Shown here: positions 1 to 64,000 of the stretch, piece after piece
Layout: each line of letters opens with the position of its first letter
Numbering within the stretch: position 1 is the stretch's first letter
Assembly (NCBI RefSeq): GCF_001556185.1
Contig: NZ_LSIJ01000028.1
Span: 1 to 64,000, forward strand
DNA length: 64,000 bases
Direction of reading: 5' to 3'
From: Sphingomonas sp. CCH10-B3
GTDB lineage: Bacteria; Pseudomonadota; Alphaproteobacteria; Sphingomonadales; Sphingomonadaceae
Notes under the pieces: model-generated
Told to the model about the DNA's origin: nothing
Database searches by the model: none
What the model saw: only the letters and a program-made list of their open reading frames with translations
Translations under genes and position numbers: made by a program

Positions 1-85
1 CAAGCACGGGGCGACGGCGGATTTTAAGGGTCGTTCTGTACGCAATAAGAGGCAGTAACTCGGGCGATCGCTTCCCTAGCCCCCG

Positions 86-886
86 TCAGTGCACGAACCG
101 CGCCACCACATCCCGGTAGCTCCGGCTGACCTTCACCTGCGCGCCTGAGCCGAGCACGAGGAAGCACTCGCCATTGGTGTGTGGCTTCACTTCTTTCACC
201 AGATCGAGATTGACGATCGTCGAGCGGTGCACGCGCTGGAAGCGGCGCGGGTCTAGCCGCTTTTCCAGATCCTTCATCGTCTCGCGCAGGACGAAGTTAT
301 TCTCGCCGGTGTAGATCACCATGTAATCGCCCGCCGCATCGATGCGTTCGATCGTGTCGATGTCGACGCGGAAAATCTGGCCGCGATCCTTGATGTTGAT
401 GAGCTTTTCGAAGCGGCTCGACGACGGCGTCTCGGCACTCTCGACCAGATTTTCGACCGAGTCAGGCGCGACTTCGGCCAGCACTTCCTTCAGCCGGTCG
501 ACTTCCTCCGCCCCGCGTTTCTCCGCCAGACGTTGGCGGACGCGGTCGAGCGTGTCGGCGAGGCGGCTCTCCTCAACAGGCTTCATCAGATAATCGGTCG
601 CCTGCGCTTCGAACGCGCGGATCGCGTGATCACTATAGGCCGTCACGAACACGAACAGCGGCGGTTCGACTTCCATCAGCCCCTGGACGACCGAAAAGCC
701 GTCAAAGCCGGGCATCTGGATATCGAGGAAAACGAGGTCGGGCTTGTGGGTCTTGATGCTGCGGATCGCCTCGCGACCGTTCTGGCAGGTGTCGATGATC
801 TCGACGTCGTCATGCGCTTGCAGGCGGAGCTGTAGCCCCTGGATCGCGAGCGTCTCATCGTCGACGAGAATGGTACGTATCGTCAT
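86..886 (-). CDS. LytTR-family response regulator
   Basis: Predicted cytoplasmic response regulator of 266 aa. Residues 1-120 form a receiver domain with the acidic pair D9-D10, the phosphoacceptor Asp at about residue 55 in VFLDIQMPG, and a conserved Lys near 102 in YLMKP. A linker of about 40 residues leads to a C-terminal LytTR DNA-binding domain (about 160-265, with FQRVHRSTIVN and the final VKVSRSYRDVV). LytTR proteins bind direct repeats upstream of their targets. The start ATG overlaps the stop of the upstream histidine kinase by four bases (ATGA), so the pair is one translationally coupled two-component system. The target genes cannot be read from this window. No terminator is visible in the 85 bases downstream. 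Confidence 0.93.
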   Translation of the reverse strand: MTIRTILVDDETLAIQGLQLRLQAHDDVEIIDTCQNGREAIRSIKTHKPDLVFLDIQMPGFDGFSVVQGLMEVEPPLFVFVTAYSDHAIRAFEAQATDYLMKPVEESRLADTLDRVRQRLAEKRGAEEVDRLKEVLAEVAPDSVENLVESAETPSSSRFEKLINIKDRGQIFRVDIDTIERIDAAGDYMVIYTGENNFVLRETMKDLEKRLDPRRFQRVHRSTIVNLDLVKEVKPHTNGECFLVLGSGAQVKVSRSYRDVVARFVH

Positions 887-2019
887 GCGGCCTCTTTCAC
901 CCGTTCTTCGAGTTCGAACGGAATTTCAATTTCGACTCGGAAACCGCCCCCGGGCGCCTGCCCGGTCTCAAATCGGTGGTCGGGCCCGTAAGCCTGCGCC
1001 AGCCTGTCCCTGATATTGGCAAGTCCGACCCCGGTTGAAAGGCTGGGGCGCGATTTAGTTTCACTCAAGCCCGGTCCGGTATCGGATACGACGATCTGCA
1101 CGCGTTCGCCGACCAGTTGTGCAACCACCTTGATATCGGCACCACCTTCCTGCGGCGTGACCGCATATTTGATTGCGTTTTCAACGAGCGGCTGGAGCAG
1201 CAGCGACGGCAGCCGTGCCTTGGCAACGCGCGGGTCGATCGAGAAATCGGGGCGGAGCCGCTCTTCGAAGCGCATCTTCTCGATTTCGAGATAGAGTTTG
1301 AGCGTTTCGACTTCCTGCGCGATCGTGACATGCGCGGTCGGCTCATTGGCGAGCGTGTAGCGCAGGAATGACGACAGGCGGCTGAGCATCATGTTCGCGC
1401 GTTCGGTCTGCTTGAGCAGCACCAGCGTCGAGATCGAATTGAGCGTGTTGAACAGGAAATGCGGGTTGAGCTGATAGCGCAGCATTGCCAGTTGCGCGCT
1501 CGACGCCTGGCTCCCCAAGCGTTCGAGCTGGTCGATCTGGTCCTCGACGATCAGGTAGAAGTTGATCCCGAAATACAGCGCCGACCACCCGGCCAGCACG
1601 ATGAAGTTCAGGAACAGCGTCGCCAGCACCAGCGACAGGTTGATGCCGGGGCTGTCGAGCTTGATGAACGAGAAGGAAAAGGCGTCGAGCACCGAATAGA
1701 GCATCGTCGCCAGCCCCAGCGTCACCGCGCTCAACAGCACGAACGGAACGCGCGGCAGTGTGCGGAAATAGCCGTACAGCGCCGACAGCAGCAGCGTGAT
1801 GCAGTAACCGACGATCGATTCGATCACCACCGGGATGATCGCGGTCAGCGGCAGGCCGTTCGATATGCTCGACACCGACCGCAGCAACAGATAGCCGGTC
1901 CACCCCGCCGCCTGCAAAATCCAGAACGCGCGGTTCTTGCGCTCGAAGAACGGGCGCGAGATGATGTCAGGCCGGTGGCGGCGGTCGATCGCGGGTGGGG
2001 GCGGCGCTAGCGATGCCAT
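883..2019 (-). CDS. LytS-like sensor histidine kinase (His_kinase/HATPase)
   Basis: Integral-membrane sensor kinase of 378 aa. The N-terminal third carries about four hydrophobic segments (roughly residues 35-155) with no obvious extracytoplasmic sensor domain, so the ligand may be sensed in or near the membrane. It is followed by the His_kinase motif LRYQLNPHFLFNTLNSIS with phosphoacceptor His187, and a GHKL ATPase domain (LLQPLVENAIKYAV N-box, DTGPGLS, and GVGLANIRDRL). This architecture is typical of kinases partnered with LytTR regulators, and the partner follows directly with an ATGA overlap. It is transcribed divergently from the HD-domain gene 66 bp away. The signal is unknown. Confidence 0.93.
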   Translation of the reverse strand: MASLAPPPPAIDRRHRPDIISRPFFERKNRAFWILQAAGWTGYLLLRSVSSISNGLPLTAIIPVVIESIVGYCITLLLSALYGYFRTLPRVPFVLLSAVTLGLATMLYSVLDAFSFSFIKLDSPGINLSLVLATLFLNFIVLAGWSALYFGINFYLIVEDQIDQLERLGSQASSAQLAMLRYQLNPHFLFNTLNSISTLVLLKQTERANMMLSRLSSFLRYTLANEPTAHVTIAQEVETLKLYLEIEKMRFEERLRPDFSIDPRVAKARLPSLLLQPLVENAIKYAVTPQEGGADIKVVAQLVGERVQIVVSDTGPGLSETKSRPSLSTGVGLANIRDRLAQAYGPDHRFETGQAPGGGFRVEIEIPFELEERVKEAA

Positions 2020-2085
2020 GCCCGCTTATACCCGCTGACAAGCGCATCGGAAGGGGCGTATGTTGCGCGCAGAGGGAGAGAGACG

Positions 2086-2673
2086 ATGAGCGACGCCGAG
2101 CTGATGGCAGACCGCGCCCAATTCACCGCGATGATCGAGGGCACGCAGGAAGACTGGACGACGATTGCCACCCATTTTCGCGATTTTTCGAAAGGGCTGC
2201 CCGATCGGGTGCTGACGCATCTGAAGCTGCTCGACGGCGATTATGGCGGCTTCCCGGTCGACCGGCTCGAACATTCGCTGCAGACCGCGACGCGCGCGTG
2301 GCGCGACGGGCGCGACGAGCCCTATGTGGTAACGGCACTGCTCCACGACATCGGCGACACGCTGGGGAGCTTCAACCACCCCGAGATTGCCGCGGCGATG
2401 CTGCGCCCGTTCGTGAGCGAGGAACTCCACTGGATTGCCAATAATCACGGCGTGTTCCAGGGCTATTATTATTTCCACTATCTCGGCATGGACCGCGACC
2501 TGCGCGAGCAATATCGCGGCCACCCGCACTTCGAAGCCTGCGCCGAATTTTGCGAGAAATACGATCAGGCGGCGTTCGATCCGAATTACGAAAGCGCGCC
2601 GCTCGATTTCTTCGCGCCGATGGTCGCGCGGGTGATGGCGCGGCCGATCAACAGCATCTACGCCAAGGTTTGA
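2086..2673 (+). CDS. HD-domain metal-dependent protein, PhnZ-like
   Basis: Soluble 195-aa protein of the HD superfamily. Visible metal-ligand candidates are H63 (LEHSLQTATRA), the H87-D88 pair (LLHDIGD) and H115/H121 (HWIANNHGVFQG). The compact single-domain form and this spacing resemble HD proteins related to the oxygenase PhnZ and to inositol oxygenase more than HD-GYP or cNMP phosphodiesterases, so it could be an oxygenase or a phosphohydrolase; I cannot decide which. The start is supported by a GGAGAGAG Shine-Dalgarno just upstream. No phosphonate genes are nearby, so the substrate is unknown. Confidence 0.8.
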   Translation: MSDAELMADRAQFTAMIEGTQEDWTTIATHFRDFSKGLPDRVLTHLKLLDGDYGGFPVDRLEHSLQTATRAWRDGRDEPYVVTALLHDIGDTLGSFNHPEIAAAMLRPFVSEELHWIANNHGVFQGYYYFHYLGMDRDLREQYRGHPHFEACAEFCEKYDQAAFDPNYESAPLDFFAPMVARVMARPINSIYAKV

Positions 2674-2731
2674 GCGGCACGCACCGGCGCTCTGCGCCTC
2701 GGCCACATCGCGCCATTAGCCCAAAAGAAAA

Positions 2732-2761
2732 CCGCCGCTCCCTCGGGTGAGGGAGCGGCGG
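2732..2761 (-). terminator. Rho-independent terminator of the TonB receptor gene
   Basis: A perfect 13-bp inverted repeat (CCGCCGCTCCCTC / GAGGGAGCGGCGG) with a 4-nt loop lies 25 bp past the stop of the minus-strand receptor gene. On the minus strand the stem is followed by TTTTCTTTT, the expected U-rich tract. On the plus strand no T-run follows, so it is aimed mainly at the receptor transcript, although the strong stem may also slow transcripts from the HD gene. Confidence 0.9.
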
Positions 2762-2786
2762 CTGATGTTCGGCCGTGACCGGGCGC

Positions 2787-5700
2787 TTAGAAGGTGAAGC
2801 GCGCGCCGATACGGATCGAGTAGGTCGATGCGTTGAAGTTCGGCGCAAGGTTCGTTTCCGGCGCGCGATAGGCCGAGAAGCGATACTGTGCGCAGTTCTG
2901 CGACGTGTTGGTGTTGACGATGCCGGCCCCCGGCGTAGTACCCGTCGCGACCGGCGCGCTGAGGCACTGGACGCTGACGACAGCCGCCGAACCGATCGAC
3001 CGCAGACCACCCCAATCGGCGTTGATCAGGTTGGGCAGGTTGTTGATGTCAGCGAAGATCGCGATGCGCGACTTGCCGACGAACAGCGGGATTTCCTGCT
3101 CAAGGTGAAGGTCGATGCGAGTCACCGCACGGTTGCGCGCAATGTTCTTGGCGGTCACCCGGCCACGATAGTTGCGCAGCGCCGTGTTGTTGATCAGCGT
3201 GTCGAGGGCGTTCTGCGTGTCGACCGAGTCATAGCTGACGATCGGATCGTTGGTGCCGGTCGGCACATAGAGCAGGTTCGACGGCGCGTTCGAGGTCAGG
3301 ACGGTACCGAAGACCGACGAGCGCGTGCTGACGTTGTCGAGCATGTAGAAGCTGAACGGGTTGCCCGCGCGGGTTTCGCCGAACAGTTGGATCTTGGTGC
3401 GATAGTCCTTGTAGAAGGCATGATCGTAACCGATGCCGTACTTGAACTGCCAGCGCGTCTGGTTGTCCGAGGTGCCGAGCACCGGGATGTTCGGGTCAGC
3501 AAACGTCTGGAAGCGGTAGTTCGAGTTCGGCGTCGATGCGCTCGCGCTGCCGACGTCGCGCACATCCTGCAGGATGTAGGCGCCGTTCAGCGACAGACCG
3601 AAGTCGAACTGCTTGTCGAAGCGGATCACGCCGATGTGGCTGCGGCCACCCTCGGTGTTGTAGGTGACGACGTCCCAGCCGTTGTCGTTGAAGCCGAGGC
3701 GACCGGTGTAGCGCGTGCGGCCATCCGGCAGGCGGCCGATCGCGATCGAGCGTGCATCGTAGAACGCCACGTCGTTGCGCGTCTTCGAGAACAGATAGTC
3801 TGCGCCGAAGTGGATGCCGAAGAAGTCCCATTCAGCCGACAGCGTGGCCTTCAGCGACGTCGGCAGCCGGAAGTTTGGCGACAGTTCCGCGGTGTTCGTG
3901 CCGGCTGCCGCCGTCCCGCCCTGCGCGAACTGCGTCAGGAGCGGATTGACGTTGGCGCCGATGTTGTTGAGCGCGGCCGCGCAAACCGCGGCGGTCAGGT
4001 TGGCGGTGCCAGTGCAGCCTGGTGCCGTCGCCGACCGCGTGATCGTCAGCGAGTTCGTGGTCACCGTGTTCGAGAAGCTGTTGGACATATAGATGTCCGG
4101 GTTGCCGCCCGCCAGAATGCCGACGCCACCATGCAGGCGCAGGGTCGGCGTGACCTTCCAGTCCATGCTCAGGCGCGGTTCGAAGGTTTCCTGGCCGGCA
4201 TAGGTGTTCAGGTTGCTGAAGCCGGTGCGATCGGTGAACGCTTGGTTGAACACCGGCCGTTCGTTCATCGCATAGATGTTCCAACGGAAACCATAGGTGA
4301 CCGTCAGACCGGGGGCCGGACGCCAATCGTCCTGAAGGCCGACCGAAATCTGGTCATAGCGGAACCGCGCGGCAGCGCCGGTTGCGCCGGGAACGACCAC
4401 GGCGGCGTACTGGATCTGGTTGGCGTTGCCGGCCTGGAAGTCGGCGAGCGAGTCGAAGTAATAGCTGCCCAGGCTGTTCGGCACGAAGTTGTTGAACGTC
4501 GCGTTGCGGGTGAATTCCGCCAGCAGCTTGAGTTCGTGATTGTTCATGCTCAGGCGGCCGAGGAACGAGCCGCTGTAGGTGTCGGTGCGCAGCGTGTTGG
4601 TCTGGCGGAAATTGTCCGGACCGAAGAAGATGCGCGGCACGCCGGTCGAACAACCCGTCGTGCTGCCAACCGAGGTTGCGTCCTGACAAATCTGGAACTG
4701 CGAATTGCCGCGGCCGCCCAGCGGTTCCTGACCGCGGACATAGCTCTTGTAGCTGAAGCGGATTTCGGTCGACAGCGAGCTCGACCAGGTCGAGTTGAGC
4801 TGGGCGATACCAGCGCGGAGCAGTTCGCTCAGCGTATAGGCGTTCGACGTCAGGCCGTAGGACGGCGTCGTGCCCGAGGTCGAGGTGTTGTTCGGGCTGA
4901 CGAGCGAGTTGTAGGCGTTGACATAGGAGATCGACAGACGCTGACCGTCGGTGATGTTCCAGTCGATGCGCGTTGCGAACTTTTCGTCGAGGCGCGGGTT
5001 GATGCGCAGCACGTCGCCATAGGCAGCACCGGTGATGCCGTAGCGCGGCGCGGCAGCGAGCGTGCCGAGCGCGGTCACCTGCGTCAGCGCGAGGCCAGGG
5101 ATGTTTTCGGGCTGCGTGCCGAACGAGCGCGGGTCGCTGTTCTTTTCGTAGGAGAACATCAGGAACAGCTTGTCCTTGATGATCGGGCCGGCGATCGTCG
5201 CACCATAGGTTTCCGACTTGAAGCGCGGCAGGACCAGCCGGGTCGCGCCGATGCGGTCGCCCGACAGGCCATCGGTGTTCTGCGAATAGAAACCGGTCAG
5301 GAACAGCTGGTTGGTACCCGAACGCAGCACGGCGTCGATCACGCCGCCCTGATAATTGGTCTGGCGAATGTCGAAGTTCGCCGCCGAGGTCGTCACCTGG
5401 CCGAGCGCGTCATAAGGCACCGGACCGCGGATGTTGGGGCTCGCGTCCTGGTTCAGACCGAAGGTGTCGCCGACGGTCACGCCGTTGATGGTGAAGCGGT
5501 TGAAGCGCGGGTTGACACCGGCGAAGCGGATCGCGCCGCCGCGGTCGGTCGAGTTGCCGAGATCGAAGGTGGCGAACGGGTCGCGGCGCTGGATGTCGCG
5601 GATGTCGCGGTTGACCGAGGCGACCTTCGAGATGTCGTCGGCGTTCAGCGTGGTCTGCACGCCCTTCGAAACGTTACCTGCGCCGCGGATCTTCGACGCG

Positions 5701-6053
5701 GTCACGACGACTTCGTTCGACGACTCAGCGCCGAGTTCGATCGGCAGGTCATAGGTCTGCTGGACGACCGTGTAGATGTCGGTGACCGAGGTGTTGCCCT
5801 GGCTGCTCTGGACTTCGACGGTGTAGGGACCGCCGACGCGCAGGCCGGGGAGAGTGAACTGACCGTCCGACGACGTCGTCGTGCTCAGCCGGGTGCCCGA
5901 TGCGACGTCGGTCGCGGTGACGGTCGCGCCCGCAACCGGTGCGCCTTCGCGCGTGACCGAACCACGGATGATCGAGGTGGTTTCCTGCGCGTTGGCCGCT
6001 GCCGGAATGATGAGCGCAGCCGCTGCCACGCCCAGAAATAGCTGATGTCGCAT
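2787..6053 (-). CDS. TonB-dependent outer-membrane receptor, Oar-like with carboxypeptidase-regulatory domain
   Basis: Outer-membrane receptor of 1088 aa. It begins with a Sec signal peptide (about residues 1-22, ending AANA-QE), then a carboxypeptidase-regulatory-like beta-sandwich (about 25-105; GSVTREGAPVAGATVTATD), then a candidate TonB box EVVVTAS leading into a plug domain, and a long beta-barrel ending in the aromatic C-terminal strand IRIGARFTF expected for BAM recognition. Proteins of this Oar/SusC-like build import large or unknown ligands; sphingomonads carry many. No neighbouring gene reveals the substrate. The transcript ends at the hairpin at 2732-2761. The start ATG at 6053 is followed by a good signal peptide. 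Confidence 0.93.
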   Translation of the reverse strand: MRHQLFLGVAAAALIIPAAANAQETTSIIRGSVTREGAPVAGATVTATDVASGTRLSTTTSSDGQFTLPGLRVGGPYTVEVQSSQGNTSVTDIYTVVQQTYDLPIELGAESSNEVVVTASKIRGAGNVSKGVQTTLNADDISKVASVNRDIRDIQRRDPFATFDLGNSTDRGGAIRFAGVNPRFNRFTINGVTVGDTFGLNQDASPNIRGPVPYDALGQVTTSAANFDIRQTNYQGGVIDAVLRSGTNQLFLTGFYSQNTDGLSGDRIGATRLVLPRFKSETYGATIAGPIIKDKLFLMFSYEKNSDPRSFGTQPENIPGLALTQVTALGTLAAAPRYGITGAAYGDVLRINPRLDEKFATRIDWNITDGQRLSISYVNAYNSLVSPNNTSTSGTTPSYGLTSNAYTLSELLRAGIAQLNSTWSSSLSTEIRFSYKSYVRGQEPLGGRGNSQFQICQDATSVGSTTGCSTGVPRIFFGPDNFRQTNTLRTDTYSGSFLGRLSMNNHELKLLAEFTRNATFNNFVPNSLGSYYFDSLADFQAGNANQIQYAAVVVPGATGAAARFRYDQISVGLQDDWRPAPGLTVTYGFRWNIYAMNERPVFNQAFTDRTGFSNLNTYAGQETFEPRLSMDWKVTPTLRLHGGVGILAGGNPDIYMSNSFSNTVTTNSLTITRSATAPGCTGTANLTAAVCAAALNNIGANVNPLLTQFAQGGTAAAGTNTAELSPNFRLPTSLKATLSAEWDFFGIHFGADYLFSKTRNDVAFYDARSIAIGRLPDGRTRYTGRLGFNDNGWDVVTYNTEGGRSHIGVIRFDKQFDFGLSLNGAYILQDVRDVGSASASTPNSNYRFQTFADPNIPVLGTSDNQTRWQFKYGIGYDHAFYKDYRTKIQLFGETRAGNPFSFYMLDNVSTRSSVFGTVLTSNAPSNLLYVPTGTNDPIVSYDSVDTQNALDTLINNTALRNYRGRVTAKNIARNRAVTRIDLHLEQEIPLFVGKSRIAIFADINNLPNLINADWGGLRSIGSAAVVSVQCLSAPVATGTTPGAGIVNTNTSQNCAQYRFSAYRAPETNLAPNFNASTYSIRIGARFTF

Positions 6054-6227
6054 AATATTCCCCTTGAGACGACGAGTCGCTTGATAGCGCGGTGTCTTTC
6101 ACCGTCGGCGACGGCCCCTGCACCGCTATTATTTCGCTTCTATGACAGCGCCGACCGTGGGAGATTAACCCTGCATTAAGCTGATGGTGCGTTGCAAAAA
6201 GGCATCACTGGCAAGGTCGGCTTTTCG

Positions 6228-8309
<2,082 letters not shown>

Positions 8310-8424
8310 CTACCGATGGCGGCGGCGGGGATCAAGCGACCGATCCGGATTATCGGCTTTCGCTCGACCCCGGAAATGCGAGCATCGGACGCTAAGCTCC
8401 CGGCGGGCTGCCGGAACAAAATGG

Positions 8425-8892
8425 CTAGGCTTGTGTCTGCGAAACGGAGCCGACCTTGTGTCGTGCCAAAAATTCAAACAGAACGACAACCAAGCCATAG
8501 CCAGCGAGCACGACCGTGCACCAAATGGCGGGCCAAATCATCGTCTGACCGCCGCTGCCGTCGCCAAAGCCAATGGCGGCAAAAACCAGCATCACGAACA
8601 AATACCCGGCCAAACTGACCCCGAATCCAAGGCGCATGTTGGCGGCAATTTTAACGGCCTGCTGGACCGCGTGCTGTTTGTCCTTCTCGTCGCGATTTTC
8701 GGTGAGGTCTGACGTCGCGATATTGAAAGCGGCCGCCAGCGCCATCAGCGATTCATTCGAGGCCTTTTCGCCATTTTCGATGCGTTGAACGGTTCTGACG
8801 CCGATGCCTGCCAAATCGGCAAGATGTTCCTGGGACCAATGCCGGTCCTCGCGCAGCTGTTTCAACTTTGCCGCATCCAAGCTTATCGACAT
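8425..8892 (-). CDS. XRE-family transcriptional regulator with a two-helix membrane domain
   Basis: Predicted 155-aa inner-membrane DNA-binding protein. Residues about 9-62 are a classic XRE/Cro helix-turn-helix (LKQLREDRHWSQEHLADLAG, VRTVQRIENGEK). The C-terminal half has two hydrophobic helices (about 95-118 and 125-148) separated by a short glycine-rich loop, resembling the 2TM module found fused to regulators and kinases. The protein probably sits at the membrane with its HTH in the cytoplasm. A GGAG Shine-Dalgarno precedes ATG 8892. The AT content looks somewhat higher than that of its neighbours. No target or partner gene adjoins it. Confidence 0.85.
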   Translation of the reverse strand: MSISLDAAKLKQLREDRHWSQEHLADLAGIGVRTVQRIENGEKASNESLMALAAAFNIATSDLTENRDEKDKQHAVQQAVKIAANMRLGFGVSLAGYLFVMLVFAAIGFGDGSGGQTMIWPAIWCTVVLAGYGLVVVLFEFLARHKVGSVSQTQA

Positions 8893-9029
8893 CTGCTACT
8901 CCCGTGATCCGGCGTTGACCCGTGGTCGCCGTTATGGCCGAACGGGACGGCACACGCTACGTCACCAGCCCGCCATTGATCCGTCAGTTGCAGGCCGGGT
9001 TCGTTGTATCGGGCGTGGCAGAACAGCCC

Positions 9030-10694
9030 TCACGCCGCCTCCAGCAACCGTACCGCCTGCGCCCGGGCTTCGTCGGTAATCTCCGCGCCCGACAGCATCC
9101 GTGCGATTTCCTCGCGGCGTTCGTCGTCGCTTAGCGTGCGGACACCGGTGCGCGTGACCGTCCCATCGTGGCTCTTGGCGATCAACAGGTGATGCGCGCC
9201 GCGCGCGGCGACCTGCGGGCTGTGCGTTACCACCAATAGCTGGGTGCTCTCGGCCAGCCGTGCCAGCCGCTCGCCGATCGCACTCGCCACCGCACCGCCG
9301 ACGCCGCGGTCGATTTCGTCGAAGATCATCGTCGCCGCCCCGCCGCGCTCGGCCAGCGCGACCTTGAGCGCCAGGATGAAGCGCGACAATTCGCCGCCCG
9401 AGGCGATCTTGGTCAGCGGAGCAAAAGGCGCGCCGGGATTGGTCGATATCTCGAACTCGACCCGGTCCTTGCCCGCGCCCGACCAGGCCTCCGCCCCCAG
9501 CGGCGCCACTACCGTGCGGAAGCGGGCGGCGTCGAGCTTCAAGGGCGCCAGTTCGCGCTTCACCGCTGCGTCCAGCCGTTCGGCGGCCGCAATGCGGGCC
9601 GTGGTCAGCGCCGCCGCGGCATCGTCATAGGCTGCCGCCGCAGCACTGGCATCGGCGGCAAGCTTGGCGATGCTGCCCGCGCCGCCTTCGATCCGTTCGA
9701 GCTTGGCGGCAAGCTCCTCGGCCAGCGCCGCGAGATCGTCGGGCTGGACGCGGTGCTTGCGTGCAACCGCACGCAGTTCGAACAGTCGCGTCTCATCGGC
9801 TTCGAGCTGGGCGGGATCGAAGGCGAGCGCGCTGGCTGCCGCGTCGATACGGTCTTGCGTCAGCGTGGCATCGTTGATCGCTCGGTCGATCGCCGCGAGC
9901 GCGTCGCCGAGTGCGTCATGCTCGTCGGCAATCCGCTCGAGGATGCGCGCCGCTTGCCGCAGCCGCGACAGACCGCCGTCGCTGCCGTCGAGCAGGTCGG
10001 CAATCGCTTGCAGGTCGACCGCGATCTTTTCGCCGCGCTGCATGTCGGCGCGGGCGGCGGCGAGCGTCGCTTCCTCGCCGGGCTCGGGGGCGAGCCGCGT
10101 CAGTTCGGCGACGGCGTGCTCCAGCCATTCACGGTCGCGCGCGGCACTGTCCTGCTCCGCGCGGGCAGTGGCGAGCGCGGCTTCGGCAGCGCGCCACGCC
10201 GTCCAAGCATCGGCAGCGGGCCGTCTGTCGATCCGCCCGAAAATGTCGAGCAGCGCGCGGTGCCCGGCGGGGCTCAGCAGCCCGCGATCGTCATGCTGGC
10301 CGTGGATTTCGACCAGCAGGCCGCCAAGGGCACGCAGCAGCCCGGCCGATGCCGGCTGGTCGTTCACAAAGGCGCGGCTGCCGCCGTCGGCCTTGACGAT
10401 ACGGCGGATCAGCAGCGGTTCGCCGCGATCGAGGTCGAGGCCATTAGCCTCGAACAGCTCCGCGATCGGGCCGTCGGGTGCGGGCGGATCGAAGGTCGCG
10501 GTCACCACCGCCTGGCTGGCACCCTGCCGCACCAGTCCGCTGTCACCGCGCGCGCCGAGCGCCAGCCCCAGTGCATCGAGCAGGATCGACTTGCCCGCGC
10601 CGGTCTCGCCGGTCAGCACGCCGAGTCCCGCCCCGAAATCGAGATCGAGCGCGTCGATCAGCACGACGTCGCGGATGGCAAGCGCAGTCAACAT
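9030..10694 (-). CDS. recN: DNA repair protein RecN
   Basis: SMC-like ATPase for double-strand break repair by homologous recombination. The 554-aa protein has the N-terminal Walker A GETGAGKS (residues 29-36), central coiled-coil arms rich in Ala and Glu, and a C-terminal half with signature KIASGGELSRFILALK, Walker B TMIFDEIDRGVGG, and the D/H-loop STQLLVVTHSPQVAA. The length is typical. It lies downstream of bamD on the same strand, an arrangement known from other alphaproteobacteria, separated by 118 bp that contain two perfect dyads. I found no GTTC-N7-GTTC type LexA box upstream, so SOS control is not visible here. Confidence 0.96.
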   Translation of the reverse strand: MLTALAIRDVVLIDALDLDFGAGLGVLTGETGAGKSILLDALGLALGARGDSGLVRQGASQAVVTATFDPPAPDGPIAELFEANGLDLDRGEPLLIRRIVKADGGSRAFVNDQPASAGLLRALGGLLVEIHGQHDDRGLLSPAGHRALLDIFGRIDRRPAADAWTAWRAAEAALATARAEQDSAARDREWLEHAVAELTRLAPEPGEEATLAAARADMQRGEKIAVDLQAIADLLDGSDGGLSRLRQAARILERIADEHDALGDALAAIDRAINDATLTQDRIDAAASALAFDPAQLEADETRLFELRAVARKHRVQPDDLAALAEELAAKLERIEGGAGSIAKLAADASAAAAAYDDAAAALTTARIAAAERLDAAVKRELAPLKLDAARFRTVVAPLGAEAWSGAGKDRVEFEISTNPGAPFAPLTKIASGGELSRFILALKVALAERGGAATMIFDEIDRGVGGAVASAIGERLARLAESTQLLVVTHSPQVAARGAHHLLIAKSHDGTVTRTGVRTLSDDERREEIARMLSGAEITDEARAQAVRLLEAA

Positions 10695-10754
10695 CGCGCT
10701 TGTCTCTGCCCTAAGCCATCGCCGCGTGAAAGAGGGTCAGGCCTGCTTTTGGAA

Positions 10755-10800
10755 ATGCGCAAGTTGCGCATGCCAGACGAAATTGGCGGTCCGCCAATTT
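10755..10800. other. Two adjacent perfect dyads in the bamD-recN intergenic region
   Basis: Two near-contiguous palindromes occupy this gap: ATGCGCAA-G-TTGCGCAT at 10755-10771 and AAATTGGCGG-T-CCGCCAATTT at 10780-10800. Each has 8-10 bp arms around a single central base, too tight for a normal RNA hairpin loop and more like protein-binding operator half-site pairs. They lie upstream of recN and downstream of bamD. No T-tract follows on either strand, so they are not obvious terminators. Function unknown. Confidence 0.55.
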
Positions 10801-10812
10801 CTGAAAAGGCTC

Positions 10813-11643
10813 TCAGGCGTCCTTCTTGACCTTGGGCGGCTTGACGCGCTTCTCGCGCTTTTCACGGATATCGCCGTTGCGCGCGATCAGCTTATAGGCG
10901 CGATCGTACCAGACGGTCCCGGGATAGTTGGCGCCAAGCACCGCCGCGGCCTTCTTCGCTTCTGCCGGCACGCCGAGCGCGAGATAGGTTTCGGTCAGCC
11001 GCATCAGCGCTTCGGGGACGTGCGTCGTGGTCTGGTAATCGTCGATGACGCGGCGGAACCGCATCGTCGCGCCAAGCCATTCGCCGCGCTTTTCATAAAA
11101 GCGGCCGATCTCCATTTCCTTGCCCGCAAGGTGATCGCGAACAAGGTCGATCTTCAGCCGCGCGTCGGCGGCATAGCGCGATCCGGGATAGCGGCGCGAC
11201 AGTTCGCCGAGCGCGTCGAGCGCCTGCTGGGTGATCTTCTGGTCGCGTGTGACGTCGGAGATCTGCTCATAATAGCAGAGCCCGATCAGATAATAGGCAT
11301 AGGGCGCGTCGCGGTTGCCGGGATGGACCGTGAGGAAGCGCTGCGCCGATTCGATCGATTTGGTGTAATTGGCATCGAGATAATAGCTGAACGCGCTCAT
11401 CAGCTGGGCACGGCGGGCCCACACCGAATAGGGGTGCTGGCGCTCGACTTCGTCGAACAGCACCGCCGCCTCTGGATAGCGCCCGCGATCGAGAAATTTC
11501 TTAGCGCTGGCATAGAGCGTCGACACGTCGCGCGCGACATAAGGCACGTCGCCCTTCGACCGGTTGCCGCCGCAGGCAGCGAGCGGCAGGGCACAGGCGC
11601 CAATCAGCGCGAGCGTGGCGAAGCGGGACGTTGGGATACGCAT
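10813..11643 (-). CDS. bamD: Outer-membrane assembly lipoprotein BamD
   Basis: Essential BAM-complex lipoprotein that helps insert beta-barrel proteins into the outer membrane. The 276-aa protein has a lipoprotein signal with lipobox LAAC (Cys24), followed by tetratricopeptide-like helices (LYASAKKFLDRGRYPEAA, RRAQLMSAFSYYLDANYTKS, YAYYLIGLCYYEQI, RYPGSRYAADARLKIDLV). A basic C-terminus rich in Lys/Arg (residues about 258-276) extends beyond the TPR region. The length and repeat layout fit YfiO/BamD. It is followed on the same strand by recN. The start at 11643 gives an excellent signal peptide. Confidence 0.95.
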   Translation of the reverse strand: MRIPTSRFATLALIGACALPLAACGGNRSKGDVPYVARDVSTLYASAKKFLDRGRYPEAAVLFDEVERQHPYSVWARRAQLMSAFSYYLDANYTKSIESAQRFLTVHPGNRDAPYAYYLIGLCYYEQISDVTRDQKITQQALDALGELSRRYPGSRYAADARLKIDLVRDHLAGKEMEIGRFYEKRGEWLGATMRFRRVIDDYQTTTHVPEALMRLTETYLALGVPAEAKKAAAVLGANYPGTVWYDRAYKLIARNGDIREKREKRVKPPKVKKDA

Positions 11644-11771
11644 TGCCGCTTCATTAGCCGAGCCGGGCTTGCGCGAACAATGGTTTTTCGTGCGAGGGGC
11701 GCGGCAGGCGGATCGGATGGCGCGGCGGGCGCGTTCGCGCTAGAGGCCATGCCCAGCGGAGAACCTAACCG

Positions 11772-12590
11772 ATGCCAGCCACGCTGCTTACCACCCGCCG
11801 TGTCGAAAAGCCCTGGGGCAGCCATAAGCTGTGGCCGGGCTTTGCCGATCCCGCGCCGGGTGCGCCGCCGGTCGGCGAAGTCTGGTTCGAAGCACCGGGC
11901 GAGCCCGACCTGCTCATCAAATATCTGTTCACCAGCGAGAAACTGTCGGTCCAGAACCATCCCTCCGACGAAGAAGCGCACAAGCGCGGGCTGCCGCGCG
12001 GCAAGGACGAATGCTGGCTGATCCTCGCCGCCGAACCCGACTCGACGATCGCGATCGGCCCCAAGGCGCCAATGACCGCCGACGAGCTGCGCGCGGCGGC
12101 GCTCGACGGGTCGATCGAGCACAAGCTCGACTGGAAACCGGTGCAGGCGGGCGATTTCTTCTATTCGCACTCGGGCGTCATCCACGCGATCGGCGCGGGA
12201 CTGACGCTGATGGAGGTCCAGCAGAACAGCGACACCACCTATCGGCTCTACGACTATGGCCGCCCGCGCGAGCTGCATCTCGAAGACGGCGTCGCGGTCG
12301 CGGAGCTTGTCCCTTATGTCGCGCCGTCGGCCCCCGGCGAGGTCGCGCCGGGGCGGACGATTTTGGTCGAAGGCCCGAAATTCGTGCTCGAACGCTGGGG
12401 TGGTGGCGCGCGCGACATCGTGCTCGGCGCGGGGCGGCAGGGCTGGCTGATCCCGGTGACGGGGGCAGGCAACGTTGGCGGCGTCCCATTTGAAGCCGGC
12501 CAATGCGTGCTGGTCGAGGGCACCGAAAAGCTGGACGCCGATGCGGGCAGCGATCTGCTGTTCGCTTATTCTGGAGACAGTCGACTGTAG
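11772..12590 (+). CDS. manA: Class I mannose-6-phosphate isomerase
   Basis: Zinc-dependent isomerase interconverting fructose-6-P and mannose-6-P, feeding GDP-mannose for surface polysaccharide. At 272 aa it is the short, single-domain-rich bacterial form. Predicted metal ligands are visible: Gln61 and His63 in SVQNHPSDEEAH, Glu80 in GKDECWLIL, and the later His in SGVIHAIG. QQNSDTTYRLYDYGR is the family's conserved substrate-binding segment. A 158-aa unknown gene and a GT4 glycosyltransferase follow on the same strand with short gaps, suggesting a polysaccharide-linked operon. Transcription diverges from bamD, with 128 bp between the starts. Confidence 0.92.
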   Translation: MPATLLTTRRVEKPWGSHKLWPGFADPAPGAPPVGEVWFEAPGEPDLLIKYLFTSEKLSVQNHPSDEEAHKRGLPRGKDECWLILAAEPDSTIAIGPKAPMTADELRAAALDGSIEHKLDWKPVQAGDFFYSHSGVIHAIGAGLTLMEVQQNSDTTYRLYDYGRPRELHLEDGVAVAELVPYVAPSAPGEVAPGRTILVEGPKFVLERWGGGARDIVLGAGRQGWLIPVTGAGNVGGVPFEAGQCVLVEGTEKLDADAGSDLLFAYSGDSRL

Positions 12591-12609
12591 CGAGCGAGGG
12601 GAGGCGGCA

Positions 12610-13086
12610 ATGGCGGGTGCGGGGCTGGAATGGTGGCGGAGCGGACGCGGCGCGCTCGGCCGGATGAAGCCGCTGCTCGGCGACTGGGCCACGGACGCTT
12701 CCGGCCCCGGTGGCACCGGGACGATGCACTGCACGCGCAGCTTCGCGCTTTGCCTCGGCAACAGCCATGTGATGCTGAACGCACGCTGGCAGCTTGGCCC
12801 GTCGAAAACCTATGAGGAAATCGCGCTGTTCGGCAAAGCCACCGACGGCCTCGTGTTCCACTCCTTCACTTCCGACGGCAAGCGTTCCAACGGCGTGGCC
12901 GTCGATGCGCCTGACGTCCACGCGCTTGCGGTCGCGTTTGAAGCCGACATGCCTGCCGGGCGGGCGCGGATGCTCTATTGGCCGGCCGAAGACGGCGCGC
13001 TGTTCTTTGCGGTCGAAAGCCGCACCCAAAAGGGCTGGAACCGGTTTCTGCAGCACCGTTATCACCGGACCGCCCCGAATCCTTAA
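12610..13086 (+). CDS. Conserved hypothetical protein, possibly lipocalin-like
   Basis: Predicted 158-aa cytoplasmic protein that I do not recognise with certainty. The reading frame is open further upstream into manA, but ATG 12610 is preceded by a GAGGGGAGG-type Shine-Dalgarno and avoids a 116-bp overlap. The sequence is rich in alternating hydrophobic strands (LLGDWATDASG, CTRSFALCLGNSHVMLNARWQ, EIALFGKATDGLVFHSFTSDG) and ends in basic residues (WNRFLQHRYHR), reminiscent of DUF1579/lipocalin-like beta-barrels. It has no signal peptide. It lies 19 bp after manA and 12 bp before the glycosyltransferase, so it is probably co-transcribed with them. Confidence 0.75.
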   Translation: MAGAGLEWWRSGRGALGRMKPLLGDWATDASGPGGTGTMHCTRSFALCLGNSHVMLNARWQLGPSKTYEEIALFGKATDGLVFHSFTSDGKRSNGVAVDAPDVHALAVAFEADMPAGRARMLYWPAEDGALFFAVESRTQKGWNRFLQHRYHRTAPNP

Positions 13087-13098
13087 CCCGGGCGCGCT

Positions 13099-14277
13099 AT
13101 GGCACGCGCGATGCTGCGGGTCCTGACGCTATCCACGCTGTTCCCCGATGCGACGCGCCCCAATTTCGGGGTGTTCGTCGAACGGCAGACGCTCGGGCTG
13201 TCGCAGCTACCGGGCGTTGAGTTGCGCGTCGTCGCGCCGATCGGGGTGCCGCCATGGCCGCTGTCGGGCCATGCCCGCTACCGCGCTTTTACCGATGTGC
13301 CGCCGCAGGAGAACTGGCGCGGGCTCGACGTGCGACGGCCGCGCTTCCTCAATCTGCCGGGGACCGGGGGGCGATTTCATGCGGGTGCGCTGGTGCGACG
13401 GTTGAAGCCGCTGCTGACCGAACTCCGCCGCGATTTCGCGTTCGATGTGATCGACGCCGAATTTTTCTTCCCCGATGGCCCCGCCGCCGTTGCGCTAGGC
13501 AAGCATTTCGGCGTGCCGGTATCGATCAAGGCGCGCGGCGCCGACATTCACCTCTGGGGGCAGGGCGCGACCCGTGGGCAAGTGCGCGCGGCCGGGCAGG
13601 CGGCGGACGGCATGCTGGCGGTATCGGCGGCGATGAAAGCCGACATGGTCGCGCTCGGGATGCCCGAGGACCGCATCATGGTGCACCACACCGGCGTTGA
13701 CGCGACGCGCTTCGGGACAGTGACGCGGGGCGAGGCGAAGGCTGCGCTCGGTATCGCCGGGCCGATCGTGCTGTCGCTCGGCGCGCTGGTCGCGCGCAAG
13801 GGGCATGACATCGTCATCAATGCCGTTGCCGCGCTGCCCGAGGCGACGCTGCTGATCGTCGGCGAAGGACCGGAACGCGCGAAACTCGAGGCGCAGATCG
13901 CCGCGCTGGGCCTCGGCGAGCGCGCCGGGCTGCTCGGCGCGGTGCCGCATGCGGAGATGGGGCGGCTGCTCCCCGCCGCCGATGTGATGGCGCTGGCCTC
14001 AGCGTCCGAAGGGCTCGCCAATGCCTGGGTCGAGGCGCTGGCCTGCGGCGTGCCGATCGTCATCCCCGACATCGGCGGCGCGCGCGAAGTGCTGACCGAT
14101 CCCGCCTATGGCCTGATCGCCGACCGCTCGCCCGCGGCCTTTGCCGAAGCGATCGGGATGCTGATCGCCGCCCCGCCGCCGCCCGAACGGGTGCGCCAGG
14201 GCGCCGCGCGCTTCAGCTGGGATGCCAATGCCGCGGCGTTGAAGGCGCATCTGGAGCGGCTGGTGGCGGGGGGTTAG
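13099..14277 (+). CDS. GT4-family glycosyltransferase
   Basis: Predicted 392-aa cytoplasmic or peripheral-membrane glycosyltransferase of GT-B fold. The N-terminal domain carries an acceptor-binding Rossmann fold (TLSTLFPDATRPNFGVFVER). The C-terminal donor domain has GPIVLSLGALVARKGHDIVI, the GEGPERAKLE loop, and the diagnostic E-x7-E region SEGLANAWVEALACGVPIV. GT4 enzymes are retaining and use NDP-sugars; the upstream manA suggests a mannose-related donor, but that is inference. An alternative start at 13111 is possible. A palindromic repeat follows directly downstream. Confidence 0.92.
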   Translation: MARAMLRVLTLSTLFPDATRPNFGVFVERQTLGLSQLPGVELRVVAPIGVPPWPLSGHARYRAFTDVPPQENWRGLDVRRPRFLNLPGTGGRFHAGALVRRLKPLLTELRRDFAFDVIDAEFFFPDGPAAVALGKHFGVPVSIKARGADIHLWGQGATRGQVRAAGQAADGMLAVSAAMKADMVALGMPEDRIMVHHTGVDATRFGTVTRGEAKAALGIAGPIVLSLGALVARKGHDIVINAVAALPEATLLIVGEGPERAKLEAQIAALGLGERAGLLGAVPHAEMGRLLPAADVMALASASEGLANAWVEALACGVPIVIPDIGGAREVLTDPAYGLIADRSPAAFAEAIGMLIAAPPPPERVRQGAARFSWDANAAALKAHLERLVAGG

Positions 14278-14298
14278 CGCCCGTTCACTGGACATGAA

Positions 14299-14395
14299 CC
14301 GTCATCCCCGCGCAGGCGGGGATCCATAGGCATGGCGCGTCGTTCGCGCTTCAAATCTCAGCCAATATGGATTCCCGCCTGCGCGGGAATGACGG
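14299..14395. repeat. Intergenic palindromic repeat, family R3 copy 1
   Basis: Two inverted GC-rich arms, CCGTCATCCCCGCGCAGG near the left end and CCTGCGCGGGAATGACGG at the right end, enclose about 40 bp of unrelated sequence. The element sits between the convergent GT4 and DUF808 genes. A second copy is at 20523-20618. The ends read the same motif outward from the centre, as in paired REP/BIME-like units. It could fold into a long hairpin in the transcript and protect or end mRNAs. Confidence 0.85.
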
Positions 14396-14427
14396 ACGGG
14401 TCTGGGCGGGGCCGATCCCGCAATCGT

Positions 14428-15366
14428 TCAATGCGCGGCCTTGCGCTTAGGCATCAGCTTGAGCGCCACTATGATCACTGCGCCGATCACGATCCCGACG
14501 ATCGCCGATCCAATCGCGGTAACCAGCCACTCGACCGCCGCTTCGCCCGCCGGCAGCGCATGTGCCGCGCCGACGGCAAGCTCGTGGATCAGATGCTCGG
14601 GCGCCTTCCAGCCGAACTCCGCGAGCGCGTGGACGACGATGCCGCCGCCGACCCACAGCATCGCCGCCGTGCCGATCACCGACAGGATGCTCAGCAGCAC
14701 CGGCATCGTCTTCACCAGCGCGCGCCCGATCGCGCGCGTCGTCGCCAGTTTCCGCTTCGCCATCGCCAGGCCGATGTCGTCCATCTTCACGATCACCGCG
14801 ACGACGCCGTACACGCCCGCCGTGATGCCGAACGCGACCGCGATCAGCGCCAGTGCCTGATTGAGCAGCGGCTGACCCTCGATCGTGCTCAGCGCAATCG
14901 CCATGATTTCACCCGACAGGATGAAATCGGTGCGGATCGCCCCGCTGACCTGCCGGTCTTCTAGCTGCCGGGCGTCGAGCTTGACGATCGCTTCCTCGGC
15001 ATGCGGTTCGTGGCTGAGTGCATGGACGATCTTTTCGGCGCCTTCGAAGCACAAATAGGATCCGCCGACCAGCAGAAGCGGGGTGATTGCCCAAGGCGCG
15101 AACGCACTCAGCAGCAGCGCGGCGGGGAGCAGGAACACCAGCTTGTTCTTGAGCGACCCCACCGCGATCTTGCCGATGATCGGCAATTCGCGGTCGGGCG
15201 TCAGGCCGACGACATAGCTTGGCGTCACTGCCGCATCGTCGATCACCACGCCCGCCGCCTTGCTCGCCGCCTTGGCCGAAGCGCCCGCGACATCGTCGAG
15301 CGATGACGCCGCCAGCTTGGCGATTGCGGCAATATCGTCGAGCAGCGCTACCAGTCCGCCGGGCAT
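14428..15366 (-). CDS. DUF808 family inner-membrane protein (YedI-like)
   Basis: Polytopic membrane protein of 312 aa belonging to DUF808, the family of E. coli YedI (about 305 aa). The N-terminus MPGGLVALLDDIAAIAKLAA is the family hallmark, followed by VVIDDAAVTPSYVVGLTPDRELPII and several hydrophobic helices (about 85-125, 180-225, 240-300). The frame stays open 77 codons further upstream, but that extension runs through an intergenic repeat; the AAGGGGAAAG Shine-Dalgarno before ATG 15366 settles the start. The biochemical role of the family is not established. Confidence 0.9.
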   Translation of the reverse strand: MPGGLVALLDDIAAIAKLAASSLDDVAGASAKAASKAAGVVIDDAAVTPSYVVGLTPDRELPIIGKIAVGSLKNKLVFLLPAALLLSAFAPWAITPLLLVGGSYLCFEGAEKIVHALSHEPHAEEAIVKLDARQLEDRQVSGAIRTDFILSGEIMAIALSTIEGQPLLNQALALIAVAFGITAGVYGVVAVIVKMDDIGLAMAKRKLATTRAIGRALVKTMPVLLSILSVIGTAAMLWVGGGIVVHALAEFGWKAPEHLIHELAVGAAHALPAGEAAVEWLVTAIGSAIVGIVIGAVIIVALKLMPKRKAAH

Positions 15367-15394
15367 GTCTTTCCCCTTAGTTGTCGCACAATGT

Positions 15395-15482
15395 CCGTTC
15401 GGGCTGAGCTTGTCGAAGCCCTGTTCTGCCTTGTGAGCGATCGCAGCAGAACTACGGCCCTTCGACAAGCTCAGGGCAACCG
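15395..15482. repeat. Intergenic palindromic repeat, family R1 copy 1
   Basis: Arms GCTGAGCTTGTCGAAGC and GCCCTTCGACAAGCTCAGG are inverted around a less conserved centre containing a GCAGAA segment. This is one of four R1 copies in the window (others 35909-36000, 39959-40049, 47546-47636). It lies between the DUF808 and ABC-F genes. Read through on the minus strand it encodes the spurious peptide VALSLSKG that falsely extends the DUF808 frame. Confidence 0.85.
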
Positions 15483-15520
15483 GAAATTGGAGCTTGCGAG
15501 TGGTTTTTAGGCGCAGCCTG

Positions 15521-17383
15521 TCACGCCGCCACGCCCTCCAGCGCCTCGCTTGCCTCCAGCCACGCCGCTTCGGCTGCCTCGAGCTGTTCGGCGACATCGG
15601 CGCGGCGCTTCATCAGGTCGCTCATCGTCAGCTTGGCAAGGCCCGGCGCCGCCTTCGACGGATCGAACATCGCCAGATCGATCGCGCTTTGCTCCGCCGT
15701 CAGCTTGACCACCCGTGCCTCGGCCTCGCTCGCGGCTTTCTTCACCGCCGCCAGCCGGTCGCGCTCGGCAGCCGCCGCCTTCTTGTCCTTTTTCTTGAAG
15801 CCTTCGCCACTGCCCTTGGGCTGGTTCTTGCCGAGGATCAGGTCGGTATAATCGTCGAGGCTGCCCGAATATTCCTTCGCGGTGCCGCCATCGACGAGCA
15901 CCAGCCGGTCGGCGGTCAGCTCGATCATGTGACGGTCGTGGCTCACCACCACCACCGCGCCCGAATAATCGTTGAGCGCCTGCACCAGCGCCTCGCGCGC
16001 GTCGACGTCGAGGTGGTTGGTCGGCTCGTCGAGGATCAGCATGTGCGGCGCGTCGCGGGTGATGAGCGCGAGCGCGAGCCGCGCCTTCTCGCCACCCGAT
16101 AGCGCGGCGACCTTGGTCGTCGCCTTCATCCCCGAAAAGCCGAACCGCCCGAGCTGCGCACGCACCGCCGCGGGCGACTTGCCGTCCATTGCCCGCGTCA
16201 TGTGTTCGAGCGGGGTGTCGGCGCCGTCGAGTTCCTCGACCTGATATTGCGTGAAATAGCCGACGCGCATCTTGCCCGATTTCGACACATCGCCTTCCAT
16301 CGCGGGCAATTGCGCCGCGAGCAGGCGCGCGAGCGTGGTCTTGCCATTGCCGTTGCGCCCCAGCAGCGCGAGCCGGTCGTCGGGGTCGAGCCGCAGGTTC
16401 AGCCGCTGGAGGATCGGCTTTTCGGTATAGCCCACTGCCGCCATGTCTAGCGTCACCAGTGGCGGGCGCAGCGGCTCAGGGCTCGGGAAGTCGAAGCTCA
16501 AGGTCGGGTCTTCGGCCATTGCCGCGATCGGCTGCATCTTCGCCAGCATCTTCATTCGCGACTGCGCCTGCTTCGCGGTCGAGGCACGCGCCGAATTGCG
16601 CGCGACATAATCCTGCAGCTTGGCGCGCTGCGCTTCCTGATTCGCCCGCGCGGCGGCGAGCTGGGCGATGCGTTCGGCGCGCTGGCGTTCGAAATCGTCA
16701 TAGCCGCCGGGGTAGAGGAACACCTTGCCCCCCTCCAGATGGAGGATGTTGTCGACGACATTGTTGAGCAGGTCGCGTTCGTGGCTGATCACGACCATCA
16801 TCGCCGGATAGCTCTTCAGGAAATTTTCGAGCCACAGCGACGCTTCGAGATCGAGATGGTTCGACGGCTCGTCGAGCAGCAGCAGATCGGGTTCGGAGAA
16901 TAGCAGCGCGGCGAGCGCGACGCGCATCTTCCACCCGCCCGAATAGCTGTCGAGCGGGCGCGCCTGCATTTCGTCGTCGAAGCCCAGCCCGACGAGGATC
17001 TTCGCCGCCCGCGCCTCCGCCGTATAGGCGTCGATCGCCTCCAGCCGCTCGTACAGCTCGGCGATGCGATCGGGATCGTGGCAATGCTCGGCCTCGGCGA
17101 GCAGCGCGGCGCGCTCGGTATCGGCGGCGAGCACGGTTTCGAGCGGGGTCGCGGTGCCGTGCGGCGCTTCCTGTTGCAGATAGCCGATCCGCGTCTTGCG
17201 CGGCATCTCGATCTCGCCCTCGTCGGGGTCGATCGCGCCGATCATGACCTTCATCAGCGTCGATTTGCCCGCGCCGTTGCGCCCGATCAGCCCGACCCGG
17301 CTGCGCGGCGGCAGCGCCGCGGTCGCGCGGTCAAGGATCGTCCGCCCGCCAAGGCGCACCGTGATGCCGTTGAGATTGAGCAT
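15521..17383 (-). CDS. ABC-F family ATPase (YheS/Uup-like)
   Basis: Soluble 620-aa protein with two tandem ABC ATPase domains and no membrane segments, the ABC-F layout; members act on the ribosome. Domain 1 has Walker A GRNGAGKST, signature YSGGWKMRVALA and Walker B LLLLDEPSNHLD. The interdomain linker (about 235-310) is basic and helical, as in the P-site interaction motif. Domain 2 has GRNGNGKTT, LSGGEKARLALA and MLILDEPTNHLD. A C-terminal Lys/Ala/Glu-rich coiled coil (about 535-610) resembles the Uup/YheS extension. It is a housekeeping translation factor rather than an obvious resistance determinant; the exact subfamily is uncertain. Confidence 0.93.
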   Translation of the reverse strand: MLNLNGITVRLGGRTILDRATAALPPRSRVGLIGRNGAGKSTLMKVMIGAIDPDEGEIEMPRKTRIGYLQQEAPHGTATPLETVLAADTERAALLAEAEHCHDPDRIAELYERLEAIDAYTAEARAAKILVGLGFDDEMQARPLDSYSGGWKMRVALAALLFSEPDLLLLDEPSNHLDLEASLWLENFLKSYPAMMVVISHERDLLNNVVDNILHLEGGKVFLYPGGYDDFERQRAERIAQLAAARANQEAQRAKLQDYVARNSARASTAKQAQSRMKMLAKMQPIAAMAEDPTLSFDFPSPEPLRPPLVTLDMAAVGYTEKPILQRLNLRLDPDDRLALLGRNGNGKTTLARLLAAQLPAMEGDVSKSGKMRVGYFTQYQVEELDGADTPLEHMTRAMDGKSPAAVRAQLGRFGFSGMKATTKVAALSGGEKARLALALITRDAPHMLILDEPTNHLDVDAREALVQALNDYSGAVVVVSHDRHMIELTADRLVLVDGGTAKEYSGSLDDYTDLILGKNQPKGSGEGFKKKDKKAAAAERDRLAAVKKAASEAEARVVKLTAEQSAIDLAMFDPSKAAPGLAKLTMSDLMKRRADVAEQLEAAEAAWLEASEALEGVAA

Positions 17384-17462
17384 GCGCGGGCGGGTAGCAT
17401 GGGTTGGGGTTTGGTGCGAGGGGCCGCAAAACGAAACGCCGACCCCTATGCGACGACGGGCG

Positions 17463-17882
17463 TCAGCTCGCGTGTTCGAACACCACGCGCCAGTGGTCGT
17501 TGCGTCGTTCCCAAAGCTGCGTGGAGATGCCGCCCATCAACCGCTTTCCATCCCGGGAGATCGACCAGCGCACAACCAGCAGCGCAGCATGATCCGACAG
17601 ATCGCGCTTGTGCAGAACCTCCCCCGAAAAAGTCCCCATCTGGTCAGGATGATTCGAAAAATCTGCCCGCATCGCGTCAGCGAATTCCTTGAGGCCGAAT
17701 TCGATGCCCGAACGGTTGACCCAAGTCATCGCAGGATCGTCGAGATAATAGGCGAGCGCCTCCTCAAGCCTGCCGTGATTCCAAGTGTCCCGCTGGGCGT
17801 GGAAGCTGGCTTCAGCATTTGCGGAAGGCGTAGCGGGAACGGGCGCTGCCGCGATCAGCACCAACACAGCCGCGCGCATCAT
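17463..17882 (-). CDS. Exported NTF2-like (SnoaL/DUF4440) protein
   Basis: Small 139-aa protein of the NTF2-like cone-barrel superfamily, with an N-terminal hydrophobic signal-like segment (MMRAAVLVLIAAAPVPATPSA), so probably periplasmic. The body shows the typical start HAQRDTWNHGRLEEALAYYLDD, and ends SISTQLWERRNDHWRVVFEHAS, as in DUF4440 proteins that bind small ligands or lack known activity. ATG 17882 overlaps the TGA stop of the ArsR-SRPBCC gene (ATGA), so the two are translationally coupled and presumably share the palindromic operator upstream. The frame runs open further upstream in the ArsR gene, but that is shadow. Confidence 0.82.
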   Translation of the reverse strand: MMRAAVLVLIAAAPVPATPSANAEASFHAQRDTWNHGRLEEALAYYLDDPAMTWVNRSGIEFGLKEFADAMRADFSNHPDQMGTFSGEVLHKRDLSDHAALLVVRWSISRDGKRLMGGISTQLWERRNDHWRVVFEHAS

Positions 17883-18685
17883 GCTGCCCGAAGACGCGCA
17901 ACAAGCCCTTGGCCGATGATCGCTTCCCAGCCCGCCGTCAGCGACGCGCTCAGATTGGGGCCGATCCGACCGAATACCGAGTCGGTCAGACGGATCACAA
18001 CCGTCCCCTCTGTCCCGCCAATGTCGAGCCCGATGTGGAGGAGCGAGGTCGCGGGCCCGCCGTACCGGCTGGCGAGCTGGCCGGCGAGATCGATTGATTT
18101 GCCCGGTTCGACAGCCACGACGCGGTACCACTCAATACCCGCGCCACTGTCTGCCCTTTCAGCCAGCGATCCGCCGAGCACCGCGTCGAGCATCATCGTC
18201 GCGCCCGCCGGCCCCGCCCGATGTTCTAGCGGCCACCATTCGCCCACCTGGCCGGTCAGCACCTGCCATACGGTCTGCAACGATGCAGATACCGTCCAGT
18301 CCATAGCGACTTCGACGATCTGTGCCTGAATTTGGTCTGGAGTCGTCATGTCGGTCCCCTCCGAAAGTTGCTGGACGGTGGTGAGCGCCATCGCAAGGCC
18401 ATGCGCGCGCGGCGGCATCCAGCGCTGATAGAGTGCCGCTAGCGGCGCGCGGTTGAGATGGTTGAGCCGAAACTTGCCGTGACGCCGCGCCGTGATAAGC
18501 CCGGCCTGCTCAAGGATCGCGATATGCTTCATCACCCCGAAACGGGTCATCGGCAGGCCCTCGCACAGGGCAGATGTCGTCTTTGGGCCTTTGCTCAAAA
18601 CATCGACCAGATGGCGACGGGTGGGGTCGCTTAGCGCCTGCCAGAGATCGGGCCGCGCGAGGGTTGAATCGGCCACTGCATACAT
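17879..18685 (-). CDS. ArsR-type repressor fused to an SRPBCC (AHSA1-like) ligand-binding domain
   Basis: A 268-aa fusion. Residues 1-100 are an ArsR-family winged helix (LWQALSDPTRRHLVDVLSKG, LPMTRFGVMKHIAILEQAGL, GKFRLNHL). It has only one Cys here (SALCEGL) and lacks the ELCVCDL metal site, so it is unlikely to sense metals. Residues about 120-268 are an SRPBCC/AHSA1 domain (VAMDWTVSASLQTVWQVLTG, GEWWPLEHR, GWEAIIGQGLVARL), a fold with a hydrophobic cavity. The protein is plausibly a one-component sensor of a small hydrophobic ligand. Its start codon lies inside a perfect 22-bp palindrome, strongly suggesting autoregulation. It is followed by the coupled NTF2-like gene. Confidence 0.9.
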   Translation of the reverse strand: MYAVADSTLARPDLWQALSDPTRRHLVDVLSKGPKTTSALCEGLPMTRFGVMKHIAILEQAGLITARRHGKFRLNHLNRAPLAALYQRWMPPRAHGLAMALTTVQQLSEGTDMTTPDQIQAQIVEVAMDWTVSASLQTVWQVLTGQVGEWWPLEHRAGPAGATMMLDAVLGGSLAERADSGAGIEWYRVVAVEPGKSIDLAGQLASRYGGPATSLLHIGLDIGGTEGTVVIRLTDSVFGRIGPNLSASLTAGWEAIIGQGLVARLRAA

Positions 18686-18704
18686 GTGACCATATGGTCA
18701 CATG
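18683..18704. promoter_or_regulatory. Perfect 22-bp palindromic operator at the ArsR-SRPBCC start codon
   Basis: The core TGTGACCATATGGTCACA, flanked by CA and TG, is a perfect inverted repeat with no central spacer. The minus-strand ATG of the ArsR-SRPBCC gene is contained in its left edge (18683-18685). Spaced half-sites of this length fit dimeric winged-helix binding. Occupancy would block both transcription initiation or elongation and possibly the start region. The divergent VOC gene begins 116 bp beyond, so it may or may not be co-controlled. Confidence 0.8.
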
Positions 18705-18819
18705 ATACCGGTTGCGTCAAGGCTCGTATCGACGCGTGCTGACTTGCTTGGAGCATTATCGCCCATTGCATCCCCCGCCGCCCCGGCGCACCTTCGTCTG
18801 CAAATAAAGCGAGGTGAGG

Positions 18820-19734
18820 ATGATCCGGGGCGTCAGCCAGATTGGAGTGCGGGTTCGGCATGCGGGCGAGATCGCGCCGATCGCGCGGTGGCTCGCGGCG
18901 GTGCCGGATGCGGGCGGCATGTGCTGGCGGGCGGCGAATGTGCAGCTTGTGGTGGCTGAGGGTGCGGACGATAGCGGCGCGGCGCTCAAGCCGCATGAGC
19001 AGGGCATCACTCATTTCTGCCTGCAAGCGCGCGATCCGTGGCCGATGTTTGACGATCTTGCCGCGTCGGACATCCGCTTTACCGCGCCGCTGACGACGCT
19101 CGGCAATGGCACGCACTATGCCTATGGCGCGCTGCCGTCCGGCCCCTTCATCGAGATCGAAAGCGCGACGTTCGTGCCCGAAGCGATCAGGGGCGCCTGG
19201 GTCGCGCATGTCGCCTTTGCCACGCCCGATCTGCGGCGGCTGAGCGGCTTCTACACCGCGCTGACGGGGCGGGCCTTTACCGGCGGGTTCAGCGTCCCGC
19301 CGCGTGCCGAGAACGGCATCATCACCGGCTATGACAATCCGGCGATGCGCGTCGGCTGGGTGCCGTGCGGCAACATCATGCTCGAATTCTGGCAATATGC
19401 CTCGCCACCGACGTTGCCGCGCGACGCCCTGGCGCCCGACGCACCGGGCTATACCGCGCTGGTGTTCGAGGTGACCGGGCTGGGGCAGGGGACCGAGGCG
19501 CTCGCCGCCGCCGGAGTCGCCGATCTGTCGCCGGTGCGGCGCGAGGAGGACGGCGCGCTCTATGCGCAGGGGCGCGATCCCGATGGCAATGCGATCGGCT
19601 TCGTGTGTTTCGACGACGTGCCCCATTCGCCGCGGGCGCTCGCCGCACTCGACGATCCCTGGCTGATGCCGCGCCTCAGCGCGCTGCGTTCGACGCTGCC
19701 CCCGCCCCATTTTCGACCGGAGATGACATGGTGA
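18820..19734 (+). CDS. VOC-superfamily (glyoxalase/dioxygenase-like) protein
   Basis: A 304-aa protein with two tandem vicinal-oxygen-chelate modules: the first about residues 5-118 (QIGVRVRH ... ITHFCLQARDP) and the second about 126-270 (WVAHVAFATPDLRRLSGFYT ... ALYAQGRDPDGNAIGFVCF). The family includes glyoxalases, extradiol dioxygenases and epimerases; no gene-specific motif fixes the reaction. ATG 18820 is chosen over GTG 18814 because GAGG lies five bases before it. Its last codons overlap the start of the SDR gene by 7 bp, so the two probably act on the same compound. It is divergent from the ArsR-SRPBCC regulator. Confidence 0.85.
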   Translation: MIRGVSQIGVRVRHAGEIAPIARWLAAVPDAGGMCWRAANVQLVVAEGADDSGAALKPHEQGITHFCLQARDPWPMFDDLAASDIRFTAPLTTLGNGTHYAYGALPSGPFIEIESATFVPEAIRGAWVAHVAFATPDLRRLSGFYTALTGRAFTGGFSVPPRAENGIITGYDNPAMRVGWVPCGNIMLEFWQYASPPTLPRDALAPDAPGYTALVFEVTGLGQGTEALAAAGVADLSPVRREEDGALYAQGRDPDGNAIGFVCFDDVPHSPRALAALDDPWLMPRLSALRSTLPPPHFRPEMTW

Positions 19735-20501
19735 CACCACTTGCAGGACAAGTCGCGCTGATTTCGGGCGCGGCCAAGGGCATTGGCCTCGCGACCGCGA
19801 CGCGGCTCGCGCGCGACGGCGCCGACATCGTCGCGCTCGATCTGGCGGGCAGCGATGTGAGCGCGCTGGCGGCCGCCGTGGCCGAGGCGGGGCGCGGCCT
19901 CGAAGTCGTCGAAGGCGATGTCAGCACGCCCGAGGGCTGGGACGCGGCAGTCGCTGCGGCAGTTGCGCGGTTCGGCGGCATCGACATTCTGGTCAACAAT
20001 GCCGGCATTTCGGGGCCGTTCGCGCCGATCGAGCGCTATCCGATCGAGGATTTCGACCGGGTGATGGCGGTCAACGCACGCGGCAGCTGGCTCGGCATCC
20101 GCGCGTGCATTCCCGAACTGCGCAAGCGAAAAGGTCGTGTGGTCAACATCTCGTCGACCGCCGGGCTGGGCGGCCCGCCGACGATCAGCGGCTATACGAT
20201 GAGCAAGCACGCCGTGATCGGCCTCACCAAGATGGCCGCGATGGGGCTCGCTGCAGACGGCATCCGGGTGAATGCGGTGTGCCCGTCGCCGACCGACACC
20301 GACATGATGCGCGGGCTCGAAGTCGGGCGCAGCGACGCCGAAGCGCGGATGATCCGCGCGCGCTTCGAAGCCGATTGCCCGCTCGGCCGCTATGCCGCGC
20401 CGGAGGAGATTGCGGCCGCGATTGCGTTTCTGGCGGGGCCGGAATCGTCGTTCGTCACGGGCGCGATCCTGTCGGTCGATGGCGGGGTGAAGGCGCGTTA
20501 G
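19728..20501 (+). CDS. Short-chain dehydrogenase/reductase (SDR)
   Basis: Classical SDR oxidoreductase of 257 aa. It has the glycine-rich nucleotide site SGAAKGIGLATATRLA near residues 13-28, the NNAGISG structural motif, the catalytic Ser in NISSTAG, and Y-x3-K in GYTMSKHAVIGLTK; VCPSPTDTDMM and FVTGAILSVDGGVKAR complete the fold. The acidic residue following strand 2 (VALDLAG) suggests NAD(H). The substrate is not determinable. The frame is open upstream inside the VOC gene, but ATG 19728 starts exactly at the normal family N-terminus and overlaps the VOC stop, implying translational coupling. Confidence 0.93.
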   Translation: MVTPLAGQVALISGAAKGIGLATATRLARDGADIVALDLAGSDVSALAAAVAEAGRGLEVVEGDVSTPEGWDAAVAAAVARFGGIDILVNNAGISGPFAPIERYPIEDFDRVMAVNARGSWLGIRACIPELRKRKGRVVNISSTAGLGGPPTISGYTMSKHAVIGLTKMAAMGLAADGIRVNAVCPSPTDTDMMRGLEVGRSDAEARMIRARFEADCPLGRYAAPEEIAAAIAFLAGPESSFVTGAILSVDGGVKAR

Positions 20502-20522
20502 CAGTTGCGGATGCTGGTCCTT

Positions 20523-20618
20523 CGTCATTCCCGCGCAGGCGGGAATCCATAGCGGCTAACATCGCGGCTGGTCACTGCGTCCGGCGATTATGGATCCCCG
20601 CCTGCGCGGGGAAGACGG
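20523..20618. repeat. Intergenic palindromic repeat, family R3 copy 2
   Basis: Inverted arms CGTCATTCCCGCGCAGGCGG (20523 onward) and CCGCCTGCGCGGGGAAGACGG-like sequence ending near 20618 flank a variable centre. It matches the element at 14299-14395. It sits between the convergent SDR and smc genes, a typical REP-like position, and may serve as a bidirectional transcript end. Confidence 0.83.
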
Positions 20619-20640
20619 GCGGTGGTGACGGAGAAGGGCG

Positions 20641-23600
20641 TTAGGCCGCCAGCAAGCTCGTCGCGCCGCCCAGATCGACCGATACCAGCCTGCTCACCCC
20701 CTGTTCGATCATCGTCACGCCGAACAGGCGGTGCATCCGGCTCATCGTCACTGCATTATGGGTGACGATCAGATAGCGGGTCGCGGTCTCGCGGGTCATC
20801 GCGTCGAGCAGGTCGCAGAAACGCTCGATATTGGCATCGTCGAGCGGCGCGTCGACTTCGTCGAGCACGCAGATCGGCGCGGGGTTGGTGAGGAACAGGC
20901 CAAAGATCAGCGCCACCGCCGTCAACGCCTGCTCGCCGCCCGACAGTAGGGTGAGCGATTGCAGCTTCTTGCCCGGCGGCTGGGCCATGATCTCGAGCCC
21001 GGCTTCGAGCGGATCGTCCGAATCAACGAGCGCGAGATGCGCCTGCCCGCCGTTGAACAGCGTCGTGAACAGCCGCCGGAAATGCGCGTCGACGGCCTCG
21101 AACGCGGCGAGCAGACGCTGGCGCCCCTCGCGGTTGAGCGTGCCGATCGAGCCGCGCAGCCGGTTGACCGCCTGCCCCAGCTCCTCGCGCTCCTCGGCGT
21201 TCTTGATGCGCGCGGCATCGATTTCGGCGAGTTCGGTGTCGGCGACGAGGTTGACCCCGCCCAGCCGCTCGCGCTCCAGCGTCAGCCGCTCGTGGCGCGC
21301 GGATTCGTCGGATGGCCCGCGCACTTCGTCGGGGCGGAAGCCGACGCGCTCGGGAAGCAGGACGGGCGGGCATTCGAAGCGCTCGCCCGAGACGCGGCCG
21401 AGTTCGACCCGGCGCGCTTCCTGTGCCTCCGCGCGCGCGGCGGCGCCGGCGCGGTGCTCGCGCGCCTCGGCAAGCCGTTCGGCGGCTTGCGCGGCGACCT
21501 GCTCGGCGGTGCGCAAGGCGGCTTCGCCTGCGCGTTCGGCGGCTTGCGCGGTGTCGGCGTCGACGCGCGCGGCGGCGTGCTCGGCGTCGACTTCGGCGAT
21601 GCGGCGGTCGAGGATGTCGGGGCGGACGGCGAGGATCGCGGCTTCTTCGGCGAGCGTTTCGGCGCGCTTGGCCATGTCGGCGATGCGGCGGACAGCATCG
21701 CCCGAGCGGGCGCGCCAGCTCTTCGCTTCGGCCTGCCCCTGCGCGAGCCGGTCGCGGTCGGCGGCGAGTTCGCGGTCGAGCGCGGCGCGGCGCGCACGGG
21801 CGTCGGCGGTGGCGGCGCGCGCGGCTTCGGCTTCGCGGCTGAGGGTGGCGACGCGGGTGCGGGTGGCGCTGCCGTCGGGAAGCGCGGCGATCGCGGCGTC
21901 GGCGCGGGCGACGTCGGCCTGTGCTTCATCGGCTTCGGCTTGGGTGCGGCGCTGGCGTTCCGCGAGGTCAGCGCGCTGCGCCTCGACGCGCTCGATCGCG
22001 GCGGCGGCGCGGTCTTCGGCGCGGGCGGCGTCGCGCGCGCGGGTTTCGGCGGCGTCGAGCAAGCGGCGCGCGTCGGCGGCGGCGCGTTTGGCCTCGGCGA
22101 TCGTCTCGTCGATCCGGGCAAGTTCGGCTTCGGCAGTTTCCACCGCCCGGACGGCAGGCGCCCGCGCCTTTTCGAGCGCGCGCAGCCGGTTCATCCGTTC
22201 GAGGCGTTCGGCTGCCGCCGCCCCGCCCGAGCGCGCGACGAAGCCGTCCCAGCGGCGCAGCGTGCCCATGGGCGTCACCAGCCGCTGGCCGACCGCGAGT
22301 GGCTGGCCGTCGTCGCTCTCGGCGACGAACACCTGGGCGAGGCGGCGAGCCAGGGCGGCGGGCGCCTTGACCTGGGCGGCGAGCGGCGTGGCGCCCTGCG
22401 GGGTGCCGGGATCACCCGGAAGCGGCTGCGCGCCCGCCCAATGCCGCTCGCCCGCCGGGTCGAGGCCTGCCTCCAGATCGTCGCCAAGCGCGGCGGCGAG
22501 CGCGCGTTCGAAGCCCGGATCGGGCTGGAGCGCATCGAGCACGCGGTCCTTGCCGCTCGCCCGCGTCGCCTTGGCGAGCGCCGCGCTTTCGCTGTCGATC
22601 GCGGCAAGTTCGGCGTGCGCCGTAGCGCGGGCGGATTGCGCTGCGTCGCGTGATTCGCGCGCGGCGCGTTCGGTGCCGTCGGCGCGGGCGAGGCTGGCGC
22701 GCGCCTGCTCGGCATGCGCCAAGGACTGCGCGCGATCGGCCGCTGCAGCGTCGCGCTGGGCGATCAGCGGTGCCGGGTCGGCGAGCGCGCGGGCTTCGGC
22801 GGCGACGCGGGCGGCATCGCGCTGCGCCCGATCGAGCCGCGCCCGCGCCGCGGCAAGCGCGGCCTGCGCCACCCGCGCATCGGCGGCTTCGGTCGCCTGC
22901 TCGGCAAGCGCCTGCGCCAGTGCCACCTCGGCATCGCGCGCGCGGCGCTCGACCTCGGCAACGGCGGCTTCGAGCGCGGGCAGTTGCGCCGTCGCGGTCG
23001 CGAGCCGAGCCTCGATCGCCTTGGCCTCCTCGGCCAGTCGGGCGGTGGCGGCGGCGGCATCCTCGGCGAGCGCCCCCTCACGCTCGCGGTCGGCGACGAG
23101 GCGCGCCTGTGTGTCGGCAAGCTCGGCGATGCGGCGCACGGCGGTCTCGCGCTCGGCCTTCAGCCCCGCGAGCGCATGCCCCGCCTCGCTCGCCCGGTCG
23201 CGTGCGGCAAGCGCCGTCGCGCGCGCGGTGGCGAGCGCCTCGGTCGCGGCATGCTGGTGCGCGGCGGCGGCGCGCTGGGCTTCGGCGGCCTCTGCAACCC
23301 GCGCTTCAGCAGCACTCGCCTCCGCCTTCGCTGCATCGGCCGCCGCGGCCGCATCGCGCCAGCGCGCGAAGATCATCCGGGCCTCGGCCGTGCGAATCTG
23401 GTCGGACAGCGCGCGATAGCGCTCGGCCTGCTTGGCTTGGCGGCGCAGGGCCGCCACCCGCGCTTCCTGATCGGCAATCACCTCGTCGAGTTTCGCCAGA
23501 TTGGCCTCGGTCGCGCGCAGCCGCTGTTCGGCGTCCTTGCGGCGGACGTGGAGCCCGGCGATCCCGGCGGCTTCCTCGAGCATCGCGCGGCGCTCGGCGG

Positions 23601-24042
23601 GGCGGGCGTTGATCACCGCGCCGATCCGCCCCTGGCTGACGAGTGCTGGCGAATGCGCGCCGGTCGCGGCATCGGCGAATAGCAGTGCGACGTCCTTCGC
23701 GCGCACGTCGCGCCCGTTGATGCGATAGGCGGAGCCCGCGCCGCGCTCGATCCGGCGGACGATCTCGGTTTCCTGATTGTCTTGGCCGTCGATCAGCATC
23801 GACACTTCGGCAAAGTCGCGCTGCGGCCGCGTCGCGGTGCCGGCGAAGATCACGTCTTCCATCCCGGCCCCGCGCAGCGATTTGGCGCTCGCTTCGCCCA
23901 TCGTCCAGCGCAGCGCCTCGAGCAGGTTGGACTTGCCGCAGCCATTGGGGCCGACGATGCCGGTCAGCCCGGGTTCGATGCGCAGATCGGCGGGATCGAC
24001 GAAACTCTTGAAACCGGTCAGCCGCAGCCGCTTGATCTGCAC
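20641..24042 (-). CDS. smc: Chromosome segregation protein SMC
   Basis: Condensin ATPase that compacts and segregates the chromosome, 1133 aa. The N-terminal head has Walker A GPNGCGKS (31-38) and FADAATGAHSPALVSQGRIG; long alanine-rich coiled-coil arms (about 170-490 and 650-960) flank a hinge region (about 500-620). The C-terminal head has signature LTLLSGGEQALTAVALIFGL, Walker B ICVLDEVDAPLDD and the final YLIVTHNAVTM. It follows two DsbA-like genes and the DUF721 gene on the same strand. The arms are exceptionally rich in Ala, Glu and Arg, which produces long shadow frames on the other strand. No scpA or scpB is present in the window. Confidence 0.97.
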   Translation of the reverse strand: MQIKRLRLTGFKSFVDPADLRIEPGLTGIVGPNGCGKSNLLEALRWTMGEASAKSLRGAGMEDVIFAGTATRPQRDFAEVSMLIDGQDNQETEIVRRIERGAGSAYRINGRDVRAKDVALLFADAATGAHSPALVSQGRIGAVINARPAERRAMLEEAAGIAGLHVRRKDAEQRLRATEANLAKLDEVIADQEARVAALRRQAKQAERYRALSDQIRTAEARMIFARWRDAAAAADAAKAEASAAEARVAEAAEAQRAAAAHQHAATEALATARATALAARDRASEAGHALAGLKAERETAVRRIAELADTQARLVADREREGALAEDAAAATARLAEEAKAIEARLATATAQLPALEAAVAEVERRARDAEVALAQALAEQATEAADARVAQAALAAARARLDRAQRDAARVAAEARALADPAPLIAQRDAAAADRAQSLAHAEQARASLARADGTERAARESRDAAQSARATAHAELAAIDSESAALAKATRASGKDRVLDALQPDPGFERALAAALGDDLEAGLDPAGERHWAGAQPLPGDPGTPQGATPLAAQVKAPAALARRLAQVFVAESDDGQPLAVGQRLVTPMGTLRRWDGFVARSGGAAAAERLERMNRLRALEKARAPAVRAVETAEAELARIDETIAEAKRAAADARRLLDAAETRARDAARAEDRAAAAIERVEAQRADLAERQRRTQAEADEAQADVARADAAIAALPDGSATRTRVATLSREAEAARAATADARARRAALDRELAADRDRLAQGQAEAKSWRARSGDAVRRIADMAKRAETLAEEAAILAVRPDILDRRIAEVDAEHAAARVDADTAQAAERAGEAALRTAEQVAAQAAERLAEAREHRAGAAARAEAQEARRVELGRVSGERFECPPVLLPERVGFRPDEVRGPSDESARHERLTLERERLGGVNLVADTELAEIDAARIKNAEEREELGQAVNRLRGSIGTLNREGRQRLLAAFEAVDAHFRRLFTTLFNGGQAHLALVDSDDPLEAGLEIMAQPPGKKLQSLTLLSGGEQALTAVALIFGLFLTNPAPICVLDEVDAPLDDANIERFCDLLDAMTRETATRYLIVTHNAVTMSRMHRLFGVTMIEQGVSRLVSVDLGGATSLLAA

Positions 24043-24056
24043 CCGTCAGCGATCCT

Positions 24057-24794
24057 TCAGGCGCCCGCCGCTTTCAGCGCGGGTTCGAGCTTGGCCCAGT
24101 CGCCGGTGTCTTCCAGCACCTTGCCGTTGAGGATGAAGGTTGGCGTACCGCGGACATTATATTGCTGGTTGGCCTTGTCCGCGTTGGCGGCGAGCGTTGC
24201 GATCTTCGCCTTGTCGGTCAGGCATTTGCGCGCCTGATCTTCAGGCACGCCGCGCTGCTTGACGAAATCGAGATAGCCCAGCTCCTCGGCAAAGGCAGTG
24301 GCGACCTTGGTGGGTTCGCCAAGTGCCGTTGCCTGCGGAATGACCTGTTCGGCCTTGGCAAGCAGCGTTGGCTGGTTCGCCATCATCTGGTCGAGCATCG
24401 GGAAAAAGGCATCCGCCGACAGGCAGTGGCCGAGCAGTATCGGCGCCACGTCGAGCGCGCCATGGATCGGATAGTCGCGGAATTCGTAGGAGACCTTGCC
24501 GCTGGCGATATAGGTCGATTTGAGCGGGCCCATGCCCTCTGCCGAGAACTTCGCGCAATAGGGGCAAGCACGCGAGCCGAATTCGAGCAGCTTCAGCGGC
24601 GCATCGGGATTGCCCATGCGATAGCCGCCCTCGGGCGTCGCCGTCACGACGTCGACCCACGCCTTGCCAGCCGGCGCCGGCTTGCCTGCGACCGGGGCGC
24701 TTGCGACCGGAGCCGAGCCGTTTTCGCTGCCCGCGCCACCGCAGGCGGCAAGCAGAGCGACGGGCAACAGGGCGATCGGGGCAGTCAATTTCAT
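24057..24794 (-). CDS. DsbA-family thioredoxin-fold lipoprotein
   Basis: Predicted 245-aa envelope protein. ATG 24794 has a GGAG Shine-Dalgarno upstream and gives a lipoprotein signal with lipobox LAAC (Cys18); an upstream in-frame ATG would only add nine residues before it. The thioredoxin fold carries the active-site pair CPYC (77-80) in EFGSRACPYCAKFS and the cis-Pro segment VRGTPTFILNGKVLED. It belongs to the DsbA/DsbG-like Thioredoxin_4 group, so it probably makes or isomerises disulfides in the periplasm, tethered to a membrane. It forms a tandem pair with the next gene. Confidence 0.9.
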   Translation of the reverse strand: MKLTAPIALLPVALLAACGGAGSENGSAPVASAPVAGKPAPAGKAWVDVVTATPEGGYRMGNPDAPLKLLEFGSRACPYCAKFSAEGMGPLKSTYIASGKVSYEFRDYPIHGALDVAPILLGHCLSADAFFPMLDQMMANQPTLLAKAEQVIPQATALGEPTKVATAFAEELGYLDFVKQRGVPEDQARKCLTDKAKIATLAANADKANQQYNVRGTPTFILNGKVLEDTGDWAKLEPALKAAGA

Positions 24795-24817
24795 CGGGCT
24801 AAACTCCTGCACAAAAG

Positions 24818-25516
24818 TCATTGCGCGCCTTGCGCGCGGAGGATCGGTTCGAGCGATGCCCAGTCATAGACTTTGGCATCGCGCCCGCCGACATAGAAAG
24901 TCGGTGTATATTCGATGATCTTGGCGCCCGCCGCGCCGATTTTCAGCACCGGGTTCACGATCTGCGGATCGGCGAAGCACGCCTTAATCTGCGCGTCGCT
25001 CAACCCCTGTGCCTTGGCGATGTCGTTGAGTCCGATCGACTGCGCCATGATCCTGATCTGCTCGAGCGGCTTTTCGGCGGCGAAGCGGCGCAGCTCGCGG
25101 TTGACGAAATTGACGCCGAGCGGGCTCCATTCGTCCTGATGGGCAAAGATCGCCTCGACAGTCGCTGCATAGCGCGCCGGCCCCGTGCAGCGCGCGATGA
25201 TGGCGGCGGTCAGGTCGAGCTGGTTCGACGTCAGCGGGCGAAATTCGAGGCTGGCCTTGCCCGACTTCACCATCTGGCCCTTGAGCGTCGCGGCCGATTC
25301 GCGGGCGAAGGCGGCACAATGCGGGCAAGTGAAGCTCAGATATTCGACGATCTTCACTTTTGCGGCCGGATTGCCGATGCGGACGCTGCCCGCGGGCGTG
25401 AGCGCGGCGACCTTGCTCCAGTCAGCAGGTGTGGTTTTGCGCTGCGGCTTGCCGGGCGCCGCGGGGGCGGCAACCGCAAAGCCGATGAGGGCGAGGGCGA
25501 GCAGCCTGTGCATCAT
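24818..25516 (-). CDS. DsbA-family periplasmic thiol oxidoreductase
   Basis: Predicted 232-aa exported protein with a Sec signal (MMHRLLALALIGFAVAAPAA) and a thioredoxin fold holding CPHC (64-67), the E. coli DsbA-type active site, in EYLSFTCPHCAAFARES. The cis-Pro region YTPTFYVGGRDAKVYD is present. A shared ancestry with the next lipoprotein gene is likely, but the active-site dipeptide differs (PH here, PY there), so redox potentials probably differ. ATG 25516 overlaps the stop of the DUF721 gene (ATGA), indicating coupled translation. Confidence 0.9.
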   Translation of the reverse strand: MMHRLLALALIGFAVAAPAAPGKPQRKTTPADWSKVAALTPAGSVRIGNPAAKVKIVEYLSFTCPHCAAFARESAATLKGQMVKSGKASLEFRPLTSNQLDLTAAIIARCTGPARYAATVEAIFAHQDEWSPLGVNFVNRELRRFAAEKPLEQIRIMAQSIGLNDIAKAQGLSDAQIKACFADPQIVNPVLKIGAAGAKIIEYTPTFYVGGRDAKVYDWASLEPILRAQGAQ

Positions 25517-26073
25517 GCCGCGTCCTCGCCATCGATCACCGGCGGGCCTTTGGTCGCAGCAACGCCCGCTGCCAGCGCCGCCAGCACTGCTTTCAGTTCG
25601 GGGTCGGCGATCGCGCGCAAGCTGTCGCCGAGTTCGACCGGCACGGGTTTAAGCGACGGCTGCGCCGCACGCGGGCGCGGCGGGGCGACATCGCCCTGAC
25701 GCATCACCACGCGTGCGACGGCGGGATAGCCGAAGAAGCGGTTCACGCGCTCGATGATCTCGGGCGCGACATGCTGCATCATCACGCCGTGGGCGCCGCG
25801 CACGACGAGATGCAGCGTCCCGTCCTGCCGACTGCCGCGGGGAAAGCGAATCGATTCGGGGACCGATACGGCGGCAAAGCGCGTGCCGACGATTTCGGGC
25901 CAGCGGCTCACGATCGAACTCTGCACGAAGCCGAATTTCTTGAAGGCAACGCCGCCCACCGCTGGCAGCAGATCGCTCAGCGACCGCGCCGGGCCGCCAC
26001 GCGGCGCTTCATCGGCTTTGGGCGCTTTGGGGGCTTGGGGAGGGCGCAGGGTGTTGCTCACGGCATCGTCCAT
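25513..26073 (-). CDS. dciA: DUF721/DciA-type helicase-loader-like protein
   Basis: Predicted 186-aa protein with a DUF721 domain (about residues 30-120: LSDLLPAVGGVAFKKFGFVQ, IVSRWPEIVGTRFAAVSVPE, LHLVVRGAHGVMMQHVAPEIIERVNRFFGY). DUF721 proteins include DciA, the ancestral operator of the replicative helicase DnaB in bacteria without DnaC/DnaI; membership is seen, the role is inferred from the family. N- and C-terminal tails are Pro/Ala-rich and probably disordered. ATG 26073 leaves 14 bp to the divergent mutY start. The open frame extends further upstream but overlaps mutY and is not coding. Confidence 0.82.
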   Translation of the reverse strand: MDDAVSNTLRPPQAPKAPKADEAPRGGPARSLSDLLPAVGGVAFKKFGFVQSSIVSRWPEIVGTRFAAVSVPESIRFPRGSRQDGTLHLVVRGAHGVMMQHVAPEIIERVNRFFGYPAVARVVMRQGDVAPPRPRAAQPSLKPVPVELGDSLRAIADPELKAVLAALAAGVAATKGPPVIDGEDAA

Positions 26074-26087
26074 GCCATAGCCGCGCG

Positions 26088-27140
26088 GTGGACGCCAAGC
26101 TTGATCATGACCCCGCCGCGATCGCGCCCGCGCTGCTCGGCTGGTATGATGCGCATGCCCGCGACCTGCCGTGGCGCGCGAAGCCGGGTGAAACCGCCGA
26201 TCCGTACCGCGTCTGGCTGTCCGAAGTGATGTTGCAGCAGACGACGGTCGCAACGGTGCGCCCGCGCTTTGCCGATTTCGTTGCGCGCTGGCCCGATGTC
26301 GCGGCGCTGGCGGGCGCAGAGGATGCCGATCTGATGGCGGCATGGGCGGGGCTCGGCTATTACGCCCGCGCGCGCAATCTGCTCGCATGCGCCCGGGCTG
26401 TGGTCGACCGGCACGACGGCGCCTTCCCTGCCGACGAAACCGCACTTCGGCAATTGCCGGGGGTGGGCGACTATACGGCGGCAGCGGTTGCGGCGATTGC
26501 CTTTGGCCAGCGCGCCGTCGTCGTCGACGGCAATGTCGAGCGCGTCGTCGCGCGGCTGTTCGCGCTTTCCGATCCGCTGCCGGGGGCCAAGCCGACGATC
26601 CGTGCGCTGACCGATCGCATCACGCCGCACGATCGCCCCGGCGATTTCGCACAGGCGATGATGGATTTGGGGGCCACGCTGTGCAGCCCGCGCAATCCCG
26701 CCTGCGCGCTGTGTCCGCTGGCGGCGATGTGCGCGGCACGCGGCGAGGGAAATCCGCAGGCCTATCCGGTCAAGGCCGCCAAGAAGGCGCGGCCGCAACG
26801 CTATGGCACGGCGTTCTGGATTGAACGCGACGGCGCGGTGCTGCTCGTTCGGCGTCCGCCCAAGGGGCTGCTCGGCGGCATGCGCGCGTTGCCGACCGGG
26901 CCATGGGCCGATGCGCCGCCGGGCCTAGCCGGCGCCCCAACGCCCCACGCGGACTGGATGATGGCCGCGGGCACGGCCACTCATGTCTTCACTCATTTCC
27001 GCCTCGAACTCGTGCTTGCGGTTGCGCGCCACGACGGGCAATCAGGCGCCGTGCAAGGCGAATGGTGGCCGATCGACGATCTTGAGTCGGCGGGCCTGCC
27101 CACGGTGTTCGCCAAGGCAGCGCGATTGAGGAGAGAGTGA
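26088..27140 (+). CDS. mutY: A/G-specific adenine DNA glycosylase MutY
   Basis: Removes adenine mispaired with 8-oxoguanine or G. The 350-aa protein has the N-terminal glycosylase core (DLPWRAKPGETADPYRVWLS with catalytic Glu46 in SEVMLQQTTV), the helix-hairpin-helix LRQLPGVGDYTAAAVA with catalytic Asp in VVDGNVERVV, the [4Fe-4S] loop C-x6-C-x2-C-x5-C (CSPRNPACALCPLAAMC), and a C-terminal NUDIX-like domain recognising 8-oxoG (GLLGGMRALPTGPW, THVFTHFRLELVL). The start at 26088 is GTG; no ATG lies nearby in frame. It faces the DUF721 gene across 14 bp. Its stop TGA overlaps the next ATG by one base. Confidence 0.96.
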   Translation: MDAKLDHDPAAIAPALLGWYDAHARDLPWRAKPGETADPYRVWLSEVMLQQTTVATVRPRFADFVARWPDVAALAGAEDADLMAAWAGLGYYARARNLLACARAVVDRHDGAFPADETALRQLPGVGDYTAAAVAAIAFGQRAVVVDGNVERVVARLFALSDPLPGAKPTIRALTDRITPHDRPGDFAQAMMDLGATLCSPRNPACALCPLAAMCAARGEGNPQAYPVKAAKKARPQRYGTAFWIERDGAVLLVRRPPKGLLGGMRALPTGPWADAPPGLAGAPTPHADWMMAAGTATHVFTHFRLELVLAVARHDGQSGAVQGEWWPIDDLESAGLPTVFAKAARLRRE

Positions 27141-28465
27141 TGGCGAAACTTAGGGCGATGACGGTGGCGGCGCTGGTGGCGCTCGGTTCGGCAACCGCGC
27201 TGGCAGGCGTCGCTTTTGCAAATCAGGCTCAGCGTCAGGCAGCGCCCTTGCCGCCCGCGCCCGTCGCGTTGACGACGTCCAACGCGCTGCTCGATAGCTA
27301 TCCGGCGACGCGCAAGGCACCCGGCGTCGTCGCCGTCGTCGGCATCGGCGATACGGTCAACGTCCATGCCGCGGGCAATCTCGCGTTCGACGCGGGCGCG
27401 CCCAAGGCCGACGGTGACTCGCTTTGGCGCGTCTATTCGATGACCAAGCCGATCACGGCGATGGCGGCGATGATGCTGATCGAGGAAGGCAAGCTCAAGC
27501 TCGACGACCCGGTCAGCAAGTTCATTCCCGCTTACAAGAACATGACCGTGCTGGTCGACGGCACCAAGGACCTGACCGCGGTGCCCGCCAAAAGCCAGAT
27601 CACCGTGCGCCACCTGATGACGCACACGGCGGGTCTCGGCTACACGATCATCACCAAGGGGCCGCTGCTCAAGGCCTATGAGGAAGCCGGCATCACGCCG
27701 TTCACTCAGACCGCGCAGATCGAGCAAGCTATGCGCAAGGTTCGCCCTGCCACGCTTCAGGCCTTTGCCGAAAAGGTCGCGACGTTGCCGCTGATTGCCG
27801 AACCCGGCACCAAATGGAGCTATTCGATCGGCCTCGACGTGCTCGGCGCGGTGATCGAGAAGGCGAGCGGGATGCCGTTCGAGGCTTTCCTGCAGAAGCG
27901 CATCTTCACCCCGCTCAGCATGAAGTCGACGTACTTCACCGTGCCCGCGGTGGACGCGGCGCGGCTGGCGACCGGCTATGCTTTCTTTGGCGAAAACCCG
28001 CTGCCGCTCGATCCCGGCGCGACGTCAGTGTTCCTGCAGCCGCCGAGCTTCCCCTATGGCGGGGCGGGGCTGGTGATGTCGGCGAATGATTACGACCGCT
28101 TCCTGCACATGCTGCAGAATGGCGGCACGCTCGACGGCGTGCGCATCCTGAAGCCGGAGACCGTCGCGCTGGCGATGTCGAACCTGCTGCCGGCGGGGGT
28201 TACCTACCCGGGCGCCGTCGCCAATACCGGTGGCGCGCCGGGGCCGTCGCAGGGCTTTGGTGCGGGCGGGTCGGTGTATTTGGTCGATATTCCCGGCGGC
28301 CCCGGCAAGGGCACCTATGGCTGGGGCGGCGCGGCCGGCACGATCGCTTGGGTCGATCCCAAGCACAAGCTGCGCGCGACGGTGATGGTCAACTATATCC
28401 CCGGCGATCGCTGGCCGCTGCGCACCGATTTCACCAAGGCGCTCTACGCCGATCTGGCGCACTGA
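27140..28465 (+). CDS. Exported serine hydrolase, beta-lactamase class C/esterase-like
   Basis: Predicted periplasmic 441-aa beta-lactamase-fold serine hydrolase. It has a signal peptide (ATVAALVALG... to about residue 27) and the nucleophile motif S-x-x-K as SMTK (100-103) in WRVYSMTKPITAMAAMMLIE. The second motif is YSIG in WSYSIGLDVLGAVIEKASG, not the Y-x-N of true class C beta-lactamases, and the KTG position reads GWGGAAGT, both as in EstB-type esterases. It is therefore more likely an esterase or peptidase than a resistance enzyme. ATG 27140 overlaps the mutY TGA; GTG 27137 is the alternative. Confidence 0.9.
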   Translation: MAKLRAMTVAALVALGSATALAGVAFANQAQRQAAPLPPAPVALTTSNALLDSYPATRKAPGVVAVVGIGDTVNVHAAGNLAFDAGAPKADGDSLWRVYSMTKPITAMAAMMLIEEGKLKLDDPVSKFIPAYKNMTVLVDGTKDLTAVPAKSQITVRHLMTHTAGLGYTIITKGPLLKAYEEAGITPFTQTAQIEQAMRKVRPATLQAFAEKVATLPLIAEPGTKWSYSIGLDVLGAVIEKASGMPFEAFLQKRIFTPLSMKSTYFTVPAVDAARLATGYAFFGENPLPLDPGATSVFLQPPSFPYGGAGLVMSANDYDRFLHMLQNGGTLDGVRILKPETVALAMSNLLPAGVTYPGAVANTGGAPGPSQGFGAGGSVYLVDIPGGPGKGTYGWGGAAGTIAWVDPKHKLRATVMVNYIPGDRWPLRTDFTKALYADLAH

Positions 28466-28472
28466 TACGCCG

Positions 28473-29342
28473 ATGCTGGTGCCGGGCTTTACGGGCGGGC
28501 AGCTCGACCGTGCCGATCATCTGCGCCACGACGCCGAGGCGCTGGCGGCACTGCGCGGTGACTGGCGCGCGCGGCTGCTGAAGCTTGAGAACTTCGAGCC
28601 CGAACTGACGGGCGAAGGCAAGCTGGCGTGGACGTCGCTCGCTGATGCGCCCGACGATGCCGAACTGCTGCTGCTGGGGCTCGACGAGGGCAAGCGGCCG
28701 TACTTCGCGGCTTATGTGCCCGGCATGCGTGCGCCGTCCGGGCGGCCGATGCGGCTGTTTGCGATGCTCGATCGGTTCGCACCCGGCGAAGCCGCAACCT
28801 ATGCCGCCGCGCGCAGTGTGCTCGACTGGCACAGCCGGCACGGCTTTTGCGCCAATTGCGGTACGCCGACCGCGATGATCCGGGCGGGCTGGGCGCGCAA
28901 ATGCGGCAATTGCGGCGCCGAACATTTCCCGCGCGTCGACCCGGTGGTGATCATGATTGCCGAACATGATGGCCGAGCCTTGCTGGGCCGCGGCAAGGGC
29001 TGGCCGCCGGGGCGTTATTCGGCGCTCGCCGGGTTCGTCGAGCCGGGCGAATCGATCGAGGAAGCCGTCGCGCGCGAGATCTTCGAGGAAGCGGGCGTGC
29101 GTGTGTCGGGCGTCCGCTACGTTGCCAGCCAGCCCTGGCCGTTCCCGTCGTCGCTGATGATGGCCTGTGTCGCGGTCGCCGAAGACGATGCGCTGACGGT
29201 CGATCCGAACGAGCTCGAGGATGCGATGTGGGTGTCGCGCGAAGAGGTGCGCACCGTCATGGCGGGCGGTGAGGGGCCGTTCCTGGCCGCACCCCCCTAT
29301 GCGATCGCGCACACGCTGCTGACCGAGTGGTCGCGCGGCTAG
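28473..29342 (+). CDS. nudC: NADH/RNA pyrophosphatase NudC
   Basis: Nudix hydrolase that cleaves NADH to NMNH and AMP and, in the family, removes NAD caps from RNA. The 289-aa protein has an N-terminal domain, a four-Cys zinc site (CANCGTP ... KCGNCG, about residues 128-148), the Nudix box (GFVEPGESIEEAVAREIFEE, followed by AGV), and the NudC-specific SQPWPFPSSLM sequence downstream. All are intact. It starts 7 bp after the serine hydrolase, on the same strand, and runs convergently into pheA, overlapping it by 4 bp. Confidence 0.95.
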   Translation: MLVPGFTGGQLDRADHLRHDAEALAALRGDWRARLLKLENFEPELTGEGKLAWTSLADAPDDAELLLLGLDEGKRPYFAAYVPGMRAPSGRPMRLFAMLDRFAPGEAATYAAARSVLDWHSRHGFCANCGTPTAMIRAGWARKCGNCGAEHFPRVDPVVIMIAEHDGRALLGRGKGWPPGRYSALAGFVEPGESIEEAVAREIFEEAGVRVSGVRYVASQPWPFPSSLMMACVAVAEDDALTVDPNELEDAMWVSREEVRTVMAGGEGPFLAAPPYAIAHTLLTEWSRG

Positions 29343-30148
29343 CGCTCGCGCGCCATCGGATAGGTGCCGAGCAGCCGGACCCATTCGGCATGGAAGCCGA
29401 GTTCGCTGAGCGCGCGGTCGACCGCCGGGTCGCCGGGGCGGCCGATGAAATCGGCGTAAAATTCGGTCGCAGTAAAGCTTGCGCCGCGCTGATAGCTCTC
29501 GAGCTTGGTCATGTTGACGCCCGCCGTCGCGAAGCCGCCCAGCGCCTTGTAGAGCGCGGCGGGCGCATTCGGCAGCGCAAAGATCAGCGTCGTCACGAAC
29601 GGCCCGTCGCCGTCGAGCGGGATTGCCTGCTGCGCGAGCAGCACGAAGCGAGTCATGTTGTGCGCTTCGTCGGCGATATCCTCGACCAGCAGCTTCAGCC
29701 CATAGGTATCGGCAGCGATGGCGGGCGCGAGCGCCGCGACCCGCAGCCACTGGCGGCACTGGCCCAGTGCCTGTGGATGGCTGACCGCCTCGCGCACGTC
29801 ACCGCGCGTGCCCAGCCCCATCATCGCGTAGCGAATCGGCAGGAAGAATTCGCCGATGATCGTCAGCCCCGATTCGGGCAGCAGGAAATGAATATCGGCA
29901 ACGCGGCCGTGCAGCGAATTTTCGATCGGGATGATCGCCAGCTCGGCACTGCCCGATTGCACGGCCTCGATCGCGTCGTCGAAATCGAAACAGGGCAGCG
30001 GCAGGCCGTCCGGCACTGCCTGAAGGGCGGCGATGTGCGAATTGGCGCCCGGCGCGCCCTGAAAGGCGACCGCGTGGGCAGGATCGGCAGCGGCGGCCGC
30101 GGTCATCGCGGCGACGATCGGGCGGGCGGGGGCGGGGAAGCGTTCCAT
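29339..30148 (-). CDS. pheA: Prephenate dehydratase PheA
   Basis: Converts prephenate to phenylpyruvate in phenylalanine biosynthesis. Monofunctional, 269 aa: there is no N-terminal chorismate mutase. The dehydratase domain has VAFQGAPGANSHIA, FDDAIEAVQSGSAELAIIPIENSL, and the C-terminal ACT domain GPFVTTLIFALPNAPAALYKAL with the ESYQRG segment in place of the usual ESRP, where phenylalanine binds for feedback inhibition. Start ATG 30148 is chosen over 30202, which would add a poorly conserved, basic 18-residue stretch. It is divergent from the cytochrome c gene. Confidence 0.94.
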   Translation of the reverse strand: MERFPAPARPIVAAMTAAAAADPAHAVAFQGAPGANSHIAALQAVPDGLPLPCFDFDDAIEAVQSGSAELAIIPIENSLHGRVADIHFLLPESGLTIIGEFFLPIRYAMMGLGTRGDVREAVSHPQALGQCRQWLRVAALAPAIAADTYGLKLLVEDIADEAHNMTRFVLLAQQAIPLDGDGPFVTTLIFALPNAPAALYKALGGFATAGVNMTKLESYQRGASFTATEFYADFIGRPGDPAVDRALSELGFHAEWVRLLGTYPMARER

Positions 30149-30256
30149 CTGCGGGCGGCGCTTATCCGCCCTTCGCAGATGCGGCAAGCGCTGCTTGCGC
30201 ATGCCGGTCGGCGAACCTAAAGGGAGCGCAATTCACTTTCTGGGGCATGTCGGCAC

Positions 30257-30895
30257 ATGAGCTTTCGGACGAACATCATCGTGGGTTGGGTTCTGGCGGC
30301 GATCTTCGTCGGGCTGGGCCTGACGCTGGTCGCCGGGAAGATTTACCACGCCGAGCGGCCCGAAAAGATGGGCTATCCGATCGAGGGCGTCGTCGAAGCG
30401 GCTGCCGAAGGCGCCGCGGCTGCGCCCGAAGTGCCGATCGCCAACCTGCTCGCGACGGCCGACGCTGCGAAGGGCGCCGAAGTCTTCAAGAAGTGCACCT
30501 CGTGCCACAGCATTGCCAATGGCGGCGCCAATGGCATCGGTCCGAACCTGTGGGGCATTGTTGGCAAGGGCATCGCTGCCCATGCCGGCTTCGCTTATTC
30601 GGACGTGCTGAAGGGCAAGGGCGGCACCTGGACCTTCGACGAGCTCAACAAGTGGCTCACCAACCCGAAGTCCTATGCGTCCGGCACTAAGATGAGCTTT
30701 GCTGGCCTTGCCAATCCGCAGGACCGCGCAAACGTGATCCTTTACCTCAACACGCAGGGCTCGAACCTGGCGCTGCCGACGCCTGAAGCGGCGCCGGCGG
30801 CTGCCCCCGCCGAGGGCAACAGCGCCGCGCCCGCTGGCGAGGGCAATGCGGCGGCGCCCGCCGCCGAAGGCAATGCCGCCGCACCCGCCAAATAA
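30257..30895 (+). CDS. Membrane-anchored class I cytochrome c (CycM-like)
   Basis: Electron-transfer protein of 212 aa. An uncleaved N-terminal membrane anchor (about residues 6-27) places the rest in the periplasm. The heme site is CTSCH (80-84) in VFKKCTSCHSIANGGANGIG, with the axial Met in SGTKMSFAGL and the C-terminal helix RANVILYLNTQGS. This is the cytochrome c552/CycM type that feeds cytochrome c oxidases. The last 45 residues are Ala/Pro-rich and contain three near repeats of EGNxAAPA, an unusual, probably flexible tail. Stop at 30895. Confidence 0.92.
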   Translation: MSFRTNIIVGWVLAAIFVGLGLTLVAGKIYHAERPEKMGYPIEGVVEAAAEGAAAAPEVPIANLLATADAAKGAEVFKKCTSCHSIANGGANGIGPNLWGIVGKGIAAHAGFAYSDVLKGKGGTWTFDELNKWLTNPKSYASGTKMSFAGLANPQDRANVILYLNTQGSNLALPTPEAAPAAAPAEGNSAAPAGEGNAAAPAAEGNAAAPAK

Positions 30896-30916
30896 GCAAT
30901 TCGCTGGGCGAGGGCG

Positions 30917-31816
30917 TCAGTCCTCGCCCATCGGGTCGCGCACCATCGGGTCGGGCCGGTCGCGGTAGAATTCCTTGACATAATCCCACGCCTCTTCCGC
31001 GGTTTCGACGAAGCGGAAGATCTGCAGGTCGCGCGGCGAAATCACGCCTTCCTCGCACAGCGCTTCGAAATTGACGACGCGGTTCCAGAAATCGCGGCCG
31101 AACAGCATCACCGGGATCGGGTCGATCTTGCCGGTCTGGATCAGCGTCAGCAGCTCGAACAGTTCGTCGAAGGTGCCATAGCCGCCGGGGAAGGCCGCGA
31201 GCGCGCGCGCGTGCAGCAGGAAATGCATCTTCCTGAGCGCGAAATAGTGGAACTGAAGGCTGAGCCGCGGCGTGACATAGGGATTGGGCGCCTGCTCGTG
31301 CGGCAGCACGATGTTGAGCCCGATCGATTCGGCGCCGACATCGCACGCACCGCGATTGGCGGCTTCCATGATCGACGGCCCGCCGCCCGAGCAGACGACG
31401 AACTGCCGCATGCCGTTGGCGTCGGGCGGCACCTGGCTCACGATCTGGGCGAGCCGGCGCGCTTCGTCATAATAACGCGACTTAGCGACGAGGCTTTCGG
31501 CGATTTTTCGCGCCGCTTCGCCCTGGGCCACGTCCAGCATCGCTTGCGCCTTGGCGGGCTCGGGAATGCGCGCTGACCCATAGAAGACGAAGGTCGAGCC
31601 GATGCCGGCCTCGGCGAGCAGCAGTTCGGGCTTGAGCAGCTCGAGTTGAAACCGCACCGGCCGCAAATCTTCGCGGAGCAGGAAGTCCATGTCCTGAAAC
31701 GCCAGCCGATAGGCGGGGTCTTCGGTCTGCGGGGTCTGGACGATGCCGCGGGCGGTTTCGGCATCCTCGCTGGCGCGTGCAAAAACGCGCGGCGGAACTT
31801 TGGGGTCGCTCATCAC
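30917..31816 (-). CDS. LOG-family (TIGR00730-like) protein
   Basis: Predicted 299-aa cytoplasmic protein of the LOG family, whose characterised members are cytokinin riboside 5'-monophosphate phosphoribohydrolases; others were misannotated lysine decarboxylases. The nucleotide-binding motif is PGGYGTFDELFELLT with GGGPSIMEAANRG upstream and a FYGSARIPEP strand. An N-terminal extension of about 70 residues precedes the LOG core, as in the longer subgroup. The first two codons are both ATG (31816, 31813). It faces the cytochrome c gene tail to tail; a small GGGCGAGG/CCTCGCCC dyad spans its stop codon. Confidence 0.9.
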   Translation of the reverse strand: MMSDPKVPPRVFARASEDAETARGIVQTPQTEDPAYRLAFQDMDFLLREDLRPVRFQLELLKPELLLAEAGIGSTFVFYGSARIPEPAKAQAMLDVAQGEAARKIAESLVAKSRYYDEARRLAQIVSQVPPDANGMRQFVVCSGGGPSIMEAANRGACDVGAESIGLNIVLPHEQAPNPYVTPRLSLQFHYFALRKMHFLLHARALAAFPGGYGTFDELFELLTLIQTGKIDPIPVMLFGRDFWNRVVNFEALCEEGVISPRDLQIFRFVETAEEAWDYVKEFYRDRPDPMVRDPMGED

Positions 31817-31852
31817 GCTGCCCTAACGGTTTTGCGGCCGATTAGAAACGGA

Positions 31853-32509
31853 TCAGCGGCAAAAACCAGCGCGGTCATCTTCCAGATGGAGGTGGTTGTA
31901 ATGCGCGGTGTTGTAATCGGGGCTCAGCACGGTGCCGAACCGTTTGCAGGCAGAGGCATGGATAACCTCGAAGAAGCGGCGCACATCGGGTTCGCTCGAC
32001 CGCCAGCCCTTTTCCACGGTGATGCGTCGCCCGTCGGCAAGCACGAAGCCGCTGACGTCGATCGCATTGCCGACTGCATGGCCCGACAGCCGGGTATAGG
32101 CGGTGGCCGTGCCGACGGTGTTGCGGCAGGCATAGCTGCCGAAGGTTTCGATCCGCACCAGATCGCTGCCGAGGATCTGGCGCGCGGCGGGCGCGAGCGC
32201 AAACCGTGCCCAACCGGTGAAGCGGCGTGCCAAGCCGCAGCGCATGCCCTTGATGCCTGTCACCGGCACGCCGATGTCGACCAGTTGCACCGCGCCGACG
32301 AGCGAACAGCCGCCGCCATAGTCGCGGTCGGGCAGCGCGTTGTAACGGACGTCAGCGCGCGCCAGATCGGCAAGACAGGCCTGCGTTTCGCGGCTGGTCG
32401 GCAGGCTGGCGGCGGCGGGGCGCGAGGCGGCAGGGCGCGCGGGCGGCGCACGATCGCTGCCGCCGCATCCGGCCAGGGCAAGCATCAGCAGGATCGCGGC
32501 ACGGCGCAT
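31853..32509 (-). CDS. Extensin-like/peptidase M15-like lipoprotein
   Basis: Predicted envelope lipoprotein, 218 aa, with lipobox LAGC in MRRAAILLMLALAGCGG. The body matches the extensin-like C-terminal domain (DYGGGCSLVGAVQL, ALAPAARQILGSDLVRIETF, SGHAVGNAIDVSGFVLADGR), related to LAS-type D,D-peptidases; the His-x6-Asp spacing in GHAVGNAIDV resembles the zinc-binding pair. Two further Cys (CRNT and SACKRF) may pair. It may act on cell-wall peptides, but activity is inferred. The open frame extends 36 codons upstream of ATG 32509; the signal peptide fixes the start. It overlaps nothing functional. Confidence 0.85.
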   Translation of the reverse strand: MRRAAILLMLALAGCGGSDRAPPARPAASRPAAASLPTSRETQACLADLARADVRYNALPDRDYGGGCSLVGAVQLVDIGVPVTGIKGMRCGLARRFTGWARFALAPAARQILGSDLVRIETFGSYACRNTVGTATAYTRLSGHAVGNAIDVSGFVLADGRRITVEKGWRSSEPDVRRFFEVIHASACKRFGTVLSPDYNTAHYNHLHLEDDRAGFCR

Positions 32510-32574
32510 CGCAAGCGAGGATAGCGATGGAATTGGCCCCGATGCAACGCACTGGCTCGCGGACGAGCGCAGGA

Positions 32575-33771
32575 TCAGACCGCCGCGCCCGCCGCTGCGC
32601 CGCTCGCCCAAGCCCATTGGAAGTTATAGCCGCCGAGCCACCCCGTCACATCGACTGCTTCGCCGATCGCATAGAGTCCCGGCACCTTGCGCGCCATCAT
32701 CGTTTGTGACGACAAGCCGTCGGTCGAAATGCCGCCGACCGTCACTTCGGCCTTCGCAAAGCCTTCGGTGCCGCTCGGCTGAAAGCGCCAGTCCTTCAGC
32801 CGCCGCGCGGCGTCAGCGAGCACGCGGTCGGTAAGCCCGCCGAGCTCGCCCGCCAGCCCCAGCCGCTCTGCCAGTGCCTCGGCCAGACGGGCGGGGAGGG
32901 AGTCGGCAAGCGCAGCTTTCAGGCTCCCACGCGGGTGCGCGCGCTTGGCGGCAGTGAGCCAGTCGGGCGCGGCGTCGGGGACGAAATCGATCGCGACGGC
33001 CTCGCCGTGGCGCCAATAGCTCGAGGCTTGCAGGATGGCGGGGCCGGACAGGCCGCGGTGGGTAAACAGCGCCGCCTCGCGGAACGCTGCCTTGCCGGCG
33101 CGCGCGACGACGTCGGTCGCGACGCCCGAAAGCGCCGAAAACAGCGCCTCGGCGCCGCCCAGCGTCAAGGGCACGAGCGCCGGGCGCGGCTCGACCACTT
33201 TCAACCCGAATTTGCGCGCGAGATCATAGGCAAAGCCCGTCGCGCCGAGCTTCGGGATCGCCGGACCGCCGGTCGCAATCACCAGTGCTGGGGCGGTATC
33301 GGTCCGCGTGCCGTGCACCACCGTGAAGCGGCCATCGGCATGCGCCACATCGCGGATCGCGCTGCCAAAGGCGAAATCGACGCCTGCGCATTCATCGACC
33401 AGCATCGCGACGATCTGCTTCGCCGATCCGTCGCAGAATAGCTGCCCGAGAGTCTTTTCGTGCCAAGCAATCCCATGCGCATCGACCAGCGCGATGAAAT
33501 CCTGCGGGCTGTACCGCCCCAGTGCCGATTTGGCGAAATGCGGATTGGCCGAAATAAGCCGGTCGGGCGCCGCACCCAGATTGGTGAAGTTGCACCGCCC
33601 GCCGCCCGAAATCAGGATCTTGCGGCCCGGCTCTTGGTTGTGGTCGATCAGCAGCACCCGGCGCCCGCGCTGACGGGCAACGCGCGCGGCCATCATGCCC
33701 GCCGCACCCGCGCCGAGGACAATCACGTCATAAGGCGGCCGCGTGGCTATTCGGGTTTGCCCCAATACCAC
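32575..33771 (-). CDS. NAD(P)/FAD-dependent oxidoreductase (HI0933/BaiN-like)
   Basis: Predicted 398-aa flavoprotein of the HI0933/YhiN/BaiN family. It has the dinucleotide fold VIVLGAGAAGMMAARVARQR, the family motif ISGGGRCNFTN, and the C-terminal FAD-binding end IGEAVDVTGWLGGYNFQWA. Biochemical function is not settled for most members. The start overlaps the end of the cytochrome b561 gene by 25 bp on the same strand; both lie downstream of one promoter region, but a common role is not evident. Confidence 0.9.
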   Translation of the reverse strand: MVLGQTRIATRPPYDVIVLGAGAAGMMAARVARQRGRRVLLIDHNQEPGRKILISGGGRCNFTNLGAAPDRLISANPHFAKSALGRYSPQDFIALVDAHGIAWHEKTLGQLFCDGSAKQIVAMLVDECAGVDFAFGSAIRDVAHADGRFTVVHGTRTDTAPALVIATGGPAIPKLGATGFAYDLARKFGLKVVEPRPALVPLTLGGAEALFSALSGVATDVVARAGKAAFREAALFTHRGLSGPAILQASSYWRHGEAVAIDFVPDAAPDWLTAAKRAHPRGSLKAALADSLPARLAEALAERLGLAGELGGLTDRVLADAARRLKDWRFQPSGTEGFAKAEVTVGGISTDGLSSQTMMARKVPGLYAIGEAVDVTGWLGGYNFQWAWASGAAAGAAV

Positions 33772-34319
33772 ATTCGCTGCAGCTCGCGCTGACCGTCGAG
33801 GAACTGGTGCTTGAGCGCGCCCAGAATGTGCAGGCCGGCCAGCACATAGACGAGCTTGCCGATGACATCATGTGCCTCGCCAAAGCCATCGTGCACGGCG
33901 AGCTTGGTGGCCGGATCCAGCGCCATGATGAAGCCGATGCGCGGCCATTCGAACAGCCCGAAAAGGTACATCGGGTTCTCGGCAGCACCCTTCCACGCCG
34001 AATCCATGATCCAGCCAGTCAGCGGCATCGCGAAGATCAGCACATAGAGCGCGATATGCGTCCAATGCGACAGCCGCACTTCCCAGGCCTTGTATCCGGT
34101 CGGCAGGGCAGGTGGCCGATGCGCAAACCGCCACAGCAACCGCATGATGGCCAGCCCCAGTACGGTGATGCCGACCGACTTGTGCAAGTTGATCAGCGGC
34201 CGGACCTGTTCGTCGGCGACGACTGGCCAGATCCATGTCAGCGCCAGATTGAGGATGATGCCGATCGCGACGAGCCAGTGGAAGGTGATGGCAAGGCTGG
34301 TGTAACGGCGGTCAATCAT
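33747..34319 (-). CDS. Cytochrome b561 family protein
   Basis: Predicted inner-membrane diheme cytochrome b of 190 aa with four transmembrane helices. Candidate heme ligands are His in SLAITFHWLVAIG, INLHKSVGIT, LSHWTHIALYV and the later IGKLVYVLAGLHILGALKH. It probably passes electrons between quinol and a periplasmic partner or oxygen. The frame is open 26 codons further upstream, but ATG 34319 gives the family's N-terminus MIDRRYTSL. It is divergent from a GT2 glycosyltransferase, with 136 bp between them. Confidence 0.92.
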   Translation of the reverse strand: MIDRRYTSLAITFHWLVAIGIILNLALTWIWPVVADEQVRPLINLHKSVGITVLGLAIMRLLWRFAHRPPALPTGYKAWEVRLSHWTHIALYVLIFAMPLTGWIMDSAWKGAAENPMYLFGLFEWPRIGFIMALDPATKLAVHDGFGEAHDVIGKLVYVLAGLHILGALKHQFLDGQRELQRMWYWGKPE

Positions 34320-34455
34320 TCGGGTCGCTCCACGTCCTGCCGCGACGCACCACTGGCGATTGCGGCAGGCAATCCTTACCTTTGGCTCGCCGAACATTCA
34401 CCCCCATTTTGCGGGAAGTCCCTTGCCAGCGATTGCCCGCCTCTCCCGATCGCTA

Positions 34456-35871
34456 ATGGTTGAATCGCCGCGCCTTTCGCCGCGCCGCGCGCCGTGGCAG
34501 AGCTATGCCATCGGCGGTGGCGCGCTGGTCGTGCTGGTGCTGCTGACCGCGCAGGTGCTGTTTCGCAACAATCTGGCGGGCTGGTCGGTCGGAATCGCTT
34601 ACATCGGGTACGATACCGCACTGTTGCTGTTCACTGCGCGCCACGCCTGGACGCTGATGCGGCCAACCGAGCCCTTGCCCATGCCGGAAGTGCGGCCGAC
34701 GCTGGGGGTGATCGTCGCCGCGCATAACGAAGCTGGCGTGCTGGCGGTCACCATCGGCGAACTGGCGGGAGCCGACGACCCGCCCGAGCTGATCCTGATC
34801 GCCGATGACGGCTCGACTGATGCGACGCCCGAGATGATGGCGCGCGAGTTCGAGCTTGAGCCGCCGCCGCTCGGCACGATCAGCGCACCGTCGCCGGTGC
34901 TGCCGAGCTTGCGCTGGCTGCGCGTGCCGCATGACGGCAAGGCGCGCGCGCTCAACGCCGCGATTGTCGAGGCCGATACCGAGATCGTGCTGACCGTCGA
35001 TGCCGATACCCTGCTCGATCCCGGCGCGCTGGCGGCGATGCGTGCGGCGTTCGCGGCAGAGCCCGAGCTGGTCGCCGCCACCGGCGTGCTGACGCCGATC
35101 TGTGGGCCTTCACCCGCCGGGCGGCTGTTCCAGTGGTTCCAGAGCTACGAATATGTCCGCAACTTCCTGGGCCGCTATGCCTGGATGCAGGCGCACAGCC
35201 TGTTGCTGGTGTCTGGCGCGTTTGCGGCGTTCCGGCGCGAAGCACTCGTCGATGTCGGCGGCTTCGATCCCGCCTGTCTGGTCGAGGATTATGAGCTGAT
35301 CCATCGGCTCCACCGGCATGCCGCCGACCATGGGCTCGACTGGCGCGTGCGCGTGGTCGGCGCGGCGCACGCCCGCACAGATGCGCCCGCCTCGGTCATC
35401 GGTTTTCTGCGGCAGCGGCGGCGCTGGTTCGGCGGGTTCCTCCAGACGCATTACTGGAACCGCGACATGATCGGGAACCGGCATTTCGGGATGCTCGGCA
35501 CCGCGCACATGCCGGTCAAGACGCTCGATACGCTGCAACCGGTCGCGGGCGTCGCTGCCTTCCTCATCCTGATCGCGCTGCTGGCGACCGGGCAGTTCGT
35601 GATCGCGCTGCCGATCCTGATCATCATGATCGGCAAGATCCTGTTCGACTTGAGCTTCCTGATCTGGTCGCTGCGGCTCTATGCGCGCTGGACCGGGCAG
35701 GAACGCGGGCTGTCGGTGCGCGGCGCGCTGCTCGCGGCCGCGCTCGAGCCGTTCAGTTTCCAGCTGCTGCGCCATGCGGGCGCGCTGTGGGGCTGGCACG
35801 CATTCCTGACCGGGCGCGAGACCTGGGGGCGGCAGAAGCGCACCGCGATCGAGGCAGTGGCGGCGGAGTAG
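34456..35871 (+). CDS. Membrane glycosyltransferase, GT2 family
   Basis: Predicted 471-aa processive-type inner-membrane glycosyltransferase. One or two N-terminal hydrophobic helices (about 18-60) precede a GT-A domain: LIADDGSTDATPEMMA, the metal-binding VLTVDADTLLDPG, EDYELIHRLHR and the QRRRRWFGGFLQTH motif matching the Q-x-x-R-W of cellulose/hyaluronan-type enzymes. Three or so C-terminal helices follow (about 365-430). The product is unknown; no capsule genes adjoin it. ATG 34456 is chosen because the 32 upstream codons are poorly conserved and run into the upstream gene's promoter region. Confidence 0.88.
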   Translation: MVESPRLSPRRAPWQSYAIGGGALVVLVLLTAQVLFRNNLAGWSVGIAYIGYDTALLLFTARHAWTLMRPTEPLPMPEVRPTLGVIVAAHNEAGVLAVTIGELAGADDPPELILIADDGSTDATPEMMAREFELEPPPLGTISAPSPVLPSLRWLRVPHDGKARALNAAIVEADTEIVLTVDADTLLDPGALAAMRAAFAAEPELVAATGVLTPICGPSPAGRLFQWFQSYEYVRNFLGRYAWMQAHSLLLVSGAFAAFRREALVDVGGFDPACLVEDYELIHRLHRHAADHGLDWRVRVVGAAHARTDAPASVIGFLRQRRRWFGGFLQTHYWNRDMIGNRHFGMLGTAHMPVKTLDTLQPVAGVAAFLILIALLATGQFVIALPILIIMIGKILFDLSFLIWSLRLYARWTGQERGLSVRGALLAAALEPFSFQLLRHAGALWGWHAFLTGRETWGRQKRTAIEAVAAE

Positions 35872-35908
35872 CACGCAGCGCGCGCCTCGGTTCCGGCCAT
35901 CCCTTCAT

Positions 35909-36000
35909 CCGTTTGCCCTGAGCCTGTCGAAGGGCCGTTCTTTCTTTTTCACTGGCGGGGCAGAAGAAGGACTTTGCTTCGACAGGCTCAGCACGAACGG
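35909..36000. repeat. Intergenic palindromic repeat, family R1 copy 2
   Basis: Arms TGAGCCTGTCGAAGG and CTTCGACAGGCTCAGCACG, inverted, with GCAGAAGAAGGACTT in the centre. It is nearly the only content of the 163-bp gap between the convergent GT2 and mntH genes. Relative to other R1 copies both arms carry the same T-to-C/A-to-G change (GAGCCTGTC versus GAGCTTGTC), a compensated substitution that keeps the stem paired. Confidence 0.85.
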
Positions 36001-36034
36001 ATCATGGGTGATCGCACGCCGCTTAGCACTGGAG

Positions 36035-37384
36035 CTACAAAAACCCAATCAGCAGCGTCGCGTTGAGCCCGATCACTATCGCTGCCACACCCCAGGCCGC
36101 GGCCTGAAGCCAGCGCGGGTTGGCGAAGTCGCCCATCACTGCGCGGTCGCTGGTGAAGGCGACGAGGGGCACGATCGCGAACGGCAGTTGCAGGCTCAGG
36201 ATGACCTGACTCAGCACCAGCAGGCTGGTCGCGCCGCTGTCCCCCAGCCAGCCGACGACGACCACCGCCGGCACGATCGCGAGCAGCCGCGTCGCCAGCC
36301 GCCGCAACCAGACCGGCAGCTTCAGGTCGAGGAACCCTTCGGCGACGATCTGCCCGGCAAGCGTGCCGGTAATGGTCGAATTCTGCCCCGACGCCAGCAA
36401 CGCCACCGCAAAGACGACGCTCGCCGCGCCCGCACCGAGCATCGGGCTGAGCAGCCGGTAAGCCTGGTCGATATCGGCGACGTCGGTGCGCCCGGCCTGA
36501 TGGAAGGTCGCCGCCGCCAGGATCAGGATCGCCGCATTGATGAACAGCGCGAGCCCCAGCGCGATCGTCGAATCGAGCACCGCGAGCTTGACCGCCTCGC
36601 GCTTGCCTGCCGCGTCGCGCGCGAAGGCGCGGGTCTGGACGATCGACGAATGGAGATAGAGGTTGTGCGGCATCACCGTCGCGCCGAGAATGCCGATCGC
36701 GATGTAGAGCATCGCCGGATTGGTGACGATCTCGGGATGCGGGGCCAGCCCGGCGGCAATCGCCGCGACATCGGGTTGGGCGATGGCGAGTTCATAGGCG
36801 AAGCAACCCGCAATCACCACCAGCAGCGTGACGATGAACGCCTCGAGCAGCCGGAAGCCCCAGCTCTGGAGCGTCAGGATCAGCAGCACGTCGAACCCGG
36901 TCAGGATCACGCCCGCGACGAGCGGCAGCCCGAACAGCAGCTTCAGCGCAATCGCGGTGCCGAGCACTTCGGCAAGATCGCAGGCGATGATCGCCAGCTC
37001 GCACAGCACCCACAGCGTCAGGTTGACCGGCCGTGGGTAGCGCGCGCGGCACGCCTGGGCGAGGTCCATGCCGCTGGCGATGCCGAGCCGCGCGGCGAGC
37101 GCCTGCAGCAGCATCGCCATCAGATTGGCGAGCAGAATTACGGCGAGCAGCCGGTAACCGAACGCCGATCCGCCGGCGATGTCGGTCGCCCAGTTGCCGG
37201 GGTCCATATAGCCGACCGCCACCAGATAGCCCGGACCTGAAAAGGCGAACAACCGCCGCCAGAAGCTGATGGTTGAGGGCGGAACGGCGACGCTGCGGTA
37301 GCTCTCGCTGAGCGAAGGACGCGGCGGCACCAGCTCGGCGCTCACGCCGACGGTTTCATGCGCAAAGGGCGGAGGCGGCGCCAT
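36035..37384 (-). CDS. mntH: Nramp-family divalent metal transporter MntH
   Basis: Proton-coupled Mn2+/Fe2+ importer of the inner membrane, 449 aa with about 11 hydrophobic helices. The metal-site signatures are intact: [13 protein letters not shown] in TM1 (Asp61, Asn64) and [13 protein letters not shown] in TM6. The N-terminal 38 residues are Pro/Ser-rich and cytoplasmic. No Fur or Mur box could be recognised in the 60 bp upstream. It is followed by a repeat-filled gap and preceded on the same strand by mtnP. Confidence 0.95.
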
Positions 37385-37446
37385 GTCATTCTATGTGGGG
37401 CAAAAGCATCTCGATACAAACCCCCGTGTCCGGCATCGTTCCGAAA

Positions 37447-38325
<879 letters not shown>

Positions 38326-38372
38326 GCTGTTACTCCGAAAGAAGACCGACCCGCCAGATAAGGACATTGCCG

Positions 38373-38780
38373 ATGCGGTTGATTGCTGCCCTTGCGCTGC
38401 TGACGCTGCCTGCCGCCGCTCATGCCGCCGAGCCGATCACAGGGCAATGGCTGACGAAGGAGGGCAAGGCAATTGTCGCGATCGCGCCGTGCGGCAAGGG
38501 CGTGTGCGGTCACATCGCCAAGGTGCTGAAGCCCAATCCGGGCGGGCGCGGCGTCGACGAGCGCAACCCCAACCCGGCGCTGCGCAACCGGCCGATCGTC
38601 GGCCTGCCGATCCTGACCAATTTTACCGATGCCGGCCGCGACTGGCGCGGGCGCATCTATGATCCGGAAGGCGGCAAGGAATATCGCTCGATCCTGAAAC
38701 GGCTGCCCGACGGCAGCCTGCAAGTGCAGGGCTGCATTGCCTTTTTCTGCCAGACGCAGACCTGGAAACCGGCGCGGTAG
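38373..38780 (+). CDS. Exported DUF2147 family protein
   Basis: Predicted 135-aa periplasmic protein with signal peptide MRLIAALALLTLPAAAHAAE and a small DUF2147 beta-domain (ITGQWLTKEGKAIVAIAPCG, GRIYDPEGGKEYRSILKRLP, LQVQGCIAFFCQTQTW). Two conserved Cys pairs (CGKGVCG and CIAFFC) could form disulfides. Function unknown. ATG 38373 has AAGGA upstream, and 22 upstream codons in the open frame are rejected. A repeat of family R2 follows the stop. Confidence 0.88.
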   Translation: MRLIAALALLTLPAAAHAAEPITGQWLTKEGKAIVAIAPCGKGVCGHIAKVLKPNPGGRGVDERNPNPALRNRPIVGLPILTNFTDAGRDWRGRIYDPEGGKEYRSILKRLPDGSLQVQGCIAFFCQTQTWKPAR

Positions 38781-38813
38781 GGCGGGATGCCGCTCGCCGG
38801 GATCTAACCCGTC

Positions 38814-38892
38814 CCGTTCGTGTCGAGCGAAGTCGACACAGCTTGCGCGCGGCTTCTGGCCTGTTTCTCGACTGCGATTAAAACAAGCGCGG
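38814..38892. repeat. Intergenic palindromic repeat, family R2 copy 1 (degenerate)
   Basis: The left arm CCGTTCGTGTCGAGCGAAGT matches the R2 copies at 58014 and 60450; the right part TCTCGACTGCGATTAAAAC has decayed relative to TCTCGACTTCGCTCGAAAC. The length is also about 77-79 bp. It lies between the convergent DUF2147 and DNA-glycosylase genes. Confidence 0.75.
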
Positions 38893-38918
38893 GGAAAAAA
38901 ACATGCCCCGACGCCCGC

Positions 38919-39542
38919 TCAAACCACCGCCATGTCGACCTTGTAATGGTGCCACGCCATGATCGCCGCCGCGCCCCGGTGCGGGCGCCAGGGTTCGGCA
39001 AGCGCACGCGTCGCCTTCTCGGTCGGGCGCGCCTCCAGCCCCAAGATGCGCCCGATCTCGATTTGCACCGCCAGGTCGCCCGCCGGCCAGATGTCGGCGC
39101 GGCCCTCGGCGAACAGCAGATAGATTTCCGCCGACCAGCGGCCGATGCCCTTGACGCTCGAGAGCGCCGCAATCGCTTCCTCGTCGTCGGCGGAGAGATT
39201 GTCGAGGTCGAGCGCACCACTCGCCACCGCTTCGGCAAGGCTGTGCGCATAGCTCGCCTTTTGCCGCGACAGGCCGAACGGGCGCATATCCTCGATGCTC
39301 ACCGCCGCCAGTGTCGCCGGGTCGTCGAGATTGCCGAGGCCGTCTTCCAGCTTCTTCCAGATCGATTGCGCGGCGGCGACGCTGACCTGCTGACCGACGA
39401 TCGTGCGCAGCAACGTGCCGTAACCGCGATCGCGGATGCGCGGCGGCGGATAGCCAGCACGCTCGATTGCTGCCGCCATTGCCGGTTCGATCGCAGCGAC
39501 GGCGTCGAGGCAGTGCTTCAGTTGCTCGGCGGAAAGGCCCAT
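38919..39542 (-). CDS. HhH-GPD DNA glycosylase, AlkA-like 3-methyladenine type
   Basis: Base-excision repair enzyme of 207 aa in the HhH-GPD superfamily, compact AlkA/MagIII-like form without AlkA's N-terminal domain. Key parts are TLLRTIVGQQVSVAAAQSIW, the helix-hairpin-helix LSSVKGIGRWSAEIYLLFA (about 128-146) and the catalytic Asp156 in IWPAGDLAVQIEIGRI. It probably removes alkylated purines. The open frame extends far upstream over the ferredoxin gene; ATG 39542 is the natural start. It is divergent from the ferredoxin. Confidence 0.92.
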   Translation of the reverse strand: MGLSAEQLKHCLDAVAAIEPAMAAAIERAGYPPPRIRDRGYGTLLRTIVGQQVSVAAAQSIWKKLEDGLGNLDDPATLAAVSIEDMRPFGLSRQKASYAHSLAEAVASGALDLDNLSADDEEAIAALSSVKGIGRWSAEIYLLFAEGRADIWPAGDLAVQIEIGRILGLEARPTEKATRALAEPWRPHRGAAAIMAWHHYKVDMAVV

Positions 39543-39611
39543 CGACTGTGTCCCTTGAAATCGCCGCGCCCGCACGGCAAGGCGGGTCCGACACCGCCTG
39601 AGGAGAAATAG

Positions 39612-39929
39612 ATGCCGCAGCTTATCGTCGTGACCCGCAATGGGGAAGAACGGGCAATCACGGGCGAGGCCGGCCTTTCGGTGATGGAAGTCATCCGCGA
39701 CGCCGGGATCGACGAGATTCTGGCGCTGTGCGGCGGCTGCTGCAGCTGCGCCACCTGTCACGTCCATGTCGACCCGGAATTTGCGGCCAAACTGCCGAAA
39801 ATGAGCCCCGACGAGGACGATCTGCTCGATTCGACCTCCGACCGCGATGAATTTTCGCGGCTGTCGTGCCAGATCCCGTTCACCGACGCGCTCGATGGGC
39901 TGAAGGTACGCGTGGCGGCGGAGGATTGA
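39612..39929 (+). CDS. [2Fe-2S] ferredoxin, adrenodoxin-type
   Basis: Electron carrier of 105 aa. The cluster ligands are visible as the Cys of [11 protein letters not shown] (residues about 39-49) plus Cys in [10 protein letters not shown] near residue 86. Motifs [19 protein letters not shown] and the C-terminal VRVAAED end are typical of the FdxB/putidaredoxin group that serves P450s and Fe-S biogenesis. An extra Cys between the second and third ligands (CGGCCSC) is slightly unusual. No P450 or reductase lies nearby. Start ATG 39612 follows GAGGAG. A repeat follows the stop. Confidence 0.94.
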
Positions 39930-39958
39930 GGGGGCGCCCTTTGGGCCAAACCTCTCCG

Positions 39959-40049
39959 CCGTTCGTGCTGAGCTTGTCGAAGCACTGTCCTTTCTTTGCG
40001 ACGTCATCGCAGAAGAAGGGCAGCCCTTCGACAAGCTCAGGGCAAACGG
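39959..40049. repeat. Intergenic palindromic repeat, family R1 copy 3
   Basis: Arms CCGTTCGTGCTGAGCTTGTC and CTTCGACAAGCTCAGGGC, inverted, with GCAGAAGAAGGGC in the centre; 91 bp. It fills the gap between the convergent ferredoxin and the lipoprotein gene at 40075. Confidence 0.87.
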
Positions 40050-40074
40050 GGGATATGGCTGATTTGGAGAGTAA

Positions 40075-40806
40075 TTAAGGCGCCATCCCCGCCAGCTTCA
40101 GCACGGCCGTCGGCGCCTGTTTCAGCGCGGGCGTGGCCTTCCAGACGATCTGCTTCCGCCCGCCCGCGACCGTCTGCGCACCGCTTTCCTCATTCTGGCT
40201 GACGATCTCGGCGTCGGTGTCGAGCGTGAACACGCCGTCGAGCCCGCTTGTCATATCGGGGGCGCCCATGCCGCCCGCTTGCGACAGGCCGGGCACCGAT
40301 TTCGACCCTTCATTGGCGAAGGCGGGTGCCTTCACACGTACCACGCCGCCCTGGCGCAACTCGATCGACACGAACGGGAAAATAACTTCGCCGTCGAGAT
40401 TATAGGGCCAGTTGAAACCATGAGTCAGCACGCCCTTGATCGCATAATCGATCATGAACTTGCCTTCGCCCAGATAAACGACCTTGCGATAGCCCGCTTC
40501 CTTGGTGAGCGCGGCGGCGATCGCGCGGTTGCGCTTTTCGGTTTCGGCCTTGGCGGCGGCCTTTTTCGCGGCCTGCTTGGCTTCGGTGTCGGCAGATTTC
40601 TTGTCGCTACCCTCGGTCGAGGATTTCAGATCCTCCAGCCCTTTCAGTCCATCGCCGGCATCGACCGCAATCACTTCGCCGATATAGCTGAACGCGAAAC
40701 TGCGGTCGGCGTTGATCGTCAGCATCGAGGTGAATTTGCCCGGGGTGAGCACGCAACTCGCCAGCAGGAAGGGGAGCAGCAGACCGGCAATCAGGCGCGC
40801 ACGCAT
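40075..40806 (-). CDS. Hypothetical lipoprotein
   Basis: Predicted 243-aa lipoprotein; signal MRARLIAGLLLPFLLASC with lipobox LASC. I do not recognise a characterised domain. A Lys/Ala/Glu-rich charged helix (about residues 62-100, EAKQAAKKAAAKAETEKRNR) is flanked by beta-rich regions (FTSMLTINADRSFAFSYIGE, EGKFMIDYAIKGVLTHGFN, SIELRQGGVVRVKAPAFANE). It is probably a periplasmic or outer-membrane-anchored protein of unknown role. rlmB lies 15 bp upstream on the same strand, so they may share a transcript. Confidence 0.85.
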   Translation of the reverse strand: MRARLIAGLLLPFLLASCVLTPGKFTSMLTINADRSFAFSYIGEVIAVDAGDGLKGLEDLKSSTEGSDKKSADTEAKQAAKKAAAKAETEKRNRAIAAALTKEAGYRKVVYLGEGKFMIDYAIKGVLTHGFNWPYNLDGEVIFPFVSIELRQGGVVRVKAPAFANEGSKSVPGLSQAGGMGAPDMTSGLDGVFTLDTDAEIVSQNEESGAQTVAGGRKQIVWKATPALKQAPTAVLKLAGMAP

Positions 40807-40821
40807 TGGCAGGTTCCCCCT

Positions 40822-41574
40822 TCAGTCTCCCCGTGTCGCCACTGCATATAGCGCAATAGCTGCCGCATTCGAAACGTTCAGGCTTTCGACCTTGTTAGAG
40901 ATTGGCAGCCGCGCGAGCACGTCGCAGTGCGCTTCGGTGTTCTGGCGCATGCCTTCGCCCTCGGCGCCGAGCACAAGGCAGGTCTTGCCGCCGCCTTTCA
41001 ACGATTCGGCAAGCGTCACCTTGCCTTCGCCGGTCAGCCCGATCCGCCAGTAATGCGCCTCGGCAATCTCGTCGAGCGCGCGGGCGAGATTGACCACGCG
41101 CACCCACGGCACGACTTCGAGTGCGCCCGACGCGGCGCGCGCGACTGTCCCCGACTCGGGCGGCGCGTGCCGGTCCTGCGTGACGATGCCGAGCGCGTCG
41201 AACGCGGCCGCCGAGCGCAGCACCGCGCCGACATTGTGCGGGTCGGTCACTTGGTCGAGCACCAGCAGCGGCCGGTCGCTATCGCGGCCCTGCTCGATCA
41301 GGTCGCCGAGCCAGATGTCCTCGAGCGGATCGGCTTCGCAGACGATGCCCTGATGCGGCGCATCGCTCGGCACCAGCCGCGCAAGATCGGCGACGTCGGC
41401 ATAGACGGTCGGCACGTCCGCCGGCATCACGATCGCGGATGCCGCCTCATGCGTGATCCACAGCTTGCGCACCACGCGCTCGGGATTGTCGAGCGCTGCG
41501 TAAACGGCGTGCCGCCCCCAGAAACGGGGGCGGTTGCCTTGCACCTTGCTCGGACGGTGGCCGCGCTTAGCCAT
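40822..41574 (-). CDS. rlmB: TrmH/SpoU-family 23S rRNA 2'-O-ribose methyltransferase RlmB
   Basis: SAM-dependent knotted methyltransferase of 250 aa, most like RlmB, which methylates Gm2251 of 23S rRNA. The N-terminal substrate-binding domain (RFWGRHAVYAALDNPERVV) and the SPOUT motifs PLLVLDQVTDPHNVGAVLRS, LVLGAEGEGMRQNTEAHCD and SLNVSNAAAIALY are intact. TrmH-like tRNA specificity cannot be fully excluded. It is followed by the unknown lipoprotein and preceded by the M28 peptidase, all minus strand. Confidence 0.92.
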   Translation of the reverse strand: MAKRGHRPSKVQGNRPRFWGRHAVYAALDNPERVVRKLWITHEAASAIVMPADVPTVYADVADLARLVPSDAPHQGIVCEADPLEDIWLGDLIEQGRDSDRPLLVLDQVTDPHNVGAVLRSAAAFDALGIVTQDRHAPPESGTVARAASGALEVVPWVRVVNLARALDEIAEAHYWRIGLTGEGKVTLAESLKGGGKTCLVLGAEGEGMRQNTEAHCDVLARLPISNKVESLNVSNAAAIALYAVATRGD

Positions 41575-41582
41575 GCACCGGC

Positions 41583-43187
41583 TCAGTCGTCGTCATTGGT
41601 CACCGCATAGGGATCGGTGACGGCGGGCTTGGTCGGTAGCGGCGGCTTGGGCAGCGGCTTGTCGGCGTTGGCGGCATTGACGAGGAAGCTCGCGAGAATC
41701 GTCGACGCCTGCCGCATGTCGTCGCCCTTCAGGTGATCGAAGGTGTCGACGCTGGTGTGGTGGACGCGCGGGAAATAATCGAGCGGGTCCTGGATGAACT
41801 GGAAGCCCTGCAAGCCGATTGCCTGCAGGAAGACGTGATCGGTGCCACCGGTCTTCTGGATCACTACATTGGTCGCCCCCATCGGGGCGAACGGCGCGAG
41901 CCATTCGCGGAAGATCGGCACCACGGCGGGGTTGTTCTCGGCATAGATGCCGCGGACCTTGCCCGAGCCATTGTCGAGATTGAAATAAGCGGCCAGCTCC
42001 GAATAGCCGGGCTTGGGGGTGATCGGCCAGCGATCGTTCCAGCCGTAATAACGCTTCATGCCGGTCTGCTTCGGGTCGTTCGGGCTGCCGCGCGTCGCCA
42101 GATGCTGTTCGACATAGGCAAGGCTGCCGAGCAGGCCCTGTTCCTCGCCCGCCCACAGCGCGAAGCGGATCGTACGTTTGGGCTTGATGCCGGTTGCGGC
42201 AATGATGCGCGCCGCTTCCATGATCATCGCAGTGCCCGCGCCATTGTCGGCGGCGCCATCGGCGGCGTGCCACGAATCGAGGTGCGCACCGGCCATCACA
42301 TAGCCGGCCTTGGGATCGCTGCCGGGGATTTCAGCGATGATGTTATAGGCCTGGGTGTCGCCGTCCTCGAAATGCACCTTGCTGTCGATTTCGAGCGTCG
42401 GCGCCATGCCGATCTTGGCGAGGCGGGCGAGGCGGCGGTAATCCTCGGCGGCGATTTCGATACCGGGCAGGGCCGGGGTGTCGCCCTTGCCAAACAAATA
42501 GCCTTCGCCATGCACCAGCTTGCCGTCGAGCCGCGACTTCTGCACCCACGCGACCGCGCCTTCGGCCTTCAGGAACGCATCGAGCTTCTTGGCGTAATCA
42601 AGCCGCTTCAGACGACGGTCGGCGCCTTCGGGGTCGTAGCGCGGCTGTTGAAACTGGTCGAACTTCGCCAGATCCTCGCCGGTATAGCGCTTGAACGGCG
42701 GGTTGGCGGGTTCGTCGCCGGTGCCGGGCAGCGTCAGCATCACGATCTTGCCCGCGAGCTTGCCCTTCCACTTGGCGAAGTCGCTTTCCTTGGCGATCGG
42801 CGCGACGATGACAGGGGCCGAGAGCGGGCCGTTGGTGCCCGGCGTCCAGGCGATCGGAATCGCCGTCAGCTGCAGCGGGCGCGGCGCGACCATCCGCACG
42901 CTCGACCGCTCGATCCACCAGCCGCGACCGAAATCGAAGCCTTCCTTATGGACGTTCGCGAGGCCCCACACCTTGAAGCGGCTTTGCGTCCACTCCTCGG
43001 CCTTGCGCATGCCGGGGGAATTGGTGACGCGCGAGCCGATCACGTCCGATAGATATTCGGCGGTCGGCATCACCTCGCTGTGATTGATGCCCTGATCGAT
43101 GATCTGGTTGACGACGGTGCGGTCGACCGACTGGGCGAGTGCAGGAGCGGCAATCACAATGGCGGCGGCAGCGAGCAACGAACGCAT
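41583..43187 (-). CDS. Exported M28-family zinc aminopeptidase/carboxypeptidase
   Basis: Predicted 534-aa secreted metallopeptidase. Signal peptide MRSLLAAAAIVIAAPALAQS; a PA domain (about 130-270) precedes the catalytic domain. Zinc ligands are visible: His/Asp in GAHLDSWHAADGAADNGAG, the Glu pair in LWAGEEQGLLGS, Asp in FNLDNGSGKV and His in RVHHTSVDTFD. M28 enzymes of this build remove terminal residues from peptides. The frame opens 31 codons further upstream, but ATG 43187 has GGGGAT upstream and gives the signal peptide. It lies just before the tRNA-Tyr gene on the opposite strand. Confidence 0.93.
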   Translation of the reverse strand: MRSLLAAAAIVIAAPALAQSVDRTVVNQIIDQGINHSEVMPTAEYLSDVIGSRVTNSPGMRKAEEWTQSRFKVWGLANVHKEGFDFGRGWWIERSSVRMVAPRPLQLTAIPIAWTPGTNGPLSAPVIVAPIAKESDFAKWKGKLAGKIVMLTLPGTGDEPANPPFKRYTGEDLAKFDQFQQPRYDPEGADRRLKRLDYAKKLDAFLKAEGAVAWVQKSRLDGKLVHGEGYLFGKGDTPALPGIEIAAEDYRRLARLAKIGMAPTLEIDSKVHFEDGDTQAYNIIAEIPGSDPKAGYVMAGAHLDSWHAADGAADNGAGTAMIMEAARIIAATGIKPKRTIRFALWAGEEQGLLGSLAYVEQHLATRGSPNDPKQTGMKRYYGWNDRWPITPKPGYSELAAYFNLDNGSGKVRGIYAENNPAVVPIFREWLAPFAPMGATNVVIQKTGGTDHVFLQAIGLQGFQFIQDPLDYFPRVHHTSVDTFDHLKGDDMRQASTILASFLVNAANADKPLPKPPLPTKPAVTDPYAVTNDDD

Positions 43188-43310
43188 CAAATCCCCTTTC
43201 AAGCAACAATGTTGCGGCAGGGTTATGCGGGCATCGGGCCAAGCGCAAGCGGCGTTGACAGCGCCATGCGAGATAGGCATTGAGCCGCCTCGCTTTTGGC
43301 GCCCCCCAAT

Positions 43311-43396
43311 GGACAGGTGGCCGAGTGGTTAAAGGCAGCAGACTGTAAATCTGCCCGTGCAAGCGTACGCTGGTTCGAATCCAGCCCTGTCCACCA
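43311..43396 (+). tRNA. tRNA-Tyr (GTA)
   Basis: An 86-nt class II tRNA. The acceptor stem GGACAGG pairs with CCTGTCC, followed by A and an encoded CCA. The anticodon loop CTGTAAA reads GTA at 43345-43347. The long variable arm (CCGTGCAAGCGTACG) and T-loop GGTTCGAATCC are present. The next gene begins 27 bp downstream. No integrase or att-like repeat is visible at its 3' end. Confidence 0.97.
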
Positions 43397-43423
43397 AATC
43401 CCGCGCGAGCTAGGCTGCGTCGC

Positions 43424-44566
43424 ATGAACCCCGTTTACGCCCAGCTCGGCACCACGATTTTCGAAGCGATGTCGGCGCGGGCACGGGCGACGGGCGCCGT
43501 CAATCTCGGGCAGGGCTTCCCCGACGGCAGGGGTCCGCTCGACGTGTTGCAGGAAGCGGCGCGCGCACTGCTGGGCGAATCAAACCAATATCCGCCGATG
43601 GCGGGGCTGCCCGTGCTGCGGCAGGCAGTGGCGGATCATTATGCCGTGCATCAGGGCCTCGATCTGGCGGCGAGCGAAGTGATCGTCACGTCGGGCGCGA
43701 CCGAGGCGCTGGCGGCGGCGATCTTCGCGCTCGTCTCGCCCGGCGACGAAGTGATCCTATTCCAGCCGATGTACGACGCCTATCTGCCGCTGGTCGAGCG
43801 GGCAGGGGGTGTGGCGCGCTTCGTGCGGCTGGAGCCGCCCGAGTGGCGGATCACGCGTGCGGCGCTGGAGCGCGCGGCGTCACCCCGGACCAAACTCATC
43901 CTGTTCAACGACCCGCTCAACCCGACCGCGACGATGGCAAGTGCGGCCGAGCGGAAATTGCTCGCCGAGTTCTGCGTCGAGCGCGACCTGATCGCGATCT
44001 GCGACGAAGTGTGGGAGCATGTCGTGTTCGATGGCCGCGCGCACGCTTCGCTCATGGCCGAACCGGGCATGCGTGATCGGGCGGTGAAGATCGGGTCGGC
44101 GGGCAAGATTTTCTCGCTGACCGGGTGGAAAGTCGGCTGGCTCGGCGCCGCGCCTGCGCTGTCGGGCGTGATCGCCAAGGCGCATCAGTTCCTCACCTTC
44201 ACCACGCCTCCCAACCTGCAGGCAGCGGCAGCTTACGGGCTTGGCAAGGACATGGATTATTTCACCGGCATGCGCGCCGGCTTCGCGCGTTCGCGCGACC
44301 GGCTGGCGGCAGGGCTGGAGGGGCTGGGCTACCGCGTGCTGCCGAGCGCCGCGACCTATTTCCTCTCGATCGATCTTGCCGCCAGCGGCGTCGCGATGGG
44401 CGACGTGGCCTTCTGCGAATGGCTGGTCGAGAAGCGCGGCGTCGCGGCGATCCCGGTCAGCGCCTTCTACGCGCAGGACGCCGTCACCAACGTTGTGCGG
44501 CTATGCTTTGCCAAGGCCGACGATACGATCGACGCCGCGATCGAGCGGATGGGGCGGCGACCCTAG
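43424..44566 (+). CDS. PLP-dependent aminotransferase class I/II (KAT/YbdL-like)
   Basis: Predicted 380-aa fold-type I aminotransferase. Features: NLGQGFPDGRGPLDVLQEAA, NQYPPMAGLPVLRQAV, the strand EVIVTSGATEALAAAIFALV, NDPLNPTATM, EVWEHVVFDG and the PLP-lysine motif IGSAGKIFSLTGWKVGWLG. The sequence style matches methionine/kynurenine aminotransferases (YbdL, KAT). Substrate uncertain; it is not in an amino-acid operon. It is flanked by two tRNA genes. Confidence 0.92.
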   Translation: MNPVYAQLGTTIFEAMSARARATGAVNLGQGFPDGRGPLDVLQEAARALLGESNQYPPMAGLPVLRQAVADHYAVHQGLDLAASEVIVTSGATEALAAAIFALVSPGDEVILFQPMYDAYLPLVERAGGVARFVRLEPPEWRITRAALERAASPRTKLILFNDPLNPTATMASAAERKLLAEFCVERDLIAICDEVWEHVVFDGRAHASLMAEPGMRDRAVKIGSAGKIFSLTGWKVGWLGAAPALSGVIAKAHQFLTFTTPPNLQAAAAYGLGKDMDYFTGMRAGFARSRDRLAAGLEGLGYRVLPSAATYFLSIDLAASGVAMGDVAFCEWLVEKRGVAAIPVSAFYAQDAVTNVVRLCFAKADDTIDAAIERMGRRP

Positions 44567-44598
44567 GCGCGGACTGCCGACTGCAATGCCGAGGGGAG

Positions 44599-44672
44599 TG
44601 GAGCGGGTAACGGGAATCGAACCCGTGTATTCAGCTTGGAAGGCTGCTGCACTACCATTGTGCTATACCCGC
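44599..44672 (-). tRNA. tRNA-Gly (TCC)
   Basis: A 74-nt tRNA on the minus strand: acceptor GCGGGTA pairs with TACCCGC, with discriminator T and an encoded CCA. The anticodon loop CTTCCAA reads TCC (complement at 44638-44640). D-loop GCACAATGGTAGTGC and T-loop GGTTCGATTCC are standard. Confidence 0.97.
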
Positions 44673-44788
44673 GCCCGGGATTTGCCGCTTACCGTCCGGC
44701 GCGCGCGGGCGCAAGCGGGGTGACGGCACGCCGCTAGCGCGAAAAGCTTTAGGCATTGCTTACCATTGCCGCGCTATCACCCGCCGTG

Positions 44789-46096
44789 ATGCTGCACGAT
44801 CCTGCCCTTGCCCGCGCCGCCGCTGCCGATCCGCGTCCGGTGTCCGCCGTCAGTACCGGGGTCGGCGTCGTCGGGCTGATCGGCCTGTTGTGCTGGGTCG
44901 CGATCGCGCGCTGGTTCAAGATGGATGGGCCGCTGTCGGCCATGACCAATCTGGTCGCGTGCGGCGTGCCGATGGTGCTGTGGTCGGTGTTCGTGGACAA
45001 GGTCCACCGCCGCCCCTCGACCGGCATCGACTGGGAACAGACCCGGAGCTGGCGCGAGACGATCGACATCAGCCTGACCAAGCTGGCTGGCCTGTGGATC
45101 ACCTGGGTCGGCATTGCGCTCATCTATTTCACTTGCCGCTTCTATTGGACCGATCGCTTCGCCTTTTCGATGACCGTGTTCGGGGCGGTTGCGCCTTTCG
45201 TGTTCATGTTGTCGATCCCCTATGTGATCTGGCTCGACCGCAAGCTGGTCGAGCCCAAGGACGGCGCCTGGGCGCTCGGCGCGTGGATGATGGGGACTGA
45301 CAAGGTCGCGCCCGAGGCGATCTACAGCCATTTGCGCAGCTGGGCGGTGAAGGCGTTTTTCCTCGCCTTCATGCTCGCGATCGTGCCGCCGGGGTTCGGC
45401 GATTTCATCCGCGCCGACTGGCAGGTGGTGCTGACCAATCCGGTCGCGCTCGCCAATTGGCTGATCACTTTTATGTTCGTGATCGATGTGGCGTTTGCGA
45501 CGGTCGGCTATGTGCTGACGATGCGGCCGCTCGATGCGCATATCCGCAGCGCGACGCCCTACGCGGCGGGCTGGACGGCGGCGCTGATCTGCTACCCGCC
45601 GTTCGTGCTGATGGATGTCGGCCGCCCGCTCGATTATCACCCCGGCACGGCCGACTGGACGCACTGGCTGAACGGGCAGCCGGTGCTGATGGCCGTGTTC
45701 GGCGTGGCGCTGGTCGGCCTGACGGCGGTGTACGCCTGGGCGACGGTGGCGTTTGGCTTTCGCTTTTCGAACCTCACGCACCGCGGCATTTTGACGCACG
45801 GCCCCTATGCGATCTCGCGCCATCCGGCTTACCTGTCCAAGAATCTGTTCTGGTGGCTGTCGACCTTGCCCTTCTTTACCACCGGCAGCTGGGTCGATGG
45901 CGCGCGCGCGACGATCCTGCTCGCGGTCGTCAGCGGCATCTATTACTGGCGCGCCAAGACCGAGGAATGGCATCTGGGCGAGGACCCCGATTACCGCGCC
46001 TATTGGGAATGGATGGAGCGCAACGGCCCGGTGCCGCGCTTCTTCGGCTGGCTGACGGGCAAGGCCGCACCGGCGCGACCGGTGGCGGCGGAATAG
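44789..46096 (+). CDS. Polytopic membrane protein with isoprenylcysteine/phospholipid methyltransferase-like C-terminus
   Basis: Predicted 435-aa inner-membrane protein with about nine hydrophobic helices. The C-terminal third matches the ICMT/phospholipid-methyltransferase fold: LTHGPYAISRHPAYLSKNLF and RAKTEEWHLGEDPDYRAYWE, with the conserved R-H-P-x-Y and E-E-x-L-like residues that bind SAM. The N-terminal helices are an unusual extension not seen in simple ICMT-like proteins. The acceptor substrate is unknown; hopanoid or ubiquinone-type lipids are speculation. ATG 44789 is preferred to an upstream TTG at 44756. Confidence 0.78.
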   Translation: MLHDPALARAAAADPRPVSAVSTGVGVVGLIGLLCWVAIARWFKMDGPLSAMTNLVACGVPMVLWSVFVDKVHRRPSTGIDWEQTRSWRETIDISLTKLAGLWITWVGIALIYFTCRFYWTDRFAFSMTVFGAVAPFVFMLSIPYVIWLDRKLVEPKDGAWALGAWMMGTDKVAPEAIYSHLRSWAVKAFFLAFMLAIVPPGFGDFIRADWQVVLTNPVALANWLITFMFVIDVAFATVGYVLTMRPLDAHIRSATPYAAGWTAALICYPPFVLMDVGRPLDYHPGTADWTHWLNGQPVLMAVFGVALVGLTAVYAWATVAFGFRFSNLTHRGILTHGPYAISRHPAYLSKNLFWWLSTLPFFTTGSWVDGARATILLAVVSGIYYWRAKTEEWHLGEDPDYRAYWEWMERNGPVPRFFGWLTGKAAPARPVAAE

Positions 46097-46099
46097 CGG

Positions 46100-47473
46100 C
46101 TAGAAGCGCATCTCGTTATAGATCGGCGCGACGCTTTCGCCCCAGCCGCCGTGATAGCGATCGAGCAGCGTCTGCGCTGGCACTTTTCCCGACCGCACGA
46201 TTTCGCGCAGCGGGTCGAGGAAGCCGGTTTCGTCGCTGCCGCCGCCGTCGTGCCGCGCGCGCGCCGCAAGCCCCGCATGGGCGATGTCGAGCACGTCCCC
46301 CGCAATGTCGCGCAAGGTCCCGCCGCCCGGCAGCGGTGCATCGAGCGCCAGCCGGGGGACCGACGACCGCAGCGTCTCGCGCGCGTCCATGTCCCAGCCC
46401 TTGACCAGATCCCACGCGGCATCGAGCGCGCCCTGATCGTACAACAGCCCGACCCACAGCGCTGGCAACGCGCAGATGCGGTTCCACGGCCCGCCGTCGG
46501 CGCCGCGCATTTCGAGGAAGGACTTCAGCCGCACTTCGGGAAAGGCGGTCGAGAGGTGATCGTTCCAGTCGTCGATCGTCGGCAGTTCGCCGGGCAGGAC
46601 CGACAGCTCGCCCTTCAGGAAATCGCGGAAGCTGAGGCCCGCCGCGTCGATATATTGGCCGTCGCGGTAGACGAAATACATCGGCACATCGAGCGCATAG
46701 TCGGCGTAGCGTTCGTAGCCGAAGCCGTCATCGAACACGAACGGCAGCATGCCAGTGCGCGCCGGATCGGTGTCCGACCAGATGTGGCTGCGATAGCTCA
46801 GCATGCCGTTGGGCTTGCCTTCGGTGAAGGGCGAATTGGCGAACAGCGCGGTCGCGAGCGGCTGAAGCGCCAGGCCGACGCGAAATTTCTTCACCATATC
46901 GGCTTCCGAACTATAGTCCAGATTGACCTGAATGGTACACGTCCGCAGCATCATGTCGAGCCCCATGCTGCCGACGCGCGGCATGTGGCGCAGCATGATC
47001 GCATAGCGGCCCTTGGGCATGATCGGCAGTTCGGCGCGGGTCTTGTCGGGCCACATGCCGAGGCCGAGGAAGCCGATGCCGAGCTTTTCACCGACCTTCA
47101 GCACTTGCTCCAGATGCCGTCCGGTTTCCGCACAGGTCTGGTGGAGATTGTCGAGCGGCGCGCCCGACAGTTCGAACTGGCCGGCGGGCTCGAGGCTGAC
47201 CGAGCCGTCGCTTCCGGTGAGGGCGATGACGTTGCCGTTCTCGATCACCGGGGTCCAGCCGAATTCGGTAAGCGCCATCAACAGGTCGTGGATGCCGCCG
47301 GGTTCGTCATAGCTCGGCGCGCGGTGATCGTCGGTCCTGTAGACGAATTTCTCGTGCTCGGTGCCGATCCGCCAGCGATCCTTGGGCTTTTCGCCCTTGG
47401 CGAAGGTCGCGATCAACTGGTCGCGGTGCTCGATGACCGCTGATTTGCTATCCGAAACGGTCTTCGTGCTCAT
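46100..47473 (-). CDS. gshA: Glutamate-cysteine ligase
   Basis: Makes gamma-glutamylcysteine, the first step of glutathione synthesis. 457 aa, of the plant/alphaproteobacterial GCL type. Features: WRIGTEHEKFVYR, GSVSLEPAGQFELSGAPLDN, MLRTCTIQVNLDYSSEADM, FANSPFTEGKPNGMLSYRSH, and KSFLEMRGADGGPWNRICAL. It faces the methyltransferase-like gene tail to tail with 3 bp between stops. It is separated from rsmE by an R1 repeat. Confidence 0.95.
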   Translation of the reverse strand: MSTKTVSDSKSAVIEHRDQLIATFAKGEKPKDRWRIGTEHEKFVYRTDDHRAPSYDEPGGIHDLLMALTEFGWTPVIENGNVIALTGSDGSVSLEPAGQFELSGAPLDNLHQTCAETGRHLEQVLKVGEKLGIGFLGLGMWPDKTRAELPIMPKGRYAIMLRHMPRVGSMGLDMMLRTCTIQVNLDYSSEADMVKKFRVGLALQPLATALFANSPFTEGKPNGMLSYRSHIWSDTDPARTGMLPFVFDDGFGYERYADYALDVPMYFVYRDGQYIDAAGLSFRDFLKGELSVLPGELPTIDDWNDHLSTAFPEVRLKSFLEMRGADGGPWNRICALPALWVGLLYDQGALDAAWDLVKGWDMDARETLRSSVPRLALDAPLPGGGTLRDIAGDVLDIAHAGLAARARHDGGGSDETGFLDPLREIVRSGKVPAQTLLDRYHGGWGESVAPIYNEMRF

Positions 47474-47545
47474 GGCCAGCGCCTTTAGCGGGCGCGACAG
47501 GTCTGCGCTAGAGGCGCCAGTCGCCCGCGGGCGTCAGTCTCCGCA

Positions 47546-47636
47546 CCGTTCGTGCTGAGCTTGTCGAAGCACTGCTCTTCCTTTGCGAGTCGAGGGCAGA
47601 AGAAGGACGGCCCTTCGACAAGCTCAGGGCGAACGG
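47546..47636. repeat. Intergenic palindromic repeat, family R1 copy 4
   Basis: Arms CCGTTCGTGCTGAGCTTGTC and CCTTCGACAAGCTCAGGGCG, inverted around GGGCAGAAGAAGGACGG; 91 bp, the same length as the copy at 39959. It fills the gap between gshA and rsmE, two genes on the same strand. Confidence 0.87.
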
Positions 47637-47661
47637 AACGGAAGCGTCATGCCTGGAATAA

Positions 47662-48408
47662 TTACCCGCGCCAGTCTCCTGCGCTCGCCATCCACAGCGC
47701 GACGGTAGCCGCTGCCGCCGTGTCTGCACGCAGGATGCGCGGGCCGAGGCCGACGCCGACTGCCTGCGGGGTGCTGCGGATCGCGTCGCGCTCGTCGGGC
47801 GTGAAGCCGCCTTCGGGGCCGATCAGGATCGCGGCCGGGCCGGGGCGTGCGGCCATCGCGGCGGCGGCGGGCGCGTCGCCGGTCTCGTCGGCGAAGAACA
47901 GCGCGCGCTCCGCCGGCCAGTCGCGCAGCAGCGCGGCGAGCTTCACCGGTTCGGCAAGTTCGGGCACGGCGGTGCGCCCGCATTGCTCGGCGGCTTCAAC
48001 CATATGGGCGTAAAGCCGCTCGCCATTGAGCCGATCGACGATTGTGCGCGCGGTGACCACCGGCACCAGCCGGGCGACGCCGAGTTCGCAGGCTTTTTCA
48101 GCCACCCAGTCGATCCGCCCCTTCTTCAGCGGCGCCGCGCAGAGCCACAGGTCCGGGACCGTTTCGGTCGCGCGCAATTGCTCGGTGAGCTCGACCGTCA
48201 GTGCCTTGCGACCCGCGTCGCGCACCAGCGCGAGCCATTCGCCGCTCACGCCGTCGAACAGCTTGACCGGATCGCCGGGCTTCAGCCGCATCACTTGCGC
48301 GAGATAATGCGCCTGCGGCCCGTCGATCACGCGCAGCCCCGCAGCCAGCGGCGGCGCGACAAACAGGCGCGGCGTCGATTGCGGGGGCCAGGCAGGCGTG
48401 GCGGGCAT
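47662..48408 (-). CDS. rsmE: 16S rRNA (uracil1498-N3)-methyltransferase RsmE
   Basis: Modifies U1498 of 16S rRNA near the decoding site. The 248-aa protein has an N-terminal PUA-like domain (HYLAQVMRLKPGDPVKLFDG) and a C-terminal SPOUT knot with AAILIGPEGGFTPDERDAIR and LGPRILRADTAAAATVALW. LWLCAAPLKKGRIDWVAEKA is the RsmE central motif. Divergent from dxs across 112 bp. Confidence 0.95.
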   Translation of the reverse strand: MPATPAWPPQSTPRLFVAPPLAAGLRVIDGPQAHYLAQVMRLKPGDPVKLFDGVSGEWLALVRDAGRKALTVELTEQLRATETVPDLWLCAAPLKKGRIDWVAEKACELGVARLVPVVTARTIVDRLNGERLYAHMVEAAEQCGRTAVPELAEPVKLAALLRDWPAERALFFADETGDAPAAAAMAARPGPAAILIGPEGGFTPDERDAIRSTPQAVGVGLGPRILRADTAAAATVALWMASAGDWRG

Positions 48409-48520
48409 GGTGTGGCCCTAGCGCGACAATCCCGCGCCGTCATCTCTCCCCCTAAGTTACTCGGTGTTCACCTTTGGAATTTGATCGGCTAAAGCGGGCG
48501 CTTGAACATAGGAAAAGTGC

Positions 48521-50446
48521 ATGTCGACCGAACCCAAAACGCCGCTGCTCGATCAGGTCCGCTATCCCGCCGACCTGCGCAAGCTGGCCCCCGAGCAGCT
48601 TACCCAATTCGCCGACGAGCTGCGGCAGGAAGTGATTGCGGCGGTTGGCGTTACCGGTGGCCATCTCGGTTCGGGGCTGGGCGTGGTCGAGCTGACGACC
48701 GCGATCCATTATGTCTTCAACACCCCCGATGACCGACTGGTGTGGGACGTTGGCCACCAATGCTATCCGCACAAGATCATCACCGGCCGCCGCGACCGCA
48801 TCCGCACGCTGCGCATGGGCGGCGGGCTGAGCGGCTTCACCAAGCGCAGCGAGAGCGAATACGACCCATTCGGTGCGGCGCACTCTTCGACCTCGATTTC
48901 GGCCGCGCTCGGTTTTGCCGTTGCCAACAAGCTCGCTGACCAGCCGGGCAAGGCGATTGCCGTGATCGGCGACGGCGCGATGTCGGCGGGCATGGCCTAT
49001 GAAGCGATGAACAATGCCGAACAGGCGGGCAACCGGCTGGTCGTCATCCTGAACGACAATGATATGTCGATCGCGCCGCCCGTTGGCGGCCTGTCGGCCT
49101 ATCTGTCGCGCATTGTGTCGAGCCGCGAATTCCTCGGCCTGCGCGATCTGGCGAAGAAGCTTGCCAAGCGGCTGCCGCGGCCGATCGCCGAAGGCCTCAA
49201 GAAGACCGACGAATTCGCGCGCGGCATGGCGATGGGCGGCACGTTGTTCGAAGAACTCGGCTTCTATTATGTCGGGCCGATCGACGGCCATAACCTCGAC
49301 CAGCTGATTCCGGTGCTCGAAAACGTCCGCGATGCCGAGGAAGGCCCGATCCTCGTCCATGTCGTGACCGTAAAGGGCAAGGGCTATGCCCCCGCCGAGG
49401 CGGCAGCCGACAAATATCACGGCGTCCAGAAATTCGACGTCATCACCGGCACGCAGGTGAAGGCACCGCCGGGACCGCCGGCCTACCAGAATGTCTTCGG
49501 CGACGCACTGATCAAGGAAGCCCAGCGCGACCCGACGATCTGTGCGATCACTGCTGCGATGCCGTCGGGCACCGGCGTCGACCGCTTCGCCAAGGCGTTC
49601 CCCGATCGCAGTTTCGACGTGGGCATTGCCGAACAACATGCCGTGACGTTCGCGGCCGGGCTTGCTGCGCAGGGTATGCGGCCGTTCTGCGCGATCTATT
49701 CGACCTTCCTGCAGCGCGCCTATGATCAGGTCGTCCACGATGTCTGCATCCAGAACCTGCCCGTGCGTTTCGCAATCGACCGCGCTGGTCTGGTCGGCGC
49801 CGACGGCTCGACGCACGCCGGATCGTTCGACATCACCTATCTCGCCACGCTGCCCAACATGGTGGTGATGGCCGCCGCCGACGAAGCCGAGCTGGTGCAC
49901 ATGACGCACACCGCGGCGCTGCACGACAGCGGCCCGATTGCGGTGCGTTATCCGCGCGGCAGCGGCACCGGCGTGGCGCTGCCCGAAGTTCCGCAGCGGC
50001 TCGAAATCGGCAAGGGCCGGATCGTCCGCCAGGGCCACAAGGTCGCGATCCTGTCGCTCGGCACACGCCTTGCCGAGGCGCTGAAGGCCGCCGACGCGCT
50101 CGATGCCAAGGGGCTGTCGACGACGGTCGCCGACTTGCGCTTCGCCAAGCCGCTCGACGAGGAGCTGATCCGCAAGCTGCTGACGACGCACGAAGTCGCC
50201 GTCACGATCGAGGAAGGCGCGGTCGGCGGGCTCGGTGCGCATGTGCTGACCTTCGCGAGCGACACCGGGCTGATCGATGCGGGCCTGAAGCTGCGCACGC
50301 TGCGGCTGCCGGATCGTTTCCAGGATCAGGACAAGCCCGAAAAGCAATATGCCGAAGCCGGGCTCGACGCCGATGCAATTATCGATTCGGTGCTGAAGGC
50401 GCTGCGCTGGAACGAAGGCGCGGTCGCGGGAGAAGCGCGGGCGTGA
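48521..50446 (+). CDS. dxs: 1-deoxy-D-xylulose-5-phosphate synthase
   Basis: First enzyme of the MEP isoprenoid pathway: pyruvate plus glyceraldehyde-3-P to DXP. The 641-aa protein has the ThDP motif [17 protein letters not shown]...NDNDMSIA, the catalytic Glu region [17 protein letters not shown], and [11 protein letters not shown]. Length normal. It is the upstream gene of a dxs / DUF2141 / hpnN operon: its TGA stop overlaps the GTG start of DUF2141 (GTGA). This ties precursor supply to hopanoid handling. A modest Shine-Dalgarno, AGGAAA, precedes ATG 48521. Confidence 0.97.
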
Positions 50447-50904
50447 ACAAAATCCTATTGCTGGCGGGGGGCGCGGCGTGCCTCGTCGCGCCGGGCGCTC
50501 TTGCGGCTGCGCGTCCGGGTCAGGCTGGCGCGGTGCTGACGATCACCATCACCAACATCCGCGCGACGACGGGCAAGGTGCATGTCGATCTGTGCCGCCA
50601 GACCGAGTTTCTGAAGACCTGCGCGGTTATCGCCGAAACCAAGCCGGTGCGCGGCACGACGGTGATCACGCTGCCCAATGTCCAGCCCGGCGACTATGCC
50701 GTGCAGGCGACCTATGACCAGAATGGCAATGGCAAGGTCGACCGCGGACTGTTCGGCATTCCCAAGGAAGGCGTCGGCTTTTCGAACGATGCGCCGATTC
50801 GGCTCGGTCCGCCGAGCTGGAAGGACGCTGTCTTTAACGTGAGCGGCGACAAGGCGATCACGCTGCGGATGCGCTATTTCAGCGGCGGGGATAACAAGCC
50901 CTGA
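50443..50904 (+). CDS. Exported DUF2141 family protein
   Basis: Predicted 153-aa periplasmic protein. Signal peptide [23 protein letters not shown]; the body is the DUF2141 beta-sandwich ([65 protein letters not shown]). Function unknown. It starts at GTG 50443 overlapping the dxs stop, and its TGA overlaps a candidate CTG start of hpnN, so all three are translationally coupled. Its position between dxs and hpnN suggests a role in envelope isoprenoid or hopanoid handling, but this is inference. Confidence 0.88.
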
Positions 50905-53504
50905 CCGAGGCGGCAGCCACGGCCATCCATCGGATCGTCGCGTTCAGCGCGCGGCGTGCGTGGCTATTGTTGCTTGCGTTGATGCTGGCAACGGTCGGCG
51001 CGGGCTGGTTCGCTGCGAACAATTTCGCGATGACCACCGACACGCAGGCGCTGATTTCGCCCAAGGTCGCGTGGCGCGTGAACGAGGCCGCGGTCAACAA
51101 GGCCTTCCCGCAACAGGCGCTGACCATTTTGGTGATCGTCGACGGCAAGACGCCTGAGCTCGCCGAACTCGCGACGGCGCGGCTCGCCGAACGGCTGGCA
51201 AGCGACAAAGCGCAGTTCCAGAGCGTCAAGCGGCCGGACGGCGGCACATGGCTATCGCAACATGGCTTGCTGTTCGGCTCGGTCGCAGAAGTCCGCTCGA
51301 CCACGCAATCGCTGATCGCCGCGCAGCCGTTGCTCGGGCCGCTTGCTGCCGATCCGTCGCTGCGCGGGATCGCGGGGGCGTTCGGGACGATCCTGACCGG
51401 CGTCGAGAATGGATCGGCCAAGCTTGCCGATGTCGACCGGCCGATGGTGGCGCTCGACGATGCGCTGACGAAAGTCGAAGCGGGCAAGCCGGCCTATTTC
51501 TCGTGGCAGGGGTTGTTCGCCAAGGATGGACCCGCCCCGCCGACGCGGCGGCTGATCCTCGCCAAGCCGGTGCTCGACTTCGCTTCGCTCAAGCCGGGCG
51601 AGAAGGCCGTCGCCGCGATCAACGACGCCGCGCGCGACATGAAGTTCGACCCTGCTCACGGCGTCCGGGTGCAGGTGACCGGCGACGTGCCACTCAATGA
51701 CGAGGAATTTTCGTCGCTTGAGGAGAATATCGGCATCGTCGGGCTGATCATGGCGCTGGCGATGCTGGTGACGCTGTGGTTCGCGACCAAATCGGCCAAG
51801 ATCGTGACGGCGATCGTCGTCACCATTGTCGCGGGGTTGGTGATCGCAACCGCCGTGGGGCTGGCGGCGGTGGGGACGCTCAACCTGATCTCGGTCGCGT
51901 TCATTCCGCTGTTCGTCGGGCTCGGCGTCGATTTCGGCATCCAGATCAGCGTGCGGTTCAACCATGAGCGGGCAGAAGGTGCAGCGACTGCCGAGGCGCT
52001 GGAGAATGCCGCTGCCGCGCTCGGCGCGCCCTTGTCGCTGGCGGCAGGGGCGGTGTTCCTAGGGTTCGGCGCCTTCCTGCCGACGGATTATGTCGGTATT
52101 TCCGAACTCGGCATCATCGCCGGGCTGGGGATGGTGATTGCGCTTGCGCTGTCGGTGACCCTGCTGCCCGCGCTGATCATGCTGCTGAAACCCGGTCGCC
52201 CGACCCGCGAAGTTGGTTTTGCCGAAGCCGCCCCGCTCGACCATTGGCTCGCACGCCACCGCAAGGCCGTGCTCTGGGCGTTCGGTCTGTCGATGGCGGG
52301 GTCGATCGCGCTGCTGCCGCTGGTCGATTTCGACTTCAACCCGCTGCACCTGCGCAATCCGAACGGCCCGGCGATGAAGTCGCTCGCCGACCTGATGCGC
52401 GATCCGCTGCGCACGCCCAACACCATCTATGTGCTCGCGGACAACGCCGATGCCGCGCGGGCGATCGCCGATCGTGCGGGCAAGCTTCCCGAAGTCGCCC
52501 AAGCCGTCGCGGTCGACAGCTATATCCCTGAGCAGCAGGATGAAAAGCTTGCGCTGGTGCAGGATGCGTCGCTGCTGCTCGACCTGACGCTCAATCCGTT
52601 CGATGTCGCGGCACCCCCCAGCGATGCCGAGACCGTCGCCGCGCTGGCCGCGACGCGCGACCAGCTTGCCCGCGTCGCCGCGACGCAGACCGGTCCTGCC
52701 GCCGCACATGCCAAGGCGCTGGCGGCCACGCTTGGACGGCTGGCTGCGGCCAAGCCCGAAGTGCGCGCGCGCGCGAGCGAGGTGCTGGTGACGCCGCTGG
52801 GGGTGATGCTCGATCAGGCGCGCTCGGCGCTACAGGCAAGCACCGTGACACGCGACACGCTGCCCCCCGAAATTGTCGAGGATTGGATTGCCAAGGACGG
52901 GCGCGCGCGGGTGCAAATTTTCCCCAGGGGCGACAGCAACGACAATCGCGTGTTGACGCGCTTCACCGCCGTCGTTGCCAAGATCGCCCCGACCGCAACC
53001 GGCCTGCCGGTCGCGACGCAGGAAGCGGCGCGGACGGTCGCCTGGGCGTTCGTCCAGGCCGGGATCATCGCGCTCGCGCTGGTCAGCCTGCTGCTGTGGA
53101 TCGTGCTGCGCGACCTCCGCGAAGTCGCCTTCACGCTGGCACCCGTCGTGCTGTCGGGCTTCCTGACGCTCGGCAGCTGCGTGCTGATCGGCCAGCCAAT
53201 CAACTTTGCCAACATCATTGCCTTCCCGTTGCTGTTCGGGGTCGGCGTCGCGTTCCACATCTATTTCGTGATGGCGTGGCGCGGCGGTGCGACCGACCTG
53301 CTCCAGTCGAGCCTCGCGCGCGCGGTGTTGTTTTCGGCGCTCGCGACCGGCAGTGCGTTCGGCGCGCTCTGGCTATCCTATCATCCCGGCACGGCGAGCA
53401 TGGGCAAGATCCTGATGATTTCGCTGGCGTGGACGCTCGTCTGCGCGCTGATCTTCGAGCCGGCGCTGCTCGGCCCGCCGCGTCAGATCCGCCAGTCGGA
53501 ATAA
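50901..53504 (+). CDS. hpnN: HpnN, RND-family hopanoid transporter
   Basis: Predicted 867-aa inner-membrane RND/MMPL protein implicated in moving hopanoids to the outer membrane. It has two halves, each a hydrophobic helix, a periplasmic loop and a five-helix bundle (about residues 265-425 and 710-855): GLIMALAMLVTLWFATKSAK, ISVAFIPLFVGLGVDFGIQI and LTLGSCVLIGQPINFANIIA. The first standard-looking start is TTG 50967, which would remove the HRIVAFSARRAWLLL head of TM1; the frame is open back to a stop at 50892. I prefer CTG 50901, which overlaps the DUF2141 TGA. The start codon is the uncertain part. Confidence 0.88.
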   Translation: MTEAAATAIHRIVAFSARRAWLLLLALMLATVGAGWFAANNFAMTTDTQALISPKVAWRVNEAAVNKAFPQQALTILVIVDGKTPELAELATARLAERLASDKAQFQSVKRPDGGTWLSQHGLLFGSVAEVRSTTQSLIAAQPLLGPLAADPSLRGIAGAFGTILTGVENGSAKLADVDRPMVALDDALTKVEAGKPAYFSWQGLFAKDGPAPPTRRLILAKPVLDFASLKPGEKAVAAINDAARDMKFDPAHGVRVQVTGDVPLNDEEFSSLEENIGIVGLIMALAMLVTLWFATKSAKIVTAIVVTIVAGLVIATAVGLAAVGTLNLISVAFIPLFVGLGVDFGIQISVRFNHERAEGAATAEALENAAAALGAPLSLAAGAVFLGFGAFLPTDYVGISELGIIAGLGMVIALALSVTLLPALIMLLKPGRPTREVGFAEAAPLDHWLARHRKAVLWAFGLSMAGSIALLPLVDFDFNPLHLRNPNGPAMKSLADLMRDPLRTPNTIYVLADNADAARAIADRAGKLPEVAQAVAVDSYIPEQQDEKLALVQDASLLLDLTLNPFDVAAPPSDAETVAALAATRDQLARVAATQTGPAAAHAKALAATLGRLAAAKPEVRARASEVLVTPLGVMLDQARSALQASTVTRDTLPPEIVEDWIAKDGRARVQIFPRGDSNDNRVLTRFTAVVAKIAPTATGLPVATQEAARTVAWAFVQAGIIALALVSLLLWIVLRDLREVAFTLAPVVLSGFLTLGSCVLIGQPINFANIIAFPLLFGVGVAFHIYFVMAWRGGATDLLQSSLARAVLFSALATGSAFGALWLSYHPGTASMGKILMISLAWTLVCALIFEPALLGPPRQIRQSE

Positions 53505-54541
53505 GTTACGAACGCCAGCGTCGCACCTTGCGGCGTGGGCGTGGGCGTGGGCGTCGGCGTGGTCGCGGGCACCGGATCTGCGGGCGCGGCATCGCTCGGC
53601 GGCGTCGGCTCCGCAGCGGGCGGCGTGCTATCGCCGGGCTTGGCTTCGGGATCGGCAAGCGGGTCGGCCAGCGGATCGTCGAGCGGGGACGCCGTTGCCT
53701 CGCCGCGGACCTCGGCAACCTCCAGCGCGCGATTCTGCAGATAAACCGAACGCAGCGTCGCATAGGGATCAGCGGCACCGTCCAGCAAGGCCTTCAACTG
53801 CGCATCCGATTCGACGCGCAGGTCGAGCCCGCCGAACACGCCGCGCGGGACCTGATACTCCAGCCGGTCGAACGGCTTGCCGACGCCCAGCGGCAGGACG
53901 AGGCCATCGCCCTGCGCCCCGACGAAATCGCGCAACGTCGACGGCCCGAAGAACGGCAGGAACACATAAGGTCCCGACTTGACTCCGTAGCGCGCGAGCG
54001 TGTTGCCAAAGCCATTGTCGCGGTGCGGCAGTCCATCGTCCTTGGCAAGATCGAGCAGGCCGCCGATGCCCGCAGTCGAATTGATCAGGAACCGCGCAAA
54101 GGTCTTGATCGCGCGCTTGGGCTTGAGCTGGAGCAGATCGTTCAGGAACACGATCGGCTCGGTCAGGTTCGAAAAGAAATGGCGCAGTCCGCCGCGCACC
54201 GGCTTGGGCACGACGGCCTTGTAGGCGAAGGCAACCGGACGGAACACCGCGCGGTCGAAGCCCCGGTTCAGCCGGAACATCGCCCGGTTGAAGCCTTCCC
54301 ACGGGTCGCCCTTGGCATGGATACGGCGCGCCGGTGGTTCGGCGATCGACAGCGGTGCAGGGCTTTGCTGATCGACCGATGGAGGCGCGGCCGCTGGGGC
54401 AGGTGCGGCGCCCGGGACAGCGGGGGAGGCGGCCTGATCGGCGTTGGCCGGTGGCGTCGCGGCCTGCTGGCCGGGCACGCCGCCCGACGCCAGCATCAAC
54501 GCGATGACAAGCTCGCTCCCGGTACCGGTCAGGCCCCCCAT
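53483..54541 (-). CDS. mlaA: MlaA/VacJ-family protein, atypical N-terminus
   Basis: MlaA is the outer-membrane component of the retrograde phospholipid transport system. This 352-aa homologue has the family core ([57 protein letters not shown] and [14 protein letters not shown]). Unlike standard MlaA it shows no lipobox Cys: the hydrophobic head [14 protein letters not shown] has none. A Pro/Ala-rich linker (about 25-75) and a long Pro/Thr tail (about 290-340) are additions. It starts 5 bp after hpnM, the MlaC-like gene, and its 3' end overlaps hpnN by 22 bp tail to tail. Confidence 0.87.
53532..53561. repeat. GGCGTG hexanucleotide tandem repeat in the mlaA tail
   Basis: Five tandem units of GGCGTG (the fourth is GGCGTC) on the plus strand encode the Pro-Thr dipeptide run at the C-terminus of the MlaA-like protein. 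Perfect hexamers of this kind can expand or contract by slippage without changing frame. Confidence 0.85.
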
Positions 54542-54546
54542 GCCGA

Positions 54547-55176
54547 TCAGCGCTTGTCGGCGAGCGCGTTGATATGGCTGACCAGCGCCGACGGCCCGCC
54601 GCGCGCCAGAATCGCTTCGAAATCCGCACGGCGCGTGGTCAGCTGGCTGATCGCGTTCCGGAAATAGACGTCGCTGATCTTCCAGTCGCTGCCGACCTGA
54701 TGCACGCGGTAAGCGATCATCACCGGCGCCTCGCGCGGCGCGGTCAGCGTGGTGCGGACCAGCCGGTCACCGCCGCGCGCGTCGACCTTGGGGTCGATCA
54801 TGAATGCCTGGCCCGACCAGTCATCGAAATTGCGCGCATATTCGTTGATCGTCAGCTTGCGGAATGCCGCCTGCAGCGCGGCGCGCTCGGCGGGCGAGGC
54901 CTTGACCCACGGCGGGCCGACCGCGAGCCGGGTCATCAGCGGCAGATCGAAGGCACGGTCGATGACAGGCGCGATCTGCGCGGCGCGCCCGGCAAGGCCA
55001 AGCTTCTTGCCGTTCTTCATGATCGCGATCAGCCCGTCGTCGAGCGCCTGCACCGGCGCGCGCGCGGCATCGGGCGCTTGTGCCGGGGCGGCCACCGCGA
55101 TCGTCAGCGCGACGGCGATCGGGGCGACGGCTGCGCCGCGCGCCAGCGACCGGGGCAGGGAAAAGCGGATCATCAT
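54547..55176 (-). CDS. hpnM: HpnM, MlaC/Ttg2D-like periplasmic lipid-binding protein
   Basis: Predicted 209-aa periplasmic protein of the MlaC/toluene-tolerance Ttg2D family, called HpnM when found in hopanoid clusters. Signal peptide (about 1-33, ending AAPAQA). Body: [56 protein letters not shown] and [20 protein letters not shown]. MlaC proteins carry a lipid across the periplasm between the inner-membrane transporter and MlaA. GGAG lies upstream of the ATG pair at 55176/55173. mlaA follows after 5 bp; ispH diverges upstream. The much longer open frame upstream is not coding. Confidence 0.88.
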
Positions 55177-55470
55177 CAAACTCCTGCAGTGATTGGGGCG
55201 ATAAAGAGGTGCGTCATTGGCGTCCACCCCCTGAACCCAAGCTTGCGGAAACCGGCACCAACGCGGCTCTTTTGCGTGCGATGCATGGTGGCTGGTTTGC
55301 GGTGGCGAGTGATCGGGCCGGATTTTGCTTTTTTTCTTGCCGCACTGCACTATTATGGCCGCTGCCTTTTTAAGGCCGGGGCATGGGTCAAGGATGGTCA
55401 CGATGTTGCCCGATTCGTCTCGGAAAGAGCTCGGGCAGCGGCTCTTGGGGGTAGGGAAAGGGACTATTCC
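55177..55470. other. Intergenic region between hpnM and ispH
   Basis: No gene seen in these 294 bases. This is the divergent promoter region for hpnM-mlaA (minus) and ispH-hpnH (plus), and it is visibly richer in A/T than its surroundings: a run of seven T lies near 55329-55335, followed by TATTAT at 55351-55356, and a GCCTTTTTAAGGC dyad at 55364-55376. TATTAT resembles a -10 box, but no -35 match sits at 16-18 bp, so I do not call a promoter. I see no riboswitch structure. Confidence 0.5.
55457..55463 (+). promoter_or_regulatory. Shine-Dalgarno site setting the TTG start of ispH
   Basis: AAAGGGA ends 7 bp before TTG 55471. No ATG or GTG lies in frame nearby upstream, and family alignment from memory puts the N-terminus right at the [13 protein letters not shown] stretch, so this site identifies TTG as the start. 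Confidence 0.7.
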
Positions 55471-56445
55471 TTGGAAGTAATTCTGGCAAAGCCGCGTGGA
55501 TTTTGCGCTGGCGTCGTGCGCGCGATCGAAATCGTCGAGCGTGCCCTCGATCGCTATGGCGCGCCCGTTTATGTGCGGCATGAGATCGTTCATAACCGTC
55601 ACGTCGTGAATAAGTTGCAGCGCAAGGGCGCGATTTTCGTCGAGGAACTCGACGAAATCCCCGACGGCGCGCGCACGATTTTCAGCGCGCACGGCGTGTC
55701 GCGTGCGATTGAAAGCGAGGCCGAGCGGCGCGGGCTGCCGGTGCTCGACGCCACCTGCCCGCTGGTCACCAAGGTGCATATCCAAGGTCGCCGCTATGCG
55801 AGCCAGGGGCGTGCGATCGTGCTGATCGGCCATGCCGGCCATGCCGAGGTCGAAGGCACGATCGGCCAGATCGGCACGCCGGTATATCTGGTGTCGACCG
55901 AAGCCGATGTCGCGGCGCTGACGCTCGCCGATGATGCGCCGGTCGCTTACATCACCCAGACGACGCTGTCGGTCGATGACACGCGCAGCGTGATTGCGGC
56001 GCTCGAAGCGCGCTTTACCGACCTCGTCGGCCCCGATGTCACCGAGATCTGCTATGCGACGCAAAACCGCCAGACCGCCGTGCGCGATCTGTGTCGGGTG
56101 GTCGATCTGCTGCTCGTGGTCGGCGCCGAAAATTCGTCGAACTCCAATCGTCTGCGCGAGATCGGCGTCGATGAAGGCCTGCCGAGCTATCTCGTTGCCG
56201 ATGGGTCGGCGATCGATCCGGCGTGGTTCGATGGCGTCGAGGTCGTCGGGCTCACGGCCGGCGCATCGGCGCCTGACGAATTGGTCGACAGCGTTATCGC
56301 CGCGCTCGGCAATCTCGGCCCCGTCAAGGTCTCGCAACTCGACGGCATCGAGGAAAGAGTGGAATTCAGCCTGCCTTCTGAGCTAAGGCACGCCGCTCCC
56401 GCGCATCACACCGCCATCGAACCCGCCAAAGTGTCGGCGGCATAG
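55471..56445 (+). CDS. ispH: 4-hydroxy-3-methylbut-2-enyl diphosphate reductase IspH
   Basis: Last step of the MEP pathway: reduces HMBPP to IPP and DMAPP using a [4Fe-4S] cluster. The three Cys ligands are all present: C12 (KPRGFCAGV), C96 (DATCPLVTK) and C194 ([12 protein letters not shown]). Active-site His and Glu appear in [24 protein letters not shown] and YITQTTLS. The length is 324 aa from a TTG start. hpnH follows 11 bp downstream on the same strand, so ispH and hpnH share a transcript, linking precursor synthesis to hopanoid side-chain formation. Confidence 0.96.
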
Positions 56446-56456
56446 GAAATCATCCC

Positions 56457-57602
56457 ATGAGTCTTCCGCTATCGCTGCTCGCCCGGATCGGCAGCTACAC
56501 CGTCAGGAATGAATTCAGCGGTCGCAAATACCCGCTGGTCCTGATGCTCGAGCCGCTGCTGCGCTGCAATCTCGCGTGCCCCGGCTGCGGCAAGATCGAT
56601 TACCCCGATGCGATTCTCAACCAGCGGCTGAGCGTGCAGCAATGCATGGACGCGATCGACGAATGCGGCGCGCCTGCCGTCTCGATCGCGGGCGGCGAAC
56701 CGCTGCTGCACCGCGACATGCCCAAGATTGTCGAGGGTTATATCGCGAAGAAGAAGTTCGTCATCCTGTGCACCAACGCGCTGCTGCTGAAAAAGAAGAT
56801 CGACGACTATAAGCCCTCGACCTTCTTCACCTGGTCGATCCACCTTGATGGCGACAAGGGCATGCACGACCATGCGGTCGATCAGGAAGGCACTTACGAA
56901 GTCGCGATCGAAGCGATTGAAATGGCGAAGGCGCGCGGTTTCCGTGTGCAGGTGAACTGCACCGTGTTCGACGGTGCCGATCCCGCACGGCTCGCGGCGT
57001 TCTTCGACGAGATGGAAAAGCGCGGTGTCGAGATCACGATTTCGCCCGGCTACTCGTACGAGCGTGCTGCCGATCAGGAGCATTTCCTGACACGCGAACG
57101 CACCAAGAATTTCTTCCGCGACGTGTTCCGTCTTGGCGACGGCGGCAAGAAATGGACTTTCACCAATTCGCCGCTGTTCCTCGACTTCCTCGCGGGCAAC
57201 CAGACCTATGAATGCACGCCCTGGTCGATGCCGCTGCGCACCGTCTTCGGCTGGCAGAAGCCCTGCTATCTGGTCGGCGAAGGCTATGTCGACACCTTCG
57301 CCGAGTTGATGGAAGGCACCGACTGGGACCAGTACGGCGTCGGCAAGTACGAGAAATGCTCGAACTGCATGGTGCATTGCGGGTTCGAAGGGACGGCGGC
57401 GAGCGATTCGATCCGCAACCCGCTGAAGATGTTCCAGATCGGCCGCAAGGGCATCCGCACCGAAGGTCCGATGGCCCCCGACATCGACTTGTCGAATGCG
57501 CGCAAGGCGCAGGACGTCCACTCGCTCCACGTCGAGCGCGAGCTGGAGAAGATCAAGGCCGCCGATCCCGAAGGTTATAAGCGGGTGCAGCGCGCGGCTT
57601 AA
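56457..57602 (+). CDS. hpnH: HpnH, radical SAM adenosyl-hopane synthase
   Basis: Adds the 5'-deoxyadenosyl group to hopene, making adenosylhopane, the first step to C35 hopanoids. The 381-aa protein has the radical SAM C-x3-C-x2-C motif (C37, C41, C44) in EPLLRCNLACPGCGKI, SIAGGEPLLHRDMPKI as the GGE motif, and a SPASM-like Cys-rich C-terminus with KYEKCSNCMVHCGF. It is cotranscribed with ispH and runs tail to tail into hpnG, overlapping it by 4 bp. Confidence 0.96.
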   Translation: MSLPLSLLARIGSYTVRNEFSGRKYPLVLMLEPLLRCNLACPGCGKIDYPDAILNQRLSVQQCMDAIDECGAPAVSIAGGEPLLHRDMPKIVEGYIAKKKFVILCTNALLLKKKIDDYKPSTFFTWSIHLDGDKGMHDHAVDQEGTYEVAIEAIEMAKARGFRVQVNCTVFDGADPARLAAFFDEMEKRGVEITISPGYSYERAADQEHFLTRERTKNFFRDVFRLGDGGKKWTFTNSPLFLDFLAGNQTYECTPWSMPLRTVFGWQKPCYLVGEGYVDTFAELMEGTDWDQYGVGKYEKCSNCMVHCGFEGTAASDSIRNPLKMFQIGRKGIRTEGPMAPDIDLSNARKAQDVHSLHVERELEKIKAADPEGYKRVQRAA

Positions 57603-58300
57603 GCCGCGCTGAGGGCCGCGATTGCTTCGGCGACGCGGCCCAGCGCGCGAAATGCTGCTTCGGCGTTCCGCCCGGTGCGGATTAGCGCGGGGAGTTGCGC
57701 GGGCCGTCGCGCGAGGCTGAGCAGGACCTTGCCGATTGCCATCGATCCGTCGGGATTCATGCCGACGAGTGCAGCTGGGGGCAGGGTTTCGCTGGCCGTA
57801 TCCGAAATTGTCCTGATCGCCGCGAAGGGCCGGCCGTGGCGCGCGGCGACGCGGGCGGCGATGTGCGTCTCCATGTCGACCGCGAGAGCCCCGGTGGCGG
57901 CGTGGAGCGCGGCCTTTTCGGCGACGGTGGCGGCGATGTGATCCTGGCCGATGATGCGGCCGTGGTGGGCGTGGGGGAGGGCTGACGTTAGCCCTTGCAC
58001 CCAGCTTCCCCAACCGTTCGTGTCGAGCGCAGTCGAGACACCGCGCGAATCGTTCAAGGCCTGTTTCTCGACTTCGCTCGAAACGAACGGGGGGAGGTGG
58101 AGGACGACATCCCCCGCCTTCAGCGCCGGATCGAGCGCACCGGCGATGCCGCACGACAGCAGCATCGCCGCGCCGGGCGCCGCCGCCTCGAGCGCCGCCT
58201 CCAGCCGCGCGGCGTCGCCGCCGCCGGGGATCGCCCGCACGCCCTCGCGCGACAGGATGGCGGCCTCGCGTTGCAGCCCGCAGGCGATGAGGATGGTCAT
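57599..58300 (-). CDS. hpnG: HpnG, hopanoid-associated nucleoside phosphorylase, with internal repeat insertion
   Basis: Processes adenosylhopane, releasing adenine to give ribosylhopane phosphate. Nucleoside phosphorylase fold, 233 aa: MTILIACGLQREAAILSREG, MLLSCGIAGALDPALKAGDV, ALAVDMETHIAARVAARHGRP and IRTISDTASETLPPAA. Residues 71-96 (FVSSEVEKQALNDSRG and onward) are encoded by an R2 repeat at 58014-58090, lying in frame between GDVVL and the WVQGLTSALP helix where I expect a loop. The rest of the fold is intact, so the protein may still be active. It is separated from shc by another repeat. Confidence 0.9.
   Translation of the reverse strand: MTILIACGLQREAAILSREGVRAIPGGGDAARLEAALEAAAPGAAMLLSCGIAGALDPALKAGDVVLHLPPFVSSEVEKQALNDSRGVSTALDTNGWGSWVQGLTSALPHAHHGRIIGQDHIAATVAEKAALHAATGALAVDMETHIAARVAARHGRPFAAIRTISDTASETLPPAALVGMNPDGSMAIGKVLLSLARRPAQLPALIRTGRNAEAAFRALGRVAEAIAALSAA
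58014..58090. repeat. Palindromic repeat, family R2 copy 2, inside hpnG
   Basis: A 77-bp element with inverted ends, CCGTTCGTGTCGAGCGCAGT at left and a right arm (TCGAAACGAACGG at the tip) whose complement matches 23 of 25 bases of the left one. It is fully inside hpnG and read in frame on the minus strand. Its sister at 60450-60526 is also 77 bp but intergenic. Confidence 0.88.
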
Positions 58301-58313
58301 CGCTTCACCTCAG

Positions 58314-58408
58314 CCGTCATGCTGAACTTGGTTCAGCATCCAACGCCCCACAAGGGCGGACAGGGTTGGGGCGCGATGGACCTTGAAACAAGTTCAGGGT
58401 GAGGGCGG
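58314..58408. repeat. Intergenic palindromic repeat, family R4, shc-hpnG gap
   Basis: CCGTCATGCTGAACTTGGTT on the left and CTTGAAACAAGTTCAGGGTG on the right form inverted arms around a GC-rich centre. Only one copy is in this window; I recall a similar TGAACTTG/CAAGTTCA repeat in sphingomonad genomes. It occupies most of the gap between shc and hpnG. Confidence 0.7.
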
Positions 58409-58445
58409 GAGGGGTAATGAGCGCAGTCGGCAAACGCCGCCCGCC

Positions 58446-60416
58446 TCACATCCCCCACGCGACATCCCGCGCGTTCGACCGCTTTAGATTGCGATACCGC
58501 GCCACGGCCCAGAGCGGGAAATATTTCGGATAGCCGTGATAGCGGAGATAAAACACCCGCGGGAAACCGCCGCCGGTGTAATGTTCCTGCCCCCACAGCC
58601 CGTCTTCGTCCTGATGCTCGACGAGCCAGGCGATGCCGCGATCGACCGCTTCGCCATCGACACGCCCCGCCGCCATCAGCGCGAGCAGCGCCCACGCCGT
58701 CTGCGACGCGGTCGACGGCGCGGGCTCATAGCCCGCATAATCGAGCTTGTAGCTGTCGCAATCCTCGCCCCAGCCGCCATCGGGGTTCTGGATTTCCTCG
58801 AGCCAGTCGGCCGCGCGCGCGATGCTCGGATGGTCGGCACCCAGCCCCGCGGCGTTGAGCGCGCACAGCACCGACCAGGTGCCATAGATGTAATTGACGC
58901 CCCAGCGCCCGAACCAGCTGCCGTCGGCCATCTGTTCCTTGGCGAGATACTGGATCGCCGCCTGCATCCGCGGGCTGTCGAGCGGCTCGCCACGCTGGGC
59001 GAGCATCGAGATGCAGCGCGCGGTCACGTCGGCGGTCGGCGGATCGAGCAGCGCACCGTGATCGGCGAAGGGGATGTTGTTCAGATAGTCATAGGTATTG
59101 TCGGCATCGAACGCGCCCCAGCCGCCGTTCTTCGATTGCAGCCCGACGGTCCATTCGATCCCGCGATCGATCGCCTCGTCATAGCCGTCCGCGCCAACAC
59201 CAGCAGGCGCGAGCTTGTCCTTGGCGCGGTCGAACGCCATCACCACGACGGCGGTATCGTCGAGATCGGGATAGTGATCGTTGCGATACTGGAACGCCCA
59301 GCCGCCGGGACGCACCTCTGGCTTGTCGTCGGCCCAGTCGCCCTTCAGGTCGAGCACTTGCAGCGGCTTGAGCCATTCGAGCCCGGCGCGGGCGCGCGCC
59401 TCATTCTCCTCGCCGCCGACCTCCAGCATCGCGTGCGCCGCCAGCGCGGTATCCCACACCGGCGAGACGCAGGGCTGGCAATAGGCTTCGTCGTCCTTGA
59501 TCACGAGCAGCTTTTCGACCGACGCCCGCGCGATCGCGCGGTGCGGGTGATTCTCGGGGTAGCCGAGGCAGTCGAACATCATCACGCTGTTCGCCATCGC
59601 CGGATAGATCGCACCCAGCCCGTCCTCGCCGTTCAAGCGCTCGACGACGAAATCGACGCAGGCCTTGATCGCGCGTTCGCGGCTGCCCTTCGGCCAGACC
59701 GGTTCGACCGTCTTGAGCACGCGGTCGATGGCGCCGAAAAACAGCTGCCAGTGCCGCTTGGCGCCTGCGACATTGCTTTTGAGGGGGGCGGCCTTGACGG
59801 TGTAGAGTTCGTCGACCTTGATCCCGCGCGGATTCTTCGCGACCGGCTTCATCACGCCGAGCACGAGCAGCGGCACGATCACCGTGCGCGCCCAATAGCT
59901 CATCTTCGACAGATGCACCGGGAACCAGCGCGGCAGCAGGATCAGCTCGGCGGGCATCGTCGGGATGACGCTCCACGGCCCCGCGTCGAACAGCGCGAGC
60001 TGGATGCGGGTGAAGACGTTGACTGCCGCCGCGCCGCCCGCCTTGTGGATCGCCGCGCGGGCGCGGGCCATGTGCGGCGCGTCGATGTCGTCGCCGATCA
60101 TCTTGAGCGCGAAATAGGCCTTCACGCTCGCCGAAATGTCGAACGCGCCGGCGTGGAACAGCGACCAGCCGTCGTGCTTTTCGGACTGGATGCGGCGCAG
60201 ATAACGGCCGATCTTGGCTTCGAGCCCGGCGTCGACGGGCTCGCCGAGATAATGGCGCAGCAGCACATATTCGGCCGGGATGGTGCAATCGGCTTCGAGC
60301 TCGAACACCCAGTGCCCGTCGTCGCGCTGCACGTCGCGCAGGGCCGCCGCGGCGCGCGCGGTGGCGGCGTCGGCAGCAGCGATCAGATCGGGTCGAGTTT
60401 CAGCAACGGTCAGCAT
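58446..60416 (-). CDS. shc: Squalene-hopene cyclase
   Basis: Cyclises squalene to hopene and hopanol (also called HpnF), a monotopic membrane enzyme of 656 aa. The acid motif is DLDD at 384-387 in HYPDLDDTAVVVMAF, matching the D-x-D-D of the family. Several QW-type repeats are seen (DGHWVFELEAD, GGWAFQYRND, GGWGAFDADNTY, GSWFGRWGVNYIYGTWS, GGWGEDCDSYK, DGLWGQEHYTG). Upstream hpnE is on the same strand, with an R2 repeat between them. Confidence 0.97.
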   Translation of the reverse strand: MLTVAETRPDLIAAADAATARAAAALRDVQRDDGHWVFELEADCTIPAEYVLLRHYLGEPVDAGLEAKIGRYLRRIQSEKHDGWSLFHAGAFDISASVKAYFALKMIGDDIDAPHMARARAAIHKAGGAAAVNVFTRIQLALFDAGPWSVIPTMPAELILLPRWFPVHLSKMSYWARTVIVPLLVLGVMKPVAKNPRGIKVDELYTVKAAPLKSNVAGAKRHWQLFFGAIDRVLKTVEPVWPKGSRERAIKACVDFVVERLNGEDGLGAIYPAMANSVMMFDCLGYPENHPHRAIARASVEKLLVIKDDEAYCQPCVSPVWDTALAAHAMLEVGGEENEARARAGLEWLKPLQVLDLKGDWADDKPEVRPGGWAFQYRNDHYPDLDDTAVVVMAFDRAKDKLAPAGVGADGYDEAIDRGIEWTVGLQSKNGGWGAFDADNTYDYLNNIPFADHGALLDPPTADVTARCISMLAQRGEPLDSPRMQAAIQYLAKEQMADGSWFGRWGVNYIYGTWSVLCALNAAGLGADHPSIARAADWLEEIQNPDGGWGEDCDSYKLDYAGYEPAPSTASQTAWALLALMAAGRVDGEAVDRGIAWLVEHQDEDGLWGQEHYTGGGFPRVFYLRYHGYPKYFPLWAVARYRNLKRSNARDVAWGM

Positions 60417-60449
60417 GTGGCGAACTTCAATCTCTCCAACTTCCCCAGA

Positions 60450-60526
60450 CCGTCCGTGTCGAGCGAAGTCGAGACACCGCGCGACTCGCGCGCGGCCCGC
60501 CCCTCGACTTCACCCGGGACGAACGG
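60450..60526. repeat. Intergenic palindromic repeat, family R2 copy 3, hpnE-shc gap
   Basis: A 77-bp element with arms CCGTCCGTGTCGAGCGAAGT and CTCGACTTCACCCGGGACGAA, inverted. It is the intact-length sister of the copy inside hpnG, and it lies between two genes of the same operon, in a 121-bp gap. Confidence 0.85.
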
Positions 60527-60537
60527 TTAGCTGGTCT

Positions 60538-61797
60538 TTAGTCTAGGCCGATCGATTGTGCCAATTTTGCGGCAGTCGCGCCGGAACGAATTGCCCCTTC
60601 GATCGTTGCGGGCAGCCCGGTCTGGGTCCAGTCGCCCGCGAGGAACAGGTTGCGGTACTGGGTCGCCGCCCCGGGGCGCAGCGCATCCTGTTCAGGCGTG
60701 GCGGCGAAGGTGGCGCGCTTTTCCTTGACGATCTGCCACGGCGGCAGCTCGGGCGGCAGCTTGTGGACCTGCGCGATCTCCGCCCAGAAAGTACGCGCGA
60801 GCGCCTCGCGGTCATGGTCGACGAGCCGATCGGCGCCGCTGACTGTCACCGAAATCCGGTCTTCGAAGGCGAAGATCCATTCGGCCGTCCCGCCGATCAC
60901 GCCGATCATCGCTGGTGTGCCCGCCGGCGGGGCATAGGCGAAATGCGCGTTGACGATCGCGCGGAATTCGGTCGGCGCGGAAAGGCCGGGGAGCAGGCTT
61001 TGCGCGACCCACGGCGGCACCGCGAGGATGACGGCGCCGTGCACCGGCTCGATGCCATCGCCGAAATCGAGCCCCGTCACCCGGTCGCCTTCGGTGACCA
61101 GCGCGCGCAGCCGGGTGCCGGTCGCCAGCTTGCCGCCGCGCAAGGCGAGCCACGCGAGCGCAGGCTCGACGAAGGCGGCCGCCAGCGTCGGCTCGGCGAT
61201 GCGCGGTGCGCTCGCCCTGCCGCCGCGCGCGAGCGATCCCTGAATCACCGCCGCCGCCAGCCGCGCCGACCCTTCGCGCGGATCGGTGTTGAGCGCGGAC
61301 AGCAGCACCGGGTCGATCAGACGCCGCCCTAGCTGTCCGGATAAGTCGATGCGGTCTGACACCCGGTCAGAAATCCGGCCTACGAGAAGACGCCCCAAGG
61401 CGGCGTATGAGGCGATAGAAGTGCCGGGGACGCGACGCCTCGCGAACAGCAGCCACCACGGGATCGGACCGTCATTCGGTCGAATCGTCCAGCGCGCGCC
61501 GTCCTGCAGGTCAACGAAGTCGAAGCTCGCACTCGCGGGGCCGACCACCCGGTCGCTCGCGCCAATCGTTTCCAGATAGCGCGCCACCGCCTGATTGCCC
61601 GCCAACACCAGATGATTGCCATTGTCGATCACGCGCCCCAGCTGCGGGTCGTGATAGCTGCGGCAGCGCCCGCCAGCCTGGGCCGCGCTATCGGCGAGCT
61701 CGACCTTCCAGCCGTCGCGGGCGAGCTCGACCGCCGCCGACAGCCCCGCCATGCCCGCCCCGATGATCGTCGCGCGTCGGCTCAACGCAGCAGCCAC
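60538..61797 (-). CDS. hpnE: HpnE, hydroxysqualene dehydroxylase
   Basis: FAD-dependent amine-oxidase-fold enzyme of 419 aa that reduces hydroxysqualene to squalene, the last step of HpnCDE squalene synthesis. N-terminal FAD site ATIIGAGMAGLSAAVELARD with AGGRCRSYHD, and C-terminal NLFLAGDWTQTGLPATIEGA that contacts FAD. Its start overlaps the end of hpnD by 16 bp, giving the order hpnC-hpnD-hpnE-shc. It is followed by an R2 repeat and shc. Confidence 0.95.
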   Translation of the reverse strand: MAAALSRRATIIGAGMAGLSAAVELARDGWKVELADSAAQAGGRCRSYHDPQLGRVIDNGNHLVLAGNQAVARYLETIGASDRVVGPASASFDFVDLQDGARWTIRPNDGPIPWWLLFARRRVPGTSIASYAALGRLLVGRISDRVSDRIDLSGQLGRRLIDPVLLSALNTDPREGSARLAAAVIQGSLARGGRASAPRIAEPTLAAAFVEPALAWLALRGGKLATGTRLRALVTEGDRVTGLDFGDGIEPVHGAVILAVPPWVAQSLLPGLSAPTEFRAIVNAHFAYAPPAGTPAMIGVIGGTAEWIFAFEDRISVTVSGADRLVDHDREALARTFWAEIAQVHKLPPELPPWQIVKEKRATFAATPEQDALRPGAATQYRNLFLAGDWTQTGLPATIEGAIRSGATAAKLAQSIGLD

Positions 61798-62621
61798 AGC
61801 CTGGCGACAGTGAACAGCAGCGCCGCCTTGTTGACCTTGATCCGCGTGCGCGGGGGTCCCCAGCCAACTTGCTCCATCCGCGTCAGGATTTTCTCATAGA
61901 CCGCACCCATCAATCGCGGCGCGATCAGATGCCCCTTGGGGCGACGCTTCAGGATGGCGTGCGCGGCGGCGTAATGCTCATGCGCGAGCTTCGCCAGATC
62001 GCGCGCGGGCTGGTCGAGCCGGGGATCGGCGGCAACGGCTTGCGGCGACGACAGGTCGACGCCGGCCTGCTCAAGATGCTCGCGGGCGAGGTAAACGCGG
62101 CCGATCGCGGCATCCTCGTCGATGTCGCGCAGGATGTTGGTGAACTGCAGCGCGCGGCCGAGGTGGTGCGCGAGCTTGATGCCCTCGTCATGCTCCATGC
62201 CGAAGATTTTCACTGACAGCCGACCGACCGCCGACGCCACCCGGTCGCAATAGAGATCGAGCGTCTCGAATACGGGCCAGCGCACGTCGTCGACCACGTC
62301 CATTGCCATGCCGTCGATCACCGCGTGGAAATCGGCCTTGTCGAGATGGAAATGGTGGACAGCCTCGGCGACCAGCTCGGCGCGGCCCGGCTGCTGCCCG
62401 GCGTAAAGCGACTCGATGTCGTGGCGCCACGCATCGAGCGCCGCGGCACGGCTGGCGCGGTCGCCCTGCTGGTCGTCGGCGATGTCGTCGACCGCGCGGC
62501 AAAAGGCATAGACGGCGTACATCGCCTCGCGCTCGGCCTTGGGCAGCACGCGCATCCCGGCATAGAAGCTACTGCCCGAAACCTGTGCCTGCAGCGCGGC
62601 GGGGGTGTTCTTCGGGTTCAT
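61782..62621 (-). CDS. hpnD: HpnD, presqualene diphosphate synthase
   Basis: Condenses two farnesyl diphosphates to presqualene diphosphate. Trans-prenyl/squalene-synthase fold, 279 aa, with both aspartate-rich motifs: DDIADD (45-50) in YAFCRAVDDIADDQQGD and DIDED (166-170) in TNILRDIDEDAAIGRVYLAR. It overlaps hpnC by 4 bp (ATGA) and hpnE by 16 bp. Length normal. Confidence 0.96.
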   Translation of the reverse strand: MNPKNTPAALQAQVSGSSFYAGMRVLPKAEREAMYAVYAFCRAVDDIADDQQGDRASRAAALDAWRHDIESLYAGQQPGRAELVAEAVHHFHLDKADFHAVIDGMAMDVVDDVRWPVFETLDLYCDRVASAVGRLSVKIFGMEHDEGIKLAHHLGRALQFTNILRDIDEDAAIGRVYLAREHLEQAGVDLSSPQAVAADPRLDQPARDLAKLAHEHYAAAHAILKRRPKGHLIAPRLMGAVYEKILTRMEQVGWGPPRTRIKVNKAALLFTVARLWLLR

Positions 62622-63463
62622 GCGACCAGCCGCCGGAGCGCGGCCCAGGCGGCGAGCCCCGCCATTTCGGGCTTCGAATGGTGGACGCGCTCGCTCAGCG
62701 GGTCGCGAGTGATCAGCCGCCGGGTCAGGCTTTCGGCGAGCCGCTGGATCACGGCGACTTCGACCGCGAGGCGCCTGTCGCGGATCATCGCCGAGAACGC
62801 TGCCGACTGGACCAGCAGCCCCTGCGTCTGCCGGGCAAGCGCGACAATCACCGATCGCAGCGCTGGGCTGGCCTTGGCGGCGCCCAGATCCTCGATCCGG
62901 CTACCGGCCGCGCTGAGCATGTCGATCGGGATATAGACGCGGTCGATCGCACGGTAATCCTTGCCGCAATCCTGCAAGTGATTGATTACCTGCAGCGCGG
63001 CGCACAGCGCATCGGATGCGGGCCAGGTCGCCGGGTCCTCGCCGTGGACGTCGAGCACATAGCGCCCGACCGGCGCCGCCGAATAGCGGCAGTAATCCAT
63101 CAGATCGTCCCAGCTTGCATAGCGGCTGACGGTGCAGTCGCGCTCGAACGCCGTCAGCAGGTCGAGCCCGTGCTGCGGCGTGAGGGCGTGCTGGTCGAGC
63201 ACGGCGCGCAACGCCTTGGCCTCGGGATTGGCGTCGCTGGTTCCCGCCAGCGTTGCGCGCATCGCACCCAGCAGCGCGAGCTTCTCGTCGGCGCTGGCGG
63301 CGGCATTGTCGGCAACGTCATCGGCCGCGCGCGCGAAATGGTAGAAGGCCATCACCGGCGCGCGGTGCTCGCGCTTCAGCAGGAACGAGGCGACCGGGAA
63401 ATTCTCGTCCCGGTGCCCCTTGCCCGAGGCGAGCGTCGCGGCTTCGGCGGTGATCGCGGTCAT
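62618..63463 (-). CDS. hpnC: HpnC, hydroxysqualene synthase
   Basis: Converts presqualene diphosphate to hydroxysqualene. Same fold as hpnD, 281 aa, with DDVAD (48-52) in FYHFARAADDVADN and NHLQDCGKDYRAIDRVYIP at the second site. ATG 63463 overlaps the stop of hpnB by 4 bp (ATGA). The open frame extends upstream inside hpnB and is not used. hpnC and hpnD are paralogues. Confidence 0.95.
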   Translation of the reverse strand: MTAITAEAATLASGKGHRDENFPVASFLLKREHRAPVMAFYHFARAADDVADNAAASADEKLALLGAMRATLAGTSDANPEAKALRAVLDQHALTPQHGLDLLTAFERDCTVSRYASWDDLMDYCRYSAAPVGRYVLDVHGEDPATWPASDALCAALQVINHLQDCGKDYRAIDRVYIPIDMLSAAGSRIEDLGAAKASPALRSVIVALARQTQGLLVQSAAFSAMIRDRRLAVEVAVIQRLAESLTRRLITRDPLSERVHHSKPEMAGLAAWAALRRLVA

Positions 63464-64000
63464 GCGCCGATCGCCGCTTGTGCGCGGCCCTTCCACATGC
63501 CACCGCGCCCGCGCCAATGCGCCCAGGCCGACGCAAAAGTTTGGGCCGCGTAGAACAGCGCGATGGCGGGCAGCGCGACGCCCCACAAGGGCGAGCGACG
63601 ATAGAAGCGCAGCATCGGTTGGAAGGCGATCGTCATCAGCACCCACGCGGCAAGCCCAAGCCCGCGCGCATAGCCTTCGCCGAACAGGGTGAGCAAGACC
63701 GGGGCCAGGTAAATTAACGCCAACCCGACCAGAGTGCCCGCCAGCAGCACCGGCGAATAGCGCAGCTGTGCATAGGCCGATCGCGAGATCATCGCGCCGA
63801 CCGAGCCCCAGGTCTCATAACGCCGGATGCTGACCGAGCGATCGGTCAGCCCAAGCCAGACGCGGCCCTGCCGCTTCATCAGCGCGCCGAAAGCGCAATC
63901 GTCGATCAGCGCATTGCGGACCGCGGCGATGCCCCCGGCGGCTTCGAGCGCGTCGCGGCGCGCGAGCATGCACCCGCCCGCCGCCCCGCCGATGCCGGTC
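63460..64000 (-). CDS. hpnB: HpnB, hopene-associated glycosyltransferase (5' end outside window)
   Basis: Partial: only the C-terminal 180 or so residues are in the window. The visible part begins TGIGGAAGGCMLARRDALE, then NALIDDCAFGALMKRQGRVW, then three hydrophobic helices (SPVLLAGTLVGLALIYLAPV, GLAAWVLMTIAFQPM, LWGVALPAIALFYAA). This matches the GT2-family HpnB found at the head of hopanoid operons in Zymomonas and relatives. It probably glycosylates a hopanoid; the sugar is not evident. An internal ATG at 63969 is not the start, as conserved sequence continues before it. Confidence 0.85.
   Translation of the reverse strand, partial: TGIGGAAGGCMLARRDALEAAGGIAAVRNALIDDCAFGALMKRQGRVWLGLTDRSVSIRRYETWGSVGAMISRSAYAQLRYSPVLLAGTLVGLALIYLAPVLLTLFGEGYARGLGLAAWVLMTIAFQPMLRFYRRSPLWGVALPAIALFYAAQTFASAWAHWRGRGGMWKGRAQAAIGA

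Follow-up and report, generated by a model that had tools for sequence, protein, structure and literature searches.

Unrelated palindromic repeats in one loop of the hopanoid enzyme HpnG in Sphingomonas

Described palindromic repeats within genes

REPINs, the elements that go with RAYT transposases, consist of two inverted hairpin units each, with covarying stems. Palindromic inserts lying in frame within genes are established as the RPEs of Rickettsia and as intragenic REPs (PMC3767692, PMC3733652, PMC2229807; here and below, statements citing these papers refer to the accessible parts of their text). For RPE-4, RPE-6 and RPE-7 a common origin was preferred by the authors. Different RPE groups were also reported in orthologous genes, and the choice between hotspots and one diverged insert was left open (PMC3767692). 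ORFs can contain REPs and REP dimers, S. alaskensis and E. litoralis being among the species concerned, and in recB of X. campestris and of X. oryzae nearly the same site is taken by REPs that differ between the two species (PMC3733652).

The element treated here, R2, lies within hpnG in the window, i.e., the whole stretch of 64,000 nucleotides that was analysed. Rickettsia RPEs are by their description similar to R2, being multicopy palindromes in frame within conserved enzymes at exposed sites (PMC2229807). R2 is likewise a many-copy palindrome, and it stands in frame in a gene under selection, at a place where uninserted orthologues lack it. The hpnG case differs from the RPEs in that its repeat families are plainly unrelated and that a single loop, in Sphingomonas, appears to have switched between them many times. 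GTAG/CGTC REPs are also palindromes inside ORFs, and their same-site case covers two species (PMC3733652); R2, however, has neither tag, its arms beginning with CCGTTCG, while copies of another family found in HpnG, family E, carry CGTC. The accessible main text of PMC3733652 does not name hpnG among the intragenic REP cases. With REPINs R2 shares the two inverted hairpin units, but no PF01797 gene with an hpnG-type repeat beside it was found among 18 RAYT-matched loci. The general notion of a MITE (PMC2229807) may apply to R2 in one relative, where it lies within a TA-bounded 139-bp unit with terminal inverted repeats, whereas in hpnG the copies that were read have no such termini. In the open-licence literature we found no report of one loop cycling through unrelated repeat families, or of the HpnG loop, and nothing on insertion of palindromic elements in Sphingomonas proteins. 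A search for repetitive extragenic palindromic sequences together with Sphingomonas gave nothing on the HpnG loop, as judged from titles and the opening lines of abstracts, and words of the R2 sequence were not found there save for one 12-base word in an unrelated chondrocyte paper.

The R2 element in hpnG and its copies elsewhere

The gene is placed between hpnH and shc (Table 1). Its product had TIGR03468 (HpnG) as top family, with 185.2 bits and E 1e-54, slightly below the family cut-off of 187.1 bits, a shortfall that the insert may explain. Beside this score, the identification as hpnG is based on the gene neighbourhood and on alignment to relatives. The earlier note had claimed a 77-bp palindrome in frame within hpnG, and this was confirmed with respect to the residues encoded, the imperfect pairing of the ends and the lack of a stop; five of the six frames are open across the element. 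Its RNA fold had -42.2 kcal/mol (z -5.9), and 0.39 Mb of Markov control sequence gave one palindrome of score >=15, compared to 76 in the real loci (0.99 Mb), which together exclude a chance origin. The loop has 44 codons in the window and 17 in uninserted relatives. The net difference of 81 bp (77 + 4) is consistent with the argument that an element whose length is not a multiple of three needed a further base change. Next to R2 lies TTCCCCAA, similar to a one-sided flank of many R2 copies, and judging from these flanks the inserted unit was probably longer than 77 bp on one side and included it. No Rfam match was obtained up to E 0.1 across window positions 57500-60700.

Table 1. Positions of the features in the window, and of repeats within genes at the compared loci
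Feature	Position or loci	Strand	Remarks
hpnG, hopanoid-associated phosphorylase/nucleosidase	57599..58300	-	233 aa, ORF intact despite insert
R2 (family A) within hpnG	58014..58090	-	77 bp, residues 71-96, arms 23/25
TTCCCCAA	58006..58013	-	8 bp adjoining R2
hpnH, adenosyl-hopene transferase	56457..57602	+	TIGR03470, 501 bits
shc, squalene-hopene cyclase	58446..60416	-	TIGR01507, 761 bits
hpnE	60538..61797	-	TIGR03467, 398 bits
R2 copy in the shc-hpnE intergenic gap	60450..60526	.	match stretch 60436-60526, 81% to hpnG copy
Decayed intergenic R2 copy	38814..38892	.	match stretch 38814-38895, 79% to hpnG copy
Family A (R2)	loop of window, L142, L143, L090, L093
Family B (CCCCTCCCCTTCAGGGGAGGGG)	loop of L088, L091		composite form L089, L107; scar L110
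Family C (TTCCCCGGCGAAGGCCGGGG)	loop of L094-L097, L101, L104		L111 by protein
Family D (CTCCCGCGAAAGCGGGAG)	loop of L100, L102, L105
Family E (CGTCACCCCGGACC)	loop of L098, L099, L103
Family F (CCCTCTCCC type)	loop of L106, L117, L122
Family G	loop of L115
Protein-motif forms only	P0120, P0192		P0120 E-like; P0192 another repeat
Second reading frames by protein motif	P0193, P0202, P0207, P0226 (A); P0023, P0025 (B); P0225 (D)
HpnB-like inserts	L095:16297, L097:16373, L099:16601, L100:16463, L102:4033, L103:3801, L105:3810		seven loci by looser reading

Both further copies in the window that the earlier note had listed were recovered. The 350-bp stretch round the copy at 60450 could be aligned at 85% to locus L142 of a relative, the copy of L142 included. 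Searches of the genomes of two relatives gave 75 (G001, genome of L001) and 81 (G002, genome of L002) matches. Since both strands of one palindrome were counted, with 40 candidates scored per genome, these values correspond to dozens of copies each, in support of the view that the insert belongs to a mobile-like repeat family. The element was exactly 77 bp in 30 of the 35 full copies extracted from loci, hpnG copies among them. Each arm forms its own hairpin, and all three variable stem pairs were complementary in 75 of 78 arms (shuffles: mean 27, maximum 41); as the copies are related, this count is to be taken as support and not as a probability. A palindrome was seen at 29 of 30 R2 loci from the two genomes (the one at L055 may be a different one). 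Only one of the 29 was in-gene by codon score, thus R2 is mainly intergenic.

In G002 the repeat is part of a longer unit. Of 15 loci 14 were aligned, without L036, which lies at a contig start, and all 14 copies sit between inverted termini with TA at their borders; in 12 the two termini are visible, and in the remaining two a contig end cuts one off. In this unit (e.g., L027, L205-L234) R2 is central, the inverted ends are TAGAGYCSGATGAC, and complete pairs span 139 bp. The R2 core was invariant at 72 of 77 positions over the 14 copies, and the 139-bp unit is a recent burst. The TAGAGYCSGATGAC-type end pattern gave 71 hits in G002 and none in the reversed control; G001 had four hits, each with a mismatch, one of them adjoining an R2 match. 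A TA target duplication is only suggested. None of the hpnG copies of R2 that were read has TA-bounded terminal ends, hence the unit in its present form did not bring them.

Two candidates for mobilisation were considered and rejected. PF01797, the RAYT domain, was found in only 10 of 42 genomes with hpnG and was absent from 32; among four carriers of family A it was present in G001 and G033 and missing in G002 and G231. No hpnG-type insert was detected in 18 RAYT-matched loci of 2.1-3.4 kb at E 1e-3. DDE_3 (PF13358), suggested by the TA-bounded ends, matched twice in G001, once strongly; G002, in which the TA-bounded unit is abundant, had a single match that fell short of the cut-off. The RAYT and DDE_3 searches thus gave no source transposase or insertion enzyme. 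The plasmid search returned one record, Sphingobium RAC03.

Two observations concern other repeats of the window. The gap between shc and hpnG (58316-58405) holds a further inverted repeat by eye (CTGAACTTGGTTCAGCATCC ... GAAACAAGTTCAG), which resembles L088:10239-10314. Six more palindromes of score >=15, of other repeat families, lie at 14299, 15404, 20523, 35907, 39955 and 47546, all outside genes by codon score.

Repeat families and their turnover in the HpnG loop

The first scan of genome contigs gave 25 loci. R2 was in the same HpnG loop in L001 and L002, one repeat unrelated to R2 was in the loop of L003, L004, L006 and L015, and L005 and L010 had others; L007 kept a one-armed remnant, and no insert was seen in L008, L009 and L011-L014. 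The search was then extended to 295 genomes of the genus, with matches in 81, many of which were merely repeat peptides outside hpnG. The comparison set comprised 56 hpnG loci and the window, in total 57 loci and 0.99 Mb. The loop had at least 36 amino acids in 27 of them (window, L088-L107, L111, L115, L117, L122, L142, L143), 24 being measured and L101, L111 and L117 read by eye, with L111 cut at a contig start. Among the other 30, L109, L110 and L126 had 20-27 amino acids (a clear scar in L110, possible ones in L109 and L126), L108 had 18, ten had 17 to 23, six were short by eye, four were distant with different loops, and six were unparsed. The usual empty form has 17 amino acids. The expectation that the segment is an extra loop missing from most orthologues held in so far as uninserted relatives lack it, but a site bare in most of them was not supported: in Sphingomonas it is often occupied, and frequently the occupant is a repeat unrelated to R2. 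A Novosphingobium query added 106 proteins, the nearest of them mostly of the empty 17-aa form, with several rows unparsed. The close orthologues L142 and L143 have residues similar to those of the window because R2 DNA is present there, which speaks against a native segment. The same two loci count against the suggestion that the element was caught in the act: they share the insert, which compared to that of L142 has diverged about neutrally (pN 0.217, pS 0.228).

Seven palindromic families (A-G) were found as DNA in the loop, and protein sequences added two further families as well as second reading frames of three families (Table 1). The loop of L092 was assigned to none of the seven. An automatic family count of 226 proteins left 37 without family, several of them plainly A, F or short by eye. 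In blastn of 25 loop segments at E 0.01, nine cross-family pairs (A-B and C-E) were confined to the last 27-44 nt; these fall in the native helix, and there is thus no similarity inside the elements themselves. When for each family the best copy beyond hpnG was taken from the respective genome or locus, identities were 81% (A), 83% (C), 79% (composite B), 85-87% (E) and 90% (D). For family F the corresponding copy reached 92%, but over no more than 59 bp, and of its 281 bp only some 60 recur, which makes it a weak case. Plain B (L088, L091) and G had matches confined to other loci (22, 19 and 4). Family D had 80 matches in G103, both strands counted, whereas at E 1e-4 the fetched loci gave no copy of it beyond hpnG. 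For the loops of L092, L109 and L126 the loci compared contained no further match. Locus L107 has a second composite B copy at 14509-14665, away from its hpnG loop. Consequently, nested insertion within hpnG was dropped as the source of the long B loop in L089 and L107, since the composite is able to move as a unit.

To follow the loop content, a tree was made from 152 HpnG cores (156 rows before removal of duplicates) with the loop removed, by a quick method with quick support values over 194 columns. The tree did not include five unparsed proteins, L131 and those loci whose loop was read by eye, and family labels were motif-based with correction by hand. On the full tree the loop content must have changed 43 times or more. 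When branches with support under 95 were collapsed and all resolutions allowed, the minimum was 22 changes, 20 without unassigned loops and 15 without the empty state too; at a threshold of 99 the corresponding values were 14, 12 and 9. Close pairs that differ in loop content are P0032/P0041 (97) and P0009/P0030 (98). Most of the evidence for switches comes from metagenome protein clusters without DNA, and single rows among them may be chimeras. At the DNA level one swap was directly visible: L093 (family A) and L104 (family C) share 84.6% identity over 480 nt of flanking sequence, whereas their loops are unrelated. A deletion scar was seen in L110 compared to L088, where one arm remains and the frame is kept, as slippage between the arms would give. 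On the tree and these alignments, the HpnG loop has switched repeat family many times in Sphingomonas. In the clade of the window 71 of 79 rows were occupied and 8 empty, in a sample gathered with an inserted query.

Frequency, selection and possible explanations

The inverted-repeat scan of the 57 loci gave 76 palindromes with score >=15. They were in the hpnG loop in 20 loci, 18 by coordinates together with L101 and L117. A codon rule placed 30 palindromes within genes, including 17 of the 18 (L088 was slightly under) and those of L101 and L117; the other 11 comprised five at one SHC site, two in an HpnB-like gene, one in an acyltransferase-like linker and three in apparently ordinary coding sequence. 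As baseline, 0.80 Mb of evenly spaced stretches chosen by us from six genomes, with about 602 predicted genes, contained eight in-gene palindromes in seven ORFs, about four of the eight judged to be repeats. The comparison of 20/57 with 8/602 gave p 3e-17, and with 11/655 in the same loci 2e-16 (it was also run with 4 and 13), p values that overstate the contrast, since the loci are related by descent and the choice of hpnG came from the finding itself. The statement that repeat-derived peptides are rare thus stands when counted per gene and does not apply to hpnG itself.

The core of HpnG is under purifying selection, with dN/dS of 0.10-0.33 in 13 pairs and 0.17-0.24 in three pairs. In the loop, pN was close to pS in five of eight inserted pairs and about half of pS in the other three, and some constraint on the peptide is possible. 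The predicted structure had a mean pLDDT of 92.3 and was confident save for the insert, blocks of residues 71-100 having values of 61, 53 and 73. The model shows the insert as a loop of low confidence, and we read it as the extra, flexible surface loop for which the earlier note had proposed modelling.

We give a probability of roughly 60% to the reading that the HpnG turn in Sphingomonas is a landing pad for repeat families, gated by selection. R2 would be a short non-autonomous repeat of two inverted small hairpins that spread to dozens of copies, one of which entered hpnG at the turn after the strand GDVVL and was retained because an insert of this length and frame allowed the enzyme to fold. 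Many repeat families would drop into this turn, and only in-frame events would pass the purifying selection that acts on the core. The resulting peptide would drift, parts would be lost by deletion between the repeat arms, and another element could later occupy the vacated place. Recurrence would thus be caused by tolerance, not by targeting or benefit, and loss of an element would precede its replacement. Several results count against the landing pad. Occupation that is only tolerated should leave more empty loops, yet the clade of the window has only the few given above, and the three pairs with reduced pN point to possible constraint. The mobilisation searches gave no insertion enzyme, and most switches are seen in metagenome proteins. 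It is doubtful, but the next most probable case, that the turn is instead an insertion hotspot, its DNA or an older palindrome or scar being a preferred target. The excess over baseline genes would be expected from targeting, and so would the many families at this site, whereas SHC and the HpnB-like gene have one family each by eye. However, the uninserted forms show no common palindrome or motif by eye, the element ends differ between families, and no target duplication is readable at hpnG. Somewhat less probable than targeting is selection independent of content, favouring any long flexible linker or strong mRNA hairpin and replacing a lost element. The high occupancy in the clade and the very stable hairpin agree with it, and synonymous divergence was lower in the loop than in the core in all eight equal-length inserted pairs. 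We rejected the latter as a hint of selection, since the only uninserted pair used as control, L112/L118, likewise has a reduced pS in the loop (0.072, core 0.420), so that the effect does not depend on the insert; moreover, loop amino acids appear neutral in five of eight pairs, and short forms with an intact core occur, such as L108, L110 and L116.

Explanations with fewer insertions fare worse. Horizontal exchange of hpnG segments bearing the loop would account for the discord with a tree built on so few columns and quick support values, with few true insertions. It is very unlikely, as separate families still require separate entries and the flanking DNA is still similar on either side of the L093/L104 swap. 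A single ancient insert diverged into all present loops would explain the constant site, but it is the least credible of all: members of six families look like multicopy repeats found at other places of the same genome or locus, no similarity crosses the families within the elements, and A, B and D each occur in two reading frames by protein motif.

A further proposal, which we hold only tentatively, is that the loop is an exchange site, where unrelated repeats are inserted and replaced faster than at other permissive loops, by DNA targeting or favoured occupancy. If so, mobile repeats would act as interchangeable spare parts of an enzyme. The HpnG case bears on the question raised for Rickettsia, a hotspot for different elements or a diverged ancestral insert (PMC3767692). 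Here many relatives, isolates included, have distinguishable, unrelated families at a single site, so that rates of gain, loss and replacement become measurable. It also illustrates that repeat DNA can supply protein segments to a conserved pathway with reading frame and core unbroken.

Palindromes were also observed in other genes. In SHC an in-frame palindrome of family B occurs at a single site after DDTAVVVMAMDRA (L094:8905-9011, L095:10997-11101, L096:8834-8938, L099:11318-11422, L101:8896-9000). In a glycosyltransferase named HpnB-like by eye, in-frame palindromes of one family precede a VPARDEA motif; L095 and L102 qualify under the stricter codon rule. A palindromic repeat at L135:1726-1865 lies in an apparent linker of what by eye is an acyltransferase E2 subunit, and L184 has two, at 15833-15908 and 16630-16735, within one ORF of 777 aa that resembles by eye the beta subunit of glycyl-tRNA synthetase.
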